Source: Stenotrophomonas indicatrix (GTDB lineage: Bacteria; Pseudomonadota; Gammaproteobacteria; Xanthomonadales; Xanthomonadaceae). Taken from it: a DNA stretch of 64,000 bases. The stretch lies in contig CP168152.1 of the NCBI GenBank assembly GCA_041545745.1, positions 4,090,001 to 4,154,000 of the forward strand, read 5' to 3'. The number at the start of each line of letters is the position of its first letter. Positions within the stretch are counted from its first letter, which is position 1. Below the pieces are notes generated by a model. It was not told the origin of the DNA. It made no database searches and worked only from the letters and a program-made list of their open reading frames with translations. Position numbers and translations under genes: made by a program. Of the stretch, positions 1 through 64,000 are shown piece by piece.

Positions 1-2972
1 TCGTGCATCCGATAGGCCATGGCACAAAATCGATTGTTCGACATGGCAGCTTTCATATACGACTCACTGATACCAACTACCACACGGTAGGCCAGCGGAT
101 TACTGCGCTGGATTTCGGTAATGATCGTCACACTGAGCCAGCCATCCTGGTTCTCCGCACCAATCTTTTTGAGCCATCCACGGAAGATCTTCTTGCCTGA
201 CTCGAAATCCTCGAAAGCCAAGGCCATCATAGGCGGCACTACTTCTCCAGGTGCCTGTGGCAATGCTACAGCTGTTCCTTTCCACTTCGCCTTATCCCAC
301 AGTGGAAGTACGATGGGGGACATCACTCTCACGTCGCGATGCCGAATAGCATCTGCGCCAAATAGATGCTCGGGACGCAACTCATCGCCGGGAGCCCCCT
401 CCTCGCGGGATACATCGTCACCTTCCTCAGCGGCAACGGCCCTTGGCGCCCATGCCTCCTCTCGAGCGAGCGGAAAGTCAGACAAACTTTCGTCTCGCAG
501 CCAATCATTCGCCCGCCCAGGCGGAGGATCTCCGAGGATGTTTGCCAGTGAAATGATCGATCGTGCAGCGTAGTGTGCGCGATCCTGAGCGCGGAACTTT
601 GCAAACATTTCTTCAAACTGCTGCGACTCGGCATTGAGTTGCAGCTCATAGGTCACGCGCGTGAAGAGATCAAACATTGGTCCTTCAAAGCCTTCACCGA
701 CAATATCTGCGACTGCCAAGACTGGGTGGGTGATGATGAGCGTCGTCTCGCCGCAATCGTCCTCGACATGACGATGCGAGAACGGTGCCTTCGCAGCCTC
801 GGCCTGTCGAACCTCGATAAGCAGTCGCTCTCGTGGAGAAATGAGCGTCATGCCGCGAACCGCACTGGAGTAGAAGGCCTCGAGGAAGCCTACGATGCTC
901 TCTCCAAGCAATGCCGATGTAGTTCCGCCGCGGACCAGAATTTCGACTCGACACCCCAGTATGAAGGTCACCAAGGTGGTGGTACGGAAGTGCCATAACG
1001 GCTTTTCGGAAAGATCGAGCCCGGCCGGGGACGCGAGCCACTGGCTGAAGTACTGGTTCAGATCGCCGTCACCGGAGCCGTACTCTTCCCGTATCTTGCT
1101 CTCGTAGCCAAGCATGAAAAGTGCGGCAGCACGCGACATCTCCAAGCCTAGGCTGGAGAAGAGGTCTGGTAGTCGCGTCAAAGCCACCCAGTCTTCATGA
1201 GCAGTACGAAGAATAAGTATCCCCAAGACTCGATCGATTGCTTGCAGTTCATGATCAAGCTCCTGGACCTCTGCCTCACTCAAGCTCAATGCAGTTCGGA
1301 TGGGCCCAAACCACTTCACCCATGCAAGCACGTAGGGCACGCGACCAAGCTGAATCTCAATCCACGCTAGCTTCTTGAGAAGCGGTAGCGCACGTCGATC
1401 AACAGACCCTTCCTTGAACCACGAGTACAGGGATCGGTCGAGCGCACCAACAAGATTTCCTCTTGCTGCATAGAATAGTCCCGCCGACTCGTACGCCAGC
1501 CCTGTTCCAACCAGCGCAGCTATGAACTGATCACGGCAGTCGTCTTGTGCCAGGAGCACCTGCGCACGGGCCAAGTCGTCAATCGCGTCATACGGCTTCT
1601 TTCGCTCAAGCTTTTGCAGTCCGCGCTGCAACTGCAGCTCGCCAGCGGCACGATCGCCATTCCTCTCGCGCTCGATTTCAATGACGCCGTCCAAGAGATC
1701 ATCATATCCGGCCGTGTCACCGATGAACTGTGATAGCTCCCGCACGATGCGAATGATCGGCTCGATGGGGAATTCAATCAGTCGACGTACTTGGCCAAGG
1801 ATTTCGTGCATTGCGGCCAGGGTGGCCTGCAGGCTTCCTTTCCCGCGCCTGGTCTCAGCGAGATCCATGAGGAGCAGCTGCATGCGTGCCCAGAGCGAAC
1901 TTGTCGTCTTTGAAGTGTCGTCGGCATGGCGCTGGAGTGCGGCACGCAATGCGGCTGTACGCGCCTCTTCAGGTTCTTTTGTGATCTGAAGCGCCGTCCA
2001 TAGATTGACGAGGTCATCTAGGTGCCATACCCAGTCGGAGGACAGAGCTTCGGATTCAAGGAGGTCATAAATTCGTGCCGCTTCATCCAAGTCATCGAAC
2101 CACCAAAGTGCGCTCCAAGCTTTCATGTACAAAATGCGCTGTCGCTGGCTACCTCCGACTTTCTCCGCGAGACGCAGTGCACGATCAAAGCGGCCATCGA
2201 TTTCATGTCGGGGCCTCTCAAGGCCCCGTGCAAGCACAGCAGATCGCAAGCTCTCTTCAACCAGCTCGAAGGTGACTGAAGATGCAGCCGCTGCCTCAAT
2301 CTTGGTGTCCAACGCCTCCAGATCGCGCAGTCTGCCAACATCGTGAGGGCCGGGCGTAGAGACAGTCTTATGCGTAAACTCGAACTGGAGGGCTTCGGCT
2401 ACGGTGTCCCACCGTCGATTTCGGACAACTTTCTCTACGATCCAGCTTCTGTCGAGGATTCGCACCGGGACGCCATGTTCAGCTGTCAGGGCATCTTCTA
2501 CTGCGGCACGATCTTTGTCCTTAATGGCTTGATTGGAGATGAAGTAGATCAGGGAGTACGGCCGACCGGTAGACGCAATCTTTGCAACGTCGGAGAGGAC
2601 TTTTGGCTTCCATTGGGCCTTGGCGCTCACTGCGAAGCCCCAGCGTTCTTCGGCAGCGGTTGGCGCCCCCTCGAACCAGAGCGTCGCAATCGACGGAGCT
2701 ACTGGATACGTCTCCGTATCGACCTTGCTATCACCACCGCCTGTGGGCCCAGTCTGCGGTATGAGATTGGGGCATAGCTCCTTCTCAGCGAGCAACCGCG
2801 CGAAGTTCTCAAACGCGGTTTCTTCCTTACGGCTGGTGAGGGTTTGCAGATGGTACTCAAACTGGCGTCGGTCCATTTCGCCGACATCGGCATGCAGCGT
2901 GTCCGAGTACAGCTCCGGGCGTCGAGCACGCATGAATTTTCTGTAGCTCACCTTCGCAATCCCGTCGTCCAT
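1..2972 (-). CDS. Large partial protein with nuclease-like N-terminus and helical-repeat body
   Basis: Reading by hand from the ATG at 2972 leftwards gives an open frame of about 990 codons with no stop before the window edge, so the C-terminus is missing. The start is supported by an AAGGA ribosome site 7 bases upstream and an in-frame TAG just before it. Residues about 48-122 look like a PD-(D/E)XK (Mrr-like) nuclease core: E55 in a helix, D81 in a GGGD turn, and a beta strand ending S-A-K (K118) where family members usually have E-x-K or Q-x-K. The middle (about 220-560) is helical with TPR-like repeats. The far end resembles nothing I recognise. Base composition is clearly less GC-rich than the rest of the window, and the gene sits beside a tRNA, which suggests transfer. 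A defence or DNA-processing role is inference only. Confidence 0.75.
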   Translation of the reverse strand, partial: MDDGIAKVSYRKFMRARRPELYSDTLHADVGEMDRRQFEYHLQTLTSRKEETAFENFARLLAEKELCPNLIPQTGPTGGGDSKVDTETYPVAPSIATLWFEGAPTAAEERWGFAVSAKAQWKPKVLSDVAKIASTGRPYSLIYFISNQAIKDKDRAAVEDALTAEHGVPVRILDRSWIVEKVVRNRRWDTVAEALQFEFTHKTVSTPGPHDVGRLRDLEALDTKIEAAAASSVTFELVEESLRSAVLARGLERPRHEIDGRFDRALRLAEKVGGSQRQRILYMKAWSALWWFDDLDEAARIYDLLESEALSSDWVWHLDDLVNLWTALQITKEPEEARTAALRAALQRHADDTSKTTSSLWARMQLLLMDLAETRRGKGSLQATLAAMHEILGQVRRLIEFPIEPIIRIVRELSQFIGDTAGYDDLLDGVIEIERERNGDRAAGELQLQRGLQKLERKKPYDAIDDLARAQVLLAQDDCRDQFIAALVGTGLAYESAGLFYAARGNLVGALDRSLYSWFKEGSVDRRALPLLKKLAWIEIQLGRVPYVLAWVKWFGPIRTALSLSEAEVQELDHELQAIDRVLGILILRTAHEDWVALTRLPDLFSSLGLEMSRAAALFMLGYESKIREEYGSGDGDLNQYFSQWLASPAGLDLSEKPLWHFRTTTLVTFILGCRVEILVRGGTTSALLGESIVGFLEAFYSSAVRGMTLISPRERLLIEVRQAEAAKAPFSHRHVEDDCGETTLIITHPVLAVADIVGEGFEGPMFDLFTRVTYELQLNAESQQFEEMFAKFRAQDRAHYAARSIISLANILGDPPPGRANDWLRDESLSDFPLAREEAWAPRAVAAEEGDDVSREEGAPGDELRPEHLFGADAIRHRDVRVMSPIVLPLWDKAKWKGTAVALPQAPGEVVPPMMALAFEDFESGKKIFRGWLKKIGAENQDGWLSVTIITEIQRSNPLAYRVVVGISESYMKAAMSNNRFCAMAYRMH

Positions 2973-3397
2973 AAATGTCCTTAAGGTCTACGCTTCGCAC
3001 ACAGAAGCATGGCTCGCCACTGAGAATCATTTGGTTCAGGCTGCCAAGCCATTGCGTTTCAGCATGGCAATATCTGGTTTCCGGCAGTAGCGCACAGCCG
3101 TTATTGGATGCACCACTGTTAGACCTGTCGTCGTAGTCTGGCCAACAGGCACCACCATCATCACGTGGAGCCCTTCTAGCCTACCCTTCGCGTAGACGGT
3201 ACATGGGCACTTCAGCATAAGTTGGCCGCAGCCGGAAGAACCACCACTTGCGGCACATAAGCCATTGAATTGCCTAGGCCGGCGAATCTACAGAGGCCTT
3301 AAATCGGCCAACTTGTGCTTTACGCTCTAGTACAAGTTGGCCAAAACGGCCAACTTGTGCTTTCGCCCACAACAGGTGGCAATGCGGGAGTTTGATG
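2973..3397. other. Gene-free stretch between the island gene and the tRNA
   Basis: I see no convincing gene in these 425 bases. A 60-codon open frame at 3036-3218 (minus) has no ribosome site and no recognisable content. The right end holds a cluster of repeats, described separately. The promoter of the large gene at 2972 must lie here, but no clear -35/-10 pair stands out. Confidence 0.6.
3305..3363. repeat. Direct and inverted repeats next to the tRNA 3' end
   Basis: The 17-mer CGGCCAACTTGTGCTTT occurs at 3305-3321 and again at 3347-3363. Between them, ACAAGTTGGCC at 3332-3342 is the inverted match of 3348-3358, giving a perfect 11-bp stem with a 5-base loop. A shorter AAGTTGGCC lies near 3220. 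The cluster starts 35 bases beyond the tRNA 3' end, where integrase arm sites and att sites of islands often lie. It could equally be a terminator or an operator; there is no T-tract. Confidence 0.7.
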
Positions 3398-3473
3398 TGG
3401 TGGGCCCACCAGGATTCGAACCTGGAACCAAAGGATTATGAGTCCTCTGCTCTAACCGTTGAGCTATAGGCCC
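3398..3473 (-). tRNA. tRNA with CAT anticodon, probably tRNA-Ile2
   Basis: The minus strand gives a complete 76-base cloverleaf. It has a 7-bp acceptor stem closed by one G-U pair, a D-stem of GCTC/GAGC, the anticodon loop CTCATAA, the T-loop TTCGAAT and an encoded CCA. A CAT anticodon is used by elongator Met, initiator Met and the lysidine-modified Ile2. The short D-loop and the TTGGT variable region match the proteobacterial Ile2 (AUA-decoding) gene better than Met. The gene is intact, so any integration here restored the tRNA end. Confidence 0.9.
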
Positions 3474-3531
3474 CCCGCAGCTGCACAGTGTAGTGGAGCC
3501 CCCTGCACGCTTTCCACTACACACCCAAGCA

Positions 3532-4932
3532 TCATCCGAAACGCTGCCCCATCGCCTCCACCCGGCGGGCATTCTCCGCCGCCAGCTCGCGCAGTTCGGC
3601 CGAGCGCAGCAGCGCCGAGTCCGCCACGCGTTGCCAGTAGTCCACCGCCTGGGGCGCCGCCCAGTGCAGGTGCGCAAGCTGGCCACTGCGCTCCGGGGCG
3701 ACGGACGCCAGCGGCGTAGGCGCACGTACGACCCCGGTGCGCGAAGGCGCCAGTGACATCGGCAGCATGTCGTAGACCGGTGCCAGCGCCAGCGGGCCGC
3801 GATCCACCAGGTGGAAACCTAGATTTCCCTGGTGCATGTCGCTGTTGCCGATGAGCCGGCCGAACGCGTGCAGCCTGCCCATGGTGGCCTGCGCGTCGTG
3901 ATCGACCCAGCCCTGCGCCAGCAACGCGTCGCCCGCCGTTCCCCAGTCCAGGGTCACATCGCCGACGAATGCCGATGACAGCGCCAGCAACGAGACGAAA
4001 CCACGCCGACCGAGCACGTCAACGGTGCGGTCGAAGCGCTGCACCTCCAGGAAGGTGTGCGTGTCGGTCTGGAGGACCTCTGAAGCGGCTGCCTGCATAC
4101 CGGCGTCGCGCAGGCACTGCAGGGCCAGGTGCTCGCAGACCAGCAGGTCCGCCCAGCGCTCTGCGGCTTGCCCTGCGGTGGGCTGCGCGAACTTGACCAG
4201 CGCTGCGTAGCGGCCGCCGTCATGCTCGACCGTCGCGGTGAACTTCGGTTGCTCGCCACCGGGCGACGAGCCGACGTCTTCGCCTTCCAGTGCTGCCGCG
4301 GCACGCTCGGGATAGCGGCGTGCACGCTCCCCTGCTGGAACCCGGTCACCGGGCGCGTCCAGCCCGCGCAGCGCCATCTGCACCGCATCGCCGCCGAGCA
4401 GGAGATCACCGATTTCGGTTCCGCCTGCACGGACGAGTGCCTGTAGGGTATCGGCCAGCTGCCATCGATTGAGGTCGTCGGGAACGCCCAGATCCCGGCC
4501 GCGACGATGTGCGAAGGTGCGACCGAGGAAGCCCTGCGGGCGCAGGTCGTCCAGGTACCACGGCAGCCCCGGGAAGTGGCTTTCGACGGTCTCGCCTGGC
4601 GAACGGGTCAGATTGGGGCGTGCGGCGGTGGTCGCCACGTGGAAGGTCTCGCCCGTGAGTGCCACGACCGTGCCCAGTTCTTCAAGGGTGGCGTCCGGCC
4701 CCAGCCGGAACAGCGGCCACTCGCTGCCCGCGGCGGTCTGCTGGCGGACGGCATAGGCCGTGGTACGGGTGCGGCCAAGTCGCACCACGCGGTTCCCGGC
4801 CTCGGCGACAAGACGACTCAACGTTGTCCGGGTAACCCTCAAGCGATCGACGAGATCGGCAGCTGATACGACCTCGCCGGCAGGCAGGTTGTCGAACAGC
4901 GTCTGGAGCTGGACGGTACGGGGACGGGCCAT
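3532..4932 (-). CDS. yjjJ: HipA-family kinase-like protein, YjjJ type
   Basis: This 466-residue protein begins with a winged-helix domain (about 5-65), followed by a HipA-like serine/threonine kinase fold. Visible HipA landmarks are the strand with the RFDR motif near residue 285, the catalytic-loop sequence NSDMHQGN at about 363-370 (family pattern N-x-D-x-H-x-x-N) and the metal-binding YDM at about 388. YjjJ proteins differ from classical HipA in carrying their own DNA-binding domain, and no separate hipB antitoxin lies beside it. The E. coli protein is of similar length. It probably phosphorylates a translation-related target and autoregulates, but neither can be seen in the sequence. It stands alone between the tRNA and rpoD. 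Confidence 0.85.
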   Translation of the reverse strand: MARPRTVQLQTLFDNLPAGEVVSAADLVDRLRVTRTTLSRLVAEAGNRVVRLGRTRTTAYAVRQQTAAGSEWPLFRLGPDATLEELGTVVALTGETFHVATTAARPNLTRSPGETVESHFPGLPWYLDDLRPQGFLGRTFAHRRGRDLGVPDDLNRWQLADTLQALVRAGGTEIGDLLLGGDAVQMALRGLDAPGDRVPAGERARRYPERAAAALEGEDVGSSPGGEQPKFTATVEHDGGRYAALVKFAQPTAGQAAERWADLLVCEHLALQCLRDAGMQAAASEVLQTDTHTFLEVQRFDRTVDVLGRRGFVSLLALSSAFVGDVTLDWGTAGDALLAQGWVDHDAQATMGRLHAFGRLIGNSDMHQGNLGFHLVDRGPLALAPVYDMLPMSLAPSRTGVVRAPTPLASVAPERSGQLAHLHWAAPQAVDYWQRVADSALLRSAELRELAAENARRVEAMGQRFG

Positions 4933-5075
4933 GGCCTGAGTTTCGGGACGAATTAAGTTACGAATCTATACACCAATTTTCGGCAAATCGCAACCTCACG
5001 AAACCCATATGCCATTGATTAAAATAGCATCTCCCCAAATAGCATCGAGAGAAAACCCGCAATTAAGTTACGAAA
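4933..5075. promoter_or_regulatory. AT-rich yjjJ upstream region with two pairs of direct repeats
   Basis: AATTAAGTTACGAA occurs at 4951-4964 and exactly again at 5061-5074. Between them AAATAGCATC occurs at 5022-5031 and 5037-5046. The stretch is far more AT-rich than its surroundings and lies immediately upstream of a gene whose product begins with a winged helix. The simplest reading is a promoter with operators for autoregulation, though binding is inferred. Confidence 0.6.
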
Positions 5076-5100
5076 CGCGCAACGAAATAACGCGTTCCGC

Positions 5101-5253
5101 CTAGCGATCCCCCAAGCCCTCGAACAACCGCTCCATCCGCTGCGCCGCCGCCCGGCTCGAGTACACATCCGCATTCGCGCCCGCTGCATACGCGGCGACA
5201 CCTGCCGCCCCAAAAAACAAACCCCGCTTGCGCGGGGTCTGTCGGTGCTTCAT
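5101..5253 (-). CDS. Possible 50-residue small protein overlapping the rpoD terminator
   Basis: An ATG at 5253, 19 bases beyond the rpoD stop, opens a 50-codon frame ending in TAG at 5101. It has a basic N-terminus, a hydrophobic Gly/Ala-rich stretch (about residues 11-24) and a charged amphipathic end. No clear ribosome site precedes it. Its first codons are the rpoD terminator hairpin, so expression would need read-through. It may be a chance frame. Confidence 0.2.
   Translation of the reverse strand: MKHRQTPRKRGLFFGAAGVAAYAAGANADVYSSRAAAQRMERLFEGLGDR
5212..5238 (-). terminator. rho-independent terminator of rpoD
   Basis: On the minus strand a 7-bp stem, ACCCCGC paired with GCGGGGT, has a 4-base loop and is followed by TTTGTTTTTT. 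It lies about 35 bases after the rpoD stop. Confidence 0.85.
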
Positions 5254-5272
5254 CGCGAACTGCCGGGATCGA

Positions 5273-7123
<1,851 letters not shown>

Positions 7124-7213
7124 GTAGTGCTCGCGCCACCGGCTAGGGGGAAATAGGGAACGTAGCATTATACCAGCCCGGGGCCCGGCCTGCCGGGCGG
7201 TGGTCCCGGTGGC

Positions 7214-7654
7214 CTAGGGCCTGAGGAGGAAGGTCACGGGACCGTCATTGACCAGGCTGACGACCATATGGGCACCAAAGCGGCCCGTTTCCACCCCCGG
7301 CGCGTGATTTTCACGACAAATGTCGACAAATCGATTGAAGCCGCGTTCAGCCTCCTCCGGCGGTGCGGCGCTGGTAAAGCTGGGCCGCATGCCGGAACGG
7401 GTGTCCGCGGCCAGGGTGAACTGGCTGACCAGCAGCAGGCCGCCGCCGGTATCACGCAGCGAGCGGTTCATTTTGCCCGCCTCATCTGCAAACACACGGT
7501 AGCCGAGCACGCGTTCGGCCATCCGCTGCAGCTGGGCCTCGGTATCGCCCGGCTCCATGCCGACCAGGGCCAGCAGGCCGGGGCCGATCTGCCCTACCGC
7601 CTCACCTTCCACATGCACGGCAGCCTGGCTGACACGTTGAATCAGGACGAGCAT
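7214..7654 (-). CDS. dtd: D-aminoacyl-tRNA deacylase
   Basis: Dtd hydrolyses D-amino acids mischarged onto tRNA and so protects translation. The 146-residue protein has the normal family length, with the SQFTL motif (about 77-81) and the NDGPVT segment near the C-terminus that holds the Gly-Pro chirality filter. The start at 7654 gives the usual N-terminus with the RVSQA strand. It is divergent from the acyltransferase gene at 7718, so both promoters must lie in about 60 bases. Confidence 0.95.
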
Positions 7655-7717
7655 CGGGGCAGGCTTCCAGGCAAGGGGCCGGCCACGATAGCAGCGCCCT
7701 TGGCTAAACTGGGGGAG

Positions 7718-8638
7718 ATGAATCCACACCGCAAAGCCCGGCTGGTCTACCGCGCCACCACCCTGTTCGCCCGCCTGCCCTGGCCACTGCTGCGCGGGTT
7801 CGCGCACGCCCTGGCCTGGACGTGGGTGCGCCTCGATGCCCGCGAAAGCCGCGTCACCCGCCGCAACCTGGAGCTGGCCTATCCCGAGCTGGACGGCGCG
7901 GCACGCGAACGCCTGCAGCGCGACCTGCTGCGCTCCACTGCCCTGCAGGCCATCGAGACCCTGCGCCTGTGGAGCCGGAAGCCCGAAGACAACCTGCGCC
8001 TGCACCTGAAGGAGCGCCACGGCCAGGCGCTGTACGATGCGGCGCTGGCCAGTGGCAAGGGCGTGATCGTGGCGGCCCCGCACTACGGCAACTGGGAGCT
8101 GCTGAACCAGTGGCTGGCCTCGCGCGGGCAGATCGCCATCGTCTACAAGCCGCCGGAGGACGAGGCCAGCGATGCCTTCCTGCAGATCGTGCGCGGCGGC
8201 CACAACGTGCAGCAGGTGCGCGCCGAGGGCCCGGCCGTGCGCCAGCTGTTCAAGGTGCTCAAGGACGGCGGCGCCACCGGCATCCTGCCCGACCAGCAGC
8301 CCAAGGCCGGCGACGGGGTGTTCGTGCCGTTCTTCGGCGTGCAGGCACTGACCATGACCCTGGTCAACCGGCTGGCCGAGCGCACCGGCGCGACGGTGCT
8401 GTATGGCTGGTGCGAGCGCATCGGCCCGGACATGGAATTCGCCCTGCACATCGAGCCGACCGACCCGGCCGTGGCCGACCCGGACCCAGAGGTCGCCGCC
8501 ACCGCGCTCAACGCGGGCATCGAACGCATCGCCCGCCGCGACCCGGCGCAGTATCAGTGGACCTACAAGCGCTATACGCTGCGGCCACCGGGCAGCGGCG
8601 AGGAAGACCCGTACGCGACCGACGAGCATCCGCACTGA
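7718..8638 (+). CDS. Lipid A biosynthesis acyltransferase-like protein (LpxL/HtrB family)
   Basis: This 306-residue protein belongs to the LpxL/LpxM family of inner-membrane acyltransferases, which add secondary acyl chains to Kdo-lipid A. The catalytic H-x4-E motif is visible as HYGNWE at about 127-132, and the GILPDQQP block near 188 is the second family signature. A hydrophobic N-terminal segment (about 10-35) would anchor it. The ATG at 7718 directly abuts a GGGGGAG run, unusually tight for a ribosome site, but no better start exists. Which acylation step it performs cannot be read from sequence. Confidence 0.88.
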
Positions 8639-8713
8639 AAGCCGCTCCACCCGGCCTGCGACACACCGCCGCAGCACGTTGAATACGACGCTGGCGCCCC
8701 CATAGAGACACCG

Positions 8714-9847
8714 ATGTCCGCCTCCCCCGGTCCTGCCATGTCTGCTTCCTCCCTGTTCGGTGATCCGGCAGCGATCCGCTGCGAGCGCGCGGTCGCCGAG
8801 CTGCGCGCCGGTCGTCCGGTCCTGCTCCACGATGGCCAGGGCCAGCGCTTGGCGGTGATCGCGCTGGACAGCGCCACTGCCAGCAGCTTTGCCGCCTTCG
8901 CCAGCGCCGCGCGCGAGCGCCATTACCTGTATCTGACCGCCACCCGCGCCCGCGTGCTCGGCGTCGAGGCACCCGAGGGCGCGCGCCTGCCATTGGCCGG
9001 CGTCACCTTCGATGCCCTGCCCTCGCTGGGTTACCTGCGCGAGCCCGGACCGATGCCCGCGGCCTGGAGCGCAGGCGATGCGTTCGATGCCGGCGCGGTG
9101 GAACTGGCCCGGCTGGGCCTGCTGCTGCCGGCGATGGTGGCCGTGCGCCTTGAGGCGGCTGACAACACCTTCGATGGCGCCGCCGACGTCGGCCTGTGCG
9201 ATCTGGCCGAAGGCGCTGCGCATGCCGCACATGATTACGAACTGGTGGCACGTTCTCCTGTGCCGCTTCGCGATGTCGGCATGACCACGTTCGCGGTGTT
9301 CCGCGGCGGCGTCGCCCAGCGCGACCAGGTGGCGATCATCGTCGGCGAACCGGACCTTTCCGCCGTGGTGCCGGTGCGCGTGCATTCGTCCTGCCTCACC
9401 GGCGACCTGTTCGGTTCACTCAAGTGCGACTGCGGCGACCAGCTGCGGCGCGGCCTGCGCAAGTTGAAGGAACTGGGCGGCGGCGTGCTGCTGTACCTGG
9501 ACCAGGAAGGCCGCGGTACCGGCATCGCCGCGAAGATGCGCGCCTACGGCTACCAGCATGACGGACTGGATACCATCGACGCCGATGCGCAGCTGGGCTT
9601 CGGCGCCGACGAGCGTCGCTATGGCAGCGCGGTGGCGATGCTGCGCGGGCTGGGTGTGTCCCGTGTTGCCCTGCTCAGCAACAACCCGACCAAGGCACAA
9701 CGCCTGCGCAATGCAGGCATCGAAGTGCTGGACTGCATTCCGGTCACCGGCGAGATCACCGCCGAGAACGAGCACTACCTGCGCACCAAGGCCGACCGCG
9801 CTGGCCACCTGCTGGATGTCGACGCGCTGATCCAGGCCGCCCAGTAG
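8714..9847 (+). CDS. ribA: GTP cyclohydrolase II with divergent N-terminal domain
   Basis: The C-terminal half (about 195-377) is GTP cyclohydrolase II, which makes the first riboflavin precursor. It has the zinc motif C-x10-C-x-C in the [16 protein letters not shown] block, then DQEGRGTG, the ADER active-site segment and the SNNP and NEHYL signatures. The N-terminal 190 residues look like a degenerate DHBP-synthase-like domain without the acidic metal-binding signature of RibB. It is therefore not an ordinary bifunctional RibBA and may be a second, stand-alone copy. An alternative ATG lies 24 bases in. It is not in a visible rib operon. Confidence 0.85.
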
Positions 9848-9923
9848 CGCGGGCGACCTGCTAACGTCTGCGCAGTGCGGCCATCACCGCGCCTGCCCGC
9901 CCTGCTGCCCGACGGACGCCTGC

Positions 9924-10436
9924 GTGACCGAACTTCCCTTGCCTGTTGCCGCCACCGAAATGCCCCTCGACCACTGGCAACCCCTGCCGCGGCGCGCTGC
10001 CCGGTTGGCGGCGCTGGAGGGCGCCTTCGGCGGACTCTTCATTCCCGGCGCACCGCTGGCGGCCGCCTGGTGGTTCTTCGATCTTCCCGGTGGCCTGTGG
10101 GCGGCGTCTCTGGGCCTGCTGGTCGGCGTCGCCTTCGGCGGCTGGATCGGCCATCGCCGCCTGACCCGCACCCGCTGGCGGCTGGATGCACAGGGCCTGG
10201 GCCTGCGCCGCGACCTGATGTGGCAGCTGGAGACCCGCATTCCCATTTCGCGCGTGCAGCACTTGGACCTGCGGCGCGGGCCGCTGGAGCGGCGCGCAGG
10301 CCTGGCCACGCTGATCGTGCACACCGCCGGCACCCGCCTGAGTGCGGTCACGGTCAACGGCCTGGACGAAGCCGATGCCGAGCGCCTGCGTGACACCCTG
10401 GCCCATCAGCTCGACCAGGACGCCGACGCCCTGTGA
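9924..10436 (+). CDS. Membrane PH-domain protein (YdbS-like)
   Basis: The 170-residue protein has two hydrophobic segments (about 33-55 and 58-75) followed by a bacterial PH domain of the bPH2/DUF304 type, with the RIPISRVQHLDL strand characteristic of YdbS. It starts with GTG and overlaps the next gene by four bases, so the pair is translationally coupled. In Bacillus the YdbS/YdbT pair has been linked to membrane stress resistance; its role here is unknown. Confidence 0.8.
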   Translation: MTELPLPVAATEMPLDHWQPLPRRAARLAALEGAFGGLFIPGAPLAAAWWFFDLPGGLWAASLGLLVGVAFGGWIGHRRLTRTRWRLDAQGLGLRRDLMWQLETRIPISRVQHLDLRRGPLERRAGLATLIVHTAGTRLSAVTVNGLDEADAERLRDTLAHQLDQDADAL

Positions 10437-11974
10437 GCCTGCCGCCGCCCCTGCCGCCGTCGCTGCCCAACGGTGGCGAAGAGCATCGCCTGCACCCGTG
10501 GTCGTGGCTGTTCGTGCTGCTGATGCAGCTGCGCCACTATTTCCTGCCGCTGGTCGCGTTGCTGGTGTTCGGCCAACGCAGCGACCGCGACCCGATGTGG
10601 GCACAGTTGATCCCGCTGACCGCCATCGCCGCGCTGGTGCTGGTCTCGGTACTGCAGTACCTCAGTTACCGCTATCGCATCGGCAACGATGCGATCACCG
10701 TGCGCAGCGGCCTGCTGGCGCGCAACCGGCGCGAGATTCCCTTCGCCCGCATCCACAACGTGGAAGTGCGGCAGAACCCGTTGCATCGGTTGTTCGGGGT
10801 TGCCGAGCTGCGCCTGGAATCGGCCGGCGGCGTGCGCCCGGAAGCGGAGATGCGCGTGCTGCGGCTGGACCAGGCGTTGGCCCTGGAACAACTGGTGCGC
10901 CAGCGCGGACAGGCGCCCCAGCCAACGCCGGGCGACGCGGCGGCTGCCAGTGTCCTACCCTCCGACGACGAACAGGTACTGCTGCGCCTGTCGAGCTGGG
11001 ATGTGCTGCGCATGGGCCTGCTGTCCAACCGCGGCTGGGCGCTGGCGATCGCCGCCTTCGGTGTTCTGTTCCAGACCGTACCGCGTCCGGTGATGGACGA
11101 TGCCATCCAGCGCGGCGGGCGCGAGGCCTTCGGCTACGCCAGCCATCTGCACACCGGGGTAACCGGTGGGCTGGTGCTGCTGGCTGCGGCATTGCTGCTG
11201 GGCTGGCTGCTGCTGCGGGTGTTGTCGGTGGTGCTGACGCTGCTGCGTTACCACGGCTTCACCCTCAGCGAGCGCGAACGGCGCCTGACCGTCTCCACCG
11301 GCCTGCTCAGCCGTACCCGCAGCAGCGTCGCGCGTCGCCGCATCCAGGCCTGGACGCTGGGCGAGAGCACCCTGCAGCGCTGGTTCGGGTTGCGCCAGCT
11401 GCGTATCGACAGCGCCGCCGGTGGCCCCTCGCGCGATGACGACCGCGCGCTGCGCGAACTGGCACCGCTGGCTGGCGCCAGCGCCTGCGACGGGCTGGTG
11501 CGCCACCTGCTGCCACAGCTGCAATGGCCGCCGCAGCAATGGCAGCCGATACCGCAACGCGGATGGTGGCGGCTGTCGCTGTCCACGTTGCTGGTTGTGC
11601 CGTTGCTGACCGCCGCACTGTACTGGCGCTGGGGCCTGCCGGCCCTGGCACTGCTGGCCTGGCTGCCGGTCAGCCTGTTGATCGCGCACCGGCAGATGGC
11701 ACGGATGGGCTGGCACTTGGATGGCCAGTTTGTGGCGGTGCGCGGTGGCTGGTGGAAGCGCTGGTGGCGCTGGGCCGAGCTGGACAAGGTGCAGGGCCTG
11801 CGCCTGCAGCGCTCACCGCTGGACAAGCTGCTGGGTACGGCCAGCCTGCATCTGGACACCGCCGGTGCGCATGGCGATGTGGCGTTGGCGTTGCGCTACC
11901 TGCCGCAGGCGGGTGCACATGCGTTGATGGAAGAACTGGCGACGGCGCTGGCGCGTCGCAAGCTGCGCTGGTAA
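10433..11974 (+). CDS. Multi-pass membrane protein with repeated PH domains (YdbT-like)
   Basis: This 513-residue partner of the preceding gene starts with a GTG inside the GTGA overlap. It carries three DUF304/bPH2-type units separated by pairs of membrane segments: near residues 75-150 (IPFARIHNVEV), 270-345 (RRRIQAWTLGE) and 425-500 (WRWAELDKVQGL). This layout matches YdbT. The two proteins probably form a membrane complex of unknown function. Confidence 0.8.
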   Translation: MSLPPPLPPSLPNGGEEHRLHPWSWLFVLLMQLRHYFLPLVALLVFGQRSDRDPMWAQLIPLTAIAALVLVSVLQYLSYRYRIGNDAITVRSGLLARNRREIPFARIHNVEVRQNPLHRLFGVAELRLESAGGVRPEAEMRVLRLDQALALEQLVRQRGQAPQPTPGDAAAASVLPSDDEQVLLRLSSWDVLRMGLLSNRGWALAIAAFGVLFQTVPRPVMDDAIQRGGREAFGYASHLHTGVTGGLVLLAAALLLGWLLLRVLSVVLTLLRYHGFTLSERERRLTVSTGLLSRTRSSVARRRIQAWTLGESTLQRWFGLRQLRIDSAAGGPSRDDDRALRELAPLAGASACDGLVRHLLPQLQWPPQQWQPIPQRGWWRLSLSTLLVVPLLTAALYWRWGLPALALLAWLPVSLLIAHRQMARMGWHLDGQFVAVRGGWWKRWWRWAELDKVQGLRLQRSPLDKLLGTASLHLDTAGAHGDVALALRYLPQAGAHALMEELATALARRKLRW

Positions 11975-11996
11975 GCCGCCGGGCGTTGAAATGACC

Positions 11997-12071
11997 ATCC
12001 ACGCATGGCGTGGACCTACTGCGGAGCAGGGGGTCGGATCCCATTCCGCAGGAATGGGCTCTGACCCCTGC
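11997..12071. repeat. SMAG-type palindrome followed by a second imperfect palindrome
   Basis: ATCCACGCATGGCGTGGACCTAC (11997-12019) is an inverted GTAG-headed palindrome of the SMAG type. It is followed at about 12026-12071 by an imperfect hairpin with perfect inner arms CCCATTCC/GGAATGGG around GCA. It lies between convergent genes and could terminate transcription from both sides. Confidence 0.75.
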
Positions 12072-12078
12072 GCATCCA

Positions 12079-13134
12079 TCACCGCTGCGACGGCCCCCAG
12101 TAGCCCAGGTCCTTGCGGATCTGCAGGTCGCGCACCCAGCTGCCAAACGGTTTGCGACGCAGCGCGCCCATCTCGCCGGACAGGAAATCCTCGGTCGCGG
12201 CGATCACCCGCTCACTGGACAGGCCATCGCGGTAGGGGTGGATGGCATCGGCGTAGCGCACGATCTCCGCCTGCAACGCTGCATCCGGATGCAGCGCGCG
12301 CGCCAGCATTGCCGACAGCTGCTGCGGATCGTCGAAATCGATCATGTGCGGCTTCGGCACGCGGTTGCGGAAGGTCACCACCGGTTTGTGCTGGATGATG
12401 AACTCGGAAACGATCGATGAGGTGTCCGATACCAGCACGTCGGCGGCGCGCTGCGCAGCCATCACCTGCTCCGGTTCGATGAACCGCGCATTGGCGCCGG
12501 CCAGCGCGCGGTAGCGTTCGAACAGTTCTGGCGGGCACTTGGGGTGCAGGGTCAGCAGCCAGTAGTGCTGCCCGGCGGCGATGTCGGCGGCGATCTGCGC
12601 ATGCAGGTGCGGGGCCGCACTCAAGCGCTCGGTGAAAGTTGAACCGAACAGGATCACTGGGCGACCGCCGGCCGCACTACGCAGCGCGGCACTGTCGCCG
12701 CCATCGTCGCGGAACAGCGGGTCCAGCTTCGGCCAGCCGGTTTCCGCCACGGCGAAATGACCCTGCAGTGCCGCGATCTCGCGGAACGGCGCGGTAGTGG
12801 CAGGGCCCTGCGTGCAGTAAAGGTCGAACATGCCGCGCACCCGGAAGTGGCCACGCGCACTGTCGCGCTTTTCCACGTTGAAGCCGTGGAACAGCTGCAC
12901 CTTGGCCCCCGACAGGAAGGTCGGTACCCAGTTGGCCGCGCTGAACACTGCCCGCGGACGCATCGCCAGGGCCTGCTTCAGGCCGATGTTGGGCACGCCG
13001 GGCAGCTGGCTGCCAGCCGCACCATCTTCGAACCAGGCCGCCACTTCCTGGCCGGAAGCGTGCAAGGCCTGCACCAACGGGGCGAGAATAGGCAGCGCAT
13101 AGCGCTCCGTCGCAAACAACAGGTACCCGGCCAT
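12079..13134 (-). CDS. CDP-glycerol glycerophosphotransferase-family protein
   Basis: This 351-residue protein matches the CDP-glycerol:poly(glycerophosphate) glycerophosphotransferase family, enzymes that transfer polyol phosphates onto surface glycans. Visible features are the LFHGFNVEKR segment near residue 83, the LTLHPK strand, the SDTSSIVSEF nucleotide-binding block near 238-247 and the following HKPVVTFRN strand. The start at 13134 is forced by the conserved N-terminus and lies 1 base from the divergent GT2 start; an ATG one codon earlier (13137) overlaps it. It belongs with the lipopolysaccharide genes that follow. Confidence 0.82.
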   Translation of the reverse strand: MAGYLLFATERYALPILAPLVQALHASGQEVAAWFEDGAAGSQLPGVPNIGLKQALAMRPRAVFSAANWVPTFLSGAKVQLFHGFNVEKRDSARGHFRVRGMFDLYCTQGPATTAPFREIAALQGHFAVAETGWPKLDPLFRDDGGDSAALRSAAGGRPVILFGSTFTERLSAAPHLHAQIAADIAAGQHYWLLTLHPKCPPELFERYRALAGANARFIEPEQVMAAQRAADVLVSDTSSIVSEFIIQHKPVVTFRNRVPKPHMIDFDDPQQLSAMLARALHPDAALQAEIVRYADAIHPYRDGLSSERVIAATEDFLSGEMGALRRKPFGSWVRDLQIRKDLGYWGPSQR

Positions 13135-13135
13135 C

Positions 13136-13942
13136 ATGTCCTCCACGACCGCTCCCATCGAACGGCCTCGCATCTCGGCCTGCATTATCGCGTTCAACGA
13201 GGCCGGGCGCATCGGCGACTGCCTGGCCTCGCTGGCCTTCTGTGATGAGATCGTGGTGGTGGACTCCCTGTCCACCGATGCCACGGCAGCCATCGCCGAG
13301 GCTGCCGGCGCCCGCGTGCTGCAGCGCCCGTTCGATGGTTTCCGCAGCCAGAAAGCGTTCTGCGTCGAGCAGGCCCGCCACGAATGGGTACTGTGCCTGG
13401 ACGCCGACGAGCGCATCAGCCCAGAACTGCGCACGGCCATCGAACAGGCCCGCGACGGCGGTTTTACAGGTCATGCGGGCTACCGCTTCGCGCGCCTGTC
13501 GGAGTATTTCGGCAGATTCCTGCGCCACGGCAATGCCTATCCGGACCGGGTGCTGCGCCTGTTCGACCGCCGTCAAGGCGGCTGGCGCGGCAAACGCGAG
13601 ATCCATGAGGCGGCCAGCGTCGATGGCACCGTCGGCACCCTGCGCGGGGACCTCATCCACTTCCCCTACCGCTCGCTGCAGCAGCAGCTGGCCAAGACCG
13701 AGAAATACGCGCGGATGATGGCCGAGCACGAGTTCGCGCGCGGCAAGCGGGCCACCCTCGGCAAGCTGGTGCTGGCCCCGGCCTGGCGGTTCTGGCGCGG
13801 CTTCCTGTTCCGGGGCGGCTTCCGCGACGGCTGGCACGGCCTGGTGTATGCCTATGTGCGCGCCAACTACGTGCGGCAGAAGACCATCATGCTGTGGATG
13901 CTGGGCAACGGCCAGGCCGTGTCCGACCCGCCCAACCCCTGA
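13136..13942 (+). CDS. Family 2 glycosyltransferase (WaaE/KdtX-like)
   Basis: This 268-residue GT-A glycosyltransferase has the N-terminal nucleotide-sugar strand and the ISACIIAFNEAGRI signature (about 12-25). It also has the VDSLSTDAT loop and the DADE (D-x-D-type) metal motif near 90-93. The overall look resembles WaaE/KdtX beta-1,4-glucosyltransferases of the lipopolysaccharide inner core. It is divergent from, and its start touches, the CDP-glycerol transferase-like gene. Confidence 0.88.
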   Translation: MSSTTAPIERPRISACIIAFNEAGRIGDCLASLAFCDEIVVVDSLSTDATAAIAEAAGARVLQRPFDGFRSQKAFCVEQARHEWVLCLDADERISPELRTAIEQARDGGFTGHAGYRFARLSEYFGRFLRHGNAYPDRVLRLFDRRQGGWRGKREIHEAASVDGTVGTLRGDLIHFPYRSLQQQLAKTEKYARMMAEHEFARGKRATLGKLVLAPAWRFWRGFLFRGGFRDGWHGLVYAYVRANYVRQKTIMLWMLGNGQAVSDPPNP

Positions 13943-13967
13943 GCGGGAAGCCGGCCGGGGCTGGAGG

Positions 13968-15254
13968 CTACCGGGCGTTCTTTGCCCGGTGCCGCGCACC
14001 TTCCACGATCGACAGGCCGGTCAGCAGGCCGACGATGGTGACGTAGAAGCTGGCGGTCATCTGGTGCGCGAACATCGACTGGGTCAGCCCGCACAGGATG
14101 TAGGACACCACCACCATCACGCCGGCGGCAGCCGGACCACGGAAGGTGGCGTGCCCGCTGCGCCGGTGCAGGCGCACGAACACCCACAGGGGCACGCCAT
14201 ACACCGCCAGCAGCAGCAACAGGCCCGGTACGCCCTGGGTTGCCGCCCACTCGGCGACATCGTTGTGGGCATGGCCCAGATGACAGCGCTGTTCCTGCGG
14301 ATCCTCGCGACAGATCGGAACCCGCTGCATGGCGTTGTCGAAGTGGCCAACGCCTACCCCGATCAGCGGGTGATCGAGGAAGGTATCCCATGCCACCTGC
14401 AAGCGCTCGACCCGGGCACCTGCCGATGAGTCGCTGTCGCCCTGCTCCATGCGCTGCACATCGCTGTGCAGTTCGGTCAGGCGCACCTGGTGGCGCAGTT
14501 CGGGTACCGACAGCAGCAGGGTCGCAGCGATGGCCAGCATGCCGGCAAGCACCGACAGGCGCGCCACGCCGGTACGCCAGCGCAGGCTGAGTGCCAACAC
14601 CACCAGCAACGCCAGCAGCGCTGCAAACACGCCACGGCTGCCGGTGAGGATGATGGTTCCGCAACCGGCGGCGGTGCCGACGATCACCAGCGACCAGCGT
14701 CGCGAGGGCCGGCAGAACACCAGCAGCACCATCAGCATCACCACGATGTCGGCGAGCACAATCGCATTTGTGGACAGTTCCGCGCGCGCCGCGCCTCCCA
14801 GTACCTGCAACAATGCCAGCGCGAAGGTACCCAGCAGGCCGGCGAACGCACCGCGCCACAACCAGCGCATGTCCGGCCGCAACGCGCAGACCCATAGCGC
14901 GATCCACGGGATCACCAGGAATCGTGAGCGGTTGTCGACATTGCGCAGGCCGTGCTCGAACACCACCATCGAGAGCACACCCAGGGCCAGCACCGCCAGC
15001 GTCAGCCAGGTCAGCGCCCTGATCGGCTGGGCTTCCATGTGCCTCGCACGCCACAGCAGTTCCGGCGCCATCAGCGTCGTGACCAGCAACACCAGGCCAT
15101 ATGGCAGCAGGTTGATCGGGATGGTCAGCACCAACGCCGGCATGCAGAACAGGCCAATCTGCGCCAACCAGTGCGCAGCGCGCGGGCGACCACCAACGGG
15201 TACGCCCAGCGGATCGCCGGTCGTGGATTCCAGGTTGTGCTGTGAAACTGCCAC
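13968..15254 (-). CDS. O-antigen ligase family membrane protein
   Basis: The 428-residue protein has about ten hydrophobic segments and the Wzy_C-type periplasmic loop between about 270 and 340. That loop holds conserved ARVERLQVAW, HPLIGVGVGHFDN and the GHAHND motif typical of WaaL/Wzy proteins. It probably ligates O-antigen or another glycan to the lipid A core in the periplasm. The gene is convergent with the GT2 gene (25-base gap) and follows the GT39 gene in the same direction. Confidence 0.85.
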   Translation of the reverse strand: MAVSQHNLESTTGDPLGVPVGGRPRAAHWLAQIGLFCMPALVLTIPINLLPYGLVLLVTTLMAPELLWRARHMEAQPIRALTWLTLAVLALGVLSMVVFEHGLRNVDNRSRFLVIPWIALWVCALRPDMRWLWRGAFAGLLGTFALALLQVLGGAARAELSTNAIVLADIVVMLMVLLVFCRPSRRWSLVIVGTAAGCGTIILTGSRGVFAALLALLVVLALSLRWRTGVARLSVLAGMLAIAATLLLSVPELRHQVRLTELHSDVQRMEQGDSDSSAGARVERLQVAWDTFLDHPLIGVGVGHFDNAMQRVPICREDPQEQRCHLGHAHNDVAEWAATQGVPGLLLLLAVYGVPLWVFVRLHRRSGHATFRGPAAAGVMVVVSYILCGLTQSMFAHQMTASFYVTIVGLLTGLSIVEGARHRAKNAR

Positions 15255-15376
15255 GTCGAAAAGTTTCGCTACGATCCTGCGGAATGAACGGGATCAGCGG
15301 CACGGCCGATCCCACGCTGACGTTTTACTGCCTTTGGCGCCGCTTGGGCAGTCTGGACAAGCGCAGGCCGGAGTGG

Positions 15377-17089
15377 TTACTCCTCACGCTGCAATCGCCG
15401 CTCGCGTTCGCGCTCGTCGGCGCTGGCCACGCACCGGCCCTGCACCGCAGCGGCCGGCACCAGCCACCAGCGGCGGCGGTTGGCGATTCCGGCCAGCTCG
15501 GCACGGTTGCGGTCGATGCAGGGCAGCAGCGCGTCCTCGTGGACCAGCAACCAGCGGCGCCGGGGCGCCAACTGCTGCCATTCCACGGCCGCAGCCAGCT
15601 GTGCATCCCAAGGCTCGTTGAAACCGAAGGTTGCTGCCGGGCGGTCGGCCATCAACAGATTCTGCTCTTTCCAGGCCACCAGTCCCAGCTCGGCATCGGC
15701 GCCGATGCGCTGGCCGGTGTGCCGCATCAGGCCACGAGCGGAACTTGAATCATTCAGCAGCGGATAGCCGATCAGGCTGTACAGCACCCATACGGCCGTC
15801 AAGGTCGAGACCAGTGCCAGCTGGCGACGGCCGCGACCGAACAACAGCAGGCTGGCCATACCCCAGCCGCCCATCGCCATCGCCGCCCAGGCCAAGGCGT
15901 TCATCTCGCCATTGCCGATGCCACGCGTCTGCATCAGCCGCGTTTCGAAGCCGGGCTTGCCCAGCAGGGCCGCCAGCCCGGCGGCCAAGGTGCCCAGCGA
16001 CAGCAGCAGCGTGAACGCGCCCAGCAGCCATTGCACGTCGCGACGACGCAGCAACCCCGGCAGCAACGGCGCCAGTGCCAGGCAGAACATCGGCAACGCC
16101 GGAAGGATGTAGACGTCGCGCTTGCCGTTGGGAATCGAGAAGAACAGCACGATCAGCGCCCACCAGCCCAACAGCAACAGATAGCGCGCATCCCGACGCT
16201 GCAGCCGGCGCCGCCAGGCGGGGATCGCCCACGGCACCGCCAGGAAGGCGGGAATCCACATCGACGGCATGGTGGCCAGGAAGTACCACCAGGGCTGGTG
16301 GTGATCCCATGATTGCGCATAGCGCTTGGCGGTCTGCCGGAACAGGATGTCGTCCATGTAGGCCAGGTAATCGCCGGAGCGTGTCGCCAGCGCGGTCATC
16401 ACCATCGGCACCAGCCACAGCGCGATGGCCAGCACGAATGCCAATGGCGCCAACCAGAAGCGCAGGTCGCGTGCATGCAGCCGCACCCGCGGCCAGTGCA
16501 GCGCCGAACCGATCACCGCCGGCACGATCATCAGCAGCGCGATCACGCCCACGCCCTTGGTGATCACCCCGATGCCCGCAAAGAACCAGCCCAGCCACCA
16601 CCAGCGCCACGCGGGCCCCAGCAGCAGGTGGCGCAGCAGACCGTAATTGGCCAGGGTGATGAACACCACCACCAGCGGGTCGATCTGCGCCTTCTTCGCC
16701 TGAAAGGTGAACTGCAGGGCGAACAGCAGCGCCCAGCCCGCGTACAGGCCAACCTGCCGCGTCCACAGGCGCCGGCCCAGATCGACCACGCACCACAGCG
16801 TGCCGAGTGCGGCGATCAGCGAGGGCAACAGGAATGCCACACGCCAGTTGCCGACCACGCTGTACAGCGTGGCCTGCCACCACATCAGCATCGGCGGCTT
16901 GTCCGAGTACAGCTCCAGCCCACGATGCGGGAACAGCCAGTCGCCGCTGTCCACCATCTGCTTGGCGACCAGGGCGAAGCGCGGTTCGTCCGAGGGCCAG
17001 GGATCGCGTAGTCCCAGGCCGGCACCCAACACCAGCAGGGCCATCACAACGAACAGCCACGTCTGGCGTAACGCACGGGTTTTCAGCAT
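15377..17089 (-). CDS. Family 39 glycosyltransferase (ArnT/PMT-like)
   Basis: This is a 570-residue multi-pass membrane GT-C enzyme using lipid-linked sugars. The first periplasmic loop contains the acidic DEPRFA motif (about 34-39) expected for the ArnT/PMT catalytic Asp-Glu. It is followed by LYSDKPPMLMWW, the FQAKKAQIDP segment and TKG. Membrane helices run to about 440, with a soluble C-terminal part. It may add an amino-arabinose-like or other sugar to lipid A or a surface glycan; the substrate is not evident. It follows rsmB by 22 bases and may be co-transcribed with it. Confidence 0.85.
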   Translation of the reverse strand: MLKTRALRQTWLFVVMALLVLGAGLGLRDPWPSDEPRFALVAKQMVDSGDWLFPHRGLELYSDKPPMLMWWQATLYSVVGNWRVAFLLPSLIAALGTLWCVVDLGRRLWTRQVGLYAGWALLFALQFTFQAKKAQIDPLVVVFITLANYGLLRHLLLGPAWRWWWLGWFFAGIGVITKGVGVIALLMIVPAVIGSALHWPRVRLHARDLRFWLAPLAFVLAIALWLVPMVMTALATRSGDYLAYMDDILFRQTAKRYAQSWDHHQPWWYFLATMPSMWIPAFLAVPWAIPAWRRRLQRRDARYLLLLGWWALIVLFFSIPNGKRDVYILPALPMFCLALAPLLPGLLRRRDVQWLLGAFTLLLSLGTLAAGLAALLGKPGFETRLMQTRGIGNGEMNALAWAAMAMGGWGMASLLLFGRGRRQLALVSTLTAVWVLYSLIGYPLLNDSSSARGLMRHTGQRIGADAELGLVAWKEQNLLMADRPAATFGFNEPWDAQLAAAVEWQQLAPRRRWLLVHEDALLPCIDRNRAELAGIANRRRWWLVPAAAVQGRCVASADERERERRLQREE

Positions 17090-17111
17090 GGGGGCTCGGA
17101 CAGCGGTTGGG

Positions 17112-18443
17112 TCAGCCCTTTTTTAGCAGACGCGCGTAGAAAAATCCGTCAGCATCGTTTTCACCGGGCAGGCGCTGGCGCGCGATACCGTCACAGTCCA
17201 GACCAAATGCGTCATCCAGCGCGACCGCTTCCGCATCCGCGTGCCACTTCAGGAAGCCCTTTACCTGATCGACGTTCTCCGCGCGCAGGATCGAGCAGGT
17301 GGCATACAGCAGTGCACCACCGGGGCGCAGCATCGACCAGCAGGCTTCCAGCAACCGGGCCTGGATGCCGACGAGGGCATCGATGTCCTCCGCACGGCGA
17401 TGGAACATCACGTCCGGCTGCCGACGGATGACGCCGGTGGCCGAGCACGGTGCATCCAGCAGGATCGCGTCGAACGGAACGCCGTCCCACCATGCCCCCG
17501 GATCGCTGGCATCGGCCACCAGGACCTCGGCACCTTCGCCCACACCGGTGCGGGTGAACGTATCCTTGGCGCGCGCCAGGCGACGGGCGTCGATATCCAG
17601 CGCCAGCAATCGCAGACTGGGGTCGCGCTCAAGCAGGTGCGCGGCCTTGCCACCCGGGGCGGCACACGCGTCGAGCACACGGCTGCCGGCCGGCGGCGCC
17701 AGCGCGTCGGCAGCACATTGTGCCGACAGATCCTGCACCGACAGCACACCTTCGCCGAAGCCGGGCAACTGGTTCACCGGAACCGGCGCGGCCAGTCGTA
17801 ACGCATCGGCGCTCAGCGGGCTGGCTTCGGCGGCAATGCCCGCCTCGGCCAGGGCCGCCATCACCTTGTCGCGCCCGCCCTGCTGGCGGTTGGCACGCAG
17901 CCACAACGGCGCCGGCTGCAGGCTGGCAGCGAAGATCGCCTCGGCCTGTGCCGGCCAGTCGCGCTCGACGGCCTCGGCCAGCCAGAGCGGAAATGCGTCG
18001 CGTGCCGGCTGTTCGGGGAAGCCCTCGCGCTGGGCCCGGCGCAGGATCGCGTTGACCAGGCCCGCCTGGCGTTCACGGCCAAGTGCGCGTGCGGCATCGA
18101 CCGTGGCCGACAGCGCTGCATGGGCCGGCAGTTCCAGCACGTCCAGCTGGGCGAAGCCCACCATCAGCAGCGTGCGCAGGTCGGCATCGCGTGCGGACAG
18201 CGGCTTCTGCATCCATCCCTGCAGGGCGGCGTCATAGGTGCTGCGACGGCGCAGCACCGCAAAGCACAGCGCTTCAAGCAGGGCGCGATCGCGGGTGTCG
18301 GCCAGTTTGGGCAGCGCCCAGGCCAGCTCCGCCTTGAGCGAACGACCGCGGGTGAACACCTGCGCCAGCACGCGCGCCGCCAGCATGCGGGTGGCCGCGC
18401 CCGGCGCCGCCTTGGCGATGGAAAAATCGTTTGCCTTGCTCAC
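17112..18443 (-). CDS. rsmB: 16S rRNA (cytosine-967 C5)-methyltransferase
   Basis: The 443-residue protein has an N-terminal NusB-like RNA-binding domain (about 15-140) and a SAM-dependent methyltransferase domain. That domain shows [10 protein letters not shown] (SAM binding), DAPCSATG (motif IV, Pro-Cys) and YATCSI (motif VI, catalytic Thr-Cys). It starts with GTG three bases after the fmt stop, so the two are coupled, as in most gammaproteobacteria. Confidence 0.95.
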
Positions 18444-18446
18444 CCG

Positions 18447-19370
18447 TCAGACCCCCACGCGCAGGTCGCGGCGGGCATTGAGGTAGTCGGCGGCAGTGAT
18501 CGCCTTGCCGCCTTCCCGCTGCAGCACGCGCAGGCGCAGCGCGCCCTGCCCGCAGGCGATGTCGATGCCCTCGCGGCCAGCGGCCAGCACCGTGCCCGGC
18601 GCTTGGCCATGCGCCGCATCCAGCGCCACCGCGCCGTGGATGCGCACGCGCTCACCGGCCAGCAATGCCTCGGCAATCGGCCACGGATTGAACGCACGTA
18701 CCGTGCGCGCCAGCGCTTCGGCGTCCTGCGCCCAGTCCAGTTTTGCCTCGGCCTTGTCCAGCTTGTGCGCATAGGTCACGCCCTGCTCGGGCTGCGGCCG
18801 TGCGATCGGCTTGATACCAGCGCGCAGCAGGCCCAGCCCATCGGACAGCACCTGCGCGCCGAGCTCGGCCAGCTTGTCGTGCAACTGGCCACCGGTATCG
18901 GTGGCGGCGATCTGCAGCTCCTGGTGCAGCAACACCGGGCCCGTATCCAGGCCGGCTTCCATCTGCATCAGGCAGATGCCGGTCTTCTCGTCACCGGCCT
19001 GGATGGCACGCTGGATCGGTGCGGCGCCGCGCCAGCGCGGCAGCAGCGAACCATGCACGTTCCAGCAACCGTGGGTCGGGATGGTCAGCACCGCCCTGGG
19101 CAGGATCAGGCCGTAGGCCACCACCACCATCAGGTCCGGCTGCAGGTCACGCAGCAGTTGCTGGGCCGCCTCGTCCTTCAGCGTTTCCGGCTGGTGCACG
19201 GGGATGCCGCGGGCGACCGCTTCCAGCTTGACCGGCGAAGGCGCCAGCCCACGGCCGCGACCGGCCGGGCGATCAGGCTGCGTATAGACAGCCACCACCT
19301 CGTGATGACGCGCGGCCGCGCGCAGCGACGACACCGCGAATTCCGGCGTACCGGCAAAGACAATCCTCAT
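18447..19370 (-). CDS. fmt: Methionyl-tRNA formyltransferase
   Basis: Fmt formylates Met-tRNA(fMet) for initiation. The 307-residue protein starts with [12 protein letters not shown] and carries the formyl-donor site [16 protein letters not shown] (about 107-122) and the LDTGP motif. The start at 19370 is chosen because the family begins exactly there; the frame extends 21 codons upstream through the terminator hairpin and cannot be coding. The usual def-fmt pairing is kept, but a terminator lies between the two genes. Confidence 0.96.
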
Positions 19371-19403
19371 GGCAACCCCACTTGCAGGATGAAATCGTGC
19401 AGG

Positions 19404-19431
19404 AAAAAAAACGGCGCCGTCGGCCGGCGCC
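19404..19431 (-). terminator. Terminator between def and fmt
   Basis: On the minus strand GGCGCCG pairs with CGGCGCC around a 5-base loop and is followed by eight T (19404-19411). It lies after def and before fmt, so fmt-rsmB must have its own promoter or receive read-through. Confidence 0.8.
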
Positions 19432-19491
19432 ATGCAGCCCGCGCGTCACGCGCAGGCGAGGGCCACCCGGACGGGCGGCCCGAAGCAACGA

Positions 19492-20004
19492 TCACGCCAC
19501 GTGCTTGCGCTGTTTGGCCAGCTTCTTGCGGACCATCTCGCGCTTCAGCGGCGACAGGTAATCGATGAACAGCTTGCCGTCCAGATGGTCCATCTCGTGC
19601 TGCACGCAGACCGCCAGCAGGCCATCGGTGGTCAGTTCCTGCGGCTGCCCCTGGCGGTCCAGGAACTTGACGGTGATGGTGTCGGCACGGGTCACGTCAG
19701 CGAAGATGCCGGGCACCGACAGGCAACCTTCCTGGTACACCTGGCCCCCGTCCTTGGCGACGATTTCCGGGTTGATGAACACGCGCGGCTCGTTCTTTTC
19801 TTCGCTCACGTCGATGACCATGAAGCGCTGGTGCACATCCACCTGGCTGGCAGCCAGGCCGATGCCGGGGGCGTCGTACATGGTCTCGAACATGTTGTCG
19901 AGCAGCTCCTGGAACGCCGGCGTGGTCACTTCGGCGGCATCGATCAACGCAGCCTTGGTACGCAGGCGCGGATCGGGGAACTCAAGGATGGGGAGTAAAG
20001 CCAT
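19492..20004 (-). CDS. def: Peptide deformylase
   Basis: Def removes the N-formyl group from new proteins. The 170-residue protein shows all three motifs: GIGLAASQ (47-54), EGCLS (92-96, metal Cys94) and HEMDH (136-140, HExxH). The ATG at 20004 gives the standard [14 protein letters not shown] start. It is divergent from the LysM gene. Confidence 0.97.
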
Positions 20005-20133
20005 GGCAGTTTCCGGGGGGTGGGGCCGGGGTACGCCGGCATACGTCGCAGATTCTAGCTCCAACGCTTGCCTTGCGCCCCGGTTTCTGGACTATAGTGC
20101 GCGGACCTGTTGGGGAATCAGGGCTTCACACCT

Positions 20134-21261
20134 ATGTTGCTTCGTTTTCGTACGGTCGTCGCCGCGGCGATGCTGACCGTGGCTGCCTATGCTACCGCCG
20201 TGGAAGTGAATGGCGGGCACCCGGACACCTATGTGGTCCGCAAAGGGGACACCCTGTGGGACATCGCAGGACGATTCCTGCAGAAACCATGGCTGTGGCC
20301 GGAGATCTGGCAGGCCAATCCACAGGTCGCCAATCCACACCTGATCTATCCCGGTGACGTCCTCAGCCTGGCCTATCTGGACCGTGTAACGGCCCAGCCC
20401 GGTCCGCGCCAGGAAGCCCCGGTCACCGGCGTGCCGCTGGCACAGGTGGAACCGTTCCTGAAACAGCTCAGCGTGGTCGACAGCATCGAGCAGCTGCCGT
20501 ACGTGGTCGCGCTGGAGGACAACCGCCTGCGTGCCACCGGTGGGCAGACCGCCTATGTGCGCCTGGCCGACGCCCAAACCGGCCAACGCTGGGCCGTGGT
20601 CCGCCCGACCGTGCGCTACGCCCAGCCCAAGCCAACCGAGGACCTGACCGCCAACGGCGATGTCACCCCCGGCAGCGGCAACCTCTGGAAGGCTTTCAGC
20701 GCGCCCAACCACCGCCGCGGCATTCTGGGGTACGAGCTGGCACAGGTCGGCACCGGCACCATCGCCAAGGTGGCCGGCGGCAAGACCGAAGCGTCGACCC
20801 TGGTACTGGACAATGCCAGTGGCGGCCGTGAAGTGCGTGCCGGCGACCGCTTGGTACCGGTCGAGGCCACGCCGTACGACCTGCAGTTCTTCCCGCATGT
20901 GCCCGCAGCCGGTGTGGAAGGCGTGGACGTGCGAGTACTGGCGGTCACCGACATGTTCAACGCCGGCGGCCCGCGCGATGTGATCGCGATTTCCGCTGGC
21001 CGCGCCCAGGGCGTGGACAACGGCACCGTGTTCTCGCTGTGGCGCCAGGGCAGCCACGTGGCGCACCGGATGAAGTTCCCGGGGTCCTCGCGCATGGACG
21101 ACTCGACCAGCACGGGCGCCGGCCGGGTCAGCCTGCCGGATGAGTACGCCGCGCATGCCATGGTCTTCCGCACCTTCGACAACGTCAGCTATGCGTTGGT
21201 GATGCAGGGCGTGAAGCCGGTGCGTGTGGGCTACAGCGCGCTGCATCCGGACGCGAAATGA
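20134..21261 (+). CDS. Secreted LysM-domain protein
   Basis: The 375-residue protein begins with a signal peptide (about 1-25) and then a LysM peptidoglycan-binding domain (about 32-82: YVVRKGDTLWDIA ... IYPGDVLSL). The rest is a beta-rich region found in LysM proteins of the def-dprA locus in many Proteobacteria. The function is probably cell-wall associated. The start at 20134 rather than the in-frame ATG at 20110 gives a clean signal sequence. Confidence 0.88.
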   Translation: MLLRFRTVVAAAMLTVAAYATAVEVNGGHPDTYVVRKGDTLWDIAGRFLQKPWLWPEIWQANPQVANPHLIYPGDVLSLAYLDRVTAQPGPRQEAPVTGVPLAQVEPFLKQLSVVDSIEQLPYVVALEDNRLRATGGQTAYVRLADAQTGQRWAVVRPTVRYAQPKPTEDLTANGDVTPGSGNLWKAFSAPNHRRGILGYELAQVGTGTIAKVAGGKTEASTLVLDNASGGREVRAGDRLVPVEATPYDLQFFPHVPAAGVEGVDVRVLAVTDMFNAGGPRDVIAISAGRAQGVDNGTVFSLWRQGSHVAHRMKFPGSSRMDDSTSTGAGRVSLPDEYAAHAMVFRTFDNVSYALVMQGVKPVRVGYSALHPDAK

Positions 21262-21349
21262 TCCGGCGCCGGGCCCCGCCCGGCCTCGGCAGATGGCGCC
21301 GGCCGCATCGGCCGGCAACCTCCGGGATACTCTGACAGCAATACGCGAA

Positions 21350-21376
21350 GGCGCCCTAGGGCGCCTTTGTTGTGTG
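21350..21376 (+). terminator. Terminator between the LysM gene and dprA
   Basis: AAGGCGCCC pairs with GGGCGCCTT around TA, followed by TGTTGT. The stem is strong and the T-tract weak. Confidence 0.65.
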
Positions 21377-21393
21377 GGGCCGATAGTCGGGGG

Positions 21394-22521
21394 ATGACAG
21401 AGCATGGACTTGAGGCGCTGCTGCGCCTGATGATCGCGGGTGGTTCCCTGGCACCCAGGCGCACCCTGTTGCAGACCACCGGCAATGCGGACGCGGCGTT
21501 GGCGCTGGGCGTTGCAGGCTGGCGGGCCCACGGCTGCACGCCGGAACAGTGCGCTGCGCTGGAGCGTCCCGATACCCGCGCCCTCGCGCTTGCGCAGCGC
21601 TGGCTGCAGCAGCCTGATCATCATCTGCTGGCCTGCAACGATCCCGCCTTCCCGCCCCTCCTGCTCGACGCACCCAATCCGCCCTTGGCGCTGTTCGTTG
21701 CCGGGGATCCAACCATCGCCTGGCGTCCTGCGGTGGCCCTGGTCGGCAGCCGTTCACCCACCCCCGCCGGCCGTGCCCTGGCCGCCCGGTTTGCCACGTG
21801 CTTCGTCGAGGCAGGGCTGGCGGTGACCAGTGGGTTGGCGTCAGGCATCGATGCAGCTGCCCACCAGGCGGCGCTGGACGCAGGCGGCTGCACGCTCGCG
21901 GTGATAGGCACTGGCCCGGACCGCGCCTATCCCACCAGCCATACCCGCCTGCAGGCAACAATCGCTACCGAAGGTGCAGTGCTCAGCGAGTACCTGCCAG
22001 GCACGCCCGCACGGCCGGGCCACTTCCCCGCGCGCAACCGGCTGGTGGCCGGGCTGGCCCTGGCCACGGTGGTGGTCGAGGCCGCACAACGCTCGGGCGC
22101 CCTGATCACCGCCCGGCTGGCGGCCGAAGCAGGCCGCGAGGTCTGCGCGATACCCGGTTCGGTGCTCAATCCGCGCGCCGCCGGCTGCCACCGGCTCATC
22201 CGTGAAGGGGTTGCCCTGGTCGAACGCCCCGAAGAAGTGCTGGAACTGCTGGCCCCGGCACTGCGTCACCAGCTTCCGGGCTTGCAAACCCGGCTTGCCA
22301 CCCCCACTGAACAGGCAGCGCCGGCGGACCTGCCGGCATGCTGGGCGAACGACGCTGACTACCAGAGCTTGTGGCGGGCGCTGGGGCATGACCCAATCAG
22401 TATGGATTCACTGATCACGCACTGTGGATTGACGGCGTCGGAGGTGTCCTCCATGCTGCTGGCCATGGAACTTGCGGGGATCGTGGTGTGCGTACACGGC
22501 CGCTACTGTCGACGTCCCTAG
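21394..22521 (+). CDS. dprA: DNA processing protein DprA
   Basis: DprA protects incoming single-stranded DNA and loads RecA during transformation. This 375-residue protein contains the Rossmann-like core with [33 protein letters not shown] and the [10 protein letters not shown] block. A C-terminal winged helix (about 315-372) completes it. The start at 21394 follows the terminator by 17 bases. Confidence 0.94.
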
Positions 22522-22564
22522 TTTCTTCACCTCCACAGCGTCGCGCGACGCAGGCCGAGGGGCA

Positions 22565-23038
22565 ATGAAAGAGAGCATCCTGGATGTACTGTTGTACCTG
22601 TTTGAACACTATTTCAGCGAAGATGCGGACCTGATCCGTGACCGCGACTCACTGCAGAATGGCCTGATCCAGGCCGGTTTCAGCCCCACTGAGATCAACA
22701 AGGCATTCGAATGGCTCGATGCCCTGGCAGCGCAGCGCCCAAGCGCGGCCCAGGCCCGGGTCGATGGCCCGGTGCGCATCTATCACGGCCCGGAGCTGGA
22801 CAAGCTTGACGTGGAATGCCGTGGTTTCCTGCTGTACCTGGAACAGCACGGCATCCTGGATGCCGGCCAGCGCGAGCTGGTGCTGGACCGGGCAATGGCC
22901 CTGGACCAGGACGAACTGGACCTGGACGACCTGAAATGGGTGGTGCTGATGGTGCTGTTCAACCAGCCCGGCGCCGAGGCGGCCTACGCCTGGATGGAAA
23001 CGCAGATGTTCGTGGACGAGCCAGAACCCCTGCACTGA
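22565..23038 (+). CDS. smg: Smg family protein (DUF494)
   Basis: The 157-residue acidic helical protein matches Smg, which sits between dprA and topA in many gammaproteobacteria. The N-terminus ([17 protein letters not shown]) and the [13 protein letters not shown] segment near the end are family hallmarks. Its function is unknown. It lies 43 bases after dprA. Confidence 0.9.
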
Positions 23039-23078
23039 CCGTACACTTGGGGGCCGTGCGCATTCAGGAGCGTCCCCC

Positions 23079-23819
23079 GTGAGTGAGTGGTTCCATGCCG
23101 AAGGCAACCGCCAGCAAGGCCCGTTGCCCTCGGAACAGTTGATCGAGCTGTTCCGTAGCAACCAGATCACTCTGGACACACTGGTCTGGCGCGACGGCTT
23201 GCCGCAATGGCAGCCGTTGCGCAACGTGGTCGACGAACTGGGCCTGATCGTGCCCGCTGTTGATGCAGCCGCCACTGTCGCTGTGGCGCCGCCACCTCCT
23301 GCCGCTCCCCTGCCGCCGACCCTGCCACCTGCCTCGCCCTACGCGACCACGCCGATGGATGCTGCACCGGCCGCGAAGAAGGGCCTGTCCGGTTGCGCAT
23401 TGACCGCCATCATCGGCGGCGTTGCATTGCTGGTGGTGGTGCCGATCCTGGCCATCCTGGCAGCCATCGCCCTGCCGGCCTACAACGACTACACCATCAA
23501 GGCCAAGGTCGCTGGCGCGATCACGGCGCTGCAGCCGCTGAAGGACAAGGTCCAGCATTTCGCCGATGACCAGGGCCGTTGCCCGGGCGCCAACGACGCC
23601 GGCTTCCCGGCGGCGGACGAATTCGCAGGCCAGGGCCTGTCGGCCGTGCATATCGGCCGCTTCAACAACGGTCACTGCGGCATCGAAGCAACGCTGGCGG
23701 TTCCGGGCAAGAGCCAGGATGGCGACCTGCTGTGGCTCGAGTACGACCGTGACAGCGGACGCTGGGAATGCAGCGGCGAAAGCGACGACAAGTATCTGCC
23801 CACGCAATGCCGCGGCTGA
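23079..23819 (+). CDS. GYF_2 domain fused to a type IV pilin-like segment
   Basis: The 246-residue protein starts with GTG. Residues 1-55 form a GYF_2 (DUF4339) domain with the WF-GPL and TLVWRDGLPQW signature. A Pro/Ala linker (about 68-100) follows, then one membrane helix (about 108-132). The helix runs into a pilin-like segment (ALPAYNDYTIKAKV) and a globular end with three cysteines. The helix and ALPAY junction resemble the N-terminal helix of PilA-type pilins, but there is no leader peptide or prepilin cleavage site at the start, so it is probably not assembled as a pilus. Its first domain is a paralogue of the next gene's. Confidence 0.8.
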   Translation: MSEWFHAEGNRQQGPLPSEQLIELFRSNQITLDTLVWRDGLPQWQPLRNVVDELGLIVPAVDAAATVAVAPPPPAAPLPPTLPPASPYATTPMDAAPAAKKGLSGCALTAIIGGVALLVVVPILAILAAIALPAYNDYTIKAKVAGAITALQPLKDKVQHFADDQGRCPGANDAGFPAADEFAGQGLSAVHIGRFNNGHCGIEATLAVPGKSQDGDLLWLEYDRDSGRWECSGESDDKYLPTQCRG

Positions 23820-23867
23820 GCCGCGCATCGGGCAACCCACCAAGGACGACCCAACAGGGGACATGCA

Positions 23868-24797
23868 ATGACTGAGTGGTATTACGCCGAAGGACAGCAA
23901 CGCCAGGGGCCGCTGGAGGTCACCGAGATCCGCCAGCGTTTCCAGCGCGGCCAGTTGACCCTGGACACCCTGGTCTGGCGCGAAGGCATGGGACAGTGGG
24001 CACCGCTGCGGCAGATGGTGGACGAACTGGGCCTGCAGACCCTGGCCGATGCCAGCACCTCCACCGCCACCGGTGGCTTCGACCTGCGCAACGACTACGC
24101 CGCGATCGACAACGGCACCGCGCCCCTGCCAGGCACCGGCGCCCTCAGCAGCTCGCCGTACACCGCGCCCGGTGCAAGCGGTGGTGACTATTCGCAGCCC
24201 GTGCAGGGCGGCGACGTGGTCTATGCGGGCTTCTGGAAGCGCTTTGCCGCCTACCTGATCGACTATTTCGTCCTGCTGATCCCCAGCGGTGTGGTCGGTG
24301 GCGTACTGGGCTTCGTGCTCGGCGCTGGCATGGGGGCGACCGGCAGCGGCGAAACAGCGGTGGAAGTGGTCACCCAGCTGATCAGTGGTCTGGCTGGCCT
24401 GGTCATCGCCGCCGCCTACTACGGCTGGTTCCATGCCTCCCGCGGCGGCGCCACCCTCGGCAAGATGGCCATCGGCATCAAGGTCGTGCGCGGCAACGGC
24501 GATCGCCTGACCCTGGGCCGCAGCATCGGCCGCTATTTCGCCACCATCCTCAGTGGTCTGACCCTCTGCATCGGCTACCTGATGGCTGCCTTCACCGAGC
24601 GCAAGCAGGGCCTGCATGACCTGATCTGCGACACCGTGGTGGTCGACCGCTGGGCCTACACCGACCAGCCGCAACTGCAGCGCCGCGAGCTGGGCACGGT
24701 GACCATCGTGGTCCTGGTGCTGGGCGGTCTGCTGATGCTGGCCGGTTTCGCCGCGATCATCTTCGCCGTCGGCGTCATTGCCAACATGGCGTCGTGA
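23868..24797 (+). CDS. GYF_2 domain plus RDD family membrane protein
   Basis: Residues 1-56 of this 309-residue protein are a GYF_2 domain closely similar to that of the preceding gene. A low-complexity linker leads to an RDD domain (about 120-265: FWKRFAAYLIDYFVL with the Arg and Asp residues, GATLGKMAIGIKVV, RKQGLHDLICDTVVV) with several membrane helices, and a final helix. RDD proteins are membrane proteins, some implicated in ion exchange. The tandem arrangement suggests duplication of the GYF module onto different membrane partners. Confidence 0.85.
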   Translation: MTEWYYAEGQQRQGPLEVTEIRQRFQRGQLTLDTLVWREGMGQWAPLRQMVDELGLQTLADASTSTATGGFDLRNDYAAIDNGTAPLPGTGALSSSPYTAPGASGGDYSQPVQGGDVVYAGFWKRFAAYLIDYFVLLIPSGVVGGVLGFVLGAGMGATGSGETAVEVVTQLISGLAGLVIAAAYYGWFHASRGGATLGKMAIGIKVVRGNGDRLTLGRSIGRYFATILSGLTLCIGYLMAAFTERKQGLHDLICDTVVVDRWAYTDQPQLQRRELGTVTIVVLVLGGLLMLAGFAAIIFAVGVIANMAS

Positions 24798-24896
24798 TCG
24801 AAGATCGAGGGCCAATGCGCCGTCGCGGACGGCCATCCTCACGCCTCCCTGCTTGACAACGGCAGGCCGGGCGTGATTCCTCTAATAAGGTGAAAC

Positions 24897-24938
24897 CTGA
24901 ACGCCCGGCACAGTCCCGGGCGTTCAGTTTATTGATTT
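24897..24938 (+). terminator. Strong terminator before topA
   Basis: A perfect 12-bp stem, CTGAACGCCCGG with CCGGGCGTTCAG, has a 7-base loop and is followed by TTTATTGATTT. It ends the GYF_2/RDD transcript. Confidence 0.85.
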
Positions 24939-25019
24939 GCCCGTGGCCGCTTCACTAATGCGTCCGTTTGCTCCACCCTAGCGGCCCTTCCCCGCGGCTT
25001 ACCCACAGACCCTGCTGCC

Positions 25020-27484
<2,465 letters not shown>

Positions 27485-27488
<4 letters not shown>

Positions 27489-27541
27489 ATCCACGCCATG
27501 CGTGGATGAGATGCCAAGGTGTGCGGACCAACGGTCCGCAC
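27485..27541 (+). repeat. SMAG-type palindrome overlapping the topA stop, plus a second hairpin
   Basis: GTAGATCCACGCCATGCGTGGATG starts at 27485, so the topA TAG stop (27486-27488) is part of the GTAG head. At about 27520-27541 GTGCGGACC and GGTCCGCAC form a second hairpin. The pair probably serves as the 3' end of the topA mRNA. Confidence 0.8.
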
Positions 27542-27609
27542 CCACTGCTGCACCCGTTGTGCACGCAGCGGGAGGATAATGAAGGCCCACGCCGGGCCCG
27601 GTCGCCGCC

Positions 27610-28170
27610 ATGAAAGAACTCACGCTGGACACCGCAGTCGCCACGCTTCGTAGTGGCGGGGTGATCGCCTACCCGACCGAAGCGGTCTGGGGCCTGGGGT
27701 GCGACCCTTCGCATGAGGCAGCGGTTCACCTGCTGCTGCGGCTGAAGCAGCGCCCGATCGAGAAAGGCATGATCCTGGTGGCCGCGGAACTGTCACAGCT
27801 GCAGGGTTGGGTGCGCCTGCAGGCGCTGCCCGATGCACGCCAGCGCGCGGTGCTCGCCAGTTGGCCTGGCGCCAACACCTGGATCCTGCCCGTCGGCACC
27901 CGCGCCCCCGGCTGGATCACCGGCGAGCACAGCGGCATCGCGGTACGCATCAGCGACCATCCCTTGGTCGCAGCGCTGTGCCAGGCCTGGGGTGGCCCCC
28001 TGGTCTCCACCAGCGCCAACCTCGCCGGCGAGCCCCCCGCGCGCAGCCGCGAAGAGCTGGACCCGCGCCTGCTGCGCCTGCTCGACGGCATCCTCGATGG
28101 GCAGACCGGTGGCCTGGCCCAACCCACGCCAATCCGCGACGCGCTCAGTGGCAACGTACTGCGCTCCTGA
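27610..28170 (+). CDS. tsaC: Threonylcarbamoyl-AMP synthase
   Basis: This YrdC-domain enzyme makes threonylcarbamoyl-AMP for the t6A37 modification of ANN-decoding tRNAs. The 186 residues match the short TsaC/RimN type. Features are the YPTEAVWGLGCDP strand with the nucleotide-binding KxR-like segment (LKQRPIEKGMIL), the PG motif in SWPGANTWILP and the STSANLAGEPP loop. Confidence 0.94.
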   Translation: MKELTLDTAVATLRSGGVIAYPTEAVWGLGCDPSHEAAVHLLLRLKQRPIEKGMILVAAELSQLQGWVRLQALPDARQRAVLASWPGANTWILPVGTRAPGWITGEHSGIAVRISDHPLVAALCQAWGGPLVSTSANLAGEPPARSREELDPRLLRLLDGILDGQTGGLAQPTPIRDALSGNVLRS

Positions 28171-28213
28171 CGGGCTGATTGCGCCGGCGTTGCCGATCGC
28201 GCACGCTGCGCCC

Positions 28214-28921
28214 ATGACCCTGCTGCGCCCTGTCCTGTGCCTGGCCCTGCTGCTGCCGTTGCCGGCACTTGCCGCTGACGATGTGCGGGTCTACCGCTGC
28301 GTCGGCAGCAATGGTGCCGTCGCCCTGCAGGACAAGCCCTGCACGGCCGGCCGCCAGGAAGTGCGCGACCTGCAACGCCCACGCGACCCGTCGCCGCGGG
28401 TGGTCAGCACCGACGCAGCAGTGCCCTCACCGGCGCAAGCACCGCCAATGCGCGAGCGCGAAGTGCGCCATGTCTACATCCAGGCGCCTCAGCCGATGTA
28501 CGAATGCGTGAGTGAAGACGGCGACCGCTACACCAGCGACAACAACGAAGGGAATCCGCGCTGGGTGCCGCTGTGGACCACGGTCTGGTACCCACATGGT
28601 CATCCTGGCGGCGGGCGACCCGGACCACATCCAGGGCCGCGCCCGGCCAGCAGTGGCACCGCCATCGATGCCTCCATCGGTGGAGGACCGCCGGTCTATC
28701 GCCCGCCGTCGGTGGGCGTCGGCGTCAACGTGCCTGCCGGCAACATCCTGGTTCGCGATACCTGCCACGCGCTGCCCCCGCAGGAAGTGTGCGCACGCCT
28801 GCGTGACCGTCGCTGGGAACTGGACCGGCGCTACAACAGCGCGCTGCAGAGCGAGCGCACCGCGATCAGCAAGGAGCAGCGTGGCATCGATGCACGGCTG
28901 GCGCAGGATTGCAGCATCTGA
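28214..28921 (+). CDS. Secreted DUF4124-domain protein
   Basis: This 235-residue protein has a signal peptide (1-20, ending ALA). A DUF4124 domain follows (about 22-55: VYRCVGSNGAVALQDKPC), then a Pro-rich linker, a second cysteine-containing segment (MYECVSEDGDRYTS) and a C-terminal part with CHALPPQEVCARLRDRRWELDRRY. The paired cysteines suggest disulfides in the periplasm. It is a paralogue of the gene at 29373. Its TGA stop is the first three bases of the tandem repeat array. Confidence 0.8.
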   Translation: MTLLRPVLCLALLLPLPALAADDVRVYRCVGSNGAVALQDKPCTAGRQEVRDLQRPRDPSPRVVSTDAAVPSPAQAPPMREREVRHVYIQAPQPMYECVSEDGDRYTSDNNEGNPRWVPLWTTVWYPHGHPGGGRPGPHPGPRPASSGTAIDASIGGGPPVYRPPSVGVGVNVPAGNILVRDTCHALPPQEVCARLRDRRWELDRRYNSALQSERTAISKEQRGIDARLAQDCSI

Positions 28922-29349
28922 GCCCTGCGCTGGGGCTGTGCCCCGCTTTGGTGGACGCCCACCTTGGTGGGCGCTGGCAGACACAGTGCCAACCAAGGTT
29001 GGCAGCTACCGGGGCATGTGAGCCCTGCTTTGGTAGACGCCCACCTTGGTGGGTGCTGGCAGACTGTGGTGCCAACCAAGGTTGGCACCTACCGGGGTAT
29101 GTGAGCCCTGCTTTGGTAGACGCCCACCTTGGTGGGCGCTGGCAGACACAGTGCCAACCAAGGTTGGCAGCTACCGGGGCATGTGAGCCCTGCTTTGGTA
29201 GACGCCCACCTTGGTGGGCGCTGGCAGACTGTGGTGCCAACCAAGGTTGGCACCTACCGGGGCATGTGAGCCCTGCTTTGGTGGACGCCCACCTTGGTGG
29301 GCGCTGGCAGACAGCGGTGCAAACCAGGGTTGGCAGCTACCAAGGCATG
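28919..29349. repeat. Five-unit tandem array of paired palindromes (SMAG/BIME-like)
   Basis: Units start at 28919, 29019, 29102, 29184 and 29267 with lengths of about 100, 83, 82, 83 and 83 bases. Each holds two palindromes: CGCCCACCTTGGTGGGCG and TGCCAACCAAGGTTGGCA, the second flanked by the complement of GTAG. Two subtypes alternate (core ACACAGTGCC then GCAGC; core CTGTGGTGCC then GCACC), so units 1-2 and 3-4 form a higher-order repeat. Unit 5 has diverged and unit 1 carries an 18-base insertion. No open frame of interest lies inside. Confidence 0.92.
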
Positions 29350-29372
29350 GGCCACGGCTGTAGGCTGCTCGC

Positions 29373-30089
29373 ATGAGAAGACTGATCTGGCTGGCCATGG
29401 GCCTGTTGCCCGGCAACGCGTTGGCCGATGACATAGTGATCTACCGCTGCATGGGCAGCAGCGATGTGCCCACGCTGCAGCGCACCCCCTGCCCCGCTGG
29501 TACCCGCCAGCAGATCCAGCGTGTCCCTGCGCCTTCGCCGACAGCACCGGTCGCGCCGGTGCAGAACGGCCCCACTCCGCCGCCTGCAGCGCTGCCGTCC
29601 GTGGACGCCGCCGCCGAGCCTGCAGCAACGCAACCACGCGAGGGCCGAACGATCATGGAAGCACGCATGGTCGAGCACGAAGGCGGCGACGCCATACTCG
29701 ACAGCGCGATGCTGCCACGTTCGGGCGACGCCACGGCGGTGGATGACAACGCACCGCCAAAGCCACCGCTGCCGGCGATCTATCAATGCCTCAGCAGCGA
29801 GGGAAGCTCATACCTGCATGAGTACGAAGCCGCACCGGGTCATTGCGAACTGTTGAACGTACAGGGCCTGGGCGGGGCGACACCGGTCAACGCCGCCAGC
29901 TGCGAAGTGGTCCGCGACCGCTGCACCGAAGTAGCCGAAGCGCAGCGCTGCGGCAGCTGGCAACAGCGCTTCCGCGATGCACGGGGTCGCGAGCGGTTCG
30001 CCGCACCGGAGAATCAGCAGACGGCGCGTAGCGAACGCGAGCGCCTGCAGGCCGTACTGGAAGCCAGCAATTGCCCGGTGCCGAAGTGA
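29373..30089 (+). CDS. Secreted DUF4124-like protein
   Basis: This 238-residue paralogue of the 28214 gene has a signal peptide (1-18), a DUF4124-like VIYRCMGSSDVPTLQRTPC segment, and a long low-complexity linker rich in Pro and Ala. It ends in a domain with IYQCLSSEGSSY and four further cysteines. It begins 24 bases after the repeat array. The function is unknown. Confidence 0.78.
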   Translation: MRRLIWLAMGLLPGNALADDIVIYRCMGSSDVPTLQRTPCPAGTRQQIQRVPAPSPTAPVAPVQNGPTPPPAALPSVDAAAEPAATQPREGRTIMEARMVEHEGGDAILDSAMLPRSGDATAVDDNAPPKPPLPAIYQCLSSEGSSYLHEYEAAPGHCELLNVQGLGGATPVNAASCEVVRDRCTEVAEAQRCGSWQQRFRDARGRERFAAPENQQTARSERERLQAVLEASNCPVPK

Positions 30090-30114
30090 AACCATTCGCA
30101 GCGAGCGGGCGCCG

Positions 30115-30891
30115 TCAGAACCCGTAACGCAGGAAGCCGCCATCCACCGCGATGCATTCGCCGGTGACATAGCTCGATGCCGGCAGGCACAGAAAACCCA
30201 CCGCCGAGGCCACTTCTTCCGGCTCTCCGATGCGCCGCATTGGCGTACGTCCGATCACTTCTTCGTAGTAGTCGGTATCGGACAGCGGGCCGGAGGTGCG
30301 ACGGGTGCGGATGTACCACGGCGCCACTGCATTGACCCGGATGCCATCCTCGGCCCACTCCACCGCGAGGTTGCGGGTCATCTGGTGCATCGCCGCCTTG
30401 GTCATGCCATAGACCACGCCACTGCGCACATGGGTCAGGCCGGACACGCTGCCGACGTTGACGATGGCCGATGACGCGTGGCGCGCGAGCAACGGATGCG
30501 CATAGCGCGACAGTTCGAACGCCGAGAACAGATTGGTTTCGAAGATGCCGCGCCATTCGTCTTCGGAATACTCCGTGGCGGGCTTGGTGATGTTGCCACC
30601 GGCATTGTTGACCAGGATGTGCAGGCCATCGGCGTGGTCCTCGACCCAGTCCAGGATCTGCCGGCGGTCTTCGTCGTCGGACACATCGGCGGCCAATGCG
30701 TGAACCTGGTGTTGCGGATACACATCCAGCAGCTCGTCGCGGGCACTCTCGAGCATATCCAGGTCGCGGCCGACGATCATCAGATCGGCGCCGAGACCGG
30801 CCAGTTCATGCGCGATCGCCAGGCCGATACCGGCGCTGGCACCGGTGATCAGGGCCGTCTGCCCATCCAGGCGCCACCGTTGCTGGGTCAT
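30115..30891 (-). CDS. Short-chain dehydrogenase/reductase (tropinone reductase-like)
   Basis: This is a 258-residue classical SDR. It has the cofactor loop TGASAGIG (about 17-24), the NNAGG strand, catalytic Ser in VGSVSG, YGMTK (Y-x3-K) and the C-terminal [10 protein letters not shown]42 after the second strand favours NADPH. The closest look is that of tropinone-reductase-like SDRs; the substrate is unknown. It converges with the DUF4124-like gene. Confidence 0.9.
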
Positions 30892-31002
30892 ATGTTCTCC
30901 GGGGCCGCGCCCACTGTCTTTCGATACGGCAAGGATACGCGCTCACGACCTTCCCCTGTCCGTGATGCGACACTGGCCCCACGTCCCTCGTGGAGAGCTG
31001 CC

Positions 31003-31206
31003 ATGCGCGTCCTGATTCCCGTTCTGCTGTCGGCCGCCGTGCTGGCCGGGTGCCAGCGCCCTGCACCGCCGAATCCGGAACGACCACCGGAACCGCAGGC
31101 ATTGGCCAAGGCGGTCAATCAACCCCTGGACCGCGCCAAAGGCGTGCAGAAGACCATGGACGAGGCGGCCGAACGCGAGCGCAAGGCAGAGGCCGACGCG
31201 CAGTAG
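31003..31206 (+). CDS. Small lipoprotein
   Basis: This 67-residue protein has a short signal peptide ending in the lipobox LAGC (Cys17). A Pro-rich stretch and a charged helical tail (about 35-67, AKAVNQPLDRAKGV then Glu/Lys/Ala) follow. It is probably anchored in a membrane through the lipidated Cys. It has its own terminator. The family is not recognised. Confidence 0.75.
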   Translation: MRVLIPVLLSAAVLAGCQRPAPPNPERPPEPQALAKAVNQPLDRAKGVQKTMDEAAERERKAEADAQ

Positions 31207-31220
31207 ATCCCCGCATGCAA

Positions 31221-31250
31221 CAACGCCCGGCCAAGGCCGGGCGTTGTGTG
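31221..31250 (+). terminator. Terminator after the small lipoprotein gene
   Basis: CAACGCCCGGCC is followed by AA and its perfect complement GGCCGGGCGTTG, then TGTGTT. Confidence 0.75.
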
Positions 31251-31254
31251 TTCA

Positions 31255-31277
31255 GTAGGTCCACGCCATGCGTGGAC
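31255..31277 (+). repeat. SMAG-type palindrome
   Basis: GTAGGTCCACGCCATGCGTGGAC is a GTAG-headed palindrome between the lipoprotein terminator and the 3' end of sppA. Confidence 0.8.
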
Positions 31278-31292
31278 ATCGCTGATCGGGAA

Positions 31293-33215
31293 TCAGAACC
31301 CGCAGAAGCAATACGCCAGCGACTTCACCGGTGCACCGTTGCCCTTTTCGCGGGCCGCGTTCTCAACGAAGCGCAGCTGCGTATCGATTTCCGGCATTGT
31401 GCGCGCCAGCATCATCCGGCCCACGCCGGAATCGGCCAGCATCCAGGCGCCGGCGTGGCTGCCAGCGAAGCCGCTGACGAACTGCGCGAACGGCGTCGCC
31501 GCCTTCTCGATGTAACGCACCCGGTACTTGTCGGTCGCGCCCAGCTTGGCCCGGCCGGCGGCATCAGCCACGGCGTCCTTCAGGCCACCGAAGGCATCGA
31601 CCAGACCGCGCTCCTTGGCCTGCGCACCGCTCCAGACACGCCCGCGGGCCACTTCGTCGATCGCCTCGACCGGCTTCTTGCGGGCCTCGGCGACACGGCC
31701 AGTGAAATCGGCATAGCCCTTGTTGATCACCGACTGGATGACCTGGCCCACCGCCGGGTCCATCGGCCGGGTGACATCGAAGGCACCGGCGAAACGGGTG
31801 GTGCCGACGCCGTCGGTGTGCACGCCGAACTTGTCCAGCGCACGGCTGAAGTTGGGGATCATGCCGAAGATGCCGATCGAACCGGTGATGGTCGACGGAT
31901 CGGCATAGATACGATCGGCGTTCATGCTGATCCAGTAGCCACCCGATGCAGCGAGGTCGCCCATGGACACCACCACCGGCTTGCCCGCAGCCTGCAGGGC
32001 CACCACTTCGCGACGGATCTGCTCGGAAGCGTAGACCTCGCCACCCGGAGAATCCACGCGCAACACCACAGCCTTCACGTCGTCATCGTCGCGCGCCGCG
32101 CGCAGCAGCGCCGAGGTCGATTCGCCACCGATACGGCCGGCCGGCAGATCGCCGCCGCTGATTTCACCGGAGGCCACCACGACCGCGACCTGCGGACGCG
32201 AATCAACCGGGTTGCGGCGCGCATCGAGCTGGGCCATGTAGGTGCCGAAATCGATGTTGCGGAAACCACCGTCGGCGTCTTCATCAGCCACGCCGCGCTC
32301 GATCATCAGATCCTCGAATTCCTCGCGGGTCTTCAGCGCGGTCACCAGCTTCTGCTGCAGGGCGAATTTGGCCAGATCACCGCCGGCGGCAGCGACGCCT
32401 TCAGGCAGGGTGTCGATGCCGGCCGCCAGCTGTGCCGGATCCAGGCGGCGGGCCTTGGCGATATCGCCGAGGTAGCGCTGCCACACATCGTTCATCCAGA
32501 ACAGGTCGGCTTCCTTGGACGCCGGCGATGCCGCGTCGAGCACGTACGGCTCGGCGGCCGACTTGTACTCGCCCACCTTGAACAGGTGCACGTCCACGCC
32601 CAGCTTGTCCTGCAGGCCGGTACGGAAGTACTGGCGGTAGCGGCCCAGGCCTTCCAGCACCACCGACCCCATCGGGTCCAGGTAGACCTCGTCGGCCTGC
32701 GCGGCCAACAGGTACTGCGACTGCCCCATGCTCTCGCTGAAGGCGACCAGCTGCTTGCCCGAGGCGCGCAGGTCCTGCAGCGCAGCGGACACCTCGCGCA
32801 GCGAGGCGAAACCGGACGGCTGCAGCTTGTCCAGCTCCAGCACCACCCGCTCGATCTTCTTGTCATCGCGCGCGTTCTCGATCACCCGGATCAGGTCGCG
32901 CAGCTGCACTTCCTCGGCACCGTTGTCACCGACGGCCTTGGCCAGTGCGCGACTGACCGGATCGGCGCTGTACTGCTCGACCAGGCGGCCTTCCGGCGCG
33001 ATCACCAGGGTGGTGCGGTCCTGCAGCGCCTTGCTGGCGCCAGCGCCCATGCCCGCAGCGACGATGAACATCACCAGCACCAGCAGCAACAGGCCGAAGA
33101 ACACCAGGTTGAGGATCAACCGGCGGGTGAAATTCATCACGTCCCACAGCCCGATGAAGAAGCTGGCGACTGGATTGCGGTTCGCCGGGGGCAGCGGCGG
33201 CACGGGTTGGTTCAT
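31293..33215 (-). CDS. sppA: Signal peptide peptidase SppA, 67K type
   Basis: SppA is a membrane-anchored Ser/Lys protease that degrades cleaved signal peptides in the periplasm. The 640-residue protein has one N-terminal membrane helix (about 33-55) and two tandem ClpP-like halves. Catalytic Lys218 is visible in GEYKSAAEPY and nucleophile Ser424 in LAASGGYW. I chose ATG 33215; the longer frame to 33284 adds no conserved residues. The extreme C-terminus (AYCFCGF) is unusual and probably not functional. Confidence 0.93.
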   Translation of the reverse strand: MNQPVPPLPPANRNPVASFFIGLWDVMNFTRRLILNLVFFGLLLLVLVMFIVAAGMGAGASKALQDRTTLVIAPEGRLVEQYSADPVSRALAKAVGDNGAEEVQLRDLIRVIENARDDKKIERVVLELDKLQPSGFASLREVSAALQDLRASGKQLVAFSESMGQSQYLLAAQADEVYLDPMGSVVLEGLGRYRQYFRTGLQDKLGVDVHLFKVGEYKSAAEPYVLDAASPASKEADLFWMNDVWQRYLGDIAKARRLDPAQLAAGIDTLPEGVAAAGGDLAKFALQQKLVTALKTREEFEDLMIERGVADEDADGGFRNIDFGTYMAQLDARRNPVDSRPQVAVVVASGEISGGDLPAGRIGGESTSALLRAARDDDDVKAVVLRVDSPGGEVYASEQIRREVVALQAAGKPVVVSMGDLAASGGYWISMNADRIYADPSTITGSIGIFGMIPNFSRALDKFGVHTDGVGTTRFAGAFDVTRPMDPAVGQVIQSVINKGYADFTGRVAEARKKPVEAIDEVARGRVWSGAQAKERGLVDAFGGLKDAVADAAGRAKLGATDKYRVRYIEKAATPFAQFVSGFAGSHAGAWMLADSGVGRMMLARTMPEIDTQLRFVENAAREKGNGAPVKSLAYCFCGF

Positions 33216-33329
33216 GGAGCACTCCGGATGGCTTCTTGCCGTGGTGACAGCATAGCCGGTGCCGCGTGAGGCAGCATCGGACACAAGTCAGGGGATCGCC
33301 GGTCACGGTTGCCCTGGACCGGCGTGATG

Positions 33330-34694
33330 TCAGGCCAGCGTGGACTGGCCGATGCGCTTGCTGCTGCGGCTCAGGCGCCAGCCCATCAGGATTGCCGCCG
33401 CGGTCAGGCCGACGATCAGGCCGATCCACATGCCCTGCGGGCCCATGCCCAGGCCGAGGCCGAGCCCGGCGCCCAGCGGCATGCCCAGGCCCCAATAGGC
33501 GAACATGGCGATGAACATCGGCACGCGGGTGTCCTTCAGTCCGCGCAGCGCGCCGGCCGACAGCACCTGGATGCCATCGGGGAACTGGAAGGTGGCCGCG
33601 TACAGCAGCAGGGTCGAGGCCAGACCGGCCACGGCCAGGTCGTTGGTGTAGACGCCGACGATGGCGTCGTGGCCGAACAGCAGCGCCGCCGCCGACAGCG
33701 TCTGCGTACCCATGATGATCGCGTAGCCGGCCCACGCCGCACGGCGCACGCCGAAGCCATCGCCACGGCCGACCGCATGGCCGACCCGCACGGTGGTCGC
33801 CTCGGCCACGCCCATCGGGATCATGAAGCACAGCTGCGCCACGTTGATCGCGATCTGGTGCGCAGCCGCTTCATTGGCACCCAGGCGACCGATCAACAGG
33901 GCGGTGACGATGAACAGGCCACCTTCCATCAACACGGTGATGCCGATCGGCAGGCCGGTGCGCAGCAGGTCCCAGATCGCTGACCAGCGCGGACCCTCGA
34001 AGTGCGAGAACAGCTGCAGGTGGGCAAAGCGCTTGGTGAACCACAGGTAGGTACCGAAGGCGATCGCCTGCAGCCACATCATCACCGCCGAGGCGATGCC
34101 CAGGCCTTCGGCGCCCATTTCCGGGAAGCCCAGCTTGCCGTTGGCCAGCACGTAGCCCATCGGCGCCAGCACCAGCAGGCCGCCAAAACCGAGCAGCATG
34201 GTCGGCAGCGTCCAATGCATGCCTTCACTGAGATAGCGCATGCAGAAGTACAGGGTCAGCGCCGGGCCACCCCAGCGCACCGCATGCAGGAACGCCGTTG
34301 CGCCGGGCACGATGTCCGGGGCGATGCCGAAGGCCGGCAGCAGCGGCGGCACCACGGTGAGGAAGGTGAACATGATCAGGCCCAGGCCCAGCGCCAGCCA
34401 CAGCGCCTGCCGGAACAGCGGGCCGATCTCGCGCTCACGGCCAGCGCCATGCAGCTGCGACACCGAGGCGGTGAGTGATATCAGCGTGCCGATCGGGATC
34501 AGCATCGGCAGCCACAGCAGCGCGGTACCGATGGTCACTGCAGCCAGGGTGGATGTCGCATGGTGGCCGGCAATCACGTTGTCGACGAAGGAGATCAGAC
34601 CGGTGGAGACGTGCCCGAGCACAAGCGGCAGGGCAAGCAGACCGGTGGCGCCGACTTCCTTGCTGAAGCGCGGCGTGGAGGTTGCAGTAGACAT
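33330..34694 (-). CDS. MATE family efflux transporter (NorM-like)
   Basis: This 454-residue protein has twelve predicted membrane segments in two homologous halves, the MATE layout of Na+- or H+-coupled drug exporters. Typical features are the N-terminal ALPLVLGHVSTGLISFVDNVIAGH helix, GLPIGITVLMEGGLF opening the second half and the ALRGLKDTRVPM loop. The substrate is not predictable. Confidence 0.9.
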   Translation of the reverse strand: MSTATSTPRFSKEVGATGLLALPLVLGHVSTGLISFVDNVIAGHHATSTLAAVTIGTALLWLPMLIPIGTLISLTASVSQLHGAGREREIGPLFRQALWLALGLGLIMFTFLTVVPPLLPAFGIAPDIVPGATAFLHAVRWGGPALTLYFCMRYLSEGMHWTLPTMLLGFGGLLVLAPMGYVLANGKLGFPEMGAEGLGIASAVMMWLQAIAFGTYLWFTKRFAHLQLFSHFEGPRWSAIWDLLRTGLPIGITVLMEGGLFIVTALLIGRLGANEAAAHQIAINVAQLCFMIPMGVAEATTVRVGHAVGRGDGFGVRRAAWAGYAIIMGTQTLSAAALLFGHDAIVGVYTNDLAVAGLASTLLLYAATFQFPDGIQVLSAGALRGLKDTRVPMFIAMFAYWGLGMPLGAGLGLGLGMGPQGMWIGLIVGLTAAAILMGWRLSRSSKRIGQSTLA

Positions 34695-34797
34695 AAGGTG
34701 CTTGACGCGAACTACGGTTGCGCGCGAAGGGCACAGGCACCGGGTTGCGGCCGGCCATCTTACGCGCGCTGGGCGGTCATTCCCATGACTGCCCCAT

Positions 34798-34873
34798 AAA
34801 GGGGACGGAGGGAATTAAGTCGTCTCCGGCACACTCGGGCCAGAAACGACTTAATCCCCTCCGTCCCCTTTTT
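34798..34873. repeat. Long inverted repeat, terminator-like
   Basis: Arms at 34798-34823 and 34846-34871 pair over 26 positions with one mismatch, around a 22-base loop. The arms read AAAGGGGACGGAGG then AATTAAGTCGT. The right arm runs into TTTTT on the plus strand. It sits between the 3' end of the DUF3106 gene and the MATE gene and probably ends transcription. Confidence 0.85.
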
Positions 34874-34875
34874 GC

Positions 34876-35454
34876 TTACTGGCCGGCCTGGCGCTTGAGC
34901 CAGGTGTCGCGTTCGGCGGCGGGGACAGTGAGGAATGCGCTGCGTACGCTGTCGCGTTCCTGCGGCGGCGTGCGCTGGGCGACCAGGGCCAACTGCACCA
35001 GCTGCGCCGGGCTCAGCTGGCGCAACACCGCCAGGATGGCGTCGCGCTGTTGCGGCGGCACGAAGCCGAACAGGCCGTGCAGCTTGGGGAATTCCGCGCC
35101 CAGTTGCGGGCCCAGACGCCAGCCTTCTCGGAAGGCCTGGTCCTGTGCCTGGAACTGCGTGCGCAGGCGCTGCTGCTGATCGGCCGGCAACGCAGCGAAG
35201 CGGCTGGCGGCCTGGCGGATGCGTTCGCGCTCACCCTCTGGCAGGGCCCGCCACGCGGCGTAGTCGCTGCGACGCTGGCGTTGCTGGGCAGGATCGAGTT
35301 GCGCGAATGCCGCCGCCGCAGTGGACGCGGGCGTGGCCGCTGATGCTGATGGTGTTGCCGACGGCGTGGGCAGCGGCACATTCAACGATTGCGGAGCAGC
35401 GGCCAGCGACAGCGGCAAGGCCAGCAGCAGGCCGGCGAAGAGAAGCTTATTCAT
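34876..35454 (-). CDS. Secreted DUF3106 protein
   Basis: This 192-residue protein has a signal peptide (1-20) and a Ser/Thr/Pro/Ala linker. The helical DUF3106 domain (about 52-190) follows, with repeated L-P-x-x-E/D-R-x-x-I/L patterns. Its start overlaps the stop of the upstream gene by eight bases, so the two are coupled and probably act together. The function is unknown. Confidence 0.82.
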   Translation of the reverse strand: MNKLLFAGLLLALPLSLAAAPQSLNVPLPTPSATPSASAATPASTAAAAFAQLDPAQQRQRRSDYAAWRALPEGERERIRQAASRFAALPADQQQRLRTQFQAQDQAFREGWRLGPQLGAEFPKLHGLFGFVPPQQRDAILAVLRQLSPAQLVQLALVAQRTPPQERDSVRSAFLTVPAAERDTWLKRQAGQ

Positions 35455-36448
35455 CGGCAGCAGAGGTTTCCAGCGCTGCGCCGACCGGTTCCGGGCGGGT
35501 CGGCTTGGGTTGTGACTCGTCCACCGGCAACGGGCCACCGGCAGCACTCCAGGCATGCATGTCGGCCTCGGCCAGCAGCGGGTAATCGCGGTCGGCCAGC
35601 ATGGCGGCATCTTCGCTGGCCTGCGCATCGCCGCCTGCAGCGGGGCGGACATCGCTGGCGGGCAGTGCCTCGACGGTGACCGGCCCGGCCTCACCCACCA
35701 CGCCTTCGGGCAAGGGGCCATCGGCAGTCAACGCGCGGCCCTGCCAATGGCGCCAGCCCAACGCAGCCAGCAGCAACACCGCCACGGTGATCAACAGGAT
35801 CACCGGGCCACGCCAGCGCGGCTTGGCATTGGGGCGGCGACGCTTGCCAGTGGCAGGCGCGCGCTCATCGCGCGGCGGTGCACGCCAACTGGAAGCCGGC
35901 GCCTGGTTGTTGGCCGCTGGCGCGGACGGTTGCTGCAGCTGCTGCAGGCGCTTGGCCGGCAGGTCACGGACACGCAGCTGCACCTGTTCGGCCAGCGTCC
36001 GCCATGCGGCGGCGTCGGGCTGGCCATCGGCATCGCGTGGGCAGGCCGTGGCCAACAGGCGTTGGTAGCCCTCCTCGTCGACATCCAGAACGCGGGTGGC
36101 AATGCTCTCGTCCAGACTGCCCCCCACCCGCAGCAGCAGGGCCAGCCGCGGCAGAGGTGCCATGTCGCCCAATGCGGCCAGCGAAGGCGGCCACTGACCG
36201 GTGGCCGGCTCGCGCAGCGCCTGGCGCTGGCCCAACAGGGTCCAGAAGCGGCCGGGCCACTGCGCCATCGGCAGGTCGCTGGCGACCGCGGCGAAGGCGC
36301 GCATCACCGCAACCAGCGTCTGTTCGGCACGGGCGGGGTCACCGCATTGCAGTTCGGCCACGACCAGGGCACGGCGCTCGACGCCACGCAGAAATGCCGA
36401 CAGCGCGCCGGCCGCGGTCGAGGAAACAGGGGCGGGCACAGCCGTCAT
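35447..36448 (-). CDS. Membrane-anchored protein with sigma-70-like N-terminus
   Basis: The first 150 residues of this 333-residue protein resemble an ECF sigma factor. A helix pair with LQCGDPARAEQTLVAVMRAF looks like region 2. A later segment, LPRLALLLRVGGSLDESIATRVLDVDEEGYQRLL, looks like the region 4 helix-turn-helix. A basic linker, one membrane helix (about 216-234) and an acidic, probably periplasmic tail follow. I know no established role for such a fusion; it may be a degenerate sigma factor or an anti-sigma partner. It is translationally coupled to the DUF3106 gene. Confidence 0.65.
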   Translation of the reverse strand: MTAVPAPVSSTAAGALSAFLRGVERRALVVAELQCGDPARAEQTLVAVMRAFAAVASDLPMAQWPGRFWTLLGQRQALREPATGQWPPSLAALGDMAPLPRLALLLRVGGSLDESIATRVLDVDEEGYQRLLATACPRDADGQPDAAAWRTLAEQVQLRVRDLPAKRLQQLQQPSAPAANNQAPASSWRAPPRDERAPATGKRRRPNAKPRWRGPVILLITVAVLLLAALGWRHWQGRALTADGPLPEGVVGEAGPVTVEALPASDVRPAAGGDAQASEDAAMLADRDYPLLAEADMHAWSAAGGPLPVDESQPKPTRPEPVGAALETSAADE

Positions 36449-36862
36449 CGGTCACTCCAAAGGTCTGCCGGCATGATAGCGGCAGCCCATCGCTGCCCGG
36501 CAGGACTTGCGATTGCAGACACTTCATGCTGCAGGTTGTGCACAGCATCACGCAGGAACGCGGCGATTCCTGGGTGAATGGCTGAATTCACCCTGTTTCA
36601 GCAATGTTTCACACTTAACTTATTGATTTTTATTGGATTTAAAGTGTGGCTATTTTTTGACCAACCCAAGCGTGAGGCCGTCGCTATCGGCCTCATGCGG
36701 TGCCATGACCCGCTAACGCACAGACTTATCCACAGAAGATGTGGATAAGACTGAATCTCCAATAGACACCGATATTTAGGTGACATTTATGATTCACCGA
36801 AGGGCATGCCAGTCGCATTTGCCACTGCCATGCGCCCTCGCAGGGGCCGTTACACTGAGCCG
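36449..36862. other. Intergenic region upstream of priA
   Basis: This gap of about 410 bases between divergent genes holds no convincing gene; a 62-codon minus frame at 36598-36786 looks random. The part from 36600 to 36790 is markedly AT-rich for this genome. It contains CACACTT and AAGTGTG (36610-36616, 36642-36648) as an inverted pair and the DnaA-box palindrome annotated separately. Confidence 0.6.
36725..36749. promoter_or_regulatory. Inverted pair of consensus DnaA boxes
   Basis: CTTATCCACA at 36725-36734 and its exact complement TGTGGATAAG at 36740-36749 are separated by five bases. Each contains the perfect box TTATCCACA. It lies about 115 bases before the priA start, in an AT-rich stretch, and suggests DnaA control of priA or a DnaA-titrating site. 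Confidence 0.75.
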
Positions 36863-39052
36863 ATGCTCGCCCCCGATTCCGGCCCTGTCCCGACCCTGCA
36901 GGTCGCTCTGCCCGTCCCCCTGCCGCGCCTGTTTGACTACCTGCCGCCGCAGGGCGTGGGCCCGACGGTGGCAGTCGGCTGCCGGCTGAAGGTGCCGTTC
37001 GGCAACCGCGAACTGATCGGCGTGGTGGCCGGCCATGGGCAGGTCGAGGACAGCCAAGGCCTGCGCCAGACGCTGGCCTGGTGTGACACGGCACCGTTGC
37101 TGCAGGGCGAGTTGTGGCAGAGCCTGCAGTGGCTGGCCCGCTATACCCACGCCCCGCTGGGCGAGGTACTGAGCACCGCCCTGCCCGGCCCCCTGCGGCA
37201 CGGCGAGCCGCTGCCCGACACCCATCACTGGGGCTGGCAGCTGACACCGGAGGGCCATGCCCAGCGCGAAAAGCTGCGCGCCGGCAGCCGACCACGGCAA
37301 CTGGCCGAGCTGCTGGCCGACGCGGTGGTGGACGAGGAGGTCCTGTCCGCGCGCATGCAGGACTGGCGGGTGGCCGCACGCAGCCTGGGCAAGCGCGACC
37401 TGGCCGAGCGCATCGCCCTGAGCGTGGCACCGCAGCACGCTCAGCCCCTGCCCGGCCCCACCCTCAATGCGGAGCAGGCCGAGGCCGTGGCCGCGATCAC
37501 CGCCGCCGAGAGCTTCCAGGCATTCCTGCTGGACGGGGTGACCGGCAGCGGCAAGACCGAGGTCTACCTGCAGGCAATCATCCATTGCCTGGCGCAGGGC
37601 AGGCAGGCCCTGGTGCTGGTGCCCGAGATCGGACTGACCCCGCAGACCCTGGCGCGCTTCCGCGGCCGTCTCGGCATCGCCGTGCACGCGTTGCACTCGG
37701 GGCTGACCGACAACGAACGTGCGCGGGTCTGGGCCGCGGCCTCGCGCGGCGAAGCACGGGTGATCGTCGGTACGCGTTCGGCGGTGTTCATTCCGCTGCC
37801 GCAGCCCGGCCTGTTGATCGTCGACGAAGAGCACGACGGCAGCTACAAGCAGCAGGACGGCATCCGCTACCACGCACGTGATTTCGCTCTGGTGCGGGCC
37901 AAGGCGCAAGGTATTCCGGTACTGCTGGGCAGCGCCACGCCTTCATTGGAAACCCTGCACAACGCCTATGCCGGCCGCTATGCGCACCTGCGCCTGAAGC
38001 AGCGCGCCGGTGATGCCCGACCACCACGCGTGCGCATCCTGGATGTGCGCAAGCGTCCGCTGCGCGATGGCCTTTCCGCCGACGTACTGGCCGGCATCGG
38101 CGAACACCTGCAGCGTGGCCAGCAGGTGCTGGTGTTCAAGAACCGGCGCGGCTATGCGCCGGTGCTGCTGTGCCACGACTGCGGCTGGACCGCGCCGTGC
38201 AACCGCTGCGATGCCCCGATGACCGTGCATGGCGGTGGCCGTCGCCTGCAATGCCACCACTGTGGTGCGCGGCAGCCGGCACCGTTGGCCTGCCCCGCCT
38301 GTGGCAGCCTGGCGCTGCAGCCCCAGGGCATCGGTACCGAGCGGCTGGAAGAACACCTGGTCAGTGCATTTGCCGATTTCCCGGTGGTGCGCATCGACCG
38401 CGGCACCACTTCCCGGCGCGATGCGCTGGAGCAGCAGCTGGCCAAGCTGGGCAACGAACCCGGCATCCTGGTCGGCACGCAGATCCTGGCCAAGGGGCAC
38501 GACCTGCCCAAGCTGACGCTGGTGGTGGTGGTGGGCATCGACGAAGGCCTGTTCTCGGCCGATTTCCGCGCCAGCGAAAAACTGGCGCAGCAGCTGATCC
38601 AGGTGGCCGGTCGCGCCGGTCGCGCGCGCGATCCGGGCGAAGTGTGGTTGCAGACCCATCATCCGGGTCATCCGCTGCTGGAGACACTGGTGAACGGTGG
38701 CTACCATCCGTTCGCACAAGCCGAATTGAACCAGCGCGAAGCGGCAGGTTTCCCACCGTTCGCGCACTTGGCGCTGATGCGTGCTGAAGCGCTGCAGGTC
38801 GAGCATGCCAATGCGTTCCTGCTGGCCGCGCGGAAACTGCTGGACGAGCAGAACGTGGTGGAAGCCTATGGGCCGATGCCGGCGCCGATGCCGAGGCGTG
38901 CCGGCTACCAGCGCACGCAACTGCTGTTGTCGGCGGCGCAGCGGCCACCGCTGCACGGAGTGCTGGCACAGCTGGTGCCGCAGCTGTACGCACTGCCGGA
39001 GGCACGCAAGGTGCGCTGGTCGCTGGATGTGGATCCCACCGACCTGTATTGA
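36863..39052 (+). CDS. priA: Primosomal replication protein N' (PriA helicase)
   Basis: PriA restarts stalled replication forks. The 729-residue protein has the N-terminal 3'-DNA-binding domain, Walker A GVTGSGKT (about 226-233), the DEEH box (about 320) and the GSATPS motif III. Eight zinc-ligand cysteines follow between about 435 and 480 (CHDCGWTAPCNRCDAP ... CHHCGARQPAPLACPACG), then the helicase C lobe with QVAGRAGR. Start 36863 gives the family N-terminus; the frame to 36806 adds unconserved residues. Confidence 0.96.
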   Translation: MLAPDSGPVPTLQVALPVPLPRLFDYLPPQGVGPTVAVGCRLKVPFGNRELIGVVAGHGQVEDSQGLRQTLAWCDTAPLLQGELWQSLQWLARYTHAPLGEVLSTALPGPLRHGEPLPDTHHWGWQLTPEGHAQREKLRAGSRPRQLAELLADAVVDEEVLSARMQDWRVAARSLGKRDLAERIALSVAPQHAQPLPGPTLNAEQAEAVAAITAAESFQAFLLDGVTGSGKTEVYLQAIIHCLAQGRQALVLVPEIGLTPQTLARFRGRLGIAVHALHSGLTDNERARVWAAASRGEARVIVGTRSAVFIPLPQPGLLIVDEEHDGSYKQQDGIRYHARDFALVRAKAQGIPVLLGSATPSLETLHNAYAGRYAHLRLKQRAGDARPPRVRILDVRKRPLRDGLSADVLAGIGEHLQRGQQVLVFKNRRGYAPVLLCHDCGWTAPCNRCDAPMTVHGGGRRLQCHHCGARQPAPLACPACGSLALQPQGIGTERLEEHLVSAFADFPVVRIDRGTTSRRDALEQQLAKLGNEPGILVGTQILAKGHDLPKLTLVVVVGIDEGLFSADFRASEKLAQQLIQVAGRAGRARDPGEVWLQTHHPGHPLLETLVNGGYHPFAQAELNQREAAGFPPFAHLALMRAEALQVEHANAFLLAARKLLDEQNVVEAYGPMPAPMPRRAGYQRTQLLLSAAQRPPLHGVLAQLVPQLYALPEARKVRWSLDVDPTDLY

Positions 39053-39065
39053 TCGGCAGAGCGCT

Positions 39066-39087
39066 GCCGAGCATGGCTCGGCACTAC
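39066..39087 (-). repeat. SMAG-type palindrome after priA
   Basis: GCCGAGCATGGCTCGGC (39066-39082) followed by ACTAC gives a GTAG-headed palindrome on the minus strand, between the convergent priA and GST genes. Confidence 0.75.
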
Positions 39088-39109
39088 AGGTGCCACCTTG
39101 GATCCAGCG

Positions 39110-39730
39110 TTACGTCATCGGGGACATCACGCCGCGCTGGTACGCCGGGCGTTCGCGCAGGCGTGCATACCAGTCGGCCAGGTGCGGCAGGTCCGGGCGC
39201 TGGATCGGCAGCTCGAACCACGCGTAGATCAACGAGCCCAGGGCGATGTCACCCATTGCGAATTTCTCGCCTGACAACCACGGTTGCGTGGCAAGGGTCG
39301 CATTGGGCAGGGCCAGGAAATCACCGGCGCGCACGATGGCGGCATTGATGCGCGCCTCATCGCGGTCGGCCGGCGCGGTGCGCATGATCCCCCAGATCAG
39401 TTCGGAGTACAGTGGCGCCATCCGCGAGGTGCTCCAGTCCATCCACTTCTCGGCCTGCGCACGCTCCATCGCGTCTTCCGCGTACAGCGTGCCCAGCGAA
39501 TAGCGCGCACTGAGGTAGCGCACGATGGTGTTCGATTCCCACAGCGGCAGGCCGTGGTCTTCGATCACCGGTACCAGCCCGTTCGGGTTCATCGCCACGT
39601 ACTCCGGCGACTGCGTTCCACCGTGGCTGCCACCCACTTCGATGGACTCGTATGGCAGGCCGATTTCCTCGGCACACCACAGCACCTTGCGGACGTTGCT
39701 GGAATTGCGGCGACCCCAGATCTTCAACAT
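39110..39730 (-). CDS. Glutathione S-transferase family protein
   Basis: This 206-residue GST has a thioredoxin-like N-terminal domain (1-80: WGRRNSSNVRKVLW active-site loop, NPNGLVPVIED with cis-Pro, ESNTIVRYL glutathione-binding Glu-Ser). An all-helical C-terminal domain follows, with the N-cap box FAMGDIALGSLIYAW. The SSNVRKV loop suggests the bacterial Ser-type or Nu-like class. The substrate is unknown. Confidence 0.9.
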   Translation of the reverse strand: MLKIWGRRNSSNVRKVLWCAEEIGLPYESIEVGGSHGGTQSPEYVAMNPNGLVPVIEDHGLPLWESNTIVRYLSARYSLGTLYAEDAMERAQAEKWMDWSTSRMAPLYSELIWGIMRTAPADRDEARINAAIVRAGDFLALPNATLATQPWLSGEKFAMGDIALGSLIYAWFELPIQRPDLPHLADWYARLRERPAYQRGVMSPMT

Positions 39731-39808
39731 GCGGATTTCCTTGCGTGCAGCGCTGCGCCAAGAGGGCGCGGAGCCGTTACGATACGCCGATCCACAAGGG
39801 GAAATGGC

Positions 39809-40000
39809 ATGACCGCATGGGATGCAGTGAATTACGTTCTGCTGGCAGCAGGGCTTGTGGTGCTGGTGCTGGGGTACCGCCGATCAAACCGCAACATGCT
39901 GCTGTGTGCCGGGCTGTTGCTGCTGGCATTCAACGGAGTTGAGGATTTCGCCGATGGATTCGCTGCGGGCTACGCCGGGTCCGATGCACACGCTCTATAA
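39809..40000 (+). CDS. Small membrane protein, two helices
   Basis: This 63-residue frame is preceded by AAGGGG eight bases upstream, a good ribosome site. It encodes two hydrophobic helices (about 8-22 and 29-43) separated by a basic turn (YRRSNRN), with an acidic end. It is divergent from the GST gene. No family is recognised, but composition and ribosome site favour a real gene. Confidence 0.6.
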   Translation: MTAWDAVNYVLLAAGLVVLVLGYRRSNRNMLLCAGLLLLAFNGVEDFADGFAAGYAGSDAHAL

Positions 40001-40014
40001 CGCGCACGAACAGC

Positions 40015-40033
40015 AGCCGAGCGTGGCTCGGCT
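40015..40033. repeat. Short palindrome after the small membrane gene
   Basis: AGCCGAGCGTGGCTCGGCT is a near-perfect palindrome of the same type as that at 39066 and lies between convergent genes. Confidence 0.65.
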
Positions 40034-40059
40034 CTGCTTTGCACCGGCGCTTTCCGTCG

Positions 40060-40854
40060 TTACCGGTTCTTCTTTGGCAGTGCGCGCACGTAGGAGGATT
40101 TACCGTCCTTCTTCAGTTCGAACAGCCCGATCGCAGCCAGCAGGTCGCTGAGTTTTCCGTAGCCGTAATTGCGCGGATCGAACGAGGCCTGGTTGCCGAT
40201 CTGACTGCCCACCGGGCCCAGGTGCGACCAGCCATCCTCGCCTTCTGCCGAGGACACCGCACGCCGCAACATCTTCACCAGGCGCGTGTCGCTGCGCATT
40301 TCCGCCCCGCTCTTGCGTGGGCGCGCATCATCGCTGGTGGCCTGCTCGCTGGGCGCCTGTCCGTTCGATGATTGTTCGTTCGCTGCCTGCTCCACATCCT
40401 GCACGCTGGCGTGGGTCTGGCCCAACGCTTCGAGATAGGTGAACTTCGAGCACGCGTTGACGAAGGGTTCCGGGGTCTTCTTTTCGCCGAAGCCATAGAC
40501 CTTCACGCCGTCGGTCAGCAGGCGCATCACCATCGGGGTGAAGTCGGCATCGCTGGACACGATCGCAAAACCATCGAGGTTGCGCGCGTACAGCAGATCC
40601 ATCGCGTCGATCACCATCGCCATGTCCGACGCGTTCTTGCCCTTGCTGTAGGCGAACTGCTGGATCGGCCGGATCGCGTATTCGTGCAGCACCGCCTCCC
40701 ACCCTTTCAGCCGTGGGCTCTTCCAGTTGCCATAGGCACGGCGCACGTTGGCCACGCCATAACGGGCGACCTCGGCCAGGACTTCGTCGATCTTCGAGGC
40801 CGGTGCATTGTCGGCGTCGATCAGCAGGGCGATGCGCTTTTCCGGTTCGCTCAT
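40060..40854 (-). CDS. NYN (LabA/PIN-like) domain protein with C-terminal LOTUS/OST-HTH domain
   Basis: Residues about 5-145 form a NYN domain, a PIN-like RNase fold with acidic residues in LLIDADNA (10-17) and SSDADF. A Gln/Ser/Ala-rich linker follows. The last 75 residues (GWSHLGPVGSQIGNQ to the C-terminus) form an OST-HTH/LOTUS domain, an RNA-binding winged helix. The total is 264 residues. It probably acts in RNA turnover or silencing of some kind. It is divergent from ndh. Confidence 0.85.
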   Translation of the reverse strand: MSEPEKRIALLIDADNAPASKIDEVLAEVARYGVANVRRAYGNWKSPRLKGWEAVLHEYAIRPIQQFAYSKGKNASDMAMVIDAMDLLYARNLDGFAIVSSDADFTPMVMRLLTDGVKVYGFGEKKTPEPFVNACSKFTYLEALGQTHASVQDVEQAANEQSSNGQAPSEQATSDDARPRKSGAEMRSDTRLVKMLRRAVSSAEGEDGWSHLGPVGSQIGNQASFDPRNYGYGKLSDLLAAIGLFELKKDGKSSYVRALPKKNR

Positions 40855-40975
40855 GGACTCCTCACGGGCAGTTGCCTGAACCCGAGTATCGCCGATCCGG
40901 ATGCACGCTGACGTGACAAGGACCGGCCGTGCGAAGATGCCAGGCACTTCCCCCATGCCCCCCTGGAGTGAGTCG

Positions 40976-42256
40976 ATGAGTCGTGATCGCGTCCCCCACC
41001 TGGTCGTTGTCGGCGGCGGTTTCGCCGGCCTGTGGGCCACCCGTGCGCTGGCCCGCGAACGCATGCGCATCACCCTGGTCGACCGTCGCAACCATCACCT
41101 GTTCCAGCCGCTGCTGTACCAGGTGGCCACCGCGGGGCTGTCTGCGCCGGATATCGCCGCACCGCTGCGCCACATCCTCGGCCACCAGCGCAACGTGGAG
41201 GTGCGGCTGGGCGAAGTGGTGGCCATCGACAAGGAAGCCCGCCAGGTGCGCATGGCCGATGGCAGCACGCTGGACTACGACAGCCTGCTGCTGGCCACCG
41301 GCGCCACCCACGCCTACTTCGGCCACGACGAATGGGCCGACGATGCGCCCGGCCTGAAGACACTGGACGATGCCATCGCCCTGCGCCGCAAACTGCTGCT
41401 GGCGTTCGAACGCGCCGAGGCCGAGCCGGACCCGGCGAAGAAGGCTGCATGGCTGAGCTTTGCCGTGGTGGGTGGTGGCCCGACCGGCGTCGAGCTGGCC
41501 GGCACCCTCGCTGAAATCGCCCGGCATACGCTGCGCAATGAGTTCCGCCACATCGATCCAGCCAGCGCCAAGGTGCGGTTGGTCGAGGCCGGTCCGCGCG
41601 TGCTGTCGACCTTCCCTGAAGTGCTTTCGCTGAAGGCACGCCGGCAGCTGGAAAAGCTGGGCGTGGAAGTGATGACCGGTACACCGGTCAGTCACATCGA
41701 TGGACAGGGCTTCAAACTGGGCGACCAGTTCGTGCCCGCGCGCACCGTAGTCTGGGCCGCTGGCGTGGCCGCCTCGCCCTTGGCGCGCACGCTGGACGTG
41801 CCGCTGGACCGCGCAGGACGCGTGCCGGTGCAGCCCGACCTGACCCTGCCCGGCCATCCCGAACTGTTCGTAGCGGGCGACCTGGCCGCGCTGAGCCAGG
41901 CCAACGGCAAGCCGGTACCGGGCGTGGCCCCGGCCGCCAAGCAGATGGGCAAGTACGTGGCTGAAACCCTCCGCGCGCGCCTGCACGATAATCCGGCACC
42001 GGGGCCGTTCAAGTACGCCGACTTCGGCAACCTGGCCACCATCGGCCGCATGGCCGCGATCGTGCACCTGGGCAAGCTGCAGCTGTCGGGCGTGCTGGCC
42101 TGGTGGTTCTGGTTGGCCGCGCACGTGTTCTTCCTGATCGGTTTCCGCAACCGCGTCGTGGTGCTGCTGAACTGGGCGGTGGCGTACTGGAGCTACCAGC
42201 GCAGCGCGCGGATCATCTTCGGCGATGACCGCGAAGACCGGCGACCGAAGCGGTAG
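40976..42256 (+). CDS. ndh: Type II NADH dehydrogenase (NDH-2)
   Basis: NDH-2 passes electrons from NADH to quinone without pumping protons. The 426-residue flavoprotein has the FAD Rossmann motif GGGFAG (13-18), LFQPLLYQVATAGL, the NADH-binding VVGGGPTGVELAG near 165, GDLAAL and a C-terminal membrane-binding region with hydrophobic Trp-rich helices. GGAG seven bases before ATG 40976 fixes the start among three in-frame ATGs. Confidence 0.93.
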   Translation: MSRDRVPHLVVVGGGFAGLWATRALARERMRITLVDRRNHHLFQPLLYQVATAGLSAPDIAAPLRHILGHQRNVEVRLGEVVAIDKEARQVRMADGSTLDYDSLLLATGATHAYFGHDEWADDAPGLKTLDDAIALRRKLLLAFERAEAEPDPAKKAAWLSFAVVGGGPTGVELAGTLAEIARHTLRNEFRHIDPASAKVRLVEAGPRVLSTFPEVLSLKARRQLEKLGVEVMTGTPVSHIDGQGFKLGDQFVPARTVVWAAGVAASPLARTLDVPLDRAGRVPVQPDLTLPGHPELFVAGDLAALSQANGKPVPGVAPAAKQMGKYVAETLRARLHDNPAPGPFKYADFGNLATIGRMAAIVHLGKLQLSGVLAWWFWLAAHVFFLIGFRNRVVVLLNWAVAYWSYQRSARIIFGDDREDRRPKR

Positions 42257-42275
42257 GTACTGCCGTGGGTGACCT

Positions 42276-42460
42276 CTCGACCGACACAGTAGATCCACGC
42301 CATGCGTGGATGGATTTCTGTGCAGGCTGCATGGAGCGTAGCCACGCGTGGCGTGGCTCTACTGCTTCATCGGGCCGCTGGGCACCCGCTGGGGGCGCGT
42401 CCTCGACCGACACAGTAGATCCACGCCATGCGTGGATGGATTTCTGTGCAGGCTGCATGG
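42276..42460 (+). repeat. SMAG cluster with a 59-bp exact direct repeat
   Basis: Bases 42276-42334 recur without change at 42402-42460. Each copy contains the GTAG-headed palindrome with arms ATCCACGC/GCGTGGAT. Between them GTAGCCACGCGTGGCGTGGCTCTAC-like sequence (about 42338-42361) forms a third palindrome. The whole ndh downstream gap, 42257-42478, is repeat sequence without a gene. Confidence 0.85.
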
Positions 42461-42478
42461 GGCGCAGCCACGCATCGC

Positions 42479-42910
42479 TCACGGCGCCTTCGGCTTCGGG
42501 TACCACAACGCGTTGACGATGACCCAGCGCTGGTCGAAGCGGCCCATGTGGAAGTAGTCGACGAACCACGGCGTTTCCAGCCGCACCGAGGCCGCACTGC
42601 CGGTCACGTCCAGCACCGTGCAGCGGCGATCCCATTGATCCTTCGGGGTCTTCAGCGCGCCCTGTTTCGTCAACGCAACCAGCTCTTCCTTCGACATCCG
42701 GCGCAGGCCCAGGCGCTCGTCCGGCGTATCACCGAGCACCGCGCGCTTGGCCAGATCCGGATGCAGGGAACGGGCGACGCGTTGCGGGTCGGCCTCCAGC
42801 TGGCCATCCACGTAGTCATGGCAGGTCGCTTCGATGGCGGCGATCGTGGCGGCGTCGGCAGCGGGGCTTGCCGCCGCCGACAGTGCGAACAACAGGGCAA
42901 CGGTGGACAT
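42479..42910 (-). CDS. Secreted lumazine-binding/NTF2-like protein
   Basis: This 143-residue protein has a signal peptide (1-19, ADA). The SnoaL/NTF2-like fold of the putative lumazine-binding family follows: AIEATCHDYVDGQLEADPQRVARSLHPDLAKRAV, then beta strands ending VDYFHMGRFDQRWVIVNALW. Such cone-shaped folds bind small ligands; the ligand is unknown. An upstream in-frame ATG at 42943 is possible, but 42910 gives the signal peptide. Confidence 0.8.
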   Translation of the reverse strand: MSTVALLFALSAAASPAADAATIAAIEATCHDYVDGQLEADPQRVARSLHPDLAKRAVLGDTPDERLGLRRMSKEELVALTKQGALKTPKDQWDRRCTVLDVTGSAASVRLETPWFVDYFHMGRFDQRWVIVNALWYPKPKAP

Positions 42911-42963
42911 CCGGGTCTCCAGCGCTGAGGGCTGGGCGATCATGGCATGGCCGGATGCGTCCC

Positions 42964-43015
42964 ATCCACGCATGGCGTGAATCTACTGTGGGGCCAAGCC
43001 GATGCTCGGCTCTAC
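42964..43015. repeat. Two SMAG-type palindromes
   Basis: ATCCACGCATGGCGTGAATCTAC (42964-42986) and AGCCGATGCTCGGCTCTAC (42997-43015) are inverted GTAG-headed palindromes. The second overlaps the stop codon of the GIY-YIG gene. Confidence 0.75.
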
Positions 43016-43287
43016 AGAGGCGTGGGATCCGGCGTCCGCAGCCAGGCCAGCTTGCGTTCGCGCGGCTGCTGCTTGAGCTCCCATTCGGCGCGCGAGGCCG
43101 CTGCCCTGTCCGGGTATTCGCGTACCGCCAGCACCCGCAGCGGCGGACGCGACCGGGTATAGCGCGCCCCCTTGCCGGCCTGGTGGGCGGCGAAACGGGC
43201 CTGCACGTCGGTGCTGATGCCGGCGTAATAGCTGCCGTCGCGGCATTCGAGCAGGTACAGGAACCACGGGCGGGAAGGCGAAACCAT
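43012..43287 (-). CDS. GIY-YIG domain protein (UPF0213/YhbQ-like)
   Basis: This 91-residue single-domain protein of the GIY-YIG superfamily has [16 protein letters not shown] (the GIY-YIG strands read LYLL and YYAGI), Arg in [10 protein letters not shown] and Glu in SRAEWELKQ. YhbQ-type proteins are stand-alone nuclease-like proteins of uncertain role. Start 43287 gives the standard length. It is divergent from the glycine riboswitch. Confidence 0.88.
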
Positions 43288-43329
43288 GGCCGGATTATGC
43301 CGTGCTGCACTGCAGCGGATATACTGGCG

Positions 43330-43540
43330 CCCGAATGCAGGAGAGAGGCGCCGCGCTGGCGCCCGCCGAAGGCGCAGGCTCCCATGATCGCTCAGGCCGG
43401 TGGGCTGGAATCCCACCAACCATGCATTCGACTCGCCGAGCTGGAGAGAGGTCACCGGGCATGCCCGGGACGATCCGCCGAAGGGGCACGCGGCTCACGC
43501 CGCTGAACTCTCAGGCAAAAGGACAGCGGGAGCGGCACCG
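43330..43540 (+). promoter_or_regulatory. Tandem glycine riboswitch
   Basis: Two aptamer-like units follow one another. The first has GAGAGAGGCGCC, CCGCCGAAGGCGCAGG and GCTCAGGCC. The second has GGAGAGAGGTCACCGGG, CCGCCGAAGGGGCA and CTCTCAGGCAAAAGGAC. These are the hallmarks of glycine-binding aptamers, and the double arrangement is the classical one. It lies about 80 bases before the TRIC-family gene. The expression platform is not obvious. Confidence 0.9.
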
Positions 43541-43617
43541 GTCATCGTCGTCCCGTCATTGCGCAGGCAATGGTGGTGCCCGCGCATGGCCGGCCCCACC
43601 GCGTCCGGAGCCTGTCC

Positions 43618-44235
43618 ATGCTGCTGTCCATCATCTACTTGATCGCCATTTCCGCCGAAGCCATGACCGGTGCCCTGTCTGCAGGCCGCCGCCGCATGGA
43701 CCTGTTCGGCGTTGTCATGATCGCCTGTGTCACCGCCCTCGGCGGCGGCTCGTTGCGCGACATCCTGCTCGGCCACTATCCGCTGGGCTGGGTGAAACAC
43801 CCCGAGTACCTGGGCTTCACCGTGTGCGCGGCGTTGATCGCCACCTGGGTGGCACGCTGGATGCACCACTTCCGCCGCACCTTCCTGGTGCTGGACGGGC
43901 TGGGCCTGATCGCCTTCACCCTGATCGGCTGCTCGATCGCGCGCGAGGCCGGGCATGCACTGCCGATCGTGCTGATCGCCGGCATGCTCACCGGCGCCTT
44001 CGGCGGCGTGCTGCGCGACATCCTCTGCAACGAGGTGCCGCTGATCTTCCAGAAAGAGCTGTACGCGATCATCTCGCTGCTGACCGGTGCGGTGTATCTG
44101 CTGTTGCTGCACTGGGGCGTAGCCGATGCCACCGCGATCCTGTGCTGCCTGGGCGGTGGGTTCGCCGTGCGCCTGCTGGCGATCCACTACCGCTGGGAAA
44201 TGCCGAAGTTCGTGTACCACGACGAAGTGCATTGA
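43618..44235 (+). CDS. TRIC/UPF0126-family membrane channel, probable glycine-linked transporter
   Basis: The 205-residue protein has seven hydrophobic helices in two UPF0126 repeats, each with the GGGSLRDILLG and GGVLRDILCN motif. Bacterial TRIC-family (YicG/YadS-like) genes are often preceded by glycine riboswitches, which suggests glycine export or uptake. The start at 43618 gives the usual MLLSIIYLIAI helix. Confidence 0.9.
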   Translation: MLLSIIYLIAISAEAMTGALSAGRRRMDLFGVVMIACVTALGGGSLRDILLGHYPLGWVKHPEYLGFTVCAALIATWVARWMHHFRRTFLVLDGLGLIAFTLIGCSIAREAGHALPIVLIAGMLTGAFGGVLRDILCNEVPLIFQKELYAIISLLTGAVYLLLLHWGVADATAILCCLGGGFAVRLLAIHYRWEMPKFVYHDEVH

Positions 44236-44276
44236 GCGCTGGCGTTCGCCGGAGTCCACACCACCCCGGCGATGTA

Positions 44277-44306
44277 CCTGGCGCTGTTTACATACGCAGC
44301 GCCAGG
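44277..44306. terminator. Hairpin between the TRIC gene and aroG
   Basis: CCTGGCGCTG and CAGCGCCAGG form a perfect 10-bp stem with a 10-base loop between convergent genes. There is no T-tract, so a terminator role is uncertain. Confidence 0.45.
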
Positions 44307-44405
44307 CGCATCGCCGGTGCAGACGGGCCGATCTCCAACTCCGACCGGCCCTGATCGCGGCCGCACCCCCGCAGGCGCTGGCCGCCATCCACACGCGTGC
44401 CGCCG

Positions 44406-45479
44406 TCAGGCGGCTTCGGACACCTTCACTTCGCGACGAGCGCGCACGGCCGCCGCCAGCCGCTCCAGCACCGTCACGGTGGTGTCCCAATCGATGCAGC
44501 CATCGGTGATGCTCTGGCCGTAGACCAGCGGCTGGCCTTCGACCAGCTCCTGACGGCCACCGACCAGATGGCTTTCAACCATCACACCGACGATGCGCTG
44601 CTCGCCGTCTTCCAGCTGGGTTGCGATGTCTTCGATCACCTTGGGCTGGTTTTCGTGGTTCTTCAGGCTGTTGGCGTGGCTGGCATCGATCATCAGCCGC
44701 GTCGGCAGCTTGGCCTTGGCCAGTGCCTGGCAGGCATCGGCCACGCTGGCCGCATCGTAGTTCGGCTGCTTGCCACCACGCAGGATCACATGGCAGTCCG
44801 GGTTGCCGGTGGTGGAGACGATGGCCGTGCCGCCCTGCTTGGTGACCGACAGGAAGTGATGCGGGTTCGAGGCGGCGCCCACGGCATCGGCCGCGATCTT
44901 GACGTTGCCATCCGTGCCGTTCTTGAAGCCGACCGGGCACGACAACCCCGACGCAAGCTCGCGATGCACCTGGCTTTCGGTGGTGCGTGCACCGATCGCG
45001 CCCCAGGCCACCAGGTCGGCGATGTACTGCGGCGAGATCACGTCGAGGAACTCGACACCGGCAGGCAGGCCGAGCTTGTTGATGTCGCGCAGCAGGCCAC
45101 GGGCGATGCGCAGGCCCTTGTCGATCTTGAAGCTGCCATCCAGGTCCGGATCGTTGATCAGGCCCTTCCAGCCCACCGTGGTACGCGGCTTTTCGAAGTA
45201 CACGCGCATGACGATTTCCAGCTCGCCGGCCAGCGCATCGCGCAGCGGCTTCAGGCGCTGTGCGTACTCGATGGCGGCTTTCGGGTCGTGGATCGAGCAT
45301 GGCCCGACCACCACCGCCAGGCGGTCGTCGCGGCCGTGCAGGATCTGGTGCAGGGCCGCGCGCGAAGCGCTGACGGTGTCGGAGGCTTCGTCATCACAGG
45401 GCAGCATCGCCAGCAGCTGGGCAGGCGGTGTCAGCGGTTCGATGGTGCGGATACGCAGGTCGTCGGTGTGCGGGGGCAT
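44406..45479 (-). CDS. aroG: 3-deoxy-7-phosphoheptulonate synthase, class I
   Basis: DAHP synthase condenses phosphoenolpyruvate and erythrose 4-phosphate, the entry to aromatic amino acid synthesis. The 357-residue type I-alpha enzyme shows GPCSIHD, the EKPRTTVGWKGLINDP substrate loop, GARTTESQVHRELASGLS, KNGTDGN, DASHAN and VESHLV. Which aromatic amino acid inhibits it cannot be told reliably. It lies directly behind an attenuator with an aromatic leader peptide. Confidence 0.95.
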   Translation of the reverse strand: MPPHTDDLRIRTIEPLTPPAQLLAMLPCDDEASDTVSASRAALHQILHGRDDRLAVVVGPCSIHDPKAAIEYAQRLKPLRDALAGELEIVMRVYFEKPRTTVGWKGLINDPDLDGSFKIDKGLRIARGLLRDINKLGLPAGVEFLDVISPQYIADLVAWGAIGARTTESQVHRELASGLSCPVGFKNGTDGNVKIAADAVGAASNPHHFLSVTKQGGTAIVSTTGNPDCHVILRGGKQPNYDAASVADACQALAKAKLPTRLMIDASHANSLKNHENQPKVIEDIATQLEDGEQRIVGVMVESHLVGGRQELVEGQPLVYGQSITDGCIDWDTTVTVLERLAAAVRARREVKVSEAA

Positions 45480-45527
45480 GGTGGGGGGTCTCTACGGAAC
45501 GATGGGGGTCCGCAGCGTGGCGACATG

Positions 45528-45557
45528 AAAAAAGCCGCCAGGTTCGCTGGCGGCTTT
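45528..45557 (-). terminator. Attenuator terminator in the aroG leader
   Basis: On the minus strand AAAGCCGCCAG and CTGGCGGCTTT form a perfect 11-bp stem with a 5-base loop that runs into six T (45528-45533). It lies 23 bases after the leader-peptide stop and about 50 bases before aroG. Its 5' arm (GCCGCC) can also pair with GGCGG within the leader-peptide coding region, a plausible antiterminator. Confidence 0.85.
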
Positions 45558-45580
45558 CGGGAATGCGTCTGAAGCTTTCT

Positions 45581-45658
45581 TCAGGGTGAGCGCAATCCTT
45601 CCTCCGCCGGGGGCTTCGGAAAGTAATACCAATAAAAGCTGGCGTGGGCTGCGTTCAT
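45581..45658 (-). CDS. aroG leader peptide with a run of aromatic codons
   Basis: A 25-codon frame from ATG 45658 to TGA 45581 encodes Met-Asn-Ala-Ala-His-Ala-Ser followed by Phe-Tyr-Trp-Tyr-Tyr-Phe and a Pro-rich tail. Six aromatic codons in a row, just before a terminator and a DAHP synthase gene, are the signature of ribosome-mediated attenuation responding to charged tRNA-Phe, -Tyr and -Trp. No ribosome site precedes the ATG, which lies only a few bases after the predicted transcription start. The peptide may therefore be translated from a leaderless mRNA. Confidence 0.8.
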   Translation of the reverse strand: MNAAHASFYWYYFPKPPAEEGLRSP

Positions 45659-45666
45659 GGGATCTA

Positions 45667-45696
45667 TTGATAACACAGGGTTTTGGCAGGTGCCAA
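45667..45696 (-). promoter_or_regulatory. Promoter of the aroG leader with overlapping palindrome
   Basis: TTGGCA (45696-45691) and TATCAA (45672-45667) are spaced 18 bases apart, placing the transcript start near 45660. TTGGCA and TGCCAA (45683-45696) form a palindrome over the -35 box, a possible operator. Confidence 0.55.
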
Positions 45697-45732
45697 CTGT
45701 TTCATCCGCAACTGCGGGCGCGGTTCAGCGGA

Positions 45733-45993
45733 CTATCGGCTGCCATGCACTTCCACGTCCAGCAACAGCGTCTCGTGGATATCCACCCAGCGCTCCACCA
45801 CGCGATCCAGTTCCTGCCTGGCCTCATCCAGCTGTTCGGGGTTGAGCATGGATCGGGCCGTATACAGATCGGAGACCAGCTGCCGCAGGGTGGCTTCCTG
45901 GATGGCGACCACCGGCCCTTCCAGGCCGGGTACCTGCAGCGCAGGACTGCTGCCCAGCGCCCCGTACAACGTCACCTGGATCTTGCTCTGCAT
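45733..45993 (-). CDS. Hypothetical 86-residue protein
   Basis: This frame starts at ATG 45993 and encodes a small, largely helical acidic protein. Its N-terminus is strand-like (KIQVTLYGALG); a helix (QEATLRQLVSDLYTARSML) and a charged second helix (PEQLDEARQELDRVVERWVD) follow. Composition looks like real coding sequence. No family is recognised. Confidence 0.5.
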   Translation of the reverse strand: MQSKIQVTLYGALGSSPALQVPGLEGPVVAIQEATLRQLVSDLYTARSMLNPEQLDEARQELDRVVERWVDIHETLLLDVEVHGSR

Positions 45994-46077
45994 GCTCGAC
46001 TTTCCTGCGGATGGATACGGCCGAGCGCCATCTTTACCCGGAATGGATGACACGCGCATGTGCCACCGCAGCCCGCG

Positions 46078-46416
46078 TCACAGCGCCGCGAGGTCCGCCA
46101 GGTGCTGGGCCATTGCATCCACGGCGCCCACGGCATTGGTGGTGGCGAAGTAGTCATGCCAGCCGGTGGCACTGATGGCGGCCATCAAGGCATCGGCATC
46201 GGCACGGCTGGCGCACTGCCAGACGGCGTAGTACTGCTCGGCGCTGGCATGTGGCACCTCGCTGGCCACGCGGCCCATCGCCAACGGTGCGATGCATGCA
46301 GGGTCGAGTTGCTGCATGCCGGCGCCGATACGGGTGAAGAAGGTGTTCCGTTGTTCAGCGGACAGCGCTTTCCAGGCCGGCGTCGCGGTGTACAGCTCGA
46401 TGAGGAGGTGGGACAT
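46078..46416 (-). CDS. Hypothetical 112-residue protein, possibly a DUF6616-type ferredoxin-fold protein
   Basis: The protein starts MSHLLIELYTATPAWKAL. It has a dimeric alpha/beta-barrel-like pattern: strand, helix, strand with YYAVWQC, then a helix rich in Ala and Asp, and a final WHDYFATTN segment. It resembles small conserved proteins found beside detoxification genes. No catalytic residues are evident. Confidence 0.55.
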   Translation of the reverse strand: MSHLLIELYTATPAWKALSAEQRNTFFTRIGAGMQQLDPACIAPLAMGRVASEVPHASAEQYYAVWQCASRADADALMAAISATGWHDYFATTNAVGAVDAMAQHLADLAAL

Positions 46417-46441
46417 GGGGTCTTCCTTGAGGGTCATGGGG

Positions 46442-46513
46442 CTGCCGGCCAGCGGCCGGCACTACCGGGGAATGGGTGTGACATGGGGTTGCCGGCCGGC
46501 GGCCGGCATCAGC
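46442..46513. repeat. Two palindromic REP-like sequences
   Basis: CTGCCGGCCAGCGGCCGGCACTAC (46442-46465) and TTGCCGGCCGGCGGCCGGCATC (46489-46510) are GC-rich palindromes in the gap after alkC. The first carries a GTAG head on the minus strand. Confidence 0.7.
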
Positions 46514-46537
46514 GGGATACGGGTGAACGGTGCGGCG

Positions 46538-47275
46538 CTACAGCGAGCGCAGCGCGCGTTTGCGGATGTACGTATTGGCGACGCTGTCGTGGGTTGACTG
46601 CCACCTCGTGCACACATCGCGCACCCAATCGGGTTGGCTCTTGCCAGCGTCGTTGAGCCAGTTGCCCACCGAGTCCTGCACGTAACGCTCTGGATCGTCG
46701 GCAAGTGCCTTCAGCACGGGCAGCACGTGTTCGGGTTGCTGCTTGAACAGCGCAATGTGCGTGGCCCAGACACCGCGGGGACGCAGCGCCTCACAGGCGA
46801 AGCGGCGCAGATGTGGCGAAGGCTGCTGCGTCCAGGGTTGCAGCAAGGTGAGCGCCTCCAGTGGCCCGGCGACGATATCGCTGCGCAGCGCCAACCACGC
46901 CCATTCGCGCACACCGAAGTGCGGATCGTCTGCCAGTGGACGCATCGCCTGCAGCTTGTCAGCCAAAGTCGCCTGCGCGTCACCGCCGATCAGATAGCAC
47001 ACCCACCCCCGCACGGTGTCGGATGGATGGGCCTGCCAGTGCTGTACGTCGCCCTGCCCTGCCTCGCGCAGTAGCGCTGCAGCCAAGGCCATGCGTTGGG
47101 TGATTCCCTTGCCTGCGGCGGCGTGCATGTGCTGTATCGAGGCCGGTGGCAAGGTTGGTGCCACCGCCTGCAGCAACGCAGCGAAGTCCACCGCCAGGCA
47201 CTCGGCCAGATGCGTGCTGGCGGTGCTGCCTGCGTTGAGTGCAAGCAGGCGTGCCGTGGCGATAGTAGTGCTCAT
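46538..47275 (-). CDS. alkC: DNA alkylation repair protein, AlkC-like HEAT-repeat protein
   Basis: This 245-residue all-helical protein is of the AlkC/AlkD superfamily, glycosylases that remove alkylated bases. Features typical of the AlkC branch are DDPHFGVREWAWLALR, HLRRFACEALRPRGVWATHI and DDPERYVQDSVGNWLNDAGKSQPDWV. Its start overlaps the marR stop by four bases, so the repressor and repair genes form one operon. Confidence 0.85.
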   Translation of the reverse strand: MSTTIATARLLALNAGSTASTHLAECLAVDFAALLQAVAPTLPPASIQHMHAAAGKGITQRMALAAALLREAGQGDVQHWQAHPSDTVRGWVCYLIGGDAQATLADKLQAMRPLADDPHFGVREWAWLALRSDIVAGPLEALTLLQPWTQQPSPHLRRFACEALRPRGVWATHIALFKQQPEHVLPVLKALADDPERYVQDSVGNWLNDAGKSQPDWVRDVCTRWQSTHDSVANTYIRKRALRSL

Positions 47276-47772
47276 GTACCTGCGTCCTGGCCTGCGTCGG
47301 TGTGTCGCCAGACCTTTTCCAACAGCAGCGACAACTGCGCCTGTTCGCCGGAATCAAGACCCTTGAACAGTCCGCCGATCCACTGTGTGTGCTGGTTGAA
47401 CAGATCGCCGGCCAAGCGCTTGCCGCGCGCCGTCAGCACGATCTGCAGACGGCGGCCATCCTCGGCATCGTTGCGTCGCTGCAGCAGTCCGTCACGCTGC
47501 AGGCCATCAAGCAGCCCGCTGATGGTGGCGCGGGTGACCCCGGCACGCTCGGCAAGCTCATGCGGCGGCAACGTGCCGCCGGCGCCGTGCAGCAGGAAAA
47601 GCACGACGAAGCGGCCTTCGCTGAGGCCGTGCGGCGCGAGGCGTGTGGCGCAGTCACGGTCGATCGCACCGGACAAGGCGAGCAGCTGGAAGCACAGGCG
47701 CAGCTGCGCGACATTGGCGTGACCACGGCGCTGTGCCTCCTCGACGAGGGCCTGGTGCTTCGACTCAAGCAT
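47272..47772 (-). CDS. MarR family transcriptional regulator
   Basis: The 166-residue protein has a winged helix-turn-helix (about 55-120: PPHELAERAGVTRATISGLLDGLQRDGLLQRR with the wing DAEDGRRLQIVLT) and flanking dimerisation helices. It is the first gene of an operon with alkC and sits 12 bases from a perfect 22-bp palindrome, its probable operator. The inducer is unknown. Confidence 0.9.
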   Translation of the reverse strand: MLESKHQALVEEAQRRGHANVAQLRLCFQLLALSGAIDRDCATRLAPHGLSEGRFVVLFLLHGAGGTLPPHELAERAGVTRATISGLLDGLQRDGLLQRRNDAEDGRRLQIVLTARGKRLAGDLFNQHTQWIGGLFKGLDSGEQAQLSLLLEKVWRHTDAGQDAGT

Positions 47773-47784
47773 AGTGCATCCAGA

Positions 47785-47806
47785 TATGATTAGGCGGCTA
47801 ATCATA
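47785..47806. promoter_or_regulatory. Perfect 22-bp palindrome, probable MarR operator
   Basis: TATGATTAG and CTAATCATA are exact complements around GCGG, just upstream of the marR start. AT-rich arms of this type are usual for MarR-family sites. Confidence 0.75.
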
Positions 47807-47881
47807 ATCCATGAGACAAGAACTGCAAGCATCCGTTGCCGCCGGCAGGGTCCTCAGCTCAGCAATCGCGGAGATGCATCG

Positions 47882-48910
47882 CTACCATTCCATCACCCGC
47901 AACGGTGGGCCGGGATGCGACGGAAACAACGGCAGCACCTCTTCGGCCAGTTCCTGCAGCACATCGGCAGCTGGGCGGCGCGAGAACTGGATGCCGAGCG
48001 CGGCATGGTTGACCCCGGCGCGCAGCCACGCTTCCAGCAGCGCGATCAGCCCCTTGCGCCCGGTACGCAGGCAGTAGCCACCCTGCAGCGGCACGCGCGG
48101 ATGGTCCGGGTCATCCACCAGATCCAGCCATTCATTGGTCATGTGCGGACGGAAGCCGCCATCGGGAATCTGCGCCCGCCATGCGTGGATCTTCGCCGCC
48201 AGCCGCTGTGGTCCTGCCGCGTCATGGGTTGCGTCGGGATAGGTCAGCCAGCCGTCGGCATGCTCGCCGATCCATTGCAGCGACTGCCGGGCGCCACCGG
48301 TGACGATCAGCGGAATGCGACCGCTGACCGGCGGCGGCAGCAGCTGCACGCCCTGCGTGGCCCAAGGATGGCCGGCCAGCGCCCCGTCAGCGGGCTGCAA
48401 CCATTGCCGGAAGCCCACCACGGCGTCGGCGAACCGTTCACCACGTTGGGCGTGGTCGAGGCCATAGGCGGGAAACTCAAGCGGTCGATCACCCGTGGCA
48501 ATGCCCATCACCAGCCGCCCTGCGGACAACTGGTCAATCGACGCGGCGGCCTTGGCCAGGTCGATGGGATGCCGCAGTGGCATCACCACGCTGCCTGTCG
48601 CCAGCGCTACGCGACAGGTGCGCGCGGCCAGCCATGCGAGATACGTGAACGGATCGAATACCTGTCCGGCATCACCGAACTGTGGATCGAACAGCGGAAC
48701 ATCGCGCACCCACACCGCAGCGAAACCATGGCGGTCGATGGCCTCCACCAGCGCGGCCTGCCCCTGCAGAACCGCCATATCGCCCTGGTAGAAGCGCAGC
48801 GGCAGGAAGATGCCCAGAGTCAGCGCATCGGCGCGGAACATGCGCTGATAACCGGCATGGCCGGCGAAGGCGGCTGCCGAAGCACCGTGGATCGAAACGG
48901 AAGCTGTCAT
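47882..48910 (-). CDS. LLM-class (luciferase-like) flavin oxidoreductase
   Basis: This 342-residue TIM-barrel enzyme of the bacterial luciferase family has LTLGIFLPL at the first strand, AVWVRDVPLFDP, ATGSVVMPLRHPIDLAKAAASIDQLSAGRLVMGIATGD and ARQSLQWIGEHADGWLTYP. Such enzymes use FMNH2 or F420. Start choices are ATG 48910 or GTG 48913; both share the GAGGAG ribosome site that overlaps the upstream stop. It is in one operon with the GST gene. Confidence 0.88.
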   Translation of the reverse strand: MTASVSIHGASAAAFAGHAGYQRMFRADALTLGIFLPLRFYQGDMAVLQGQAALVEAIDRHGFAAVWVRDVPLFDPQFGDAGQVFDPFTYLAWLAARTCRVALATGSVVMPLRHPIDLAKAAASIDQLSAGRLVMGIATGDRPLEFPAYGLDHAQRGERFADAVVGFRQWLQPADGALAGHPWATQGVQLLPPPVSGRIPLIVTGGARQSLQWIGEHADGWLTYPDATHDAAGPQRLAAKIHAWRAQIPDGGFRPHMTNEWLDLVDDPDHPRVPLQGGYCLRTGRKGLIALLEAWLRAGVNHAALGIQFSRRPAADVLQELAEEVLPLFPSHPGPPLRVMEW

Positions 48911-48923
48911 CACAGGGATCTCC

Positions 48924-49559
48924 TCAAGGCCCGGTCGCGGGCTCAGGCAGCCGCACGCCGCGCTGCACGGCGGGCCGTCCGGCTACGCGCCGGTACCACG
49001 CCGAAAGATGTCGATGGCGCGAGAAGTCGATGTCGATTACGCGGAGCACATGCAGCCAACCGAAGTGGGCGATGTCGGCGATCGAGTAGTCATCGCCGGC
49101 CAACCAGGGACGCGCGGCCAAGCGTGCATCGAGGATCGCGAAGATGTCTTCCGAGAGGTGCCGGTAGCGCTCGATCGCCGGCAGGTAACGCTCCTGCGCG
49201 AAGTGTTCGAAATGCACGCGTTGGCCGAAGATGGGACCGACGCTGGAGGCATGGAACATCAGCCAGGTGATGGTGTCCCAACGCGCGGCCGGTACCTGTG
49301 GCAACAATGCGCCGCCCCGCTCGGCCAGGTACAGCAGGATCGCCGCCGACTCGAACAGCACGATGCCCCTGGCGCGGTCTTCGAGGACCGGAATGCGACC
49401 GTGCGGATTGAGCCGCAGGAAGTCGGGATGGCGATGTTCACCCAGCTCGATGCGCACGTGGTGCAGGCGATAGGGCAGGCCCAGCTCCTCCAGCGCGATG
49501 GTGGCCTTGTAGCCATTGGGTGAGCTGTCGGTATGCAGGTGCAGCGAAGGTTCGGTCAC
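48924..49559 (-). CDS. Glutathione S-transferase family protein
   Basis: This 211-residue GST has the N-terminal SSPNGYKATIALEELGLPY loop, NPHGRIPVLED (cis-Pro), ESAAILLYL and a helical C-domain with DDYSIADIAHFGWLHV. I favour GTG 49559, with AGGA eight bases before it, over the ATG at 49613, because the GST fold starts there. The NGYK loop resembles the disulfide-bond-reductase (YghU/YfcG-like) class. It is divergent from a LysR gene that probably controls it. Confidence 0.87.
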   Translation of the reverse strand: MTEPSLHLHTDSSPNGYKATIALEELGLPYRLHHVRIELGEHRHPDFLRLNPHGRIPVLEDRARGIVLFESAAILLYLAERGGALLPQVPAARWDTITWLMFHASSVGPIFGQRVHFEHFAQERYLPAIERYRHLSEDIFAILDARLAARPWLAGDDYSIADIAHFGWLHVLRVIDIDFSRHRHLSAWYRRVAGRPAVQRGVRLPEPATGP

Positions 49560-49834
49560 GGCAACGTCCTGGAGGCAGAAATCGGGTGCACACGCGCTGC
49601 CCGCCCACAACATCAGCAGGGCGAAGCGATGTGGAAAAGGCGCTGCAGCGACCGTGCAACCAGTCTAGGAACCGGGCATGCAAGCGGGAAACGATGTCTG
49701 CTGCGGTTGCAGTTGAGCCCAGCTCAACATCGCGCGCACCGACGCGACAGCCATCGACCCGGCCGATATGCTGTGCCCTGCGCTGGCCGGTGGACGTGCC
49801 GACGGCTCGCCAGCATCGTCACGGGAGAATGGAA
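49560..49834. other. Intergenic region between the GST operon and lysR
   Basis: No gene is seen in these 275 bases between divergent starts. The region must hold both promoters and contains the LysR-type palindrome at 49712-49728. Confidence 0.6.
49712..49728. promoter_or_regulatory. LysR-type palindrome
   Basis: GTTGAGC-CCA-GCTCAAC is a perfect palindrome containing the T-N11-A pattern typical of LysR-family binding sites. It lies midway between the two divergent genes. Confidence 0.6.
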
Positions 49835-50737
49835 ATGGGTGCGGTACTGCCCTTGCTGGCCCTGCGGGCCTTCGTTGAAACCAGCCGCCACGGCAGCCTG
49901 ACAGCGGCCGCCGAGGTGATGGGCGTGACACCCGGTGCCGTGAGCCAGCAACTGAAGCAGTTGCAGGAACGACTCGGCGTCAGCCTGTTCGATCGAACCC
50001 GCCATGGCGTGGTGCTCAGCGCGGCCGGCAGCCGCGTCTATCCGGAACTGCGTCAGGCCTTCGATCAGATCGCCAGCAGCCTGCACGCACTGGAAGCGTG
50101 GCAAGGCAGGTCAACGCTGCGGATCAGCGCCGCGCCCAGTTTCGCCGCGCACTGGCTGGCGCCGCGACTGGCCGATTTCAGTGCACGGCATCCAGGAATC
50201 GACGTGCAGTTGGATGCCAGCCCTGCGCTGGTGGACCTGCGCCGTGATGGCGTGGACATCGCGATCCGGCACGGCCTGGGCCAGTATCCGGGGCTGCATG
50301 CAGAGCACCTGTTGGCACCGGCGTTGCTGCCGGTGGCAAGCCCCGCGCTGCTGGCAACCGTGCCAACGATCACCCGCGTGCAGCACTGCCTGCGGCTGCC
50401 GCTGCTGCAGGACAGCGAACGCAGTGACTGGCGTCTGTGGTTCCAGGCCCTGGGCCTGCCGCAGGATGCGCGCCTGCAGCGCGGCCCCGCCTTCGATGAC
50501 GATCTGTTGTTGATACGTGCGGCGGCAGCCGGCCAGGGCATCGCGCTGGTGCGCGACATCCACGTGGCCGACGAAGTGGCCAGCGGTCGCCTGCAGGTGG
50601 TCCTGCAGCAGCCGTGGCCGCAGTCCTTCGCCTACTACGCCGTGACCCGGCCAGGCAGCGAGGGCAGCGACCGACCGATGGTGGCTGCGTTCCTGGCGTG
50701 GCTGCAGGACACCATGTCAACAGCACGCGCAGCGTAG
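49835..50737 (+). CDS. LysR family transcriptional regulator (GcvA-like)
   Basis: This 300-residue protein has the LysR winged helix (1-62: LRAFVETSRHGSLTAAAEVMGVTPGAVSQQLKQLQERLGVSLFDR) and a periplasmic-binding-like effector domain. That domain holds the LRRDGVDIAIRHGLGQYPGL segment typical of the GcvA/AmpR group. ATG 49835 has GGGAG seven bases upstream; the in-frame ATG at 49829 is too close to that site. It probably activates the divergent GST-LLM operon. Confidence 0.9.
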   Translation: MGAVLPLLALRAFVETSRHGSLTAAAEVMGVTPGAVSQQLKQLQERLGVSLFDRTRHGVVLSAAGSRVYPELRQAFDQIASSLHALEAWQGRSTLRISAAPSFAAHWLAPRLADFSARHPGIDVQLDASPALVDLRRDGVDIAIRHGLGQYPGLHAEHLLAPALLPVASPALLATVPTITRVQHCLRLPLLQDSERSDWRLWFQALGLPQDARLQRGPAFDDDLLLIRAAAAGQGIALVRDIHVADEVASGRLQVVLQQPWPQSFAYYAVTRPGSEGSDRPMVAAFLAWLQDTMSTARAA

Positions 50738-50762
50738 CGGCGGGCAATCCCGCGTTGCCCGC

Positions 50763-50786
50763 GTAGATGCACGCTAAGCGTGGATG
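50763..50786 (+). repeat. SMAG-type palindrome
   Basis: GTAGATGCACGCTAAGCGTGGATG is a GTAG-headed, slightly imperfect palindrome between the 3' ends of lysR and groEL. Confidence 0.75.
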
Positions 50787-50794
50787 CAGCCCAC

Positions 50795-50826
50795 AAAAAA
50801 AACCCCGCCTTGCGGCGGGGTTTTTT
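50795..50826. terminator. Bidirectional terminator between lysR and groEL
   Basis: AAAAAACCCCGCC and GGCGGGGTTTTTT form one hairpin with a 4-base loop. It has an A-tract on one side and a T-tract on the other, so it works for both convergent genes. Confidence 0.9.
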
Positions 50827-50881
50827 CATTGCAGCAGGGAAGCGTACCGACCTGGGTCGGCCGCTACCGGTGCAGCGGGAC

Positions 50882-52585
<1,704 letters not shown>

Positions 52586-52615
52586 TCAGGGGTATGAAGC
52601 AGGTCGCGCCGACGC

Positions 52616-52903
52616 TCAGCCGATGACAGCGAGCACGTCGTCTTCGCGCAGGACCTTGTACTCGACGCCTTCGCTCTTGTACGAGCTGCCGGCGTACTGG
52701 CCGTAGATGACCTTGTCACCGACCTTCAGCGACGGAGCGCGCACGGTGCCGTTGTCCAGCGGCTTGCCCGGGCCCACGGCCACGACTTCACCCTTGGTGG
52801 ACTTTTCCTTGGCGGAGTCCGGGATCAGGATGCCACCGGCGGAAACTTCGTCGGCTTCGATCGGCTTGACCACAACGCGGTCGTGCAGCGGCTTGATGCT
52901 CAT
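52616..52903 (-). CDS. groES: Co-chaperonin GroES
   Basis: The 95-residue lid of the GroEL cage starts [11 protein letters not shown]. It has the mobile loop ([24 protein letters not shown]) and the [11 protein letters not shown] strand. It is the first gene of the heat-shock operon, behind a sigma-32 promoter. Confidence 0.98.
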
Positions 52904-52949
52904 GTGGGACCTCTTAAGTTATTGATTGGTCTGAAAAAGTCCGGCGATG

Positions 52950-52976
52950 TTAGCACTCGCACCAGGCGACTGCCAG
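52950..52976. promoter_or_regulatory. Degenerate CIRCE element
   Basis: The left arm TTAGCACTC is the exact HrcA consensus. After nine bases the right arm GACTGCCAG matches six of nine positions of GAGTGCTAA. It lies in the groES leader, where HrcA repression is expected; the poor right arm may weaken binding. Confidence 0.6.
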
Positions 52977-52987
52977 CAACGCGCGTG

Positions 52988-53007
52988 AAAAAGCCCGACA
53001 GGTCGGG
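52988..53007 (-). terminator. Terminator-like hairpin in the groES 5' leader
   Basis: On the minus strand CCCGAC and GTCGGG pair around two bases and are followed by C and five T. It begins within a few bases of the predicted sigma-32 transcription start. It is either a 5' stabilising hairpin or an early attenuator. Confidence 0.5.
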
Positions 53008-53017
53008 AGCACGACAG

Positions 53018-53045
53018 AGATGGAGACCTCCGGAGGCCTTTCAAG
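53018..53045 (-). promoter_or_regulatory. Sigma-32 heat-shock promoter of groESL
   Basis: CTTGAAA (53045-53039) and CTCCATCT (53025-53018) are spaced 13 bases apart and match the sigma-32 consensus CTTGAAA / CCCCATnT in 14 of the 15 positions written. Transcription would start near 53010. Confidence 0.8.
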
Positions 53046-53255
53046 GCCCGCCCCGAAATTTTTCTCGAGGGCCCCGGTGGCGCTCCGTCACTGCGCGGAC
53101 GCCTTTATAGGGATGCGTCGCGGCAAGCCAAGGGGCAATTCGCGATCATTTGGTGACCGCCGTCGCACTGTCAGATATCTGGCGTTCATTTACGACAAAG
53201 TGTCACCGGATCGGCTTTAGGGTGGCCCGGCATTCCCAATCACAAGGAGTAGTCG

Positions 53256-55046
53256 ATGCGATTGCTGTCCCCGCTCGCCGCCGCCTGCCTGCTGGCCCTG
53301 GCTGCCGCGCCGGCCCAGGCCGAGGTCTTCATCAACGAACTGCACTACGACGACAGCACCGCTGCCGGTGACGTCGGCGAAGCCATCGAAGTGGTCGCCA
53401 CTGCCGGCGAAGACCTGTCCGGCTACCGCCTGTACCTCTACAACGGCAGCAACCCGTCGGCCGCCACGGTCTACGCCAACAACGCGGTGCCGGCCGGAAC
53501 CGCGACCGGCTGCGGCAGCGCCACCCTGGCCGTGGTCACCTACCCCAGCAACGGCCTGCAGAACGGTGCCAACGACGGCATCGCCCTGGTCGACGCCAGC
53601 GGCAAGGTGGTCCAGTTCCTCAGCTACGAGGGCGCGATCACGGCCGCCGGTGGCCCCGCTGCCGGCATGACCAGCCAGAACATTCCGGTTGCCGAAACCA
53701 ACAGCACCTCGGCGGGCACCTCGCTGCAGCTGACCGGCAGCGGCAGCCAGTACGCGCACTTCACCTGGGCCGAATCGGCCAGGCAGACCTTCGGCAGCTG
53801 CAACAACAACCAGACCTTCAGTGGCGGCGGCACCCCGGGCCCGAACACGCCGCCGTCGGTGTCCACCACCACGCCGGCACAGGGCAGCAGCACCTTCCCG
53901 GCCGCCGCCGACCTGGAAGTGGTGTTCAGCGAGACGGTCAACCTCGCCAGCGGCGCCTTCGCACTGACCTGCGGCACTTCGGGCAGCGTACCGCTGACCT
54001 GGCCGGCCAGCGGCAAGAGCGTGAAGCTGTCGACCAACACCGCGCTGGTCGCCGGTGAAGCCTGCCGCTTCGACATCCGTGCCGCACGCATCACCGATGC
54101 CCAGGGGGCCCGCCCGGCCGCCGACAGTCGCATTGCCTTCACCGTGGCCAGCACCGGCGGCAATCCCGACCCTGGCAACCCGGGGGTGCCGGCCGGCTAC
54201 TACTCCAAGGTCAATACCAGCAGCTCCAGCCAACTGCGCTGCTCGCTGCATGCCACCATCAAGGGCCACACCGCGTACCCGTACAGCGGTACCGGCACCA
54301 GCACCTGGACCATCCTGGAGATCGCCGACGAGGATCCAAACAATCCGAACCGGATCCTGGATGCCTACCGGAACCGCAGCTATGCCAAGGTCAGTGACCG
54401 CGCGGGAACCGGCAGTGGCCTGACCTACAACCGCGAGCACACCTGGCCGAACTCGCTGGGCTTTGCCAGCATCACCGGCGACAAGGGCCTGCCGTACGCG
54501 CCCTACACCGATACCCACATGCTGTACCTGACCGACGCACAGTGGAATGCCGATCGTGGCAACAAGCCGTTCGGCAAATGCGACGCCAACTGCGGCGAGC
54601 GCGCCACCGAGGCCAACAACGGCCAGGGCGGCGGCAACGGCGGTTACCCGGGCAATTCGAACTGGGTACGCACGCCGGATGGCAATGCCGGTACCTTCGA
54701 GGTGTGGGGCCATCGCAAGGGCGACATGGCACGGGCGGTGATGTACATGGCCATCCGCTATGAAGGTGGCAAGGATGCGGCCACCGGCCAATCCGAACCG
54801 GACCTGGAACTGACCGACGACCGCAGCAAGATCGTCAAGACCAGCAGCTCGCCGGCCTACATGGGTCTGCTGTCGACCCTGATCGACTGGCATCTTGCTG
54901 ATCCGCCGAGCGCTGCAGAACGTGCCCGCAATGACGTGATCTACAGCTTCCAGGGCAACCGCAACCCGTTCATCGACCACCCCGAGTGGGCCACCCCGGC
55001 CCTGTTCACCTCGGCCAAGCCAGCCACCTGCCAGCTGGCCAATTGA
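53256..55046 (+). CDS. Secreted endonuclease I-family nuclease with lamin-tail-like and Ig-like domains
   Basis: This 596-residue protein has a signal peptide (1-22). A lamin-tail-type beta domain follows (about 23-170, beginning EVFINELHYDD), then a Gly/Pro linker and a Big_5/SbsA-like Ig domain (about 195-298). The C-terminal endonuclease I domain (about 310-590) holds the metal-binding NREHTWP motif. Similar secreted DNases degrade extracellular DNA. It is preceded by AAGGAG seven bases before the ATG. Confidence 0.87.
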   Translation: MRLLSPLAAACLLALAAAPAQAEVFINELHYDDSTAAGDVGEAIEVVATAGEDLSGYRLYLYNGSNPSAATVYANNAVPAGTATGCGSATLAVVTYPSNGLQNGANDGIALVDASGKVVQFLSYEGAITAAGGPAAGMTSQNIPVAETNSTSAGTSLQLTGSGSQYAHFTWAESARQTFGSCNNNQTFSGGGTPGPNTPPSVSTTTPAQGSSTFPAAADLEVVFSETVNLASGAFALTCGTSGSVPLTWPASGKSVKLSTNTALVAGEACRFDIRAARITDAQGARPAADSRIAFTVASTGGNPDPGNPGVPAGYYSKVNTSSSSQLRCSLHATIKGHTAYPYSGTGTSTWTILEIADEDPNNPNRILDAYRNRSYAKVSDRAGTGSGLTYNREHTWPNSLGFASITGDKGLPYAPYTDTHMLYLTDAQWNADRGNKPFGKCDANCGERATEANNGQGGGNGGYPGNSNWVRTPDGNAGTFEVWGHRKGDMARAVMYMAIRYEGGKDAATGQSEPDLELTDDRSKIVKTSSSPAYMGLLSTLIDWHLADPPSAAERARNDVIYSFQGNRNPFIDHPEWATPALFTSAKPATCQLAN

Positions 55047-55068
55047 CCGCGCAACGCTGCGGTGCACT

Positions 55069-55098
55069 GCCGTCGCCGGGCCCTGCCCCGGCGACGGC
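55069..55098. terminator. Hairpin between the nuclease gene and cutA
   Basis: GCCGTCGCCGG and CCGGCGACGGC form a perfect 11-bp stem with an 8-base loop. There is no T-tract. It probably marks the end of the nuclease mRNA. Confidence 0.5.
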
Positions 55099-55114
55099 CC
55101 TATACTCGACGGTC

Positions 55115-55453
55115 ATGTCGACCGTCGATCCCGTCCTGCTGCTGTTGACCACCTGCCCGGACCGGGCCAGTGCCGAGCGCATCGCGCACGCGCTGGTCGC
55201 CGAGCACCTGGCTGCATGTGTCACTCGCCTGGACGGCGCACAGTCGACGTACCGCTGGCAGGGCGAGGTCACCACCGACGCCGAGCTGCAGTTGCTGGTG
55301 AAGACCACCGCAAGCCGTGTCGATGAAGCCATCGCCCGGATCGTCGAACTGCATCCGTATGAACTCCCGGAGTGCATCGCGGTCGAAACCCGGGCCGGCC
55401 TGCCGGCGTATCTGGACTGGATCCGGGCGCAGACCCGGGAGGACACTGATTGA
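55115..55453 (+). CDS. cutA: Divalent-cation tolerance protein CutA
   Basis: This 112-residue trimeric ferredoxin-like protein has TTCPDRASAERIA, LAACVTRL, STYRWQGEV and HPYELPECIAV, all family signatures. It lies directly before dsbD, as in many gammaproteobacteria, and its stop overlaps the dsbD start. Confidence 0.95.
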   Translation: MSTVDPVLLLLTTCPDRASAERIAHALVAEHLAACVTRLDGAQSTYRWQGEVTTDAELQLLVKTTASRVDEAIARIVELHPYELPECIAVETRAGLPAYLDWIRAQTREDTD

Positions 55454-57840
55454 AGACTCTGTTTGCGCGTGGCGCCGCCTTGTGCGCCCTGTTGTGGCTT
55501 TCACTGCCGGCCTTCGCGCTGGATGAAGAAGATCTGCTGCCGGTGGACCAGGCGTTCGCGCTGACCGCCAGCGCGCCCGAACGTGGCCAGATCCAACTGC
55601 AGTTCAAGATCGCCCCGGGCTATTACCTGTATCGCCACCGCACCACGGTGAAGGCCGATCCGGCCTTCAATGCCGCTGCGCTGCAGATGCCCGCAGGCAA
55701 GAAGCATCACGACGATTTCTTCGGTGAAGTGGAGACCTACCGCGAGCGCCTGCAGGCCACCCTGCCCGGCGCGCCCACCGATGCCGCTGGCACCATCAGC
55801 CTGGAAGTGCGTTACCAGGGCTGCGCCGATGCCGGTGTGTGCTACCCGCCGCAGAAGCGCGTGATGCAGGTAACCCTGCCCGGCGCGGGCGGTGCGGCTG
55901 CCACGCTGCCGACTGCACGCGCCACCGGTGCCAGTGCGTTCAACAACCCGCTGGCTGGCGCCGGCAGTGGCGGTGGCCTGCGGCTGCCGGGCACCAGCAA
56001 CAGCCAGGCGCTGCCGCTGCCGTCGGAACAGGCATTCGGCTTCGATGCCATCGCCAGCGATGGCAACACCCTGTTACTGCGCTTCAGCCCGGCACCGGGC
56101 TATTACCTGTACCGCGACCGCACCTCGCTGAAGCTGGAGGGCGGCGCCGGGGTACTGGCCGACAAGCCCCGCTGGCCGGCGGCGCAGTCGCATCGCGACG
56201 AGCACTTCGGTGATGTGGCGGTCTATTTCAACCAAGTGGAAGTGCCGGTGCCGCTGCGCCGCACCCGCGCCGAGGTGGTCGACAGCACGCTGGTGGTGAC
56301 CTTCCAGGGTTGCCAGACCGATGGCATCTGCTACCCGCCGATGACCCGCCGGGTGAAGCTGTCGATCCCCGCCGGCAAGGCCAGCGCCAGCGGTGATGCC
56401 TCTGCCGCACGCGACGACGTGATCCGCTCGCTGCCGGCTTCGGCCGCTGCCCGCACCCGCGAGGGCGCCAACGGTACGCCGCTGCGCCTGCTTCCGACCG
56501 TGCCCAACGACGCGCCGGCCAACGCCGGTGCTGCCGACGCCAGCAGCGGCGCACGCGATGCCTTCGCCGCCGACGCGCAGCAGGACAATGCACTGCGTAC
56601 CAAGGCCCCCAGCCGCGTACCGAAAACCGACAGCTCGCTGCTATGGGTACTGCTGCTGGCGCTGGGCGGTGGCCTTGTACTGAATCTGATGCCCTGCGTG
56701 CTGCCGATCCTGTCGCTGAAAGTGCTGAGCCTGGCGCAGAGCGGTGAAAGCCCCGAGCGCGCCCGCAGCCACGCCATGTGGTACACGCTGGGCGTGCTGG
56801 TCGCCTTCGCCGTGATCGGCGCGCTGATGGTCGGCCTGCGCATGCTGGGCAATGCGGTCGGCATCGGTTTCCAGCTGCAGCATCCCGGCGTGGTCGCGGC
56901 GTTGGCCTACATCATGTTCGCTGTGGGCCTGAGCCTGTCCGGCGTATTCACCATGGGCGGCGGCATCGGCAACTTCGGCCAGTCGCTGGCGCGACGCAGT
57001 GGCCCGGCCGGCGACTTCTTCACCGGCGTGCTGGCCTGCGTGGTCGGTAGTGCCTGCGTGGGACCGTTCTTCGGCCCGGCGGTGGCCTATGCCTTCGTTG
57101 CACCGCCGGTGGCGGCGATGCTGGTGTTCCTGTTCCTCGGCCTGGGCCTGGCCCTGCCGTTCCTGCTGATCGGCTTCGTGCCGGCGCTGGCCCGTCGCCT
57201 GCCCAAGCCGGGCCAGTGGATGGAAACCCTCAAGCACGTGCTGGCCTTCCCGATGTACGCCGCCGCGTTGTGGCTGCTTTGGGTGCTGGGCAAGCAGCGC
57301 GGCGTGGATGGCATGGCGCTGGCGCTGGGTGGCCTGCTGCTGCTCACCGGCGGTCTGTGGTTGTTCGAGCGCAGCCGCTGGCGCAGCCAGCGCGCGGCCG
57401 GGCTGCTGGGCGTGCTGCTGGTGATCGCCGCGCTGGTACCGGTATGGGGTGTGACCCAGCTGGCACCGCCGGCGCGTGCCGCGCAGGCGAGCAGCGAGAA
57501 CGTGGTGGAGTATTCGCCGCAGATGCTGGACCGCCTGCGCGCCGACAACCGCGTGGTGTTCGTCAACATGACCGCCGACTGGTGCGTGAGCTGCAAGGCC
57601 AACGAACGCGCGGTGCTGTCGCGCCCGGAGTTCAAGGAACTGCTCAAGCGCACCAACGCGGTGTACATGCGCGGCGACTACACCAATGTGGACCCGCAGA
57701 TCACCGCGTTCCTGGATGAGCACAAGGCCGTGGGCGTGCCGCTGTACGTGGTGTACGGCCCGGGCGCACCGCCGACGGTGCTGCCCACCCTGCTGACCCA
57801 GGCGCTGGTGGAAGAAGCGCTGCTGCGCACCGCACGATGA
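55450..57840 (+). CDS. dsbD: Thiol:disulfide interchange protein DsbD with duplicated N-terminal domain
   Basis: DsbD carries electrons from cytoplasmic thioredoxin to periplasmic oxidoreductases. The 796-residue protein starts at TTG 55450 overlapping the cutA stop, with a signal peptide (1-23). It has two alpha domains rather than one (about 28-145 and 195-305, each with PGYYLYR and a C-x5-CYPP motif). The membrane domain follows (about 396-660, with NLMPCVLPI and SACVGPF), then the gamma thioredoxin domain with WCVSC near 710-714. The E. coli protein is about 565 residues; the duplication explains the extra length. Confidence 0.94.
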   Translation: MKTLFARGAALCALLWLSLPAFALDEEDLLPVDQAFALTASAPERGQIQLQFKIAPGYYLYRHRTTVKADPAFNAAALQMPAGKKHHDDFFGEVETYRERLQATLPGAPTDAAGTISLEVRYQGCADAGVCYPPQKRVMQVTLPGAGGAAATLPTARATGASAFNNPLAGAGSGGGLRLPGTSNSQALPLPSEQAFGFDAIASDGNTLLLRFSPAPGYYLYRDRTSLKLEGGAGVLADKPRWPAAQSHRDEHFGDVAVYFNQVEVPVPLRRTRAEVVDSTLVVTFQGCQTDGICYPPMTRRVKLSIPAGKASASGDASAARDDVIRSLPASAAARTREGANGTPLRLLPTVPNDAPANAGAADASSGARDAFAADAQQDNALRTKAPSRVPKTDSSLLWVLLLALGGGLVLNLMPCVLPILSLKVLSLAQSGESPERARSHAMWYTLGVLVAFAVIGALMVGLRMLGNAVGIGFQLQHPGVVAALAYIMFAVGLSLSGVFTMGGGIGNFGQSLARRSGPAGDFFTGVLACVVGSACVGPFFGPAVAYAFVAPPVAAMLVFLFLGLGLALPFLLIGFVPALARRLPKPGQWMETLKHVLAFPMYAAALWLLWVLGKQRGVDGMALALGGLLLLTGGLWLFERSRWRSQRAAGLLGVLLVIAALVPVWGVTQLAPPARAAQASSENVVEYSPQMLDRLRADNRVVFVNMTADWCVSCKANERAVLSRPEFKELLKRTNAVYMRGDYTNVDPQITAFLDEHKAVGVPLYVVYGPGAPPTVLPTLLTQALVEEALLRTAR

Positions 57841-58397
57841 GGTGGCAACGGCCAGCACTGCTGTGGACAGCGGTGCTGGCTGCCGGGCTTGGCCTGTGGG
57901 CCGGCAATCGGCTGACGCCGCCGCCGGCGGCGCAAAACCCAGCGCCTGTTGCCGTATCACCGCCAGCGCTGCCGATGCTGCGCCCCGGTGATCCGCTGCC
58001 GGCGCTGGTCCTTCCCGATGGTGAAGGCAACGCGCAGGATATCCGCGAACGCTTCAAGGGCCGGCCATTGCTGGTCAATGTCTGGGCCAGCTGGTGCGGC
58101 CCCTGTGTGGAAGAAATGCCCGAGCTGGCCCGCTTTGCCGAGGGCCAGGGCACGAGCGGCGTACAGGTGTTGGGCCTGGCGCTGGATACGCCTGACGGCG
58201 TGCGCGACTTCCTGCAGCGGGTGCCAGTGAACTATCTCATAGTGCTCGATACCCCCGGTCCACGCGATGCCAGCGTGCAGTTGGGCAACGCGCAGGGTCT
58301 GCTGCCGTACAGCGTGCTGTTCGATGCGCAGGGCCGGATGGTGAAGGCCAAGCTCGGCCCGTTCGCGCACGGCGAGATCGAAGGCTGGGCGAAGTAG
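57837..58397 (+). CDS. TlpA/DsbE-like membrane-anchored thioredoxin
   Basis: This 186-residue protein has an N-terminal anchor (about 7-23), a Pro/Ala linker and a thioredoxin fold with WCGPC (about 86-90) and the cis-Pro segment GLLPYSVLF. It overlaps dsbD by four bases (ATGA) and is probably a periplasmic partner reduced by DsbD. Confidence 0.92.
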   Translation: MRWQRPALLWTAVLAAGLGLWAGNRLTPPPAAQNPAPVAVSPPALPMLRPGDPLPALVLPDGEGNAQDIRERFKGRPLLVNVWASWCGPCVEEMPELARFAEGQGTSGVQVLGLALDTPDGVRDFLQRVPVNYLIVLDTPGPRDASVQLGNAQGLLPYSVLFDAQGRMVKAKLGPFAHGEIEGWAK

Positions 58398-58606
58398 GGT
58401 CGGCAGGGCTGCGCCCTGCACCTGCAGATGCTTTCAAGCAACAGCAACAGCAACAGCCGAAGCAACGGCAACAGCGGGCTTCCGTGGGATGGCGAGGCGG
58501 TGTCGGAGTGCGGGGACGCCGCAAGTACGTCCCTGTAGGCTTGGCGGCCGCATCCATGCGGCTGACACCCCGCACTCCGACACCGCCCCACCTCTGACAG
58601 ATTTCC
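58397..58606 (-). repeat. Structured repeat element, copy A
   Basis: Read on the minus strand the element starts GGAAATCTGTC. It then has a perfect 20-bp outer stem (arms 58496-58515 and 58568-58587) enclosing a 50-base core. The core contains the palindrome CCGCATGGATGCGG and GGACGTACTTGC. A run of CAACAG-type hexamers (as its complement) and a GC-rich end with GCAGGGCGCAGCC follow. Copy B lies 121 bases away in the opposite direction with the same parts in the same order. The core matches B at about 43 of 50 positions while the outer stem differs. The type of element is not recognised. Confidence 0.8.
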
Positions 58607-58614
58607 ATGATCTG

Positions 58615-58637
58615 GTGGATCCACGCCGTGCGTGGAT
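58615..58637 (+). repeat. SMAG-type palindrome, GTGG head
   Basis: GTGGATCCACGCCGTGCGTGGAT is a variant-headed palindrome between the two structured elements. Confidence 0.75.
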
Positions 58638-58668
58638 GAATCTCTGTCAGATATCGACATTACTCTGG

Positions 58669-58705
58669 GGTCAGATCCGTTTTCCTACGGAAAACGGATC
58701 TGACC
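58669..58705. repeat. Perfect 17-bp palindrome
   Basis: GGTCAGATCCGTTTTCC and its exact complement flank TAC. It lies midway between the two inverted elements, so the 538-base gene-free region is palindromic at more than one scale. Confidence 0.85.
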
Positions 58706-58727
58706 TCATGCCATTCCGACAGATCGC

Positions 58728-58934
58728 GGAAATCTGTCGAAGGCGGGGTGGGTCCGGTCGCGGGGGCGTGAGCCGCATGGATGCGGCGACCGAGCTTACA
58801 TGGACGTACTTGCAGCGGCCCCCGCCACCGGACCCACCCCGCCTCCCCACAGGAAACCAGCTTCTGCTGTTGCTCCGGCCGTTGCCGTTGCCGTTGCCTC
58901 TGCGGGTGCAGGGCGCAGCCTTGCCGGCAAACCC
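58728..58934 (+). repeat. Structured repeat element, copy B
   Basis: The element starts GGAAATCTGTCG, then has a 26-bp outer stem with one mismatch (58742-58767 and 58818-58843). Around 58768-58817 lies the core with AGCCGCATGGATGCGGC and GGACGTACTTGC. Next come GTTGCC hexamers (about 58870-58905) and GTGCAGGGCGCAGCCTTGCCGG. See copy A for the comparison. An open frame crosses it, but its peptide follows the repeat in copy A as well and is probably not a gene. Confidence 0.8.
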
Positions 58935-58961
58935 TCCTTGACCGCAGCGGCCCGGGCCCCG

Positions 58962-58983
58962 GAGAATTACGAGATTAATTCTC
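58962..58983. promoter_or_regulatory. Fur-box-like palindrome
   Basis: GAGAATTA-CGAGAT-TAATTCTC is a perfect 8-bp palindrome in the style of Fur sites (AAT...ATT arms). It lies about 50 bases before the gene for an iron-type flavoreductase, so iron-responsive repression is likely. Confidence 0.7.
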
Positions 58984-59034
58984 ATTTGCTGTTGCGCAGG
59001 ATGCGGGCGGCAGCCTCGACGGCCCTCGATCCCG

Positions 59035-61560
59035 ATGTTCAAGAACGTCTTGTTCCAACTGCACTGGCTGCTGGGCATCAGCGCTGGTGCCATCCTGGCC
59101 GTGATGGGCCTGAGCGGTGCAGTCCTGTCGTTCGAGGATGAACTGCTGCGCGCGGCCAATCCCGGCTTCGCCGAGATCGCCGAGCATCATGCCGACAACC
59201 AGCAGCCGCTCGCCTTGAGCGAGCTGGTGCCGTTGCTGCAGGCAGGTAGCGAGCGATCGCTGCAGCGCCTGCGGGTGGATGCCAGCGGCCAGCGTCCATC
59301 GGTGGCACGCTTTGCCGGCGGCAAGGACCACTGGGTCTATTTCGACCCCTACAGCGGCGCGCGCTTCAGCGCGCTGCGTGGACAGGCCTTCTTCGATTTC
59401 GTAGAGGACCTGCACCGCCACATGGTCGCCGGCGAACGGGGCTCGTGGATCACCGGCAGCTGTGCGATCGCCTTGCTGTTCTTCACCCTGTCCGGGCTGT
59501 ACCTGCGCTGGCCACGCCGCTGGTGGCACTGGCGCAGCTGGCTGGTGGTGGAATGGGCACGCAAGGGCCGAGGCTTCCTGTGGAGCCTGCATTCGGTGAT
59601 CGGCACCTGGGTGCTGCTGATCTACCTGATGAGCGCACTGACCGGGTTGTGGTGGTCGTTCGACTGGTACCGCAACGGGCTGACCCAGCTGCTGGGTGTC
59701 GCGCCCCCCGCCAAGCACAAACTCGCCACCGATCTGTCCCTCGATCTGAACAACGTCGAGGCCACGTTGTATGCGCTGCCCGGTGTGCGCCAGGGCTTCA
59801 TCGACCTGCGCCTGCCGGAGAAGCCCGGTCAAGCACTCAATGTGCGGGTGATGTCGGCGGATCCCGCGCAGCGCGGCGGCCACCATGATCGTGCGCACGA
59901 CCTGCTGCAGCTCGACCCGGCCACCGGCGCGGTTCTCGACGCGCGCCCGTACGCACGCCAGGGTGCCGGCGGCCAGCTCACCACCAGCATGTTCGCCCTG
60001 CACTCGGGCAGCTTCTTCGGCATGCCCGGACGCATCGTGGTGATGCTCAGCAGCCTGGGCATGTGTCTGTTCTTCGTCACCGGTTGGCTGCTGTACCTGG
60101 ACCGCCGCCGCAGCCAGCGCGCCGCGCGCGCGCTGCGGCAGACCGTTCCGGCAGCAGCACTCCACGCCGGGGGCATACCGTGGCTGGTGGTGCATGCCAG
60201 CCAGAGCGGCCTGGCCGAACAGTTGGCCTGGCGTGCGGCGGCACAGCTGCAGGCGGCCGGCCACGGGGTGCAGGTACTGCCGCTTGCGCGTGTGACTGCC
60301 TCGCAGCTGCAGGCCACCACCCAAGCGCTGCTGGTACTCAGCACCTTCGGTGATGGCGAACCACCGGACAATGCACGGCGCAGCGCACGCCAGTTGCTGG
60401 CACAGCATCCGGACCTTTCCGGGCTGCGTTACGGCATGCTCGCGCTGGGTGACCACCAGTACGCGCAGTTCTGCGGGTTCGGCATCCAGATCGATGACTG
60501 GTTGACGCGCTCGGGCGCGCAGCCGCTGTTCGACCGCATCGACGTCGATGCCGCTTCGGTGGTGGCACTGCGCCAATGGCAGCTGCAGTTGGCTGGGCTG
60601 ACCGGCATCGACACCGATGACAGCGTGCTGCCGGCAGCCACGGTGATGCACGACTGGCGCCTGCTCGGCCGCACCCTGCTCAACGCCGGCAGCGTCGGTG
60701 GCCCGATCTGGAAGATCCGCCTGGCAGCGCCGGCCGATGTTGATTGGCAGGCCGGCGACATTCTGCACATCGCACCACGTCACGACGCGCTGCACGTACA
60801 CGCGATACTTCGGGCGCATGGTCTGGATCCACTGCAACCGATGCTGATCGACGGTGGCACGAAAACGCTGCTGGAACTGGCCAGCGAACGCGTGCTGCCC
60901 GAACCTGGCAGTGCATTGCAGGTGCAGGATGCAGGCCTATGGTTGTCAGGCCTGCCGTCACTGCCGGGGCGTGAATATTCCATCGCCTCATGCGCCGCCG
61001 ATGGCGAGGTGGAACTGGTGGTGCGGCTGGTCCACGACACAGCAGGTCGCGCGGGCCTGGGTTCGGGCTGGCTGGCCCTGCATGCGCCTACGGGTGGTGC
61101 AGTTGCCGCCCGCGTGCATCGCAACCCGGGCTTCCATCGGCGGCCAGGCGCGCCGATGGTGCTGATCGGCAACGGCACCGGCATCGCCGGCCTGCGCAGC
61201 CTGCTGCGCGAAGCCGCGCATCACGGCGAGCACGGCCATTGGCTGCTGTTCGGCGAGCGTCAGCGCGCGCACGATTTCCTGTTCGCCGACGAGATCATCC
61301 GGTGGCAGGCTGACGGGCATCTGCTGCGTTTGGATCAGGCCTATTCGCGTGATGTGGACGATGGCAGCTACGTACAGCATCGACTGCGCGCTGCGACAGA
61401 TGAACTGCAGGCGTGGTTGGCACGAGGCGCAGTGATCCATGTGTGTGGATCGCTGCACGGCATGGCCGAAGGCGTGGACCAGGTGCTGCGCGAGGCACTG
61501 GGCGATGAAATGGTGGAACTGCTACTGGAGAACGGGCGCTACCGGCGCGACGTGTATTGA
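59035..61560 (+). CDS. PepSY membrane protein fused to a flavodoxin/ferredoxin-reductase-like module
   Basis: In this 841-residue protein the first 360 residues are a PepSY_TM (PiuB-like) unit with four membrane helices and conserved His residues (HWLLG, DLHRHMVAG, LWSLHSVIG, ALHSGSFFG). Residues about 383-520 are flavodoxin-like (LVVHASQSGLAEQLA; STFGDGEPPDNA). The rest (about 545-841) is a sulfite-reductase-flavoprotein-like FAD/NADPH unit with REYSIASC, IGNGTGIAGLRS and VCGSLHGMAEGV. It probably reduces ferric siderophores or haem iron at the inner membrane with NADPH electrons. A Fur-like box precedes it. Confidence 0.88.
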   Translation: MFKNVLFQLHWLLGISAGAILAVMGLSGAVLSFEDELLRAANPGFAEIAEHHADNQQPLALSELVPLLQAGSERSLQRLRVDASGQRPSVARFAGGKDHWVYFDPYSGARFSALRGQAFFDFVEDLHRHMVAGERGSWITGSCAIALLFFTLSGLYLRWPRRWWHWRSWLVVEWARKGRGFLWSLHSVIGTWVLLIYLMSALTGLWWSFDWYRNGLTQLLGVAPPAKHKLATDLSLDLNNVEATLYALPGVRQGFIDLRLPEKPGQALNVRVMSADPAQRGGHHDRAHDLLQLDPATGAVLDARPYARQGAGGQLTTSMFALHSGSFFGMPGRIVVMLSSLGMCLFFVTGWLLYLDRRRSQRAARALRQTVPAAALHAGGIPWLVVHASQSGLAEQLAWRAAAQLQAAGHGVQVLPLARVTASQLQATTQALLVLSTFGDGEPPDNARRSARQLLAQHPDLSGLRYGMLALGDHQYAQFCGFGIQIDDWLTRSGAQPLFDRIDVDAASVVALRQWQLQLAGLTGIDTDDSVLPAATVMHDWRLLGRTLLNAGSVGGPIWKIRLAAPADVDWQAGDILHIAPRHDALHVHAILRAHGLDPLQPMLIDGGTKTLLELASERVLPEPGSALQVQDAGLWLSGLPSLPGREYSIASCAADGEVELVVRLVHDTAGRAGLGSGWLALHAPTGGAVAARVHRNPGFHRRPGAPMVLIGNGTGIAGLRSLLREAAHHGEHGHWLLFGERQRAHDFLFADEIIRWQADGHLLRLDQAYSRDVDDGSYVQHRLRAATDELQAWLARGAVIHVCGSLHGMAEGVDQVLREALGDEMVELLLENGRYRRDVY

Positions 61561-61566
61561 GTCCGT

Positions 61567-61632
61567 TCGCCGGGCATGGCCCGGCGCTACCCATCATGGG
61601 TTTCAACGGTAGCGCCGGGCCATGCCCGGCGA
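61567..61632. repeat. Inverted SMAG dimer
   Basis: Two GTAG-headed palindromes face each other: 61567-61591 is the exact complement of 61608-61632, separated by 16 bases. Each arm is itself a palindrome. It lies between convergent genes and probably ends both transcripts. Confidence 0.88.
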
Positions 61633-61646
61633 AGGCGATCAGGCCA

Positions 61647-64000
61647 TCACGCCGCCGACCGCGCCCGGCGCTCGGGCTGTAGTCGGAACGCTGCCACCGC
61701 TTCGGCCAGCGCGCGAACCTGGGTCTGCATCTGCGCAGTCGACGCGCCAGCCTCTTCCACCAGGCTCGCATTGCGCTGCGTGCTGGCCTCCATCTGTACG
61801 ACGGTCTGGTTTACCTGGGCAATGCCTGCATGCTGTTCGTGCGAGGCACTGCGGATACCGGCCAGCAGACCGGCCAACTGCTGCACGCTGCTGACGATCT
61901 CGTCCATCGTGGTGCCCGCCTGCTCGGCCTGCATACTGCCCTGGCCTACCCGCGCCATTGAATCCTCGATCAGTTCCTTGATCTGCTTGGCCGCGTCCGC
62001 ACTGCGCTGGGCTAGCAAGCGGACTTCGGCCGCCACCACCGCGAAGCTGCGACCCTGCTCGCCTGCACGCGCCGCCTCCACTGCCGCGTTGAGGGCCAGG
62101 ATATTGGTCTGGAAGGCGATGCCATCGATCAGCTGGATGATGTCGCCGATGCGCCGCGACGACGCGCTGATGCCGTGCATGGTCGCCACCACCTGGCCGA
62201 CCGCAGCGCCGCCGCGCTCGGCAACCTTGGCGGCATCGCGCACCAGTCCGTCAGCACGCCCCGCGGCGTCGGCATTGCGGCCGACGGTGTCAGTCAGCTC
62301 ATGCATCGATGCCGCGGTTTCCTCCAGGTTGGCCGCCTGTTGCTCGGTGCGGTGGGACAGATCGTGATGGCCGGCAACGATCTCGCCCACGCCCACATCC
62401 AGGCGGACCGTGGCCTGCTGGATGCGGGTGACGATGTGGCCCAGCTGCGCGACGGTGGCGTTGGCATCGTCACGCATGCGGGCGAACACGCCCTGCAGGT
62501 CGCCCTCCAGGCGCACGCTCAGGTCGCCGCGTGCCAGTGCGGCCAGCAGCGCCTGCAGATCGCCGAGGTTGGTCTCGAAGGTGGACAGCAGGCGGTTGAT
62601 GCTGGTCGACAGCGTGCGCACGAAGCCCTGCTTGCCCTCCAGCGCGATGCGCCCCTGCAGCTCGCCATGCGCCGCCGCGTCGACCAATGCCGCCACTTCG
62701 GTTTCCAGCAGTGTCTCCAGCGCGCGGCTGCGCCATTCCACTGCCACGCCGAGGAAGTGGTCGTCCTCGACGATGGCGTTGGCGATCAGCTGATAGCGGG
62801 TGCCGGCGTGGCCGATTTCGCGCTCTTCGCGCTGACGGGCACCAATCAGCCCCGCCAGTGCCGGGTGCAGGCGGACCGCGTCGCTGCCAAGCAACGTCTC
62901 TGCAGGAAGATCCAGCAGCTGCAGCAGCGCTGGATTGGCGTAGGCCACCTGCCCTTCCGCGTCGACCACCATCAAGCCGGTCTGCGCGCTGTCCAGCGCC
63001 TGCCGCACGCGCGTGTTGCCGCGCGCAACCGCGCGTTCGGTCTCGGTGCGCGCACGCAGGCGTTGCTGCATGTCGACCAGGCGCTGCGCGAGCTGGCCGA
63101 TCTCATCATTGGCGTTGTGCACGCGCAGCGTGGTGTCGAGCCGGTCATCGGCGATATCGCCTGCAAAGCGCAGGGTGTCCTGGATCGGTCGACGCACCGC
63201 GCGCACCACCAGCACCAGACTTGTGATCAGCACACCGGCCACCAGCAGCAGGGTGGCCACGAACAGCACGCTGGCCATCCTTGCACCCGATCGTTGGCGC
63301 AGTTGTGCCTGTTCCAATGCCGCGACCTGGGCCTGCTGGAACGCGGCCAGTGCCGGGCCGACGGCCGCCGCGGTCTCGAGCAGCGACTGCGCCTCCACGT
63401 CCAGGCCGACGCGCGCGGCGGTATAGCCCAGCAACGCGGCCTGGTAGGCTTCCATGCCATTGCGTATGCGGTCCTGCACCTCGGCGGGCAGGCCGGCCAA
63501 TGCCAGGTCGAAGGGCAGCTTTTCTTCGCTGGCACGATCGGCGTGGGTGGAATCGCCATCGAGCAGCAGCAACGCTTCCTGGCGCCGCATCCGCTGCACA
63601 TGCAGGGACATCGCAGGGCGCTCCAGCGCATCCACCTGCGTCTGCAGCGCGTCGGCCGCCTGCTGCAGCTGCGCGGCCAGGCCGGCGTCGCCGCGCCCCA
63701 TCTCATCCACCCGCTCGAACAATGCGGCGATGCCCTGTGAGAAGGCATCGACCGCCTCGGCCATCGCCTGCAGCGCCTTGCGCCGACCCGCATCCATCGG
63801 CATGCCATGCAAGGCCTGCAGGTCCTGCTTCAACATCTGCTGCGTGGCCAGCAACTGGCTACGGTCTGCATCATCGAAACTGCGCGCATACTGGGTCTGC
63901 AGGCGCCGGGCCTCGGCCACCCGCGCTGCCAGCGAAGCAACGCGGTCACTGCCGTGCTGGTAGCTGGCCTGGTCACGGGCCGCCTGCGTGCTCGCATGGC
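61647..64000 (-). CDS. Methyl-accepting chemotaxis protein (N-terminus beyond the window)
   Basis: The frame continues open to the right edge, so the true start lies past 64000; the GTG at 63920 is internal. What is visible is a helical periplasmic sensor, one membrane helix (near 63190-63290), a HAMP linker, a PAS-like domain ([32 protein letters not shown]) and a second HAMP-like stretch. The cytoplasmic signalling hairpin follows, with the tip [31 protein letters not shown]. There is no NWETF-type CheR tether at the C-terminus. The ligand is unknown. Confidence 0.92.

Follow-up and report, generated by a model that had tools for sequence, protein, structure and literature searches.

The intergenic region 58398-59034 of the analysed window (the whole stretch of 64,000 nt from Stenotrophomonas indicatrix, contig CP168152.1) contains two inverted copies, A and B, of one element, whose leads lie face-to-face and whose tails point toward the flanking genes. 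Both fold as a three-way junction: two hairpins (P2 and P3) with the hexaloop ANGGAN are carried by a long outer stem (P1) that is free in sequence and near-perfect in pairing. Judging from sequence comparisons, the element is best read as a dispersed CsrA/RsmA-binding RNA module of intergenic regions, a reading to which we assign a probability of roughly 0.55. The parts of the site are as follows (bit scores are those of a covariance model, which gave no other match in the window at E <= 1):

57837-58397, plus strand: upstream gene, thioredoxin-like (Redoxin)
58398-58485, minus strand: tail of A, with parts as in the tail of B; begins immediately past the upstream gene's stop codon
58486-58596, minus strand: copy A, three-way-junction hairpin (90.5 bits; model match 58501-58582)
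58491-58515 and 58568-58592, minus strand: arms of the outer stem of A (25 nt, 92% complementary)
58529-58534, minus strand: loop 2 of A, AGGGAC, inside TACAGGGACGTA
58552-58557, minus strand: loop 1 of A, ATGGAT
overlapping 58593-58604, minus strand: lead of A, counterpart of the lead of B by A/B similarity
58609-58716, no strand: spacer between the leads of A and B, holding two other palindromes
within 58609-58716: spacer palindrome GGATCCACGCCGTGCGTGGAT
58666-58708: spacer inverted repeat with 20-nt arms
58717-58739, plus strand: lead of B, small inverted repeat CGACAGAT...ATCTGTCG
58738-58848, plus strand: copy B, three-way-junction hairpin (82.4 bits; model match 58752-58833)
58741-58767 and 58818-58844, plus strand: arms of the outer stem of B (27 nt, 96% complementary)
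58777-58782, plus strand: loop 1 of B, ATGGAT
58800-58805, plus strand: loop 2 of B, ATGGAC, inside TACATGGACGTA
58845-58934, plus strand: tail of B, with GTTGCC hexamers and the GCAGGGCGCAGCC end
59035-61560, plus strand: downstream gene with PepSY_TM, flavodoxin and NAD-binding domains

Copies A (minus) and B (plus) have lead, core, GTTGCN hexamers and tail in common. A repeat search returned them as a 136-nt inverted repeat with 74% complementarity, and the tail ends agree over 31 nt at 90%. The original prediction was correct in the coordinates, orientation and order of parts of the pair. It had also described outer stems that differ in sequence and nevertheless pair, which holds for both copies, although its length of 20 bp for one of them was too low. 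The predicted fold of each hairpin is better than 200 of 200 shuffled sequences (z -6.4 and -6.3), and the gap between the two GGAs is 20 nt in both.

The fold was also recovered from pooled copies of the element. Without any structure being supplied, mutual information over 70 foreign and 72 own copies (142 in all, in fixed register) placed 29 of the 45 strongest pairs in P1, P2 and P3. In alignment A3, which comprises 50 of the 96 pooled sequences and represents many genera, paired cells amounted to 94.5% (62.9 after shuffling), changes on both sides were seen at 25 of the 30 pairs, including all 15 pairs of P1, and the covariation score was 0.774 versus 0.172 for shuffled and 0.11-0.14 for slid alignments. 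The pooled foreign sets omit copies in which the two-loop spacing differs from 34 nt, as well as five loci with no clear long stem (L112, L116, L206, L207 and L212). Selection on structure, which the original prediction had proposed from A and B alone and for which it had looked to covariation, is supported by these values and by the pairing of orthologous arms (see below).

The constant top of P3 in the 50-sequence alignment is due to selection of the copies by that very pattern. Exact-core copies make up 62 of the 105 unique own matches; in 37 full-length own copies without the exact core, upper P3 is TCC/GGA (15), CCC/GGG (15) or TAC/GTA (7), and loop 2 is still ANGGAY in 36 of the 37. Among all 98 unique full-length own copies, loop 1 reads ANGGAT without exception and loop 2 reads ANGGAY in 95, the other three being AACGAC (two) and ATGGAA (one). 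P2 carries GA in 36 and AG in 42 of the 142 copies, and most of the others are Watson-Crick at this place; tandem G-A is present in B, not in A.

In the genome, 72 occurrences of the exact core, CATGGATG-N19-GACGTACTTGC, were counted (32 forward, 40 reverse), whereas the reversed control gave 0. Covariance model R1, built from 50 sequences, gave at least 150 matches, and 149 of the 150 scored reached >= 74.9 bits. Fifty pairs of neighbours less than 600 bp apart, spaced by 173-381 bp, account for 99 of these 150 copies; 49 pairs are minus-then-plus, none is plus-then-minus, and one is minus-minus, so that the A/B pair is the typical unit. High copy number, intergenic location and this inverted pairing would also suit a DNA-level repeat of the REP/BIME style, whose hairpins at gene ends extrude and bind DNA proteins and which is possibly spread by a single-strand enzyme. 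We consider this explanation rather unlikely, and the same holds for its corollary, in which the equality of the arms would result from hairpin-templated repair instead of selection on RNA.

According to a home-made gene caller, none of the 72 exact-core copies lies inside a gene; 28 are located between convergent, 37 between tandem, and 7 between divergent genes. Of 86 foreign copies, 18 were placed inside an open frame by a rough ORF caller, nine of these in the GC-rich genome G149, and these frames are presumably spurious. The orientation of the copies relative to adjacent genes varies. Location at gene ends (65 of the 72 exact-core copies are outside divergent intervals) and very stable stems could alternatively mean a plain transcription terminator or mRNA-end stabiliser serving both neighbours, with the loops kept for folding only. 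This appears improbable: the vicinity of A and B yielded no terminator-like site, and hairpins followed by a U-tract are absent from A and B, with few T-runs elsewhere. An A-run of at least four precedes the stem in 8% and a T-run follows it in 5% of 63 foreign copies, the respective values for the 72 own copies being 8% for an A-run and 0%; moreover, folding alone does not require A.GGA in both loops.

The core is conserved, while the arms drift. Between copies within each of four genomes (G149, G298, G237, and G309), identity is 0.84-0.90 in the core, 0.72-0.85 in P2, and 0.33-0.46 in the outer arms, compared with 0.24-0.27 in the far flanks. In fixed register the arms pair at 92% in G149 and G298; the lower values of G237 and G309 (73-76%) reflect register shifts caused by indels. 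A stem of 49 perfect pairs occurs in one G298 copy. The arms are family-like (0.70-0.89) in G308 and G143. Such a contrast between core and arms could arise if a 62-nt core were mobile and its arms were made anew at each insertion via inverted duplication of the target, and core-less perfect inverted repeats are indeed few (4 versus 41 with the core, in 157 kb of loci selected by the core). Against this, at one orthologous site arm identity has fallen to 58%, while the core remains 94% identical and the arms 97% paired; paired arms that simply drift therefore suffice, and arms made by insertion are unnecessary. In addition, no one-armed empty site was found, the genera of G298, G149, and G309 being represented by 2, 1, and 1 genomes, and we regard the mobile core as very improbable.

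The orthologous site lies between convergent genes in another genus (that of G458), in which 100 genomes were searched, 99 matched, and 30 loci were fetched. The element is present in 27 of the 30 loci, forward in 18 and inverted in 9, and absent from 3. This variation of orientation between species at one site speaks for a REP/BIME-style repeat, and well-supported branches of the flanking-gene tree require at least five changes of the 'inverted' label. In three loci (L443-L445), the inverted copy is accompanied by what seems to be the decayed remnant of a forward copy's right half, and this would fit alternate loss from an old inverted pair. The clean orthologous set consists of 24 copies chosen by their neighbour genes, with L432, L454, and L455 omitted for another length or an interrupted core. 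Core identity in this set is 0.943 and arm identity 0.585. Nevertheless, 631 of the 648 arm pairs are standard (611 Watson-Crick and 20 G-U), 4 are A-C, and 13 are other; the outer stems of other copies thus pair as the original prediction implied. Arms of 28 and of 29 nt both remain paired, i.e., the change of length was matched on both sides, as a REP/BIME-style repeat would also allow. All 24 copies have A.GGA in both loops; variation is confined to loop positions 2 and 6 (T21/G3 and T23/G1, respectively, in loop 1; G20/C3/T1 and C14/T6/G3/A1 in loop 2).

Wobble pairs may distinguish the two strands. With strand-symmetric mutation, transitions from a standard pair give G-U and A-C equally, but of the two an RNA tolerates G-U. 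Over the 15 inner pairs of P1, G-U and A-C were found at 31:3 in 98 own copies and at 35:8 in foreign ones; counted by copy, the figures are 27 versus 2 (own) and 20 versus 4 (foreign). Any copy in which P1 had over four non-pairs was omitted here. The ratio is 20:4 in the outer stem of the orthologous set; when longer stems are counted, it is 52:18 (72 own copies) and 107:38 (86 foreign copies). As copies are related and raw counts are non-independent, it was also taken over distinct contexts (65:23). P2 shows no excess of G-U over A-C (2:10 own, 11:8 foreign), and P3 has too few wobbles (0:1 and 6:3). The excess in the outer stem favours selection of the GGA-bearing strand as RNA; seen in all sets counted, it is unexpected for a cruciform acting on both strands. 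Also at odds with a REP/BIME-style repeat, the conserved part is the loops and not the feet of the stem, and the loops match a known RNA-binding protein. The RNA half of the original prediction, which had left the choice between a structured RNA and a small mobile element, is favoured by both the outer-stem G-U excess, which P2 lacks, and the match of the loops to the CsrA consensus.

Since the A.GGA fixed in both loops is the CsrA/RsmA consensus, CsrA/RsmA is the candidate ligand. The SELEX consensus of CsrA is RUACARGGAUGU, mostly in six-nt loops with AC and GU paired, and one dimer bridges sites 10-63 nt apart with an optimum above 18 nt (PMC7652899). The GGA hexaloops of A and B fit ANGGAN, and their 20-nt gap falls within this range. 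In the proposed mechanism, the long outer stem of free sequence would present the two ANGGAN hairpins; the module would be transcribed by read-through from the flanking genes, between convergent genes from either side; and one CsrA/RsmA dimer would bind both loops. Many copies could then buffer free CsrA as a sponge dispersed over transcript ends, or, alternatively, CsrA might control the stability of the transcripts bearing the module. It is possible, albeit tentative, that hundreds of intergenic paired CsrA/RsmA sites set the level of free CsrA through read-through transcription. Equally tentatively, such sites could act besides or instead of the few Csr/Rsm RNAs, as inverted twins whose stems may drift so long as they stay paired. 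In Xanthomonas, an RNA derived from a 3'-UTR sequesters RsmA (PMC7694677). If RsmA binds these hairpins, free RsmA would depend on hundreds of scattered sites, and models of the Csr/Rsm switch would change.

Several observations speak against the CsrA/RsmA reading. First, P2 is longer than the stems of SELEX hairpins, which mostly have no more than four contiguous pairs (PMC7652899). Second, the orientation to neighbour genes is not fixed, and P2 has no G-U excess. Third, for a transcript carrying both copies, the prediction is that A, being antisense, pairs with the full length of B (-398 kcal/mol, z -23), and this pairing would hide the loops unless local folding precedes it. The csrA gene is present in the genome, but it was also found in 235 of 274 genomes of the class and in 29 of the 31 pattern-positive ones; csrA being so common, its co-occurrence with the element does not discriminate.

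TwoAYGGAY has been listed since 2010 as an RNA of unknown function and has been proposed as a CsrA binder. This Rfam family (RF01731, clan CL00106) is close to the element and is its closest known family; the original prediction did not recognise the family. A and B have no match to the RF01731 model at E <= 10, the Rfam gathering cut-off of 43 bits not being reached. TwoAYGGAY is catalogued as a probable RNA, with human gut, gamma-Proteobacteria, and Clostridiales as its sources (PMC2864571); subsequent work related it to the CsrA motif, suggested RNAs that bind CsrA, and noted tandem G-A in a stem (PMC4333381). As in the RF01731 model alignment, the element has an unconserved long outer stem and two hairpins with AYGGAY loops, strictly so in B (ATGGAT, ATGGAC) and nearly so in A (ATGGAT, AGGGAC). 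Tandem G-A is seen in B and many own copies, whereas A and a large share of the other copies lack it. It differs in its second loop (ANGGAY, AGGGAC in A), in a short P3 with a bulge on the 3' side, and in its inverted pairs and at least 150 copies per genome. Among ten genomes, RF01731 exceeded the cut-off in two, with 11 matches in G245 and one own copy; the latter (43.6 bits) is the inverted partner of another copy, and 16 further own matches are below the cut-off. One control genome gave a signal below the cut-off, as did one of 20 foreign loci (L121, 36.8 bits). Rfam searches of the window (gathering score) and of 58385-58960 (E <= 10) yielded for the element no more than models of microRNA and other long hairpins; these scored well under their cut-offs and were rejected.

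The CsrA proposal for a TwoAYGGAY-type fold is already published and is not new. Within the reach of our searches, the novelty lies in how many copies there are, their arrangement in pairs, the evidence on the strand, and the constraint seen on the loops at an orthologous site. The published texts searched, mostly without subscription papers, hold no report of this repeat family. A relative of TwoAYGGAY with at least 150 copies in one genome and occurrence in many genera makes a long-standing question directly testable.

Other known families resemble the element in part. CsrB/CsrC, RsmX/Y/Z, and RsmU also have GGA in hairpin loops, and RsmU originates from a 3'-UTR (PMC7694677); these are, however, single genes with several GGA hairpins, and the element is a two-site unit scattered over the genome. 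REP/BIME (RAYT-associated palindromes), described as repeats of 20-40 bp with a conserved end (PMC3733652), are likewise high-copy, intergenic, palindromic, and of alternating orientation, but the element has free stem sequence and conserved loops, its outer-stem identity being near background in four genomes. Other intergenic repeats also prefer convergent gene ends, in favour of a REP/BIME-style origin: R0/R2-type repeats of Pseudomonas fluorescens are intergenic hairpins with this bias, but in their description the inverted repeats are identical and the core varies, opposite to the element (PMC2718517).

Further copies in related genomes, anticipated by the original prediction, were found. 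The exact core is present in 22 of 36 other genomes of the genus and in none of 24 genomes from other families of the order. A looser two-loop pattern matched 31 of 274 genomes of the class (27 of 221 genera; control 0), with up to 101 copies per genome; 6 of 30 foreign loci inspected were judged not to be the element (L093, L105, L106, L112, L115, and L117). R1, run under stricter filters with no more than 11 candidates scored per genome, had matches in 28 of the 398 genomes in a sample of the phylum. Every one of the 28 belongs to the class of the window, which accounts for 137 of the 398 by a hand count on apparently the same sample list. The core is presumably frequent in marine gammaproteobacteria. 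A plasmid search with three cores yielded a single match of 25 nt, located on a Halomonas replicon of 1.8 Mb (model score 57 bits), and a phage search with two cores yielded none. One copy was found among viral contigs (L330, 6213-6296, an IMG/VR contig classed as viral), where it may represent host flank.

At the window site, 80 loci were fetched via the upstream gene, and 39 of them were searched with R1; the titled records among those fetched are Stenotrophomonas maltophilia and relatives. Both A and B are present in four loci (L126, L127, L129, and L130), B alone in two (L132 and L134), and B with an interrupted or partial A in two (L133 and L137); in L131, A is truncated by the contig end. 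The other 30 loci gave no match; among these, L124, L136, and L138 retain both flanking genes, while L125 and L128 stop early. The element is thus patchy between close species at this site. The mobile half of the original prediction agrees with this patchiness and with the many copies, but less well with the presence in 27 of 30 loci in the other genus and with the near absence from plasmids, phages, and viral contigs.

Several variant layouts were noticed. P3 is interrupted at about the same place in L455 and in L133/L137, i.e., in two distant genera, by a structured insert with the outline (by eye) GGTGA...AGCGC...GAACG...GGACCCCG.AGGGGG; it had no Rfam match and may be a further element in its own right or mark an extended subtype. 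Nine loci of G539 and G649 (L315, L316, L318-L324) contain a subtype with a longer stretch between the loops (GGATGAGATTCATATC...), found with a pattern gap of 12-24 nt after GGATG, compared with ~8 nt in the standard form; both genomes match the covariance model too. L425 (G512:C1:93900-96000) carries six tandem copies about 227 nt apart in a single orientation. L105 (G287:C17) contains tandem 52-nt units with GGCATGGATGCC and GTACAGGGATGTAC hairpins, a possible further GGA-loop array of different layout.

Other features were seen in the window itself. Around A and B, one promoter-like match (58938-58967) was found, downstream of B. A palindrome, GAGAATTA...TAATTCTC, at 58962-58983, immediately upstream of the PepSY-flavodoxin gene, is similar to what we take to be an iron-regulator box. 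Past this gene is a 26-nt perfect inverted repeat (61566-61633), which, like the spacer repeat at 58666-58708, presumably resembles species-typical REP elements. Tandem glycine riboswitch aptamers are located at 43328-43536.
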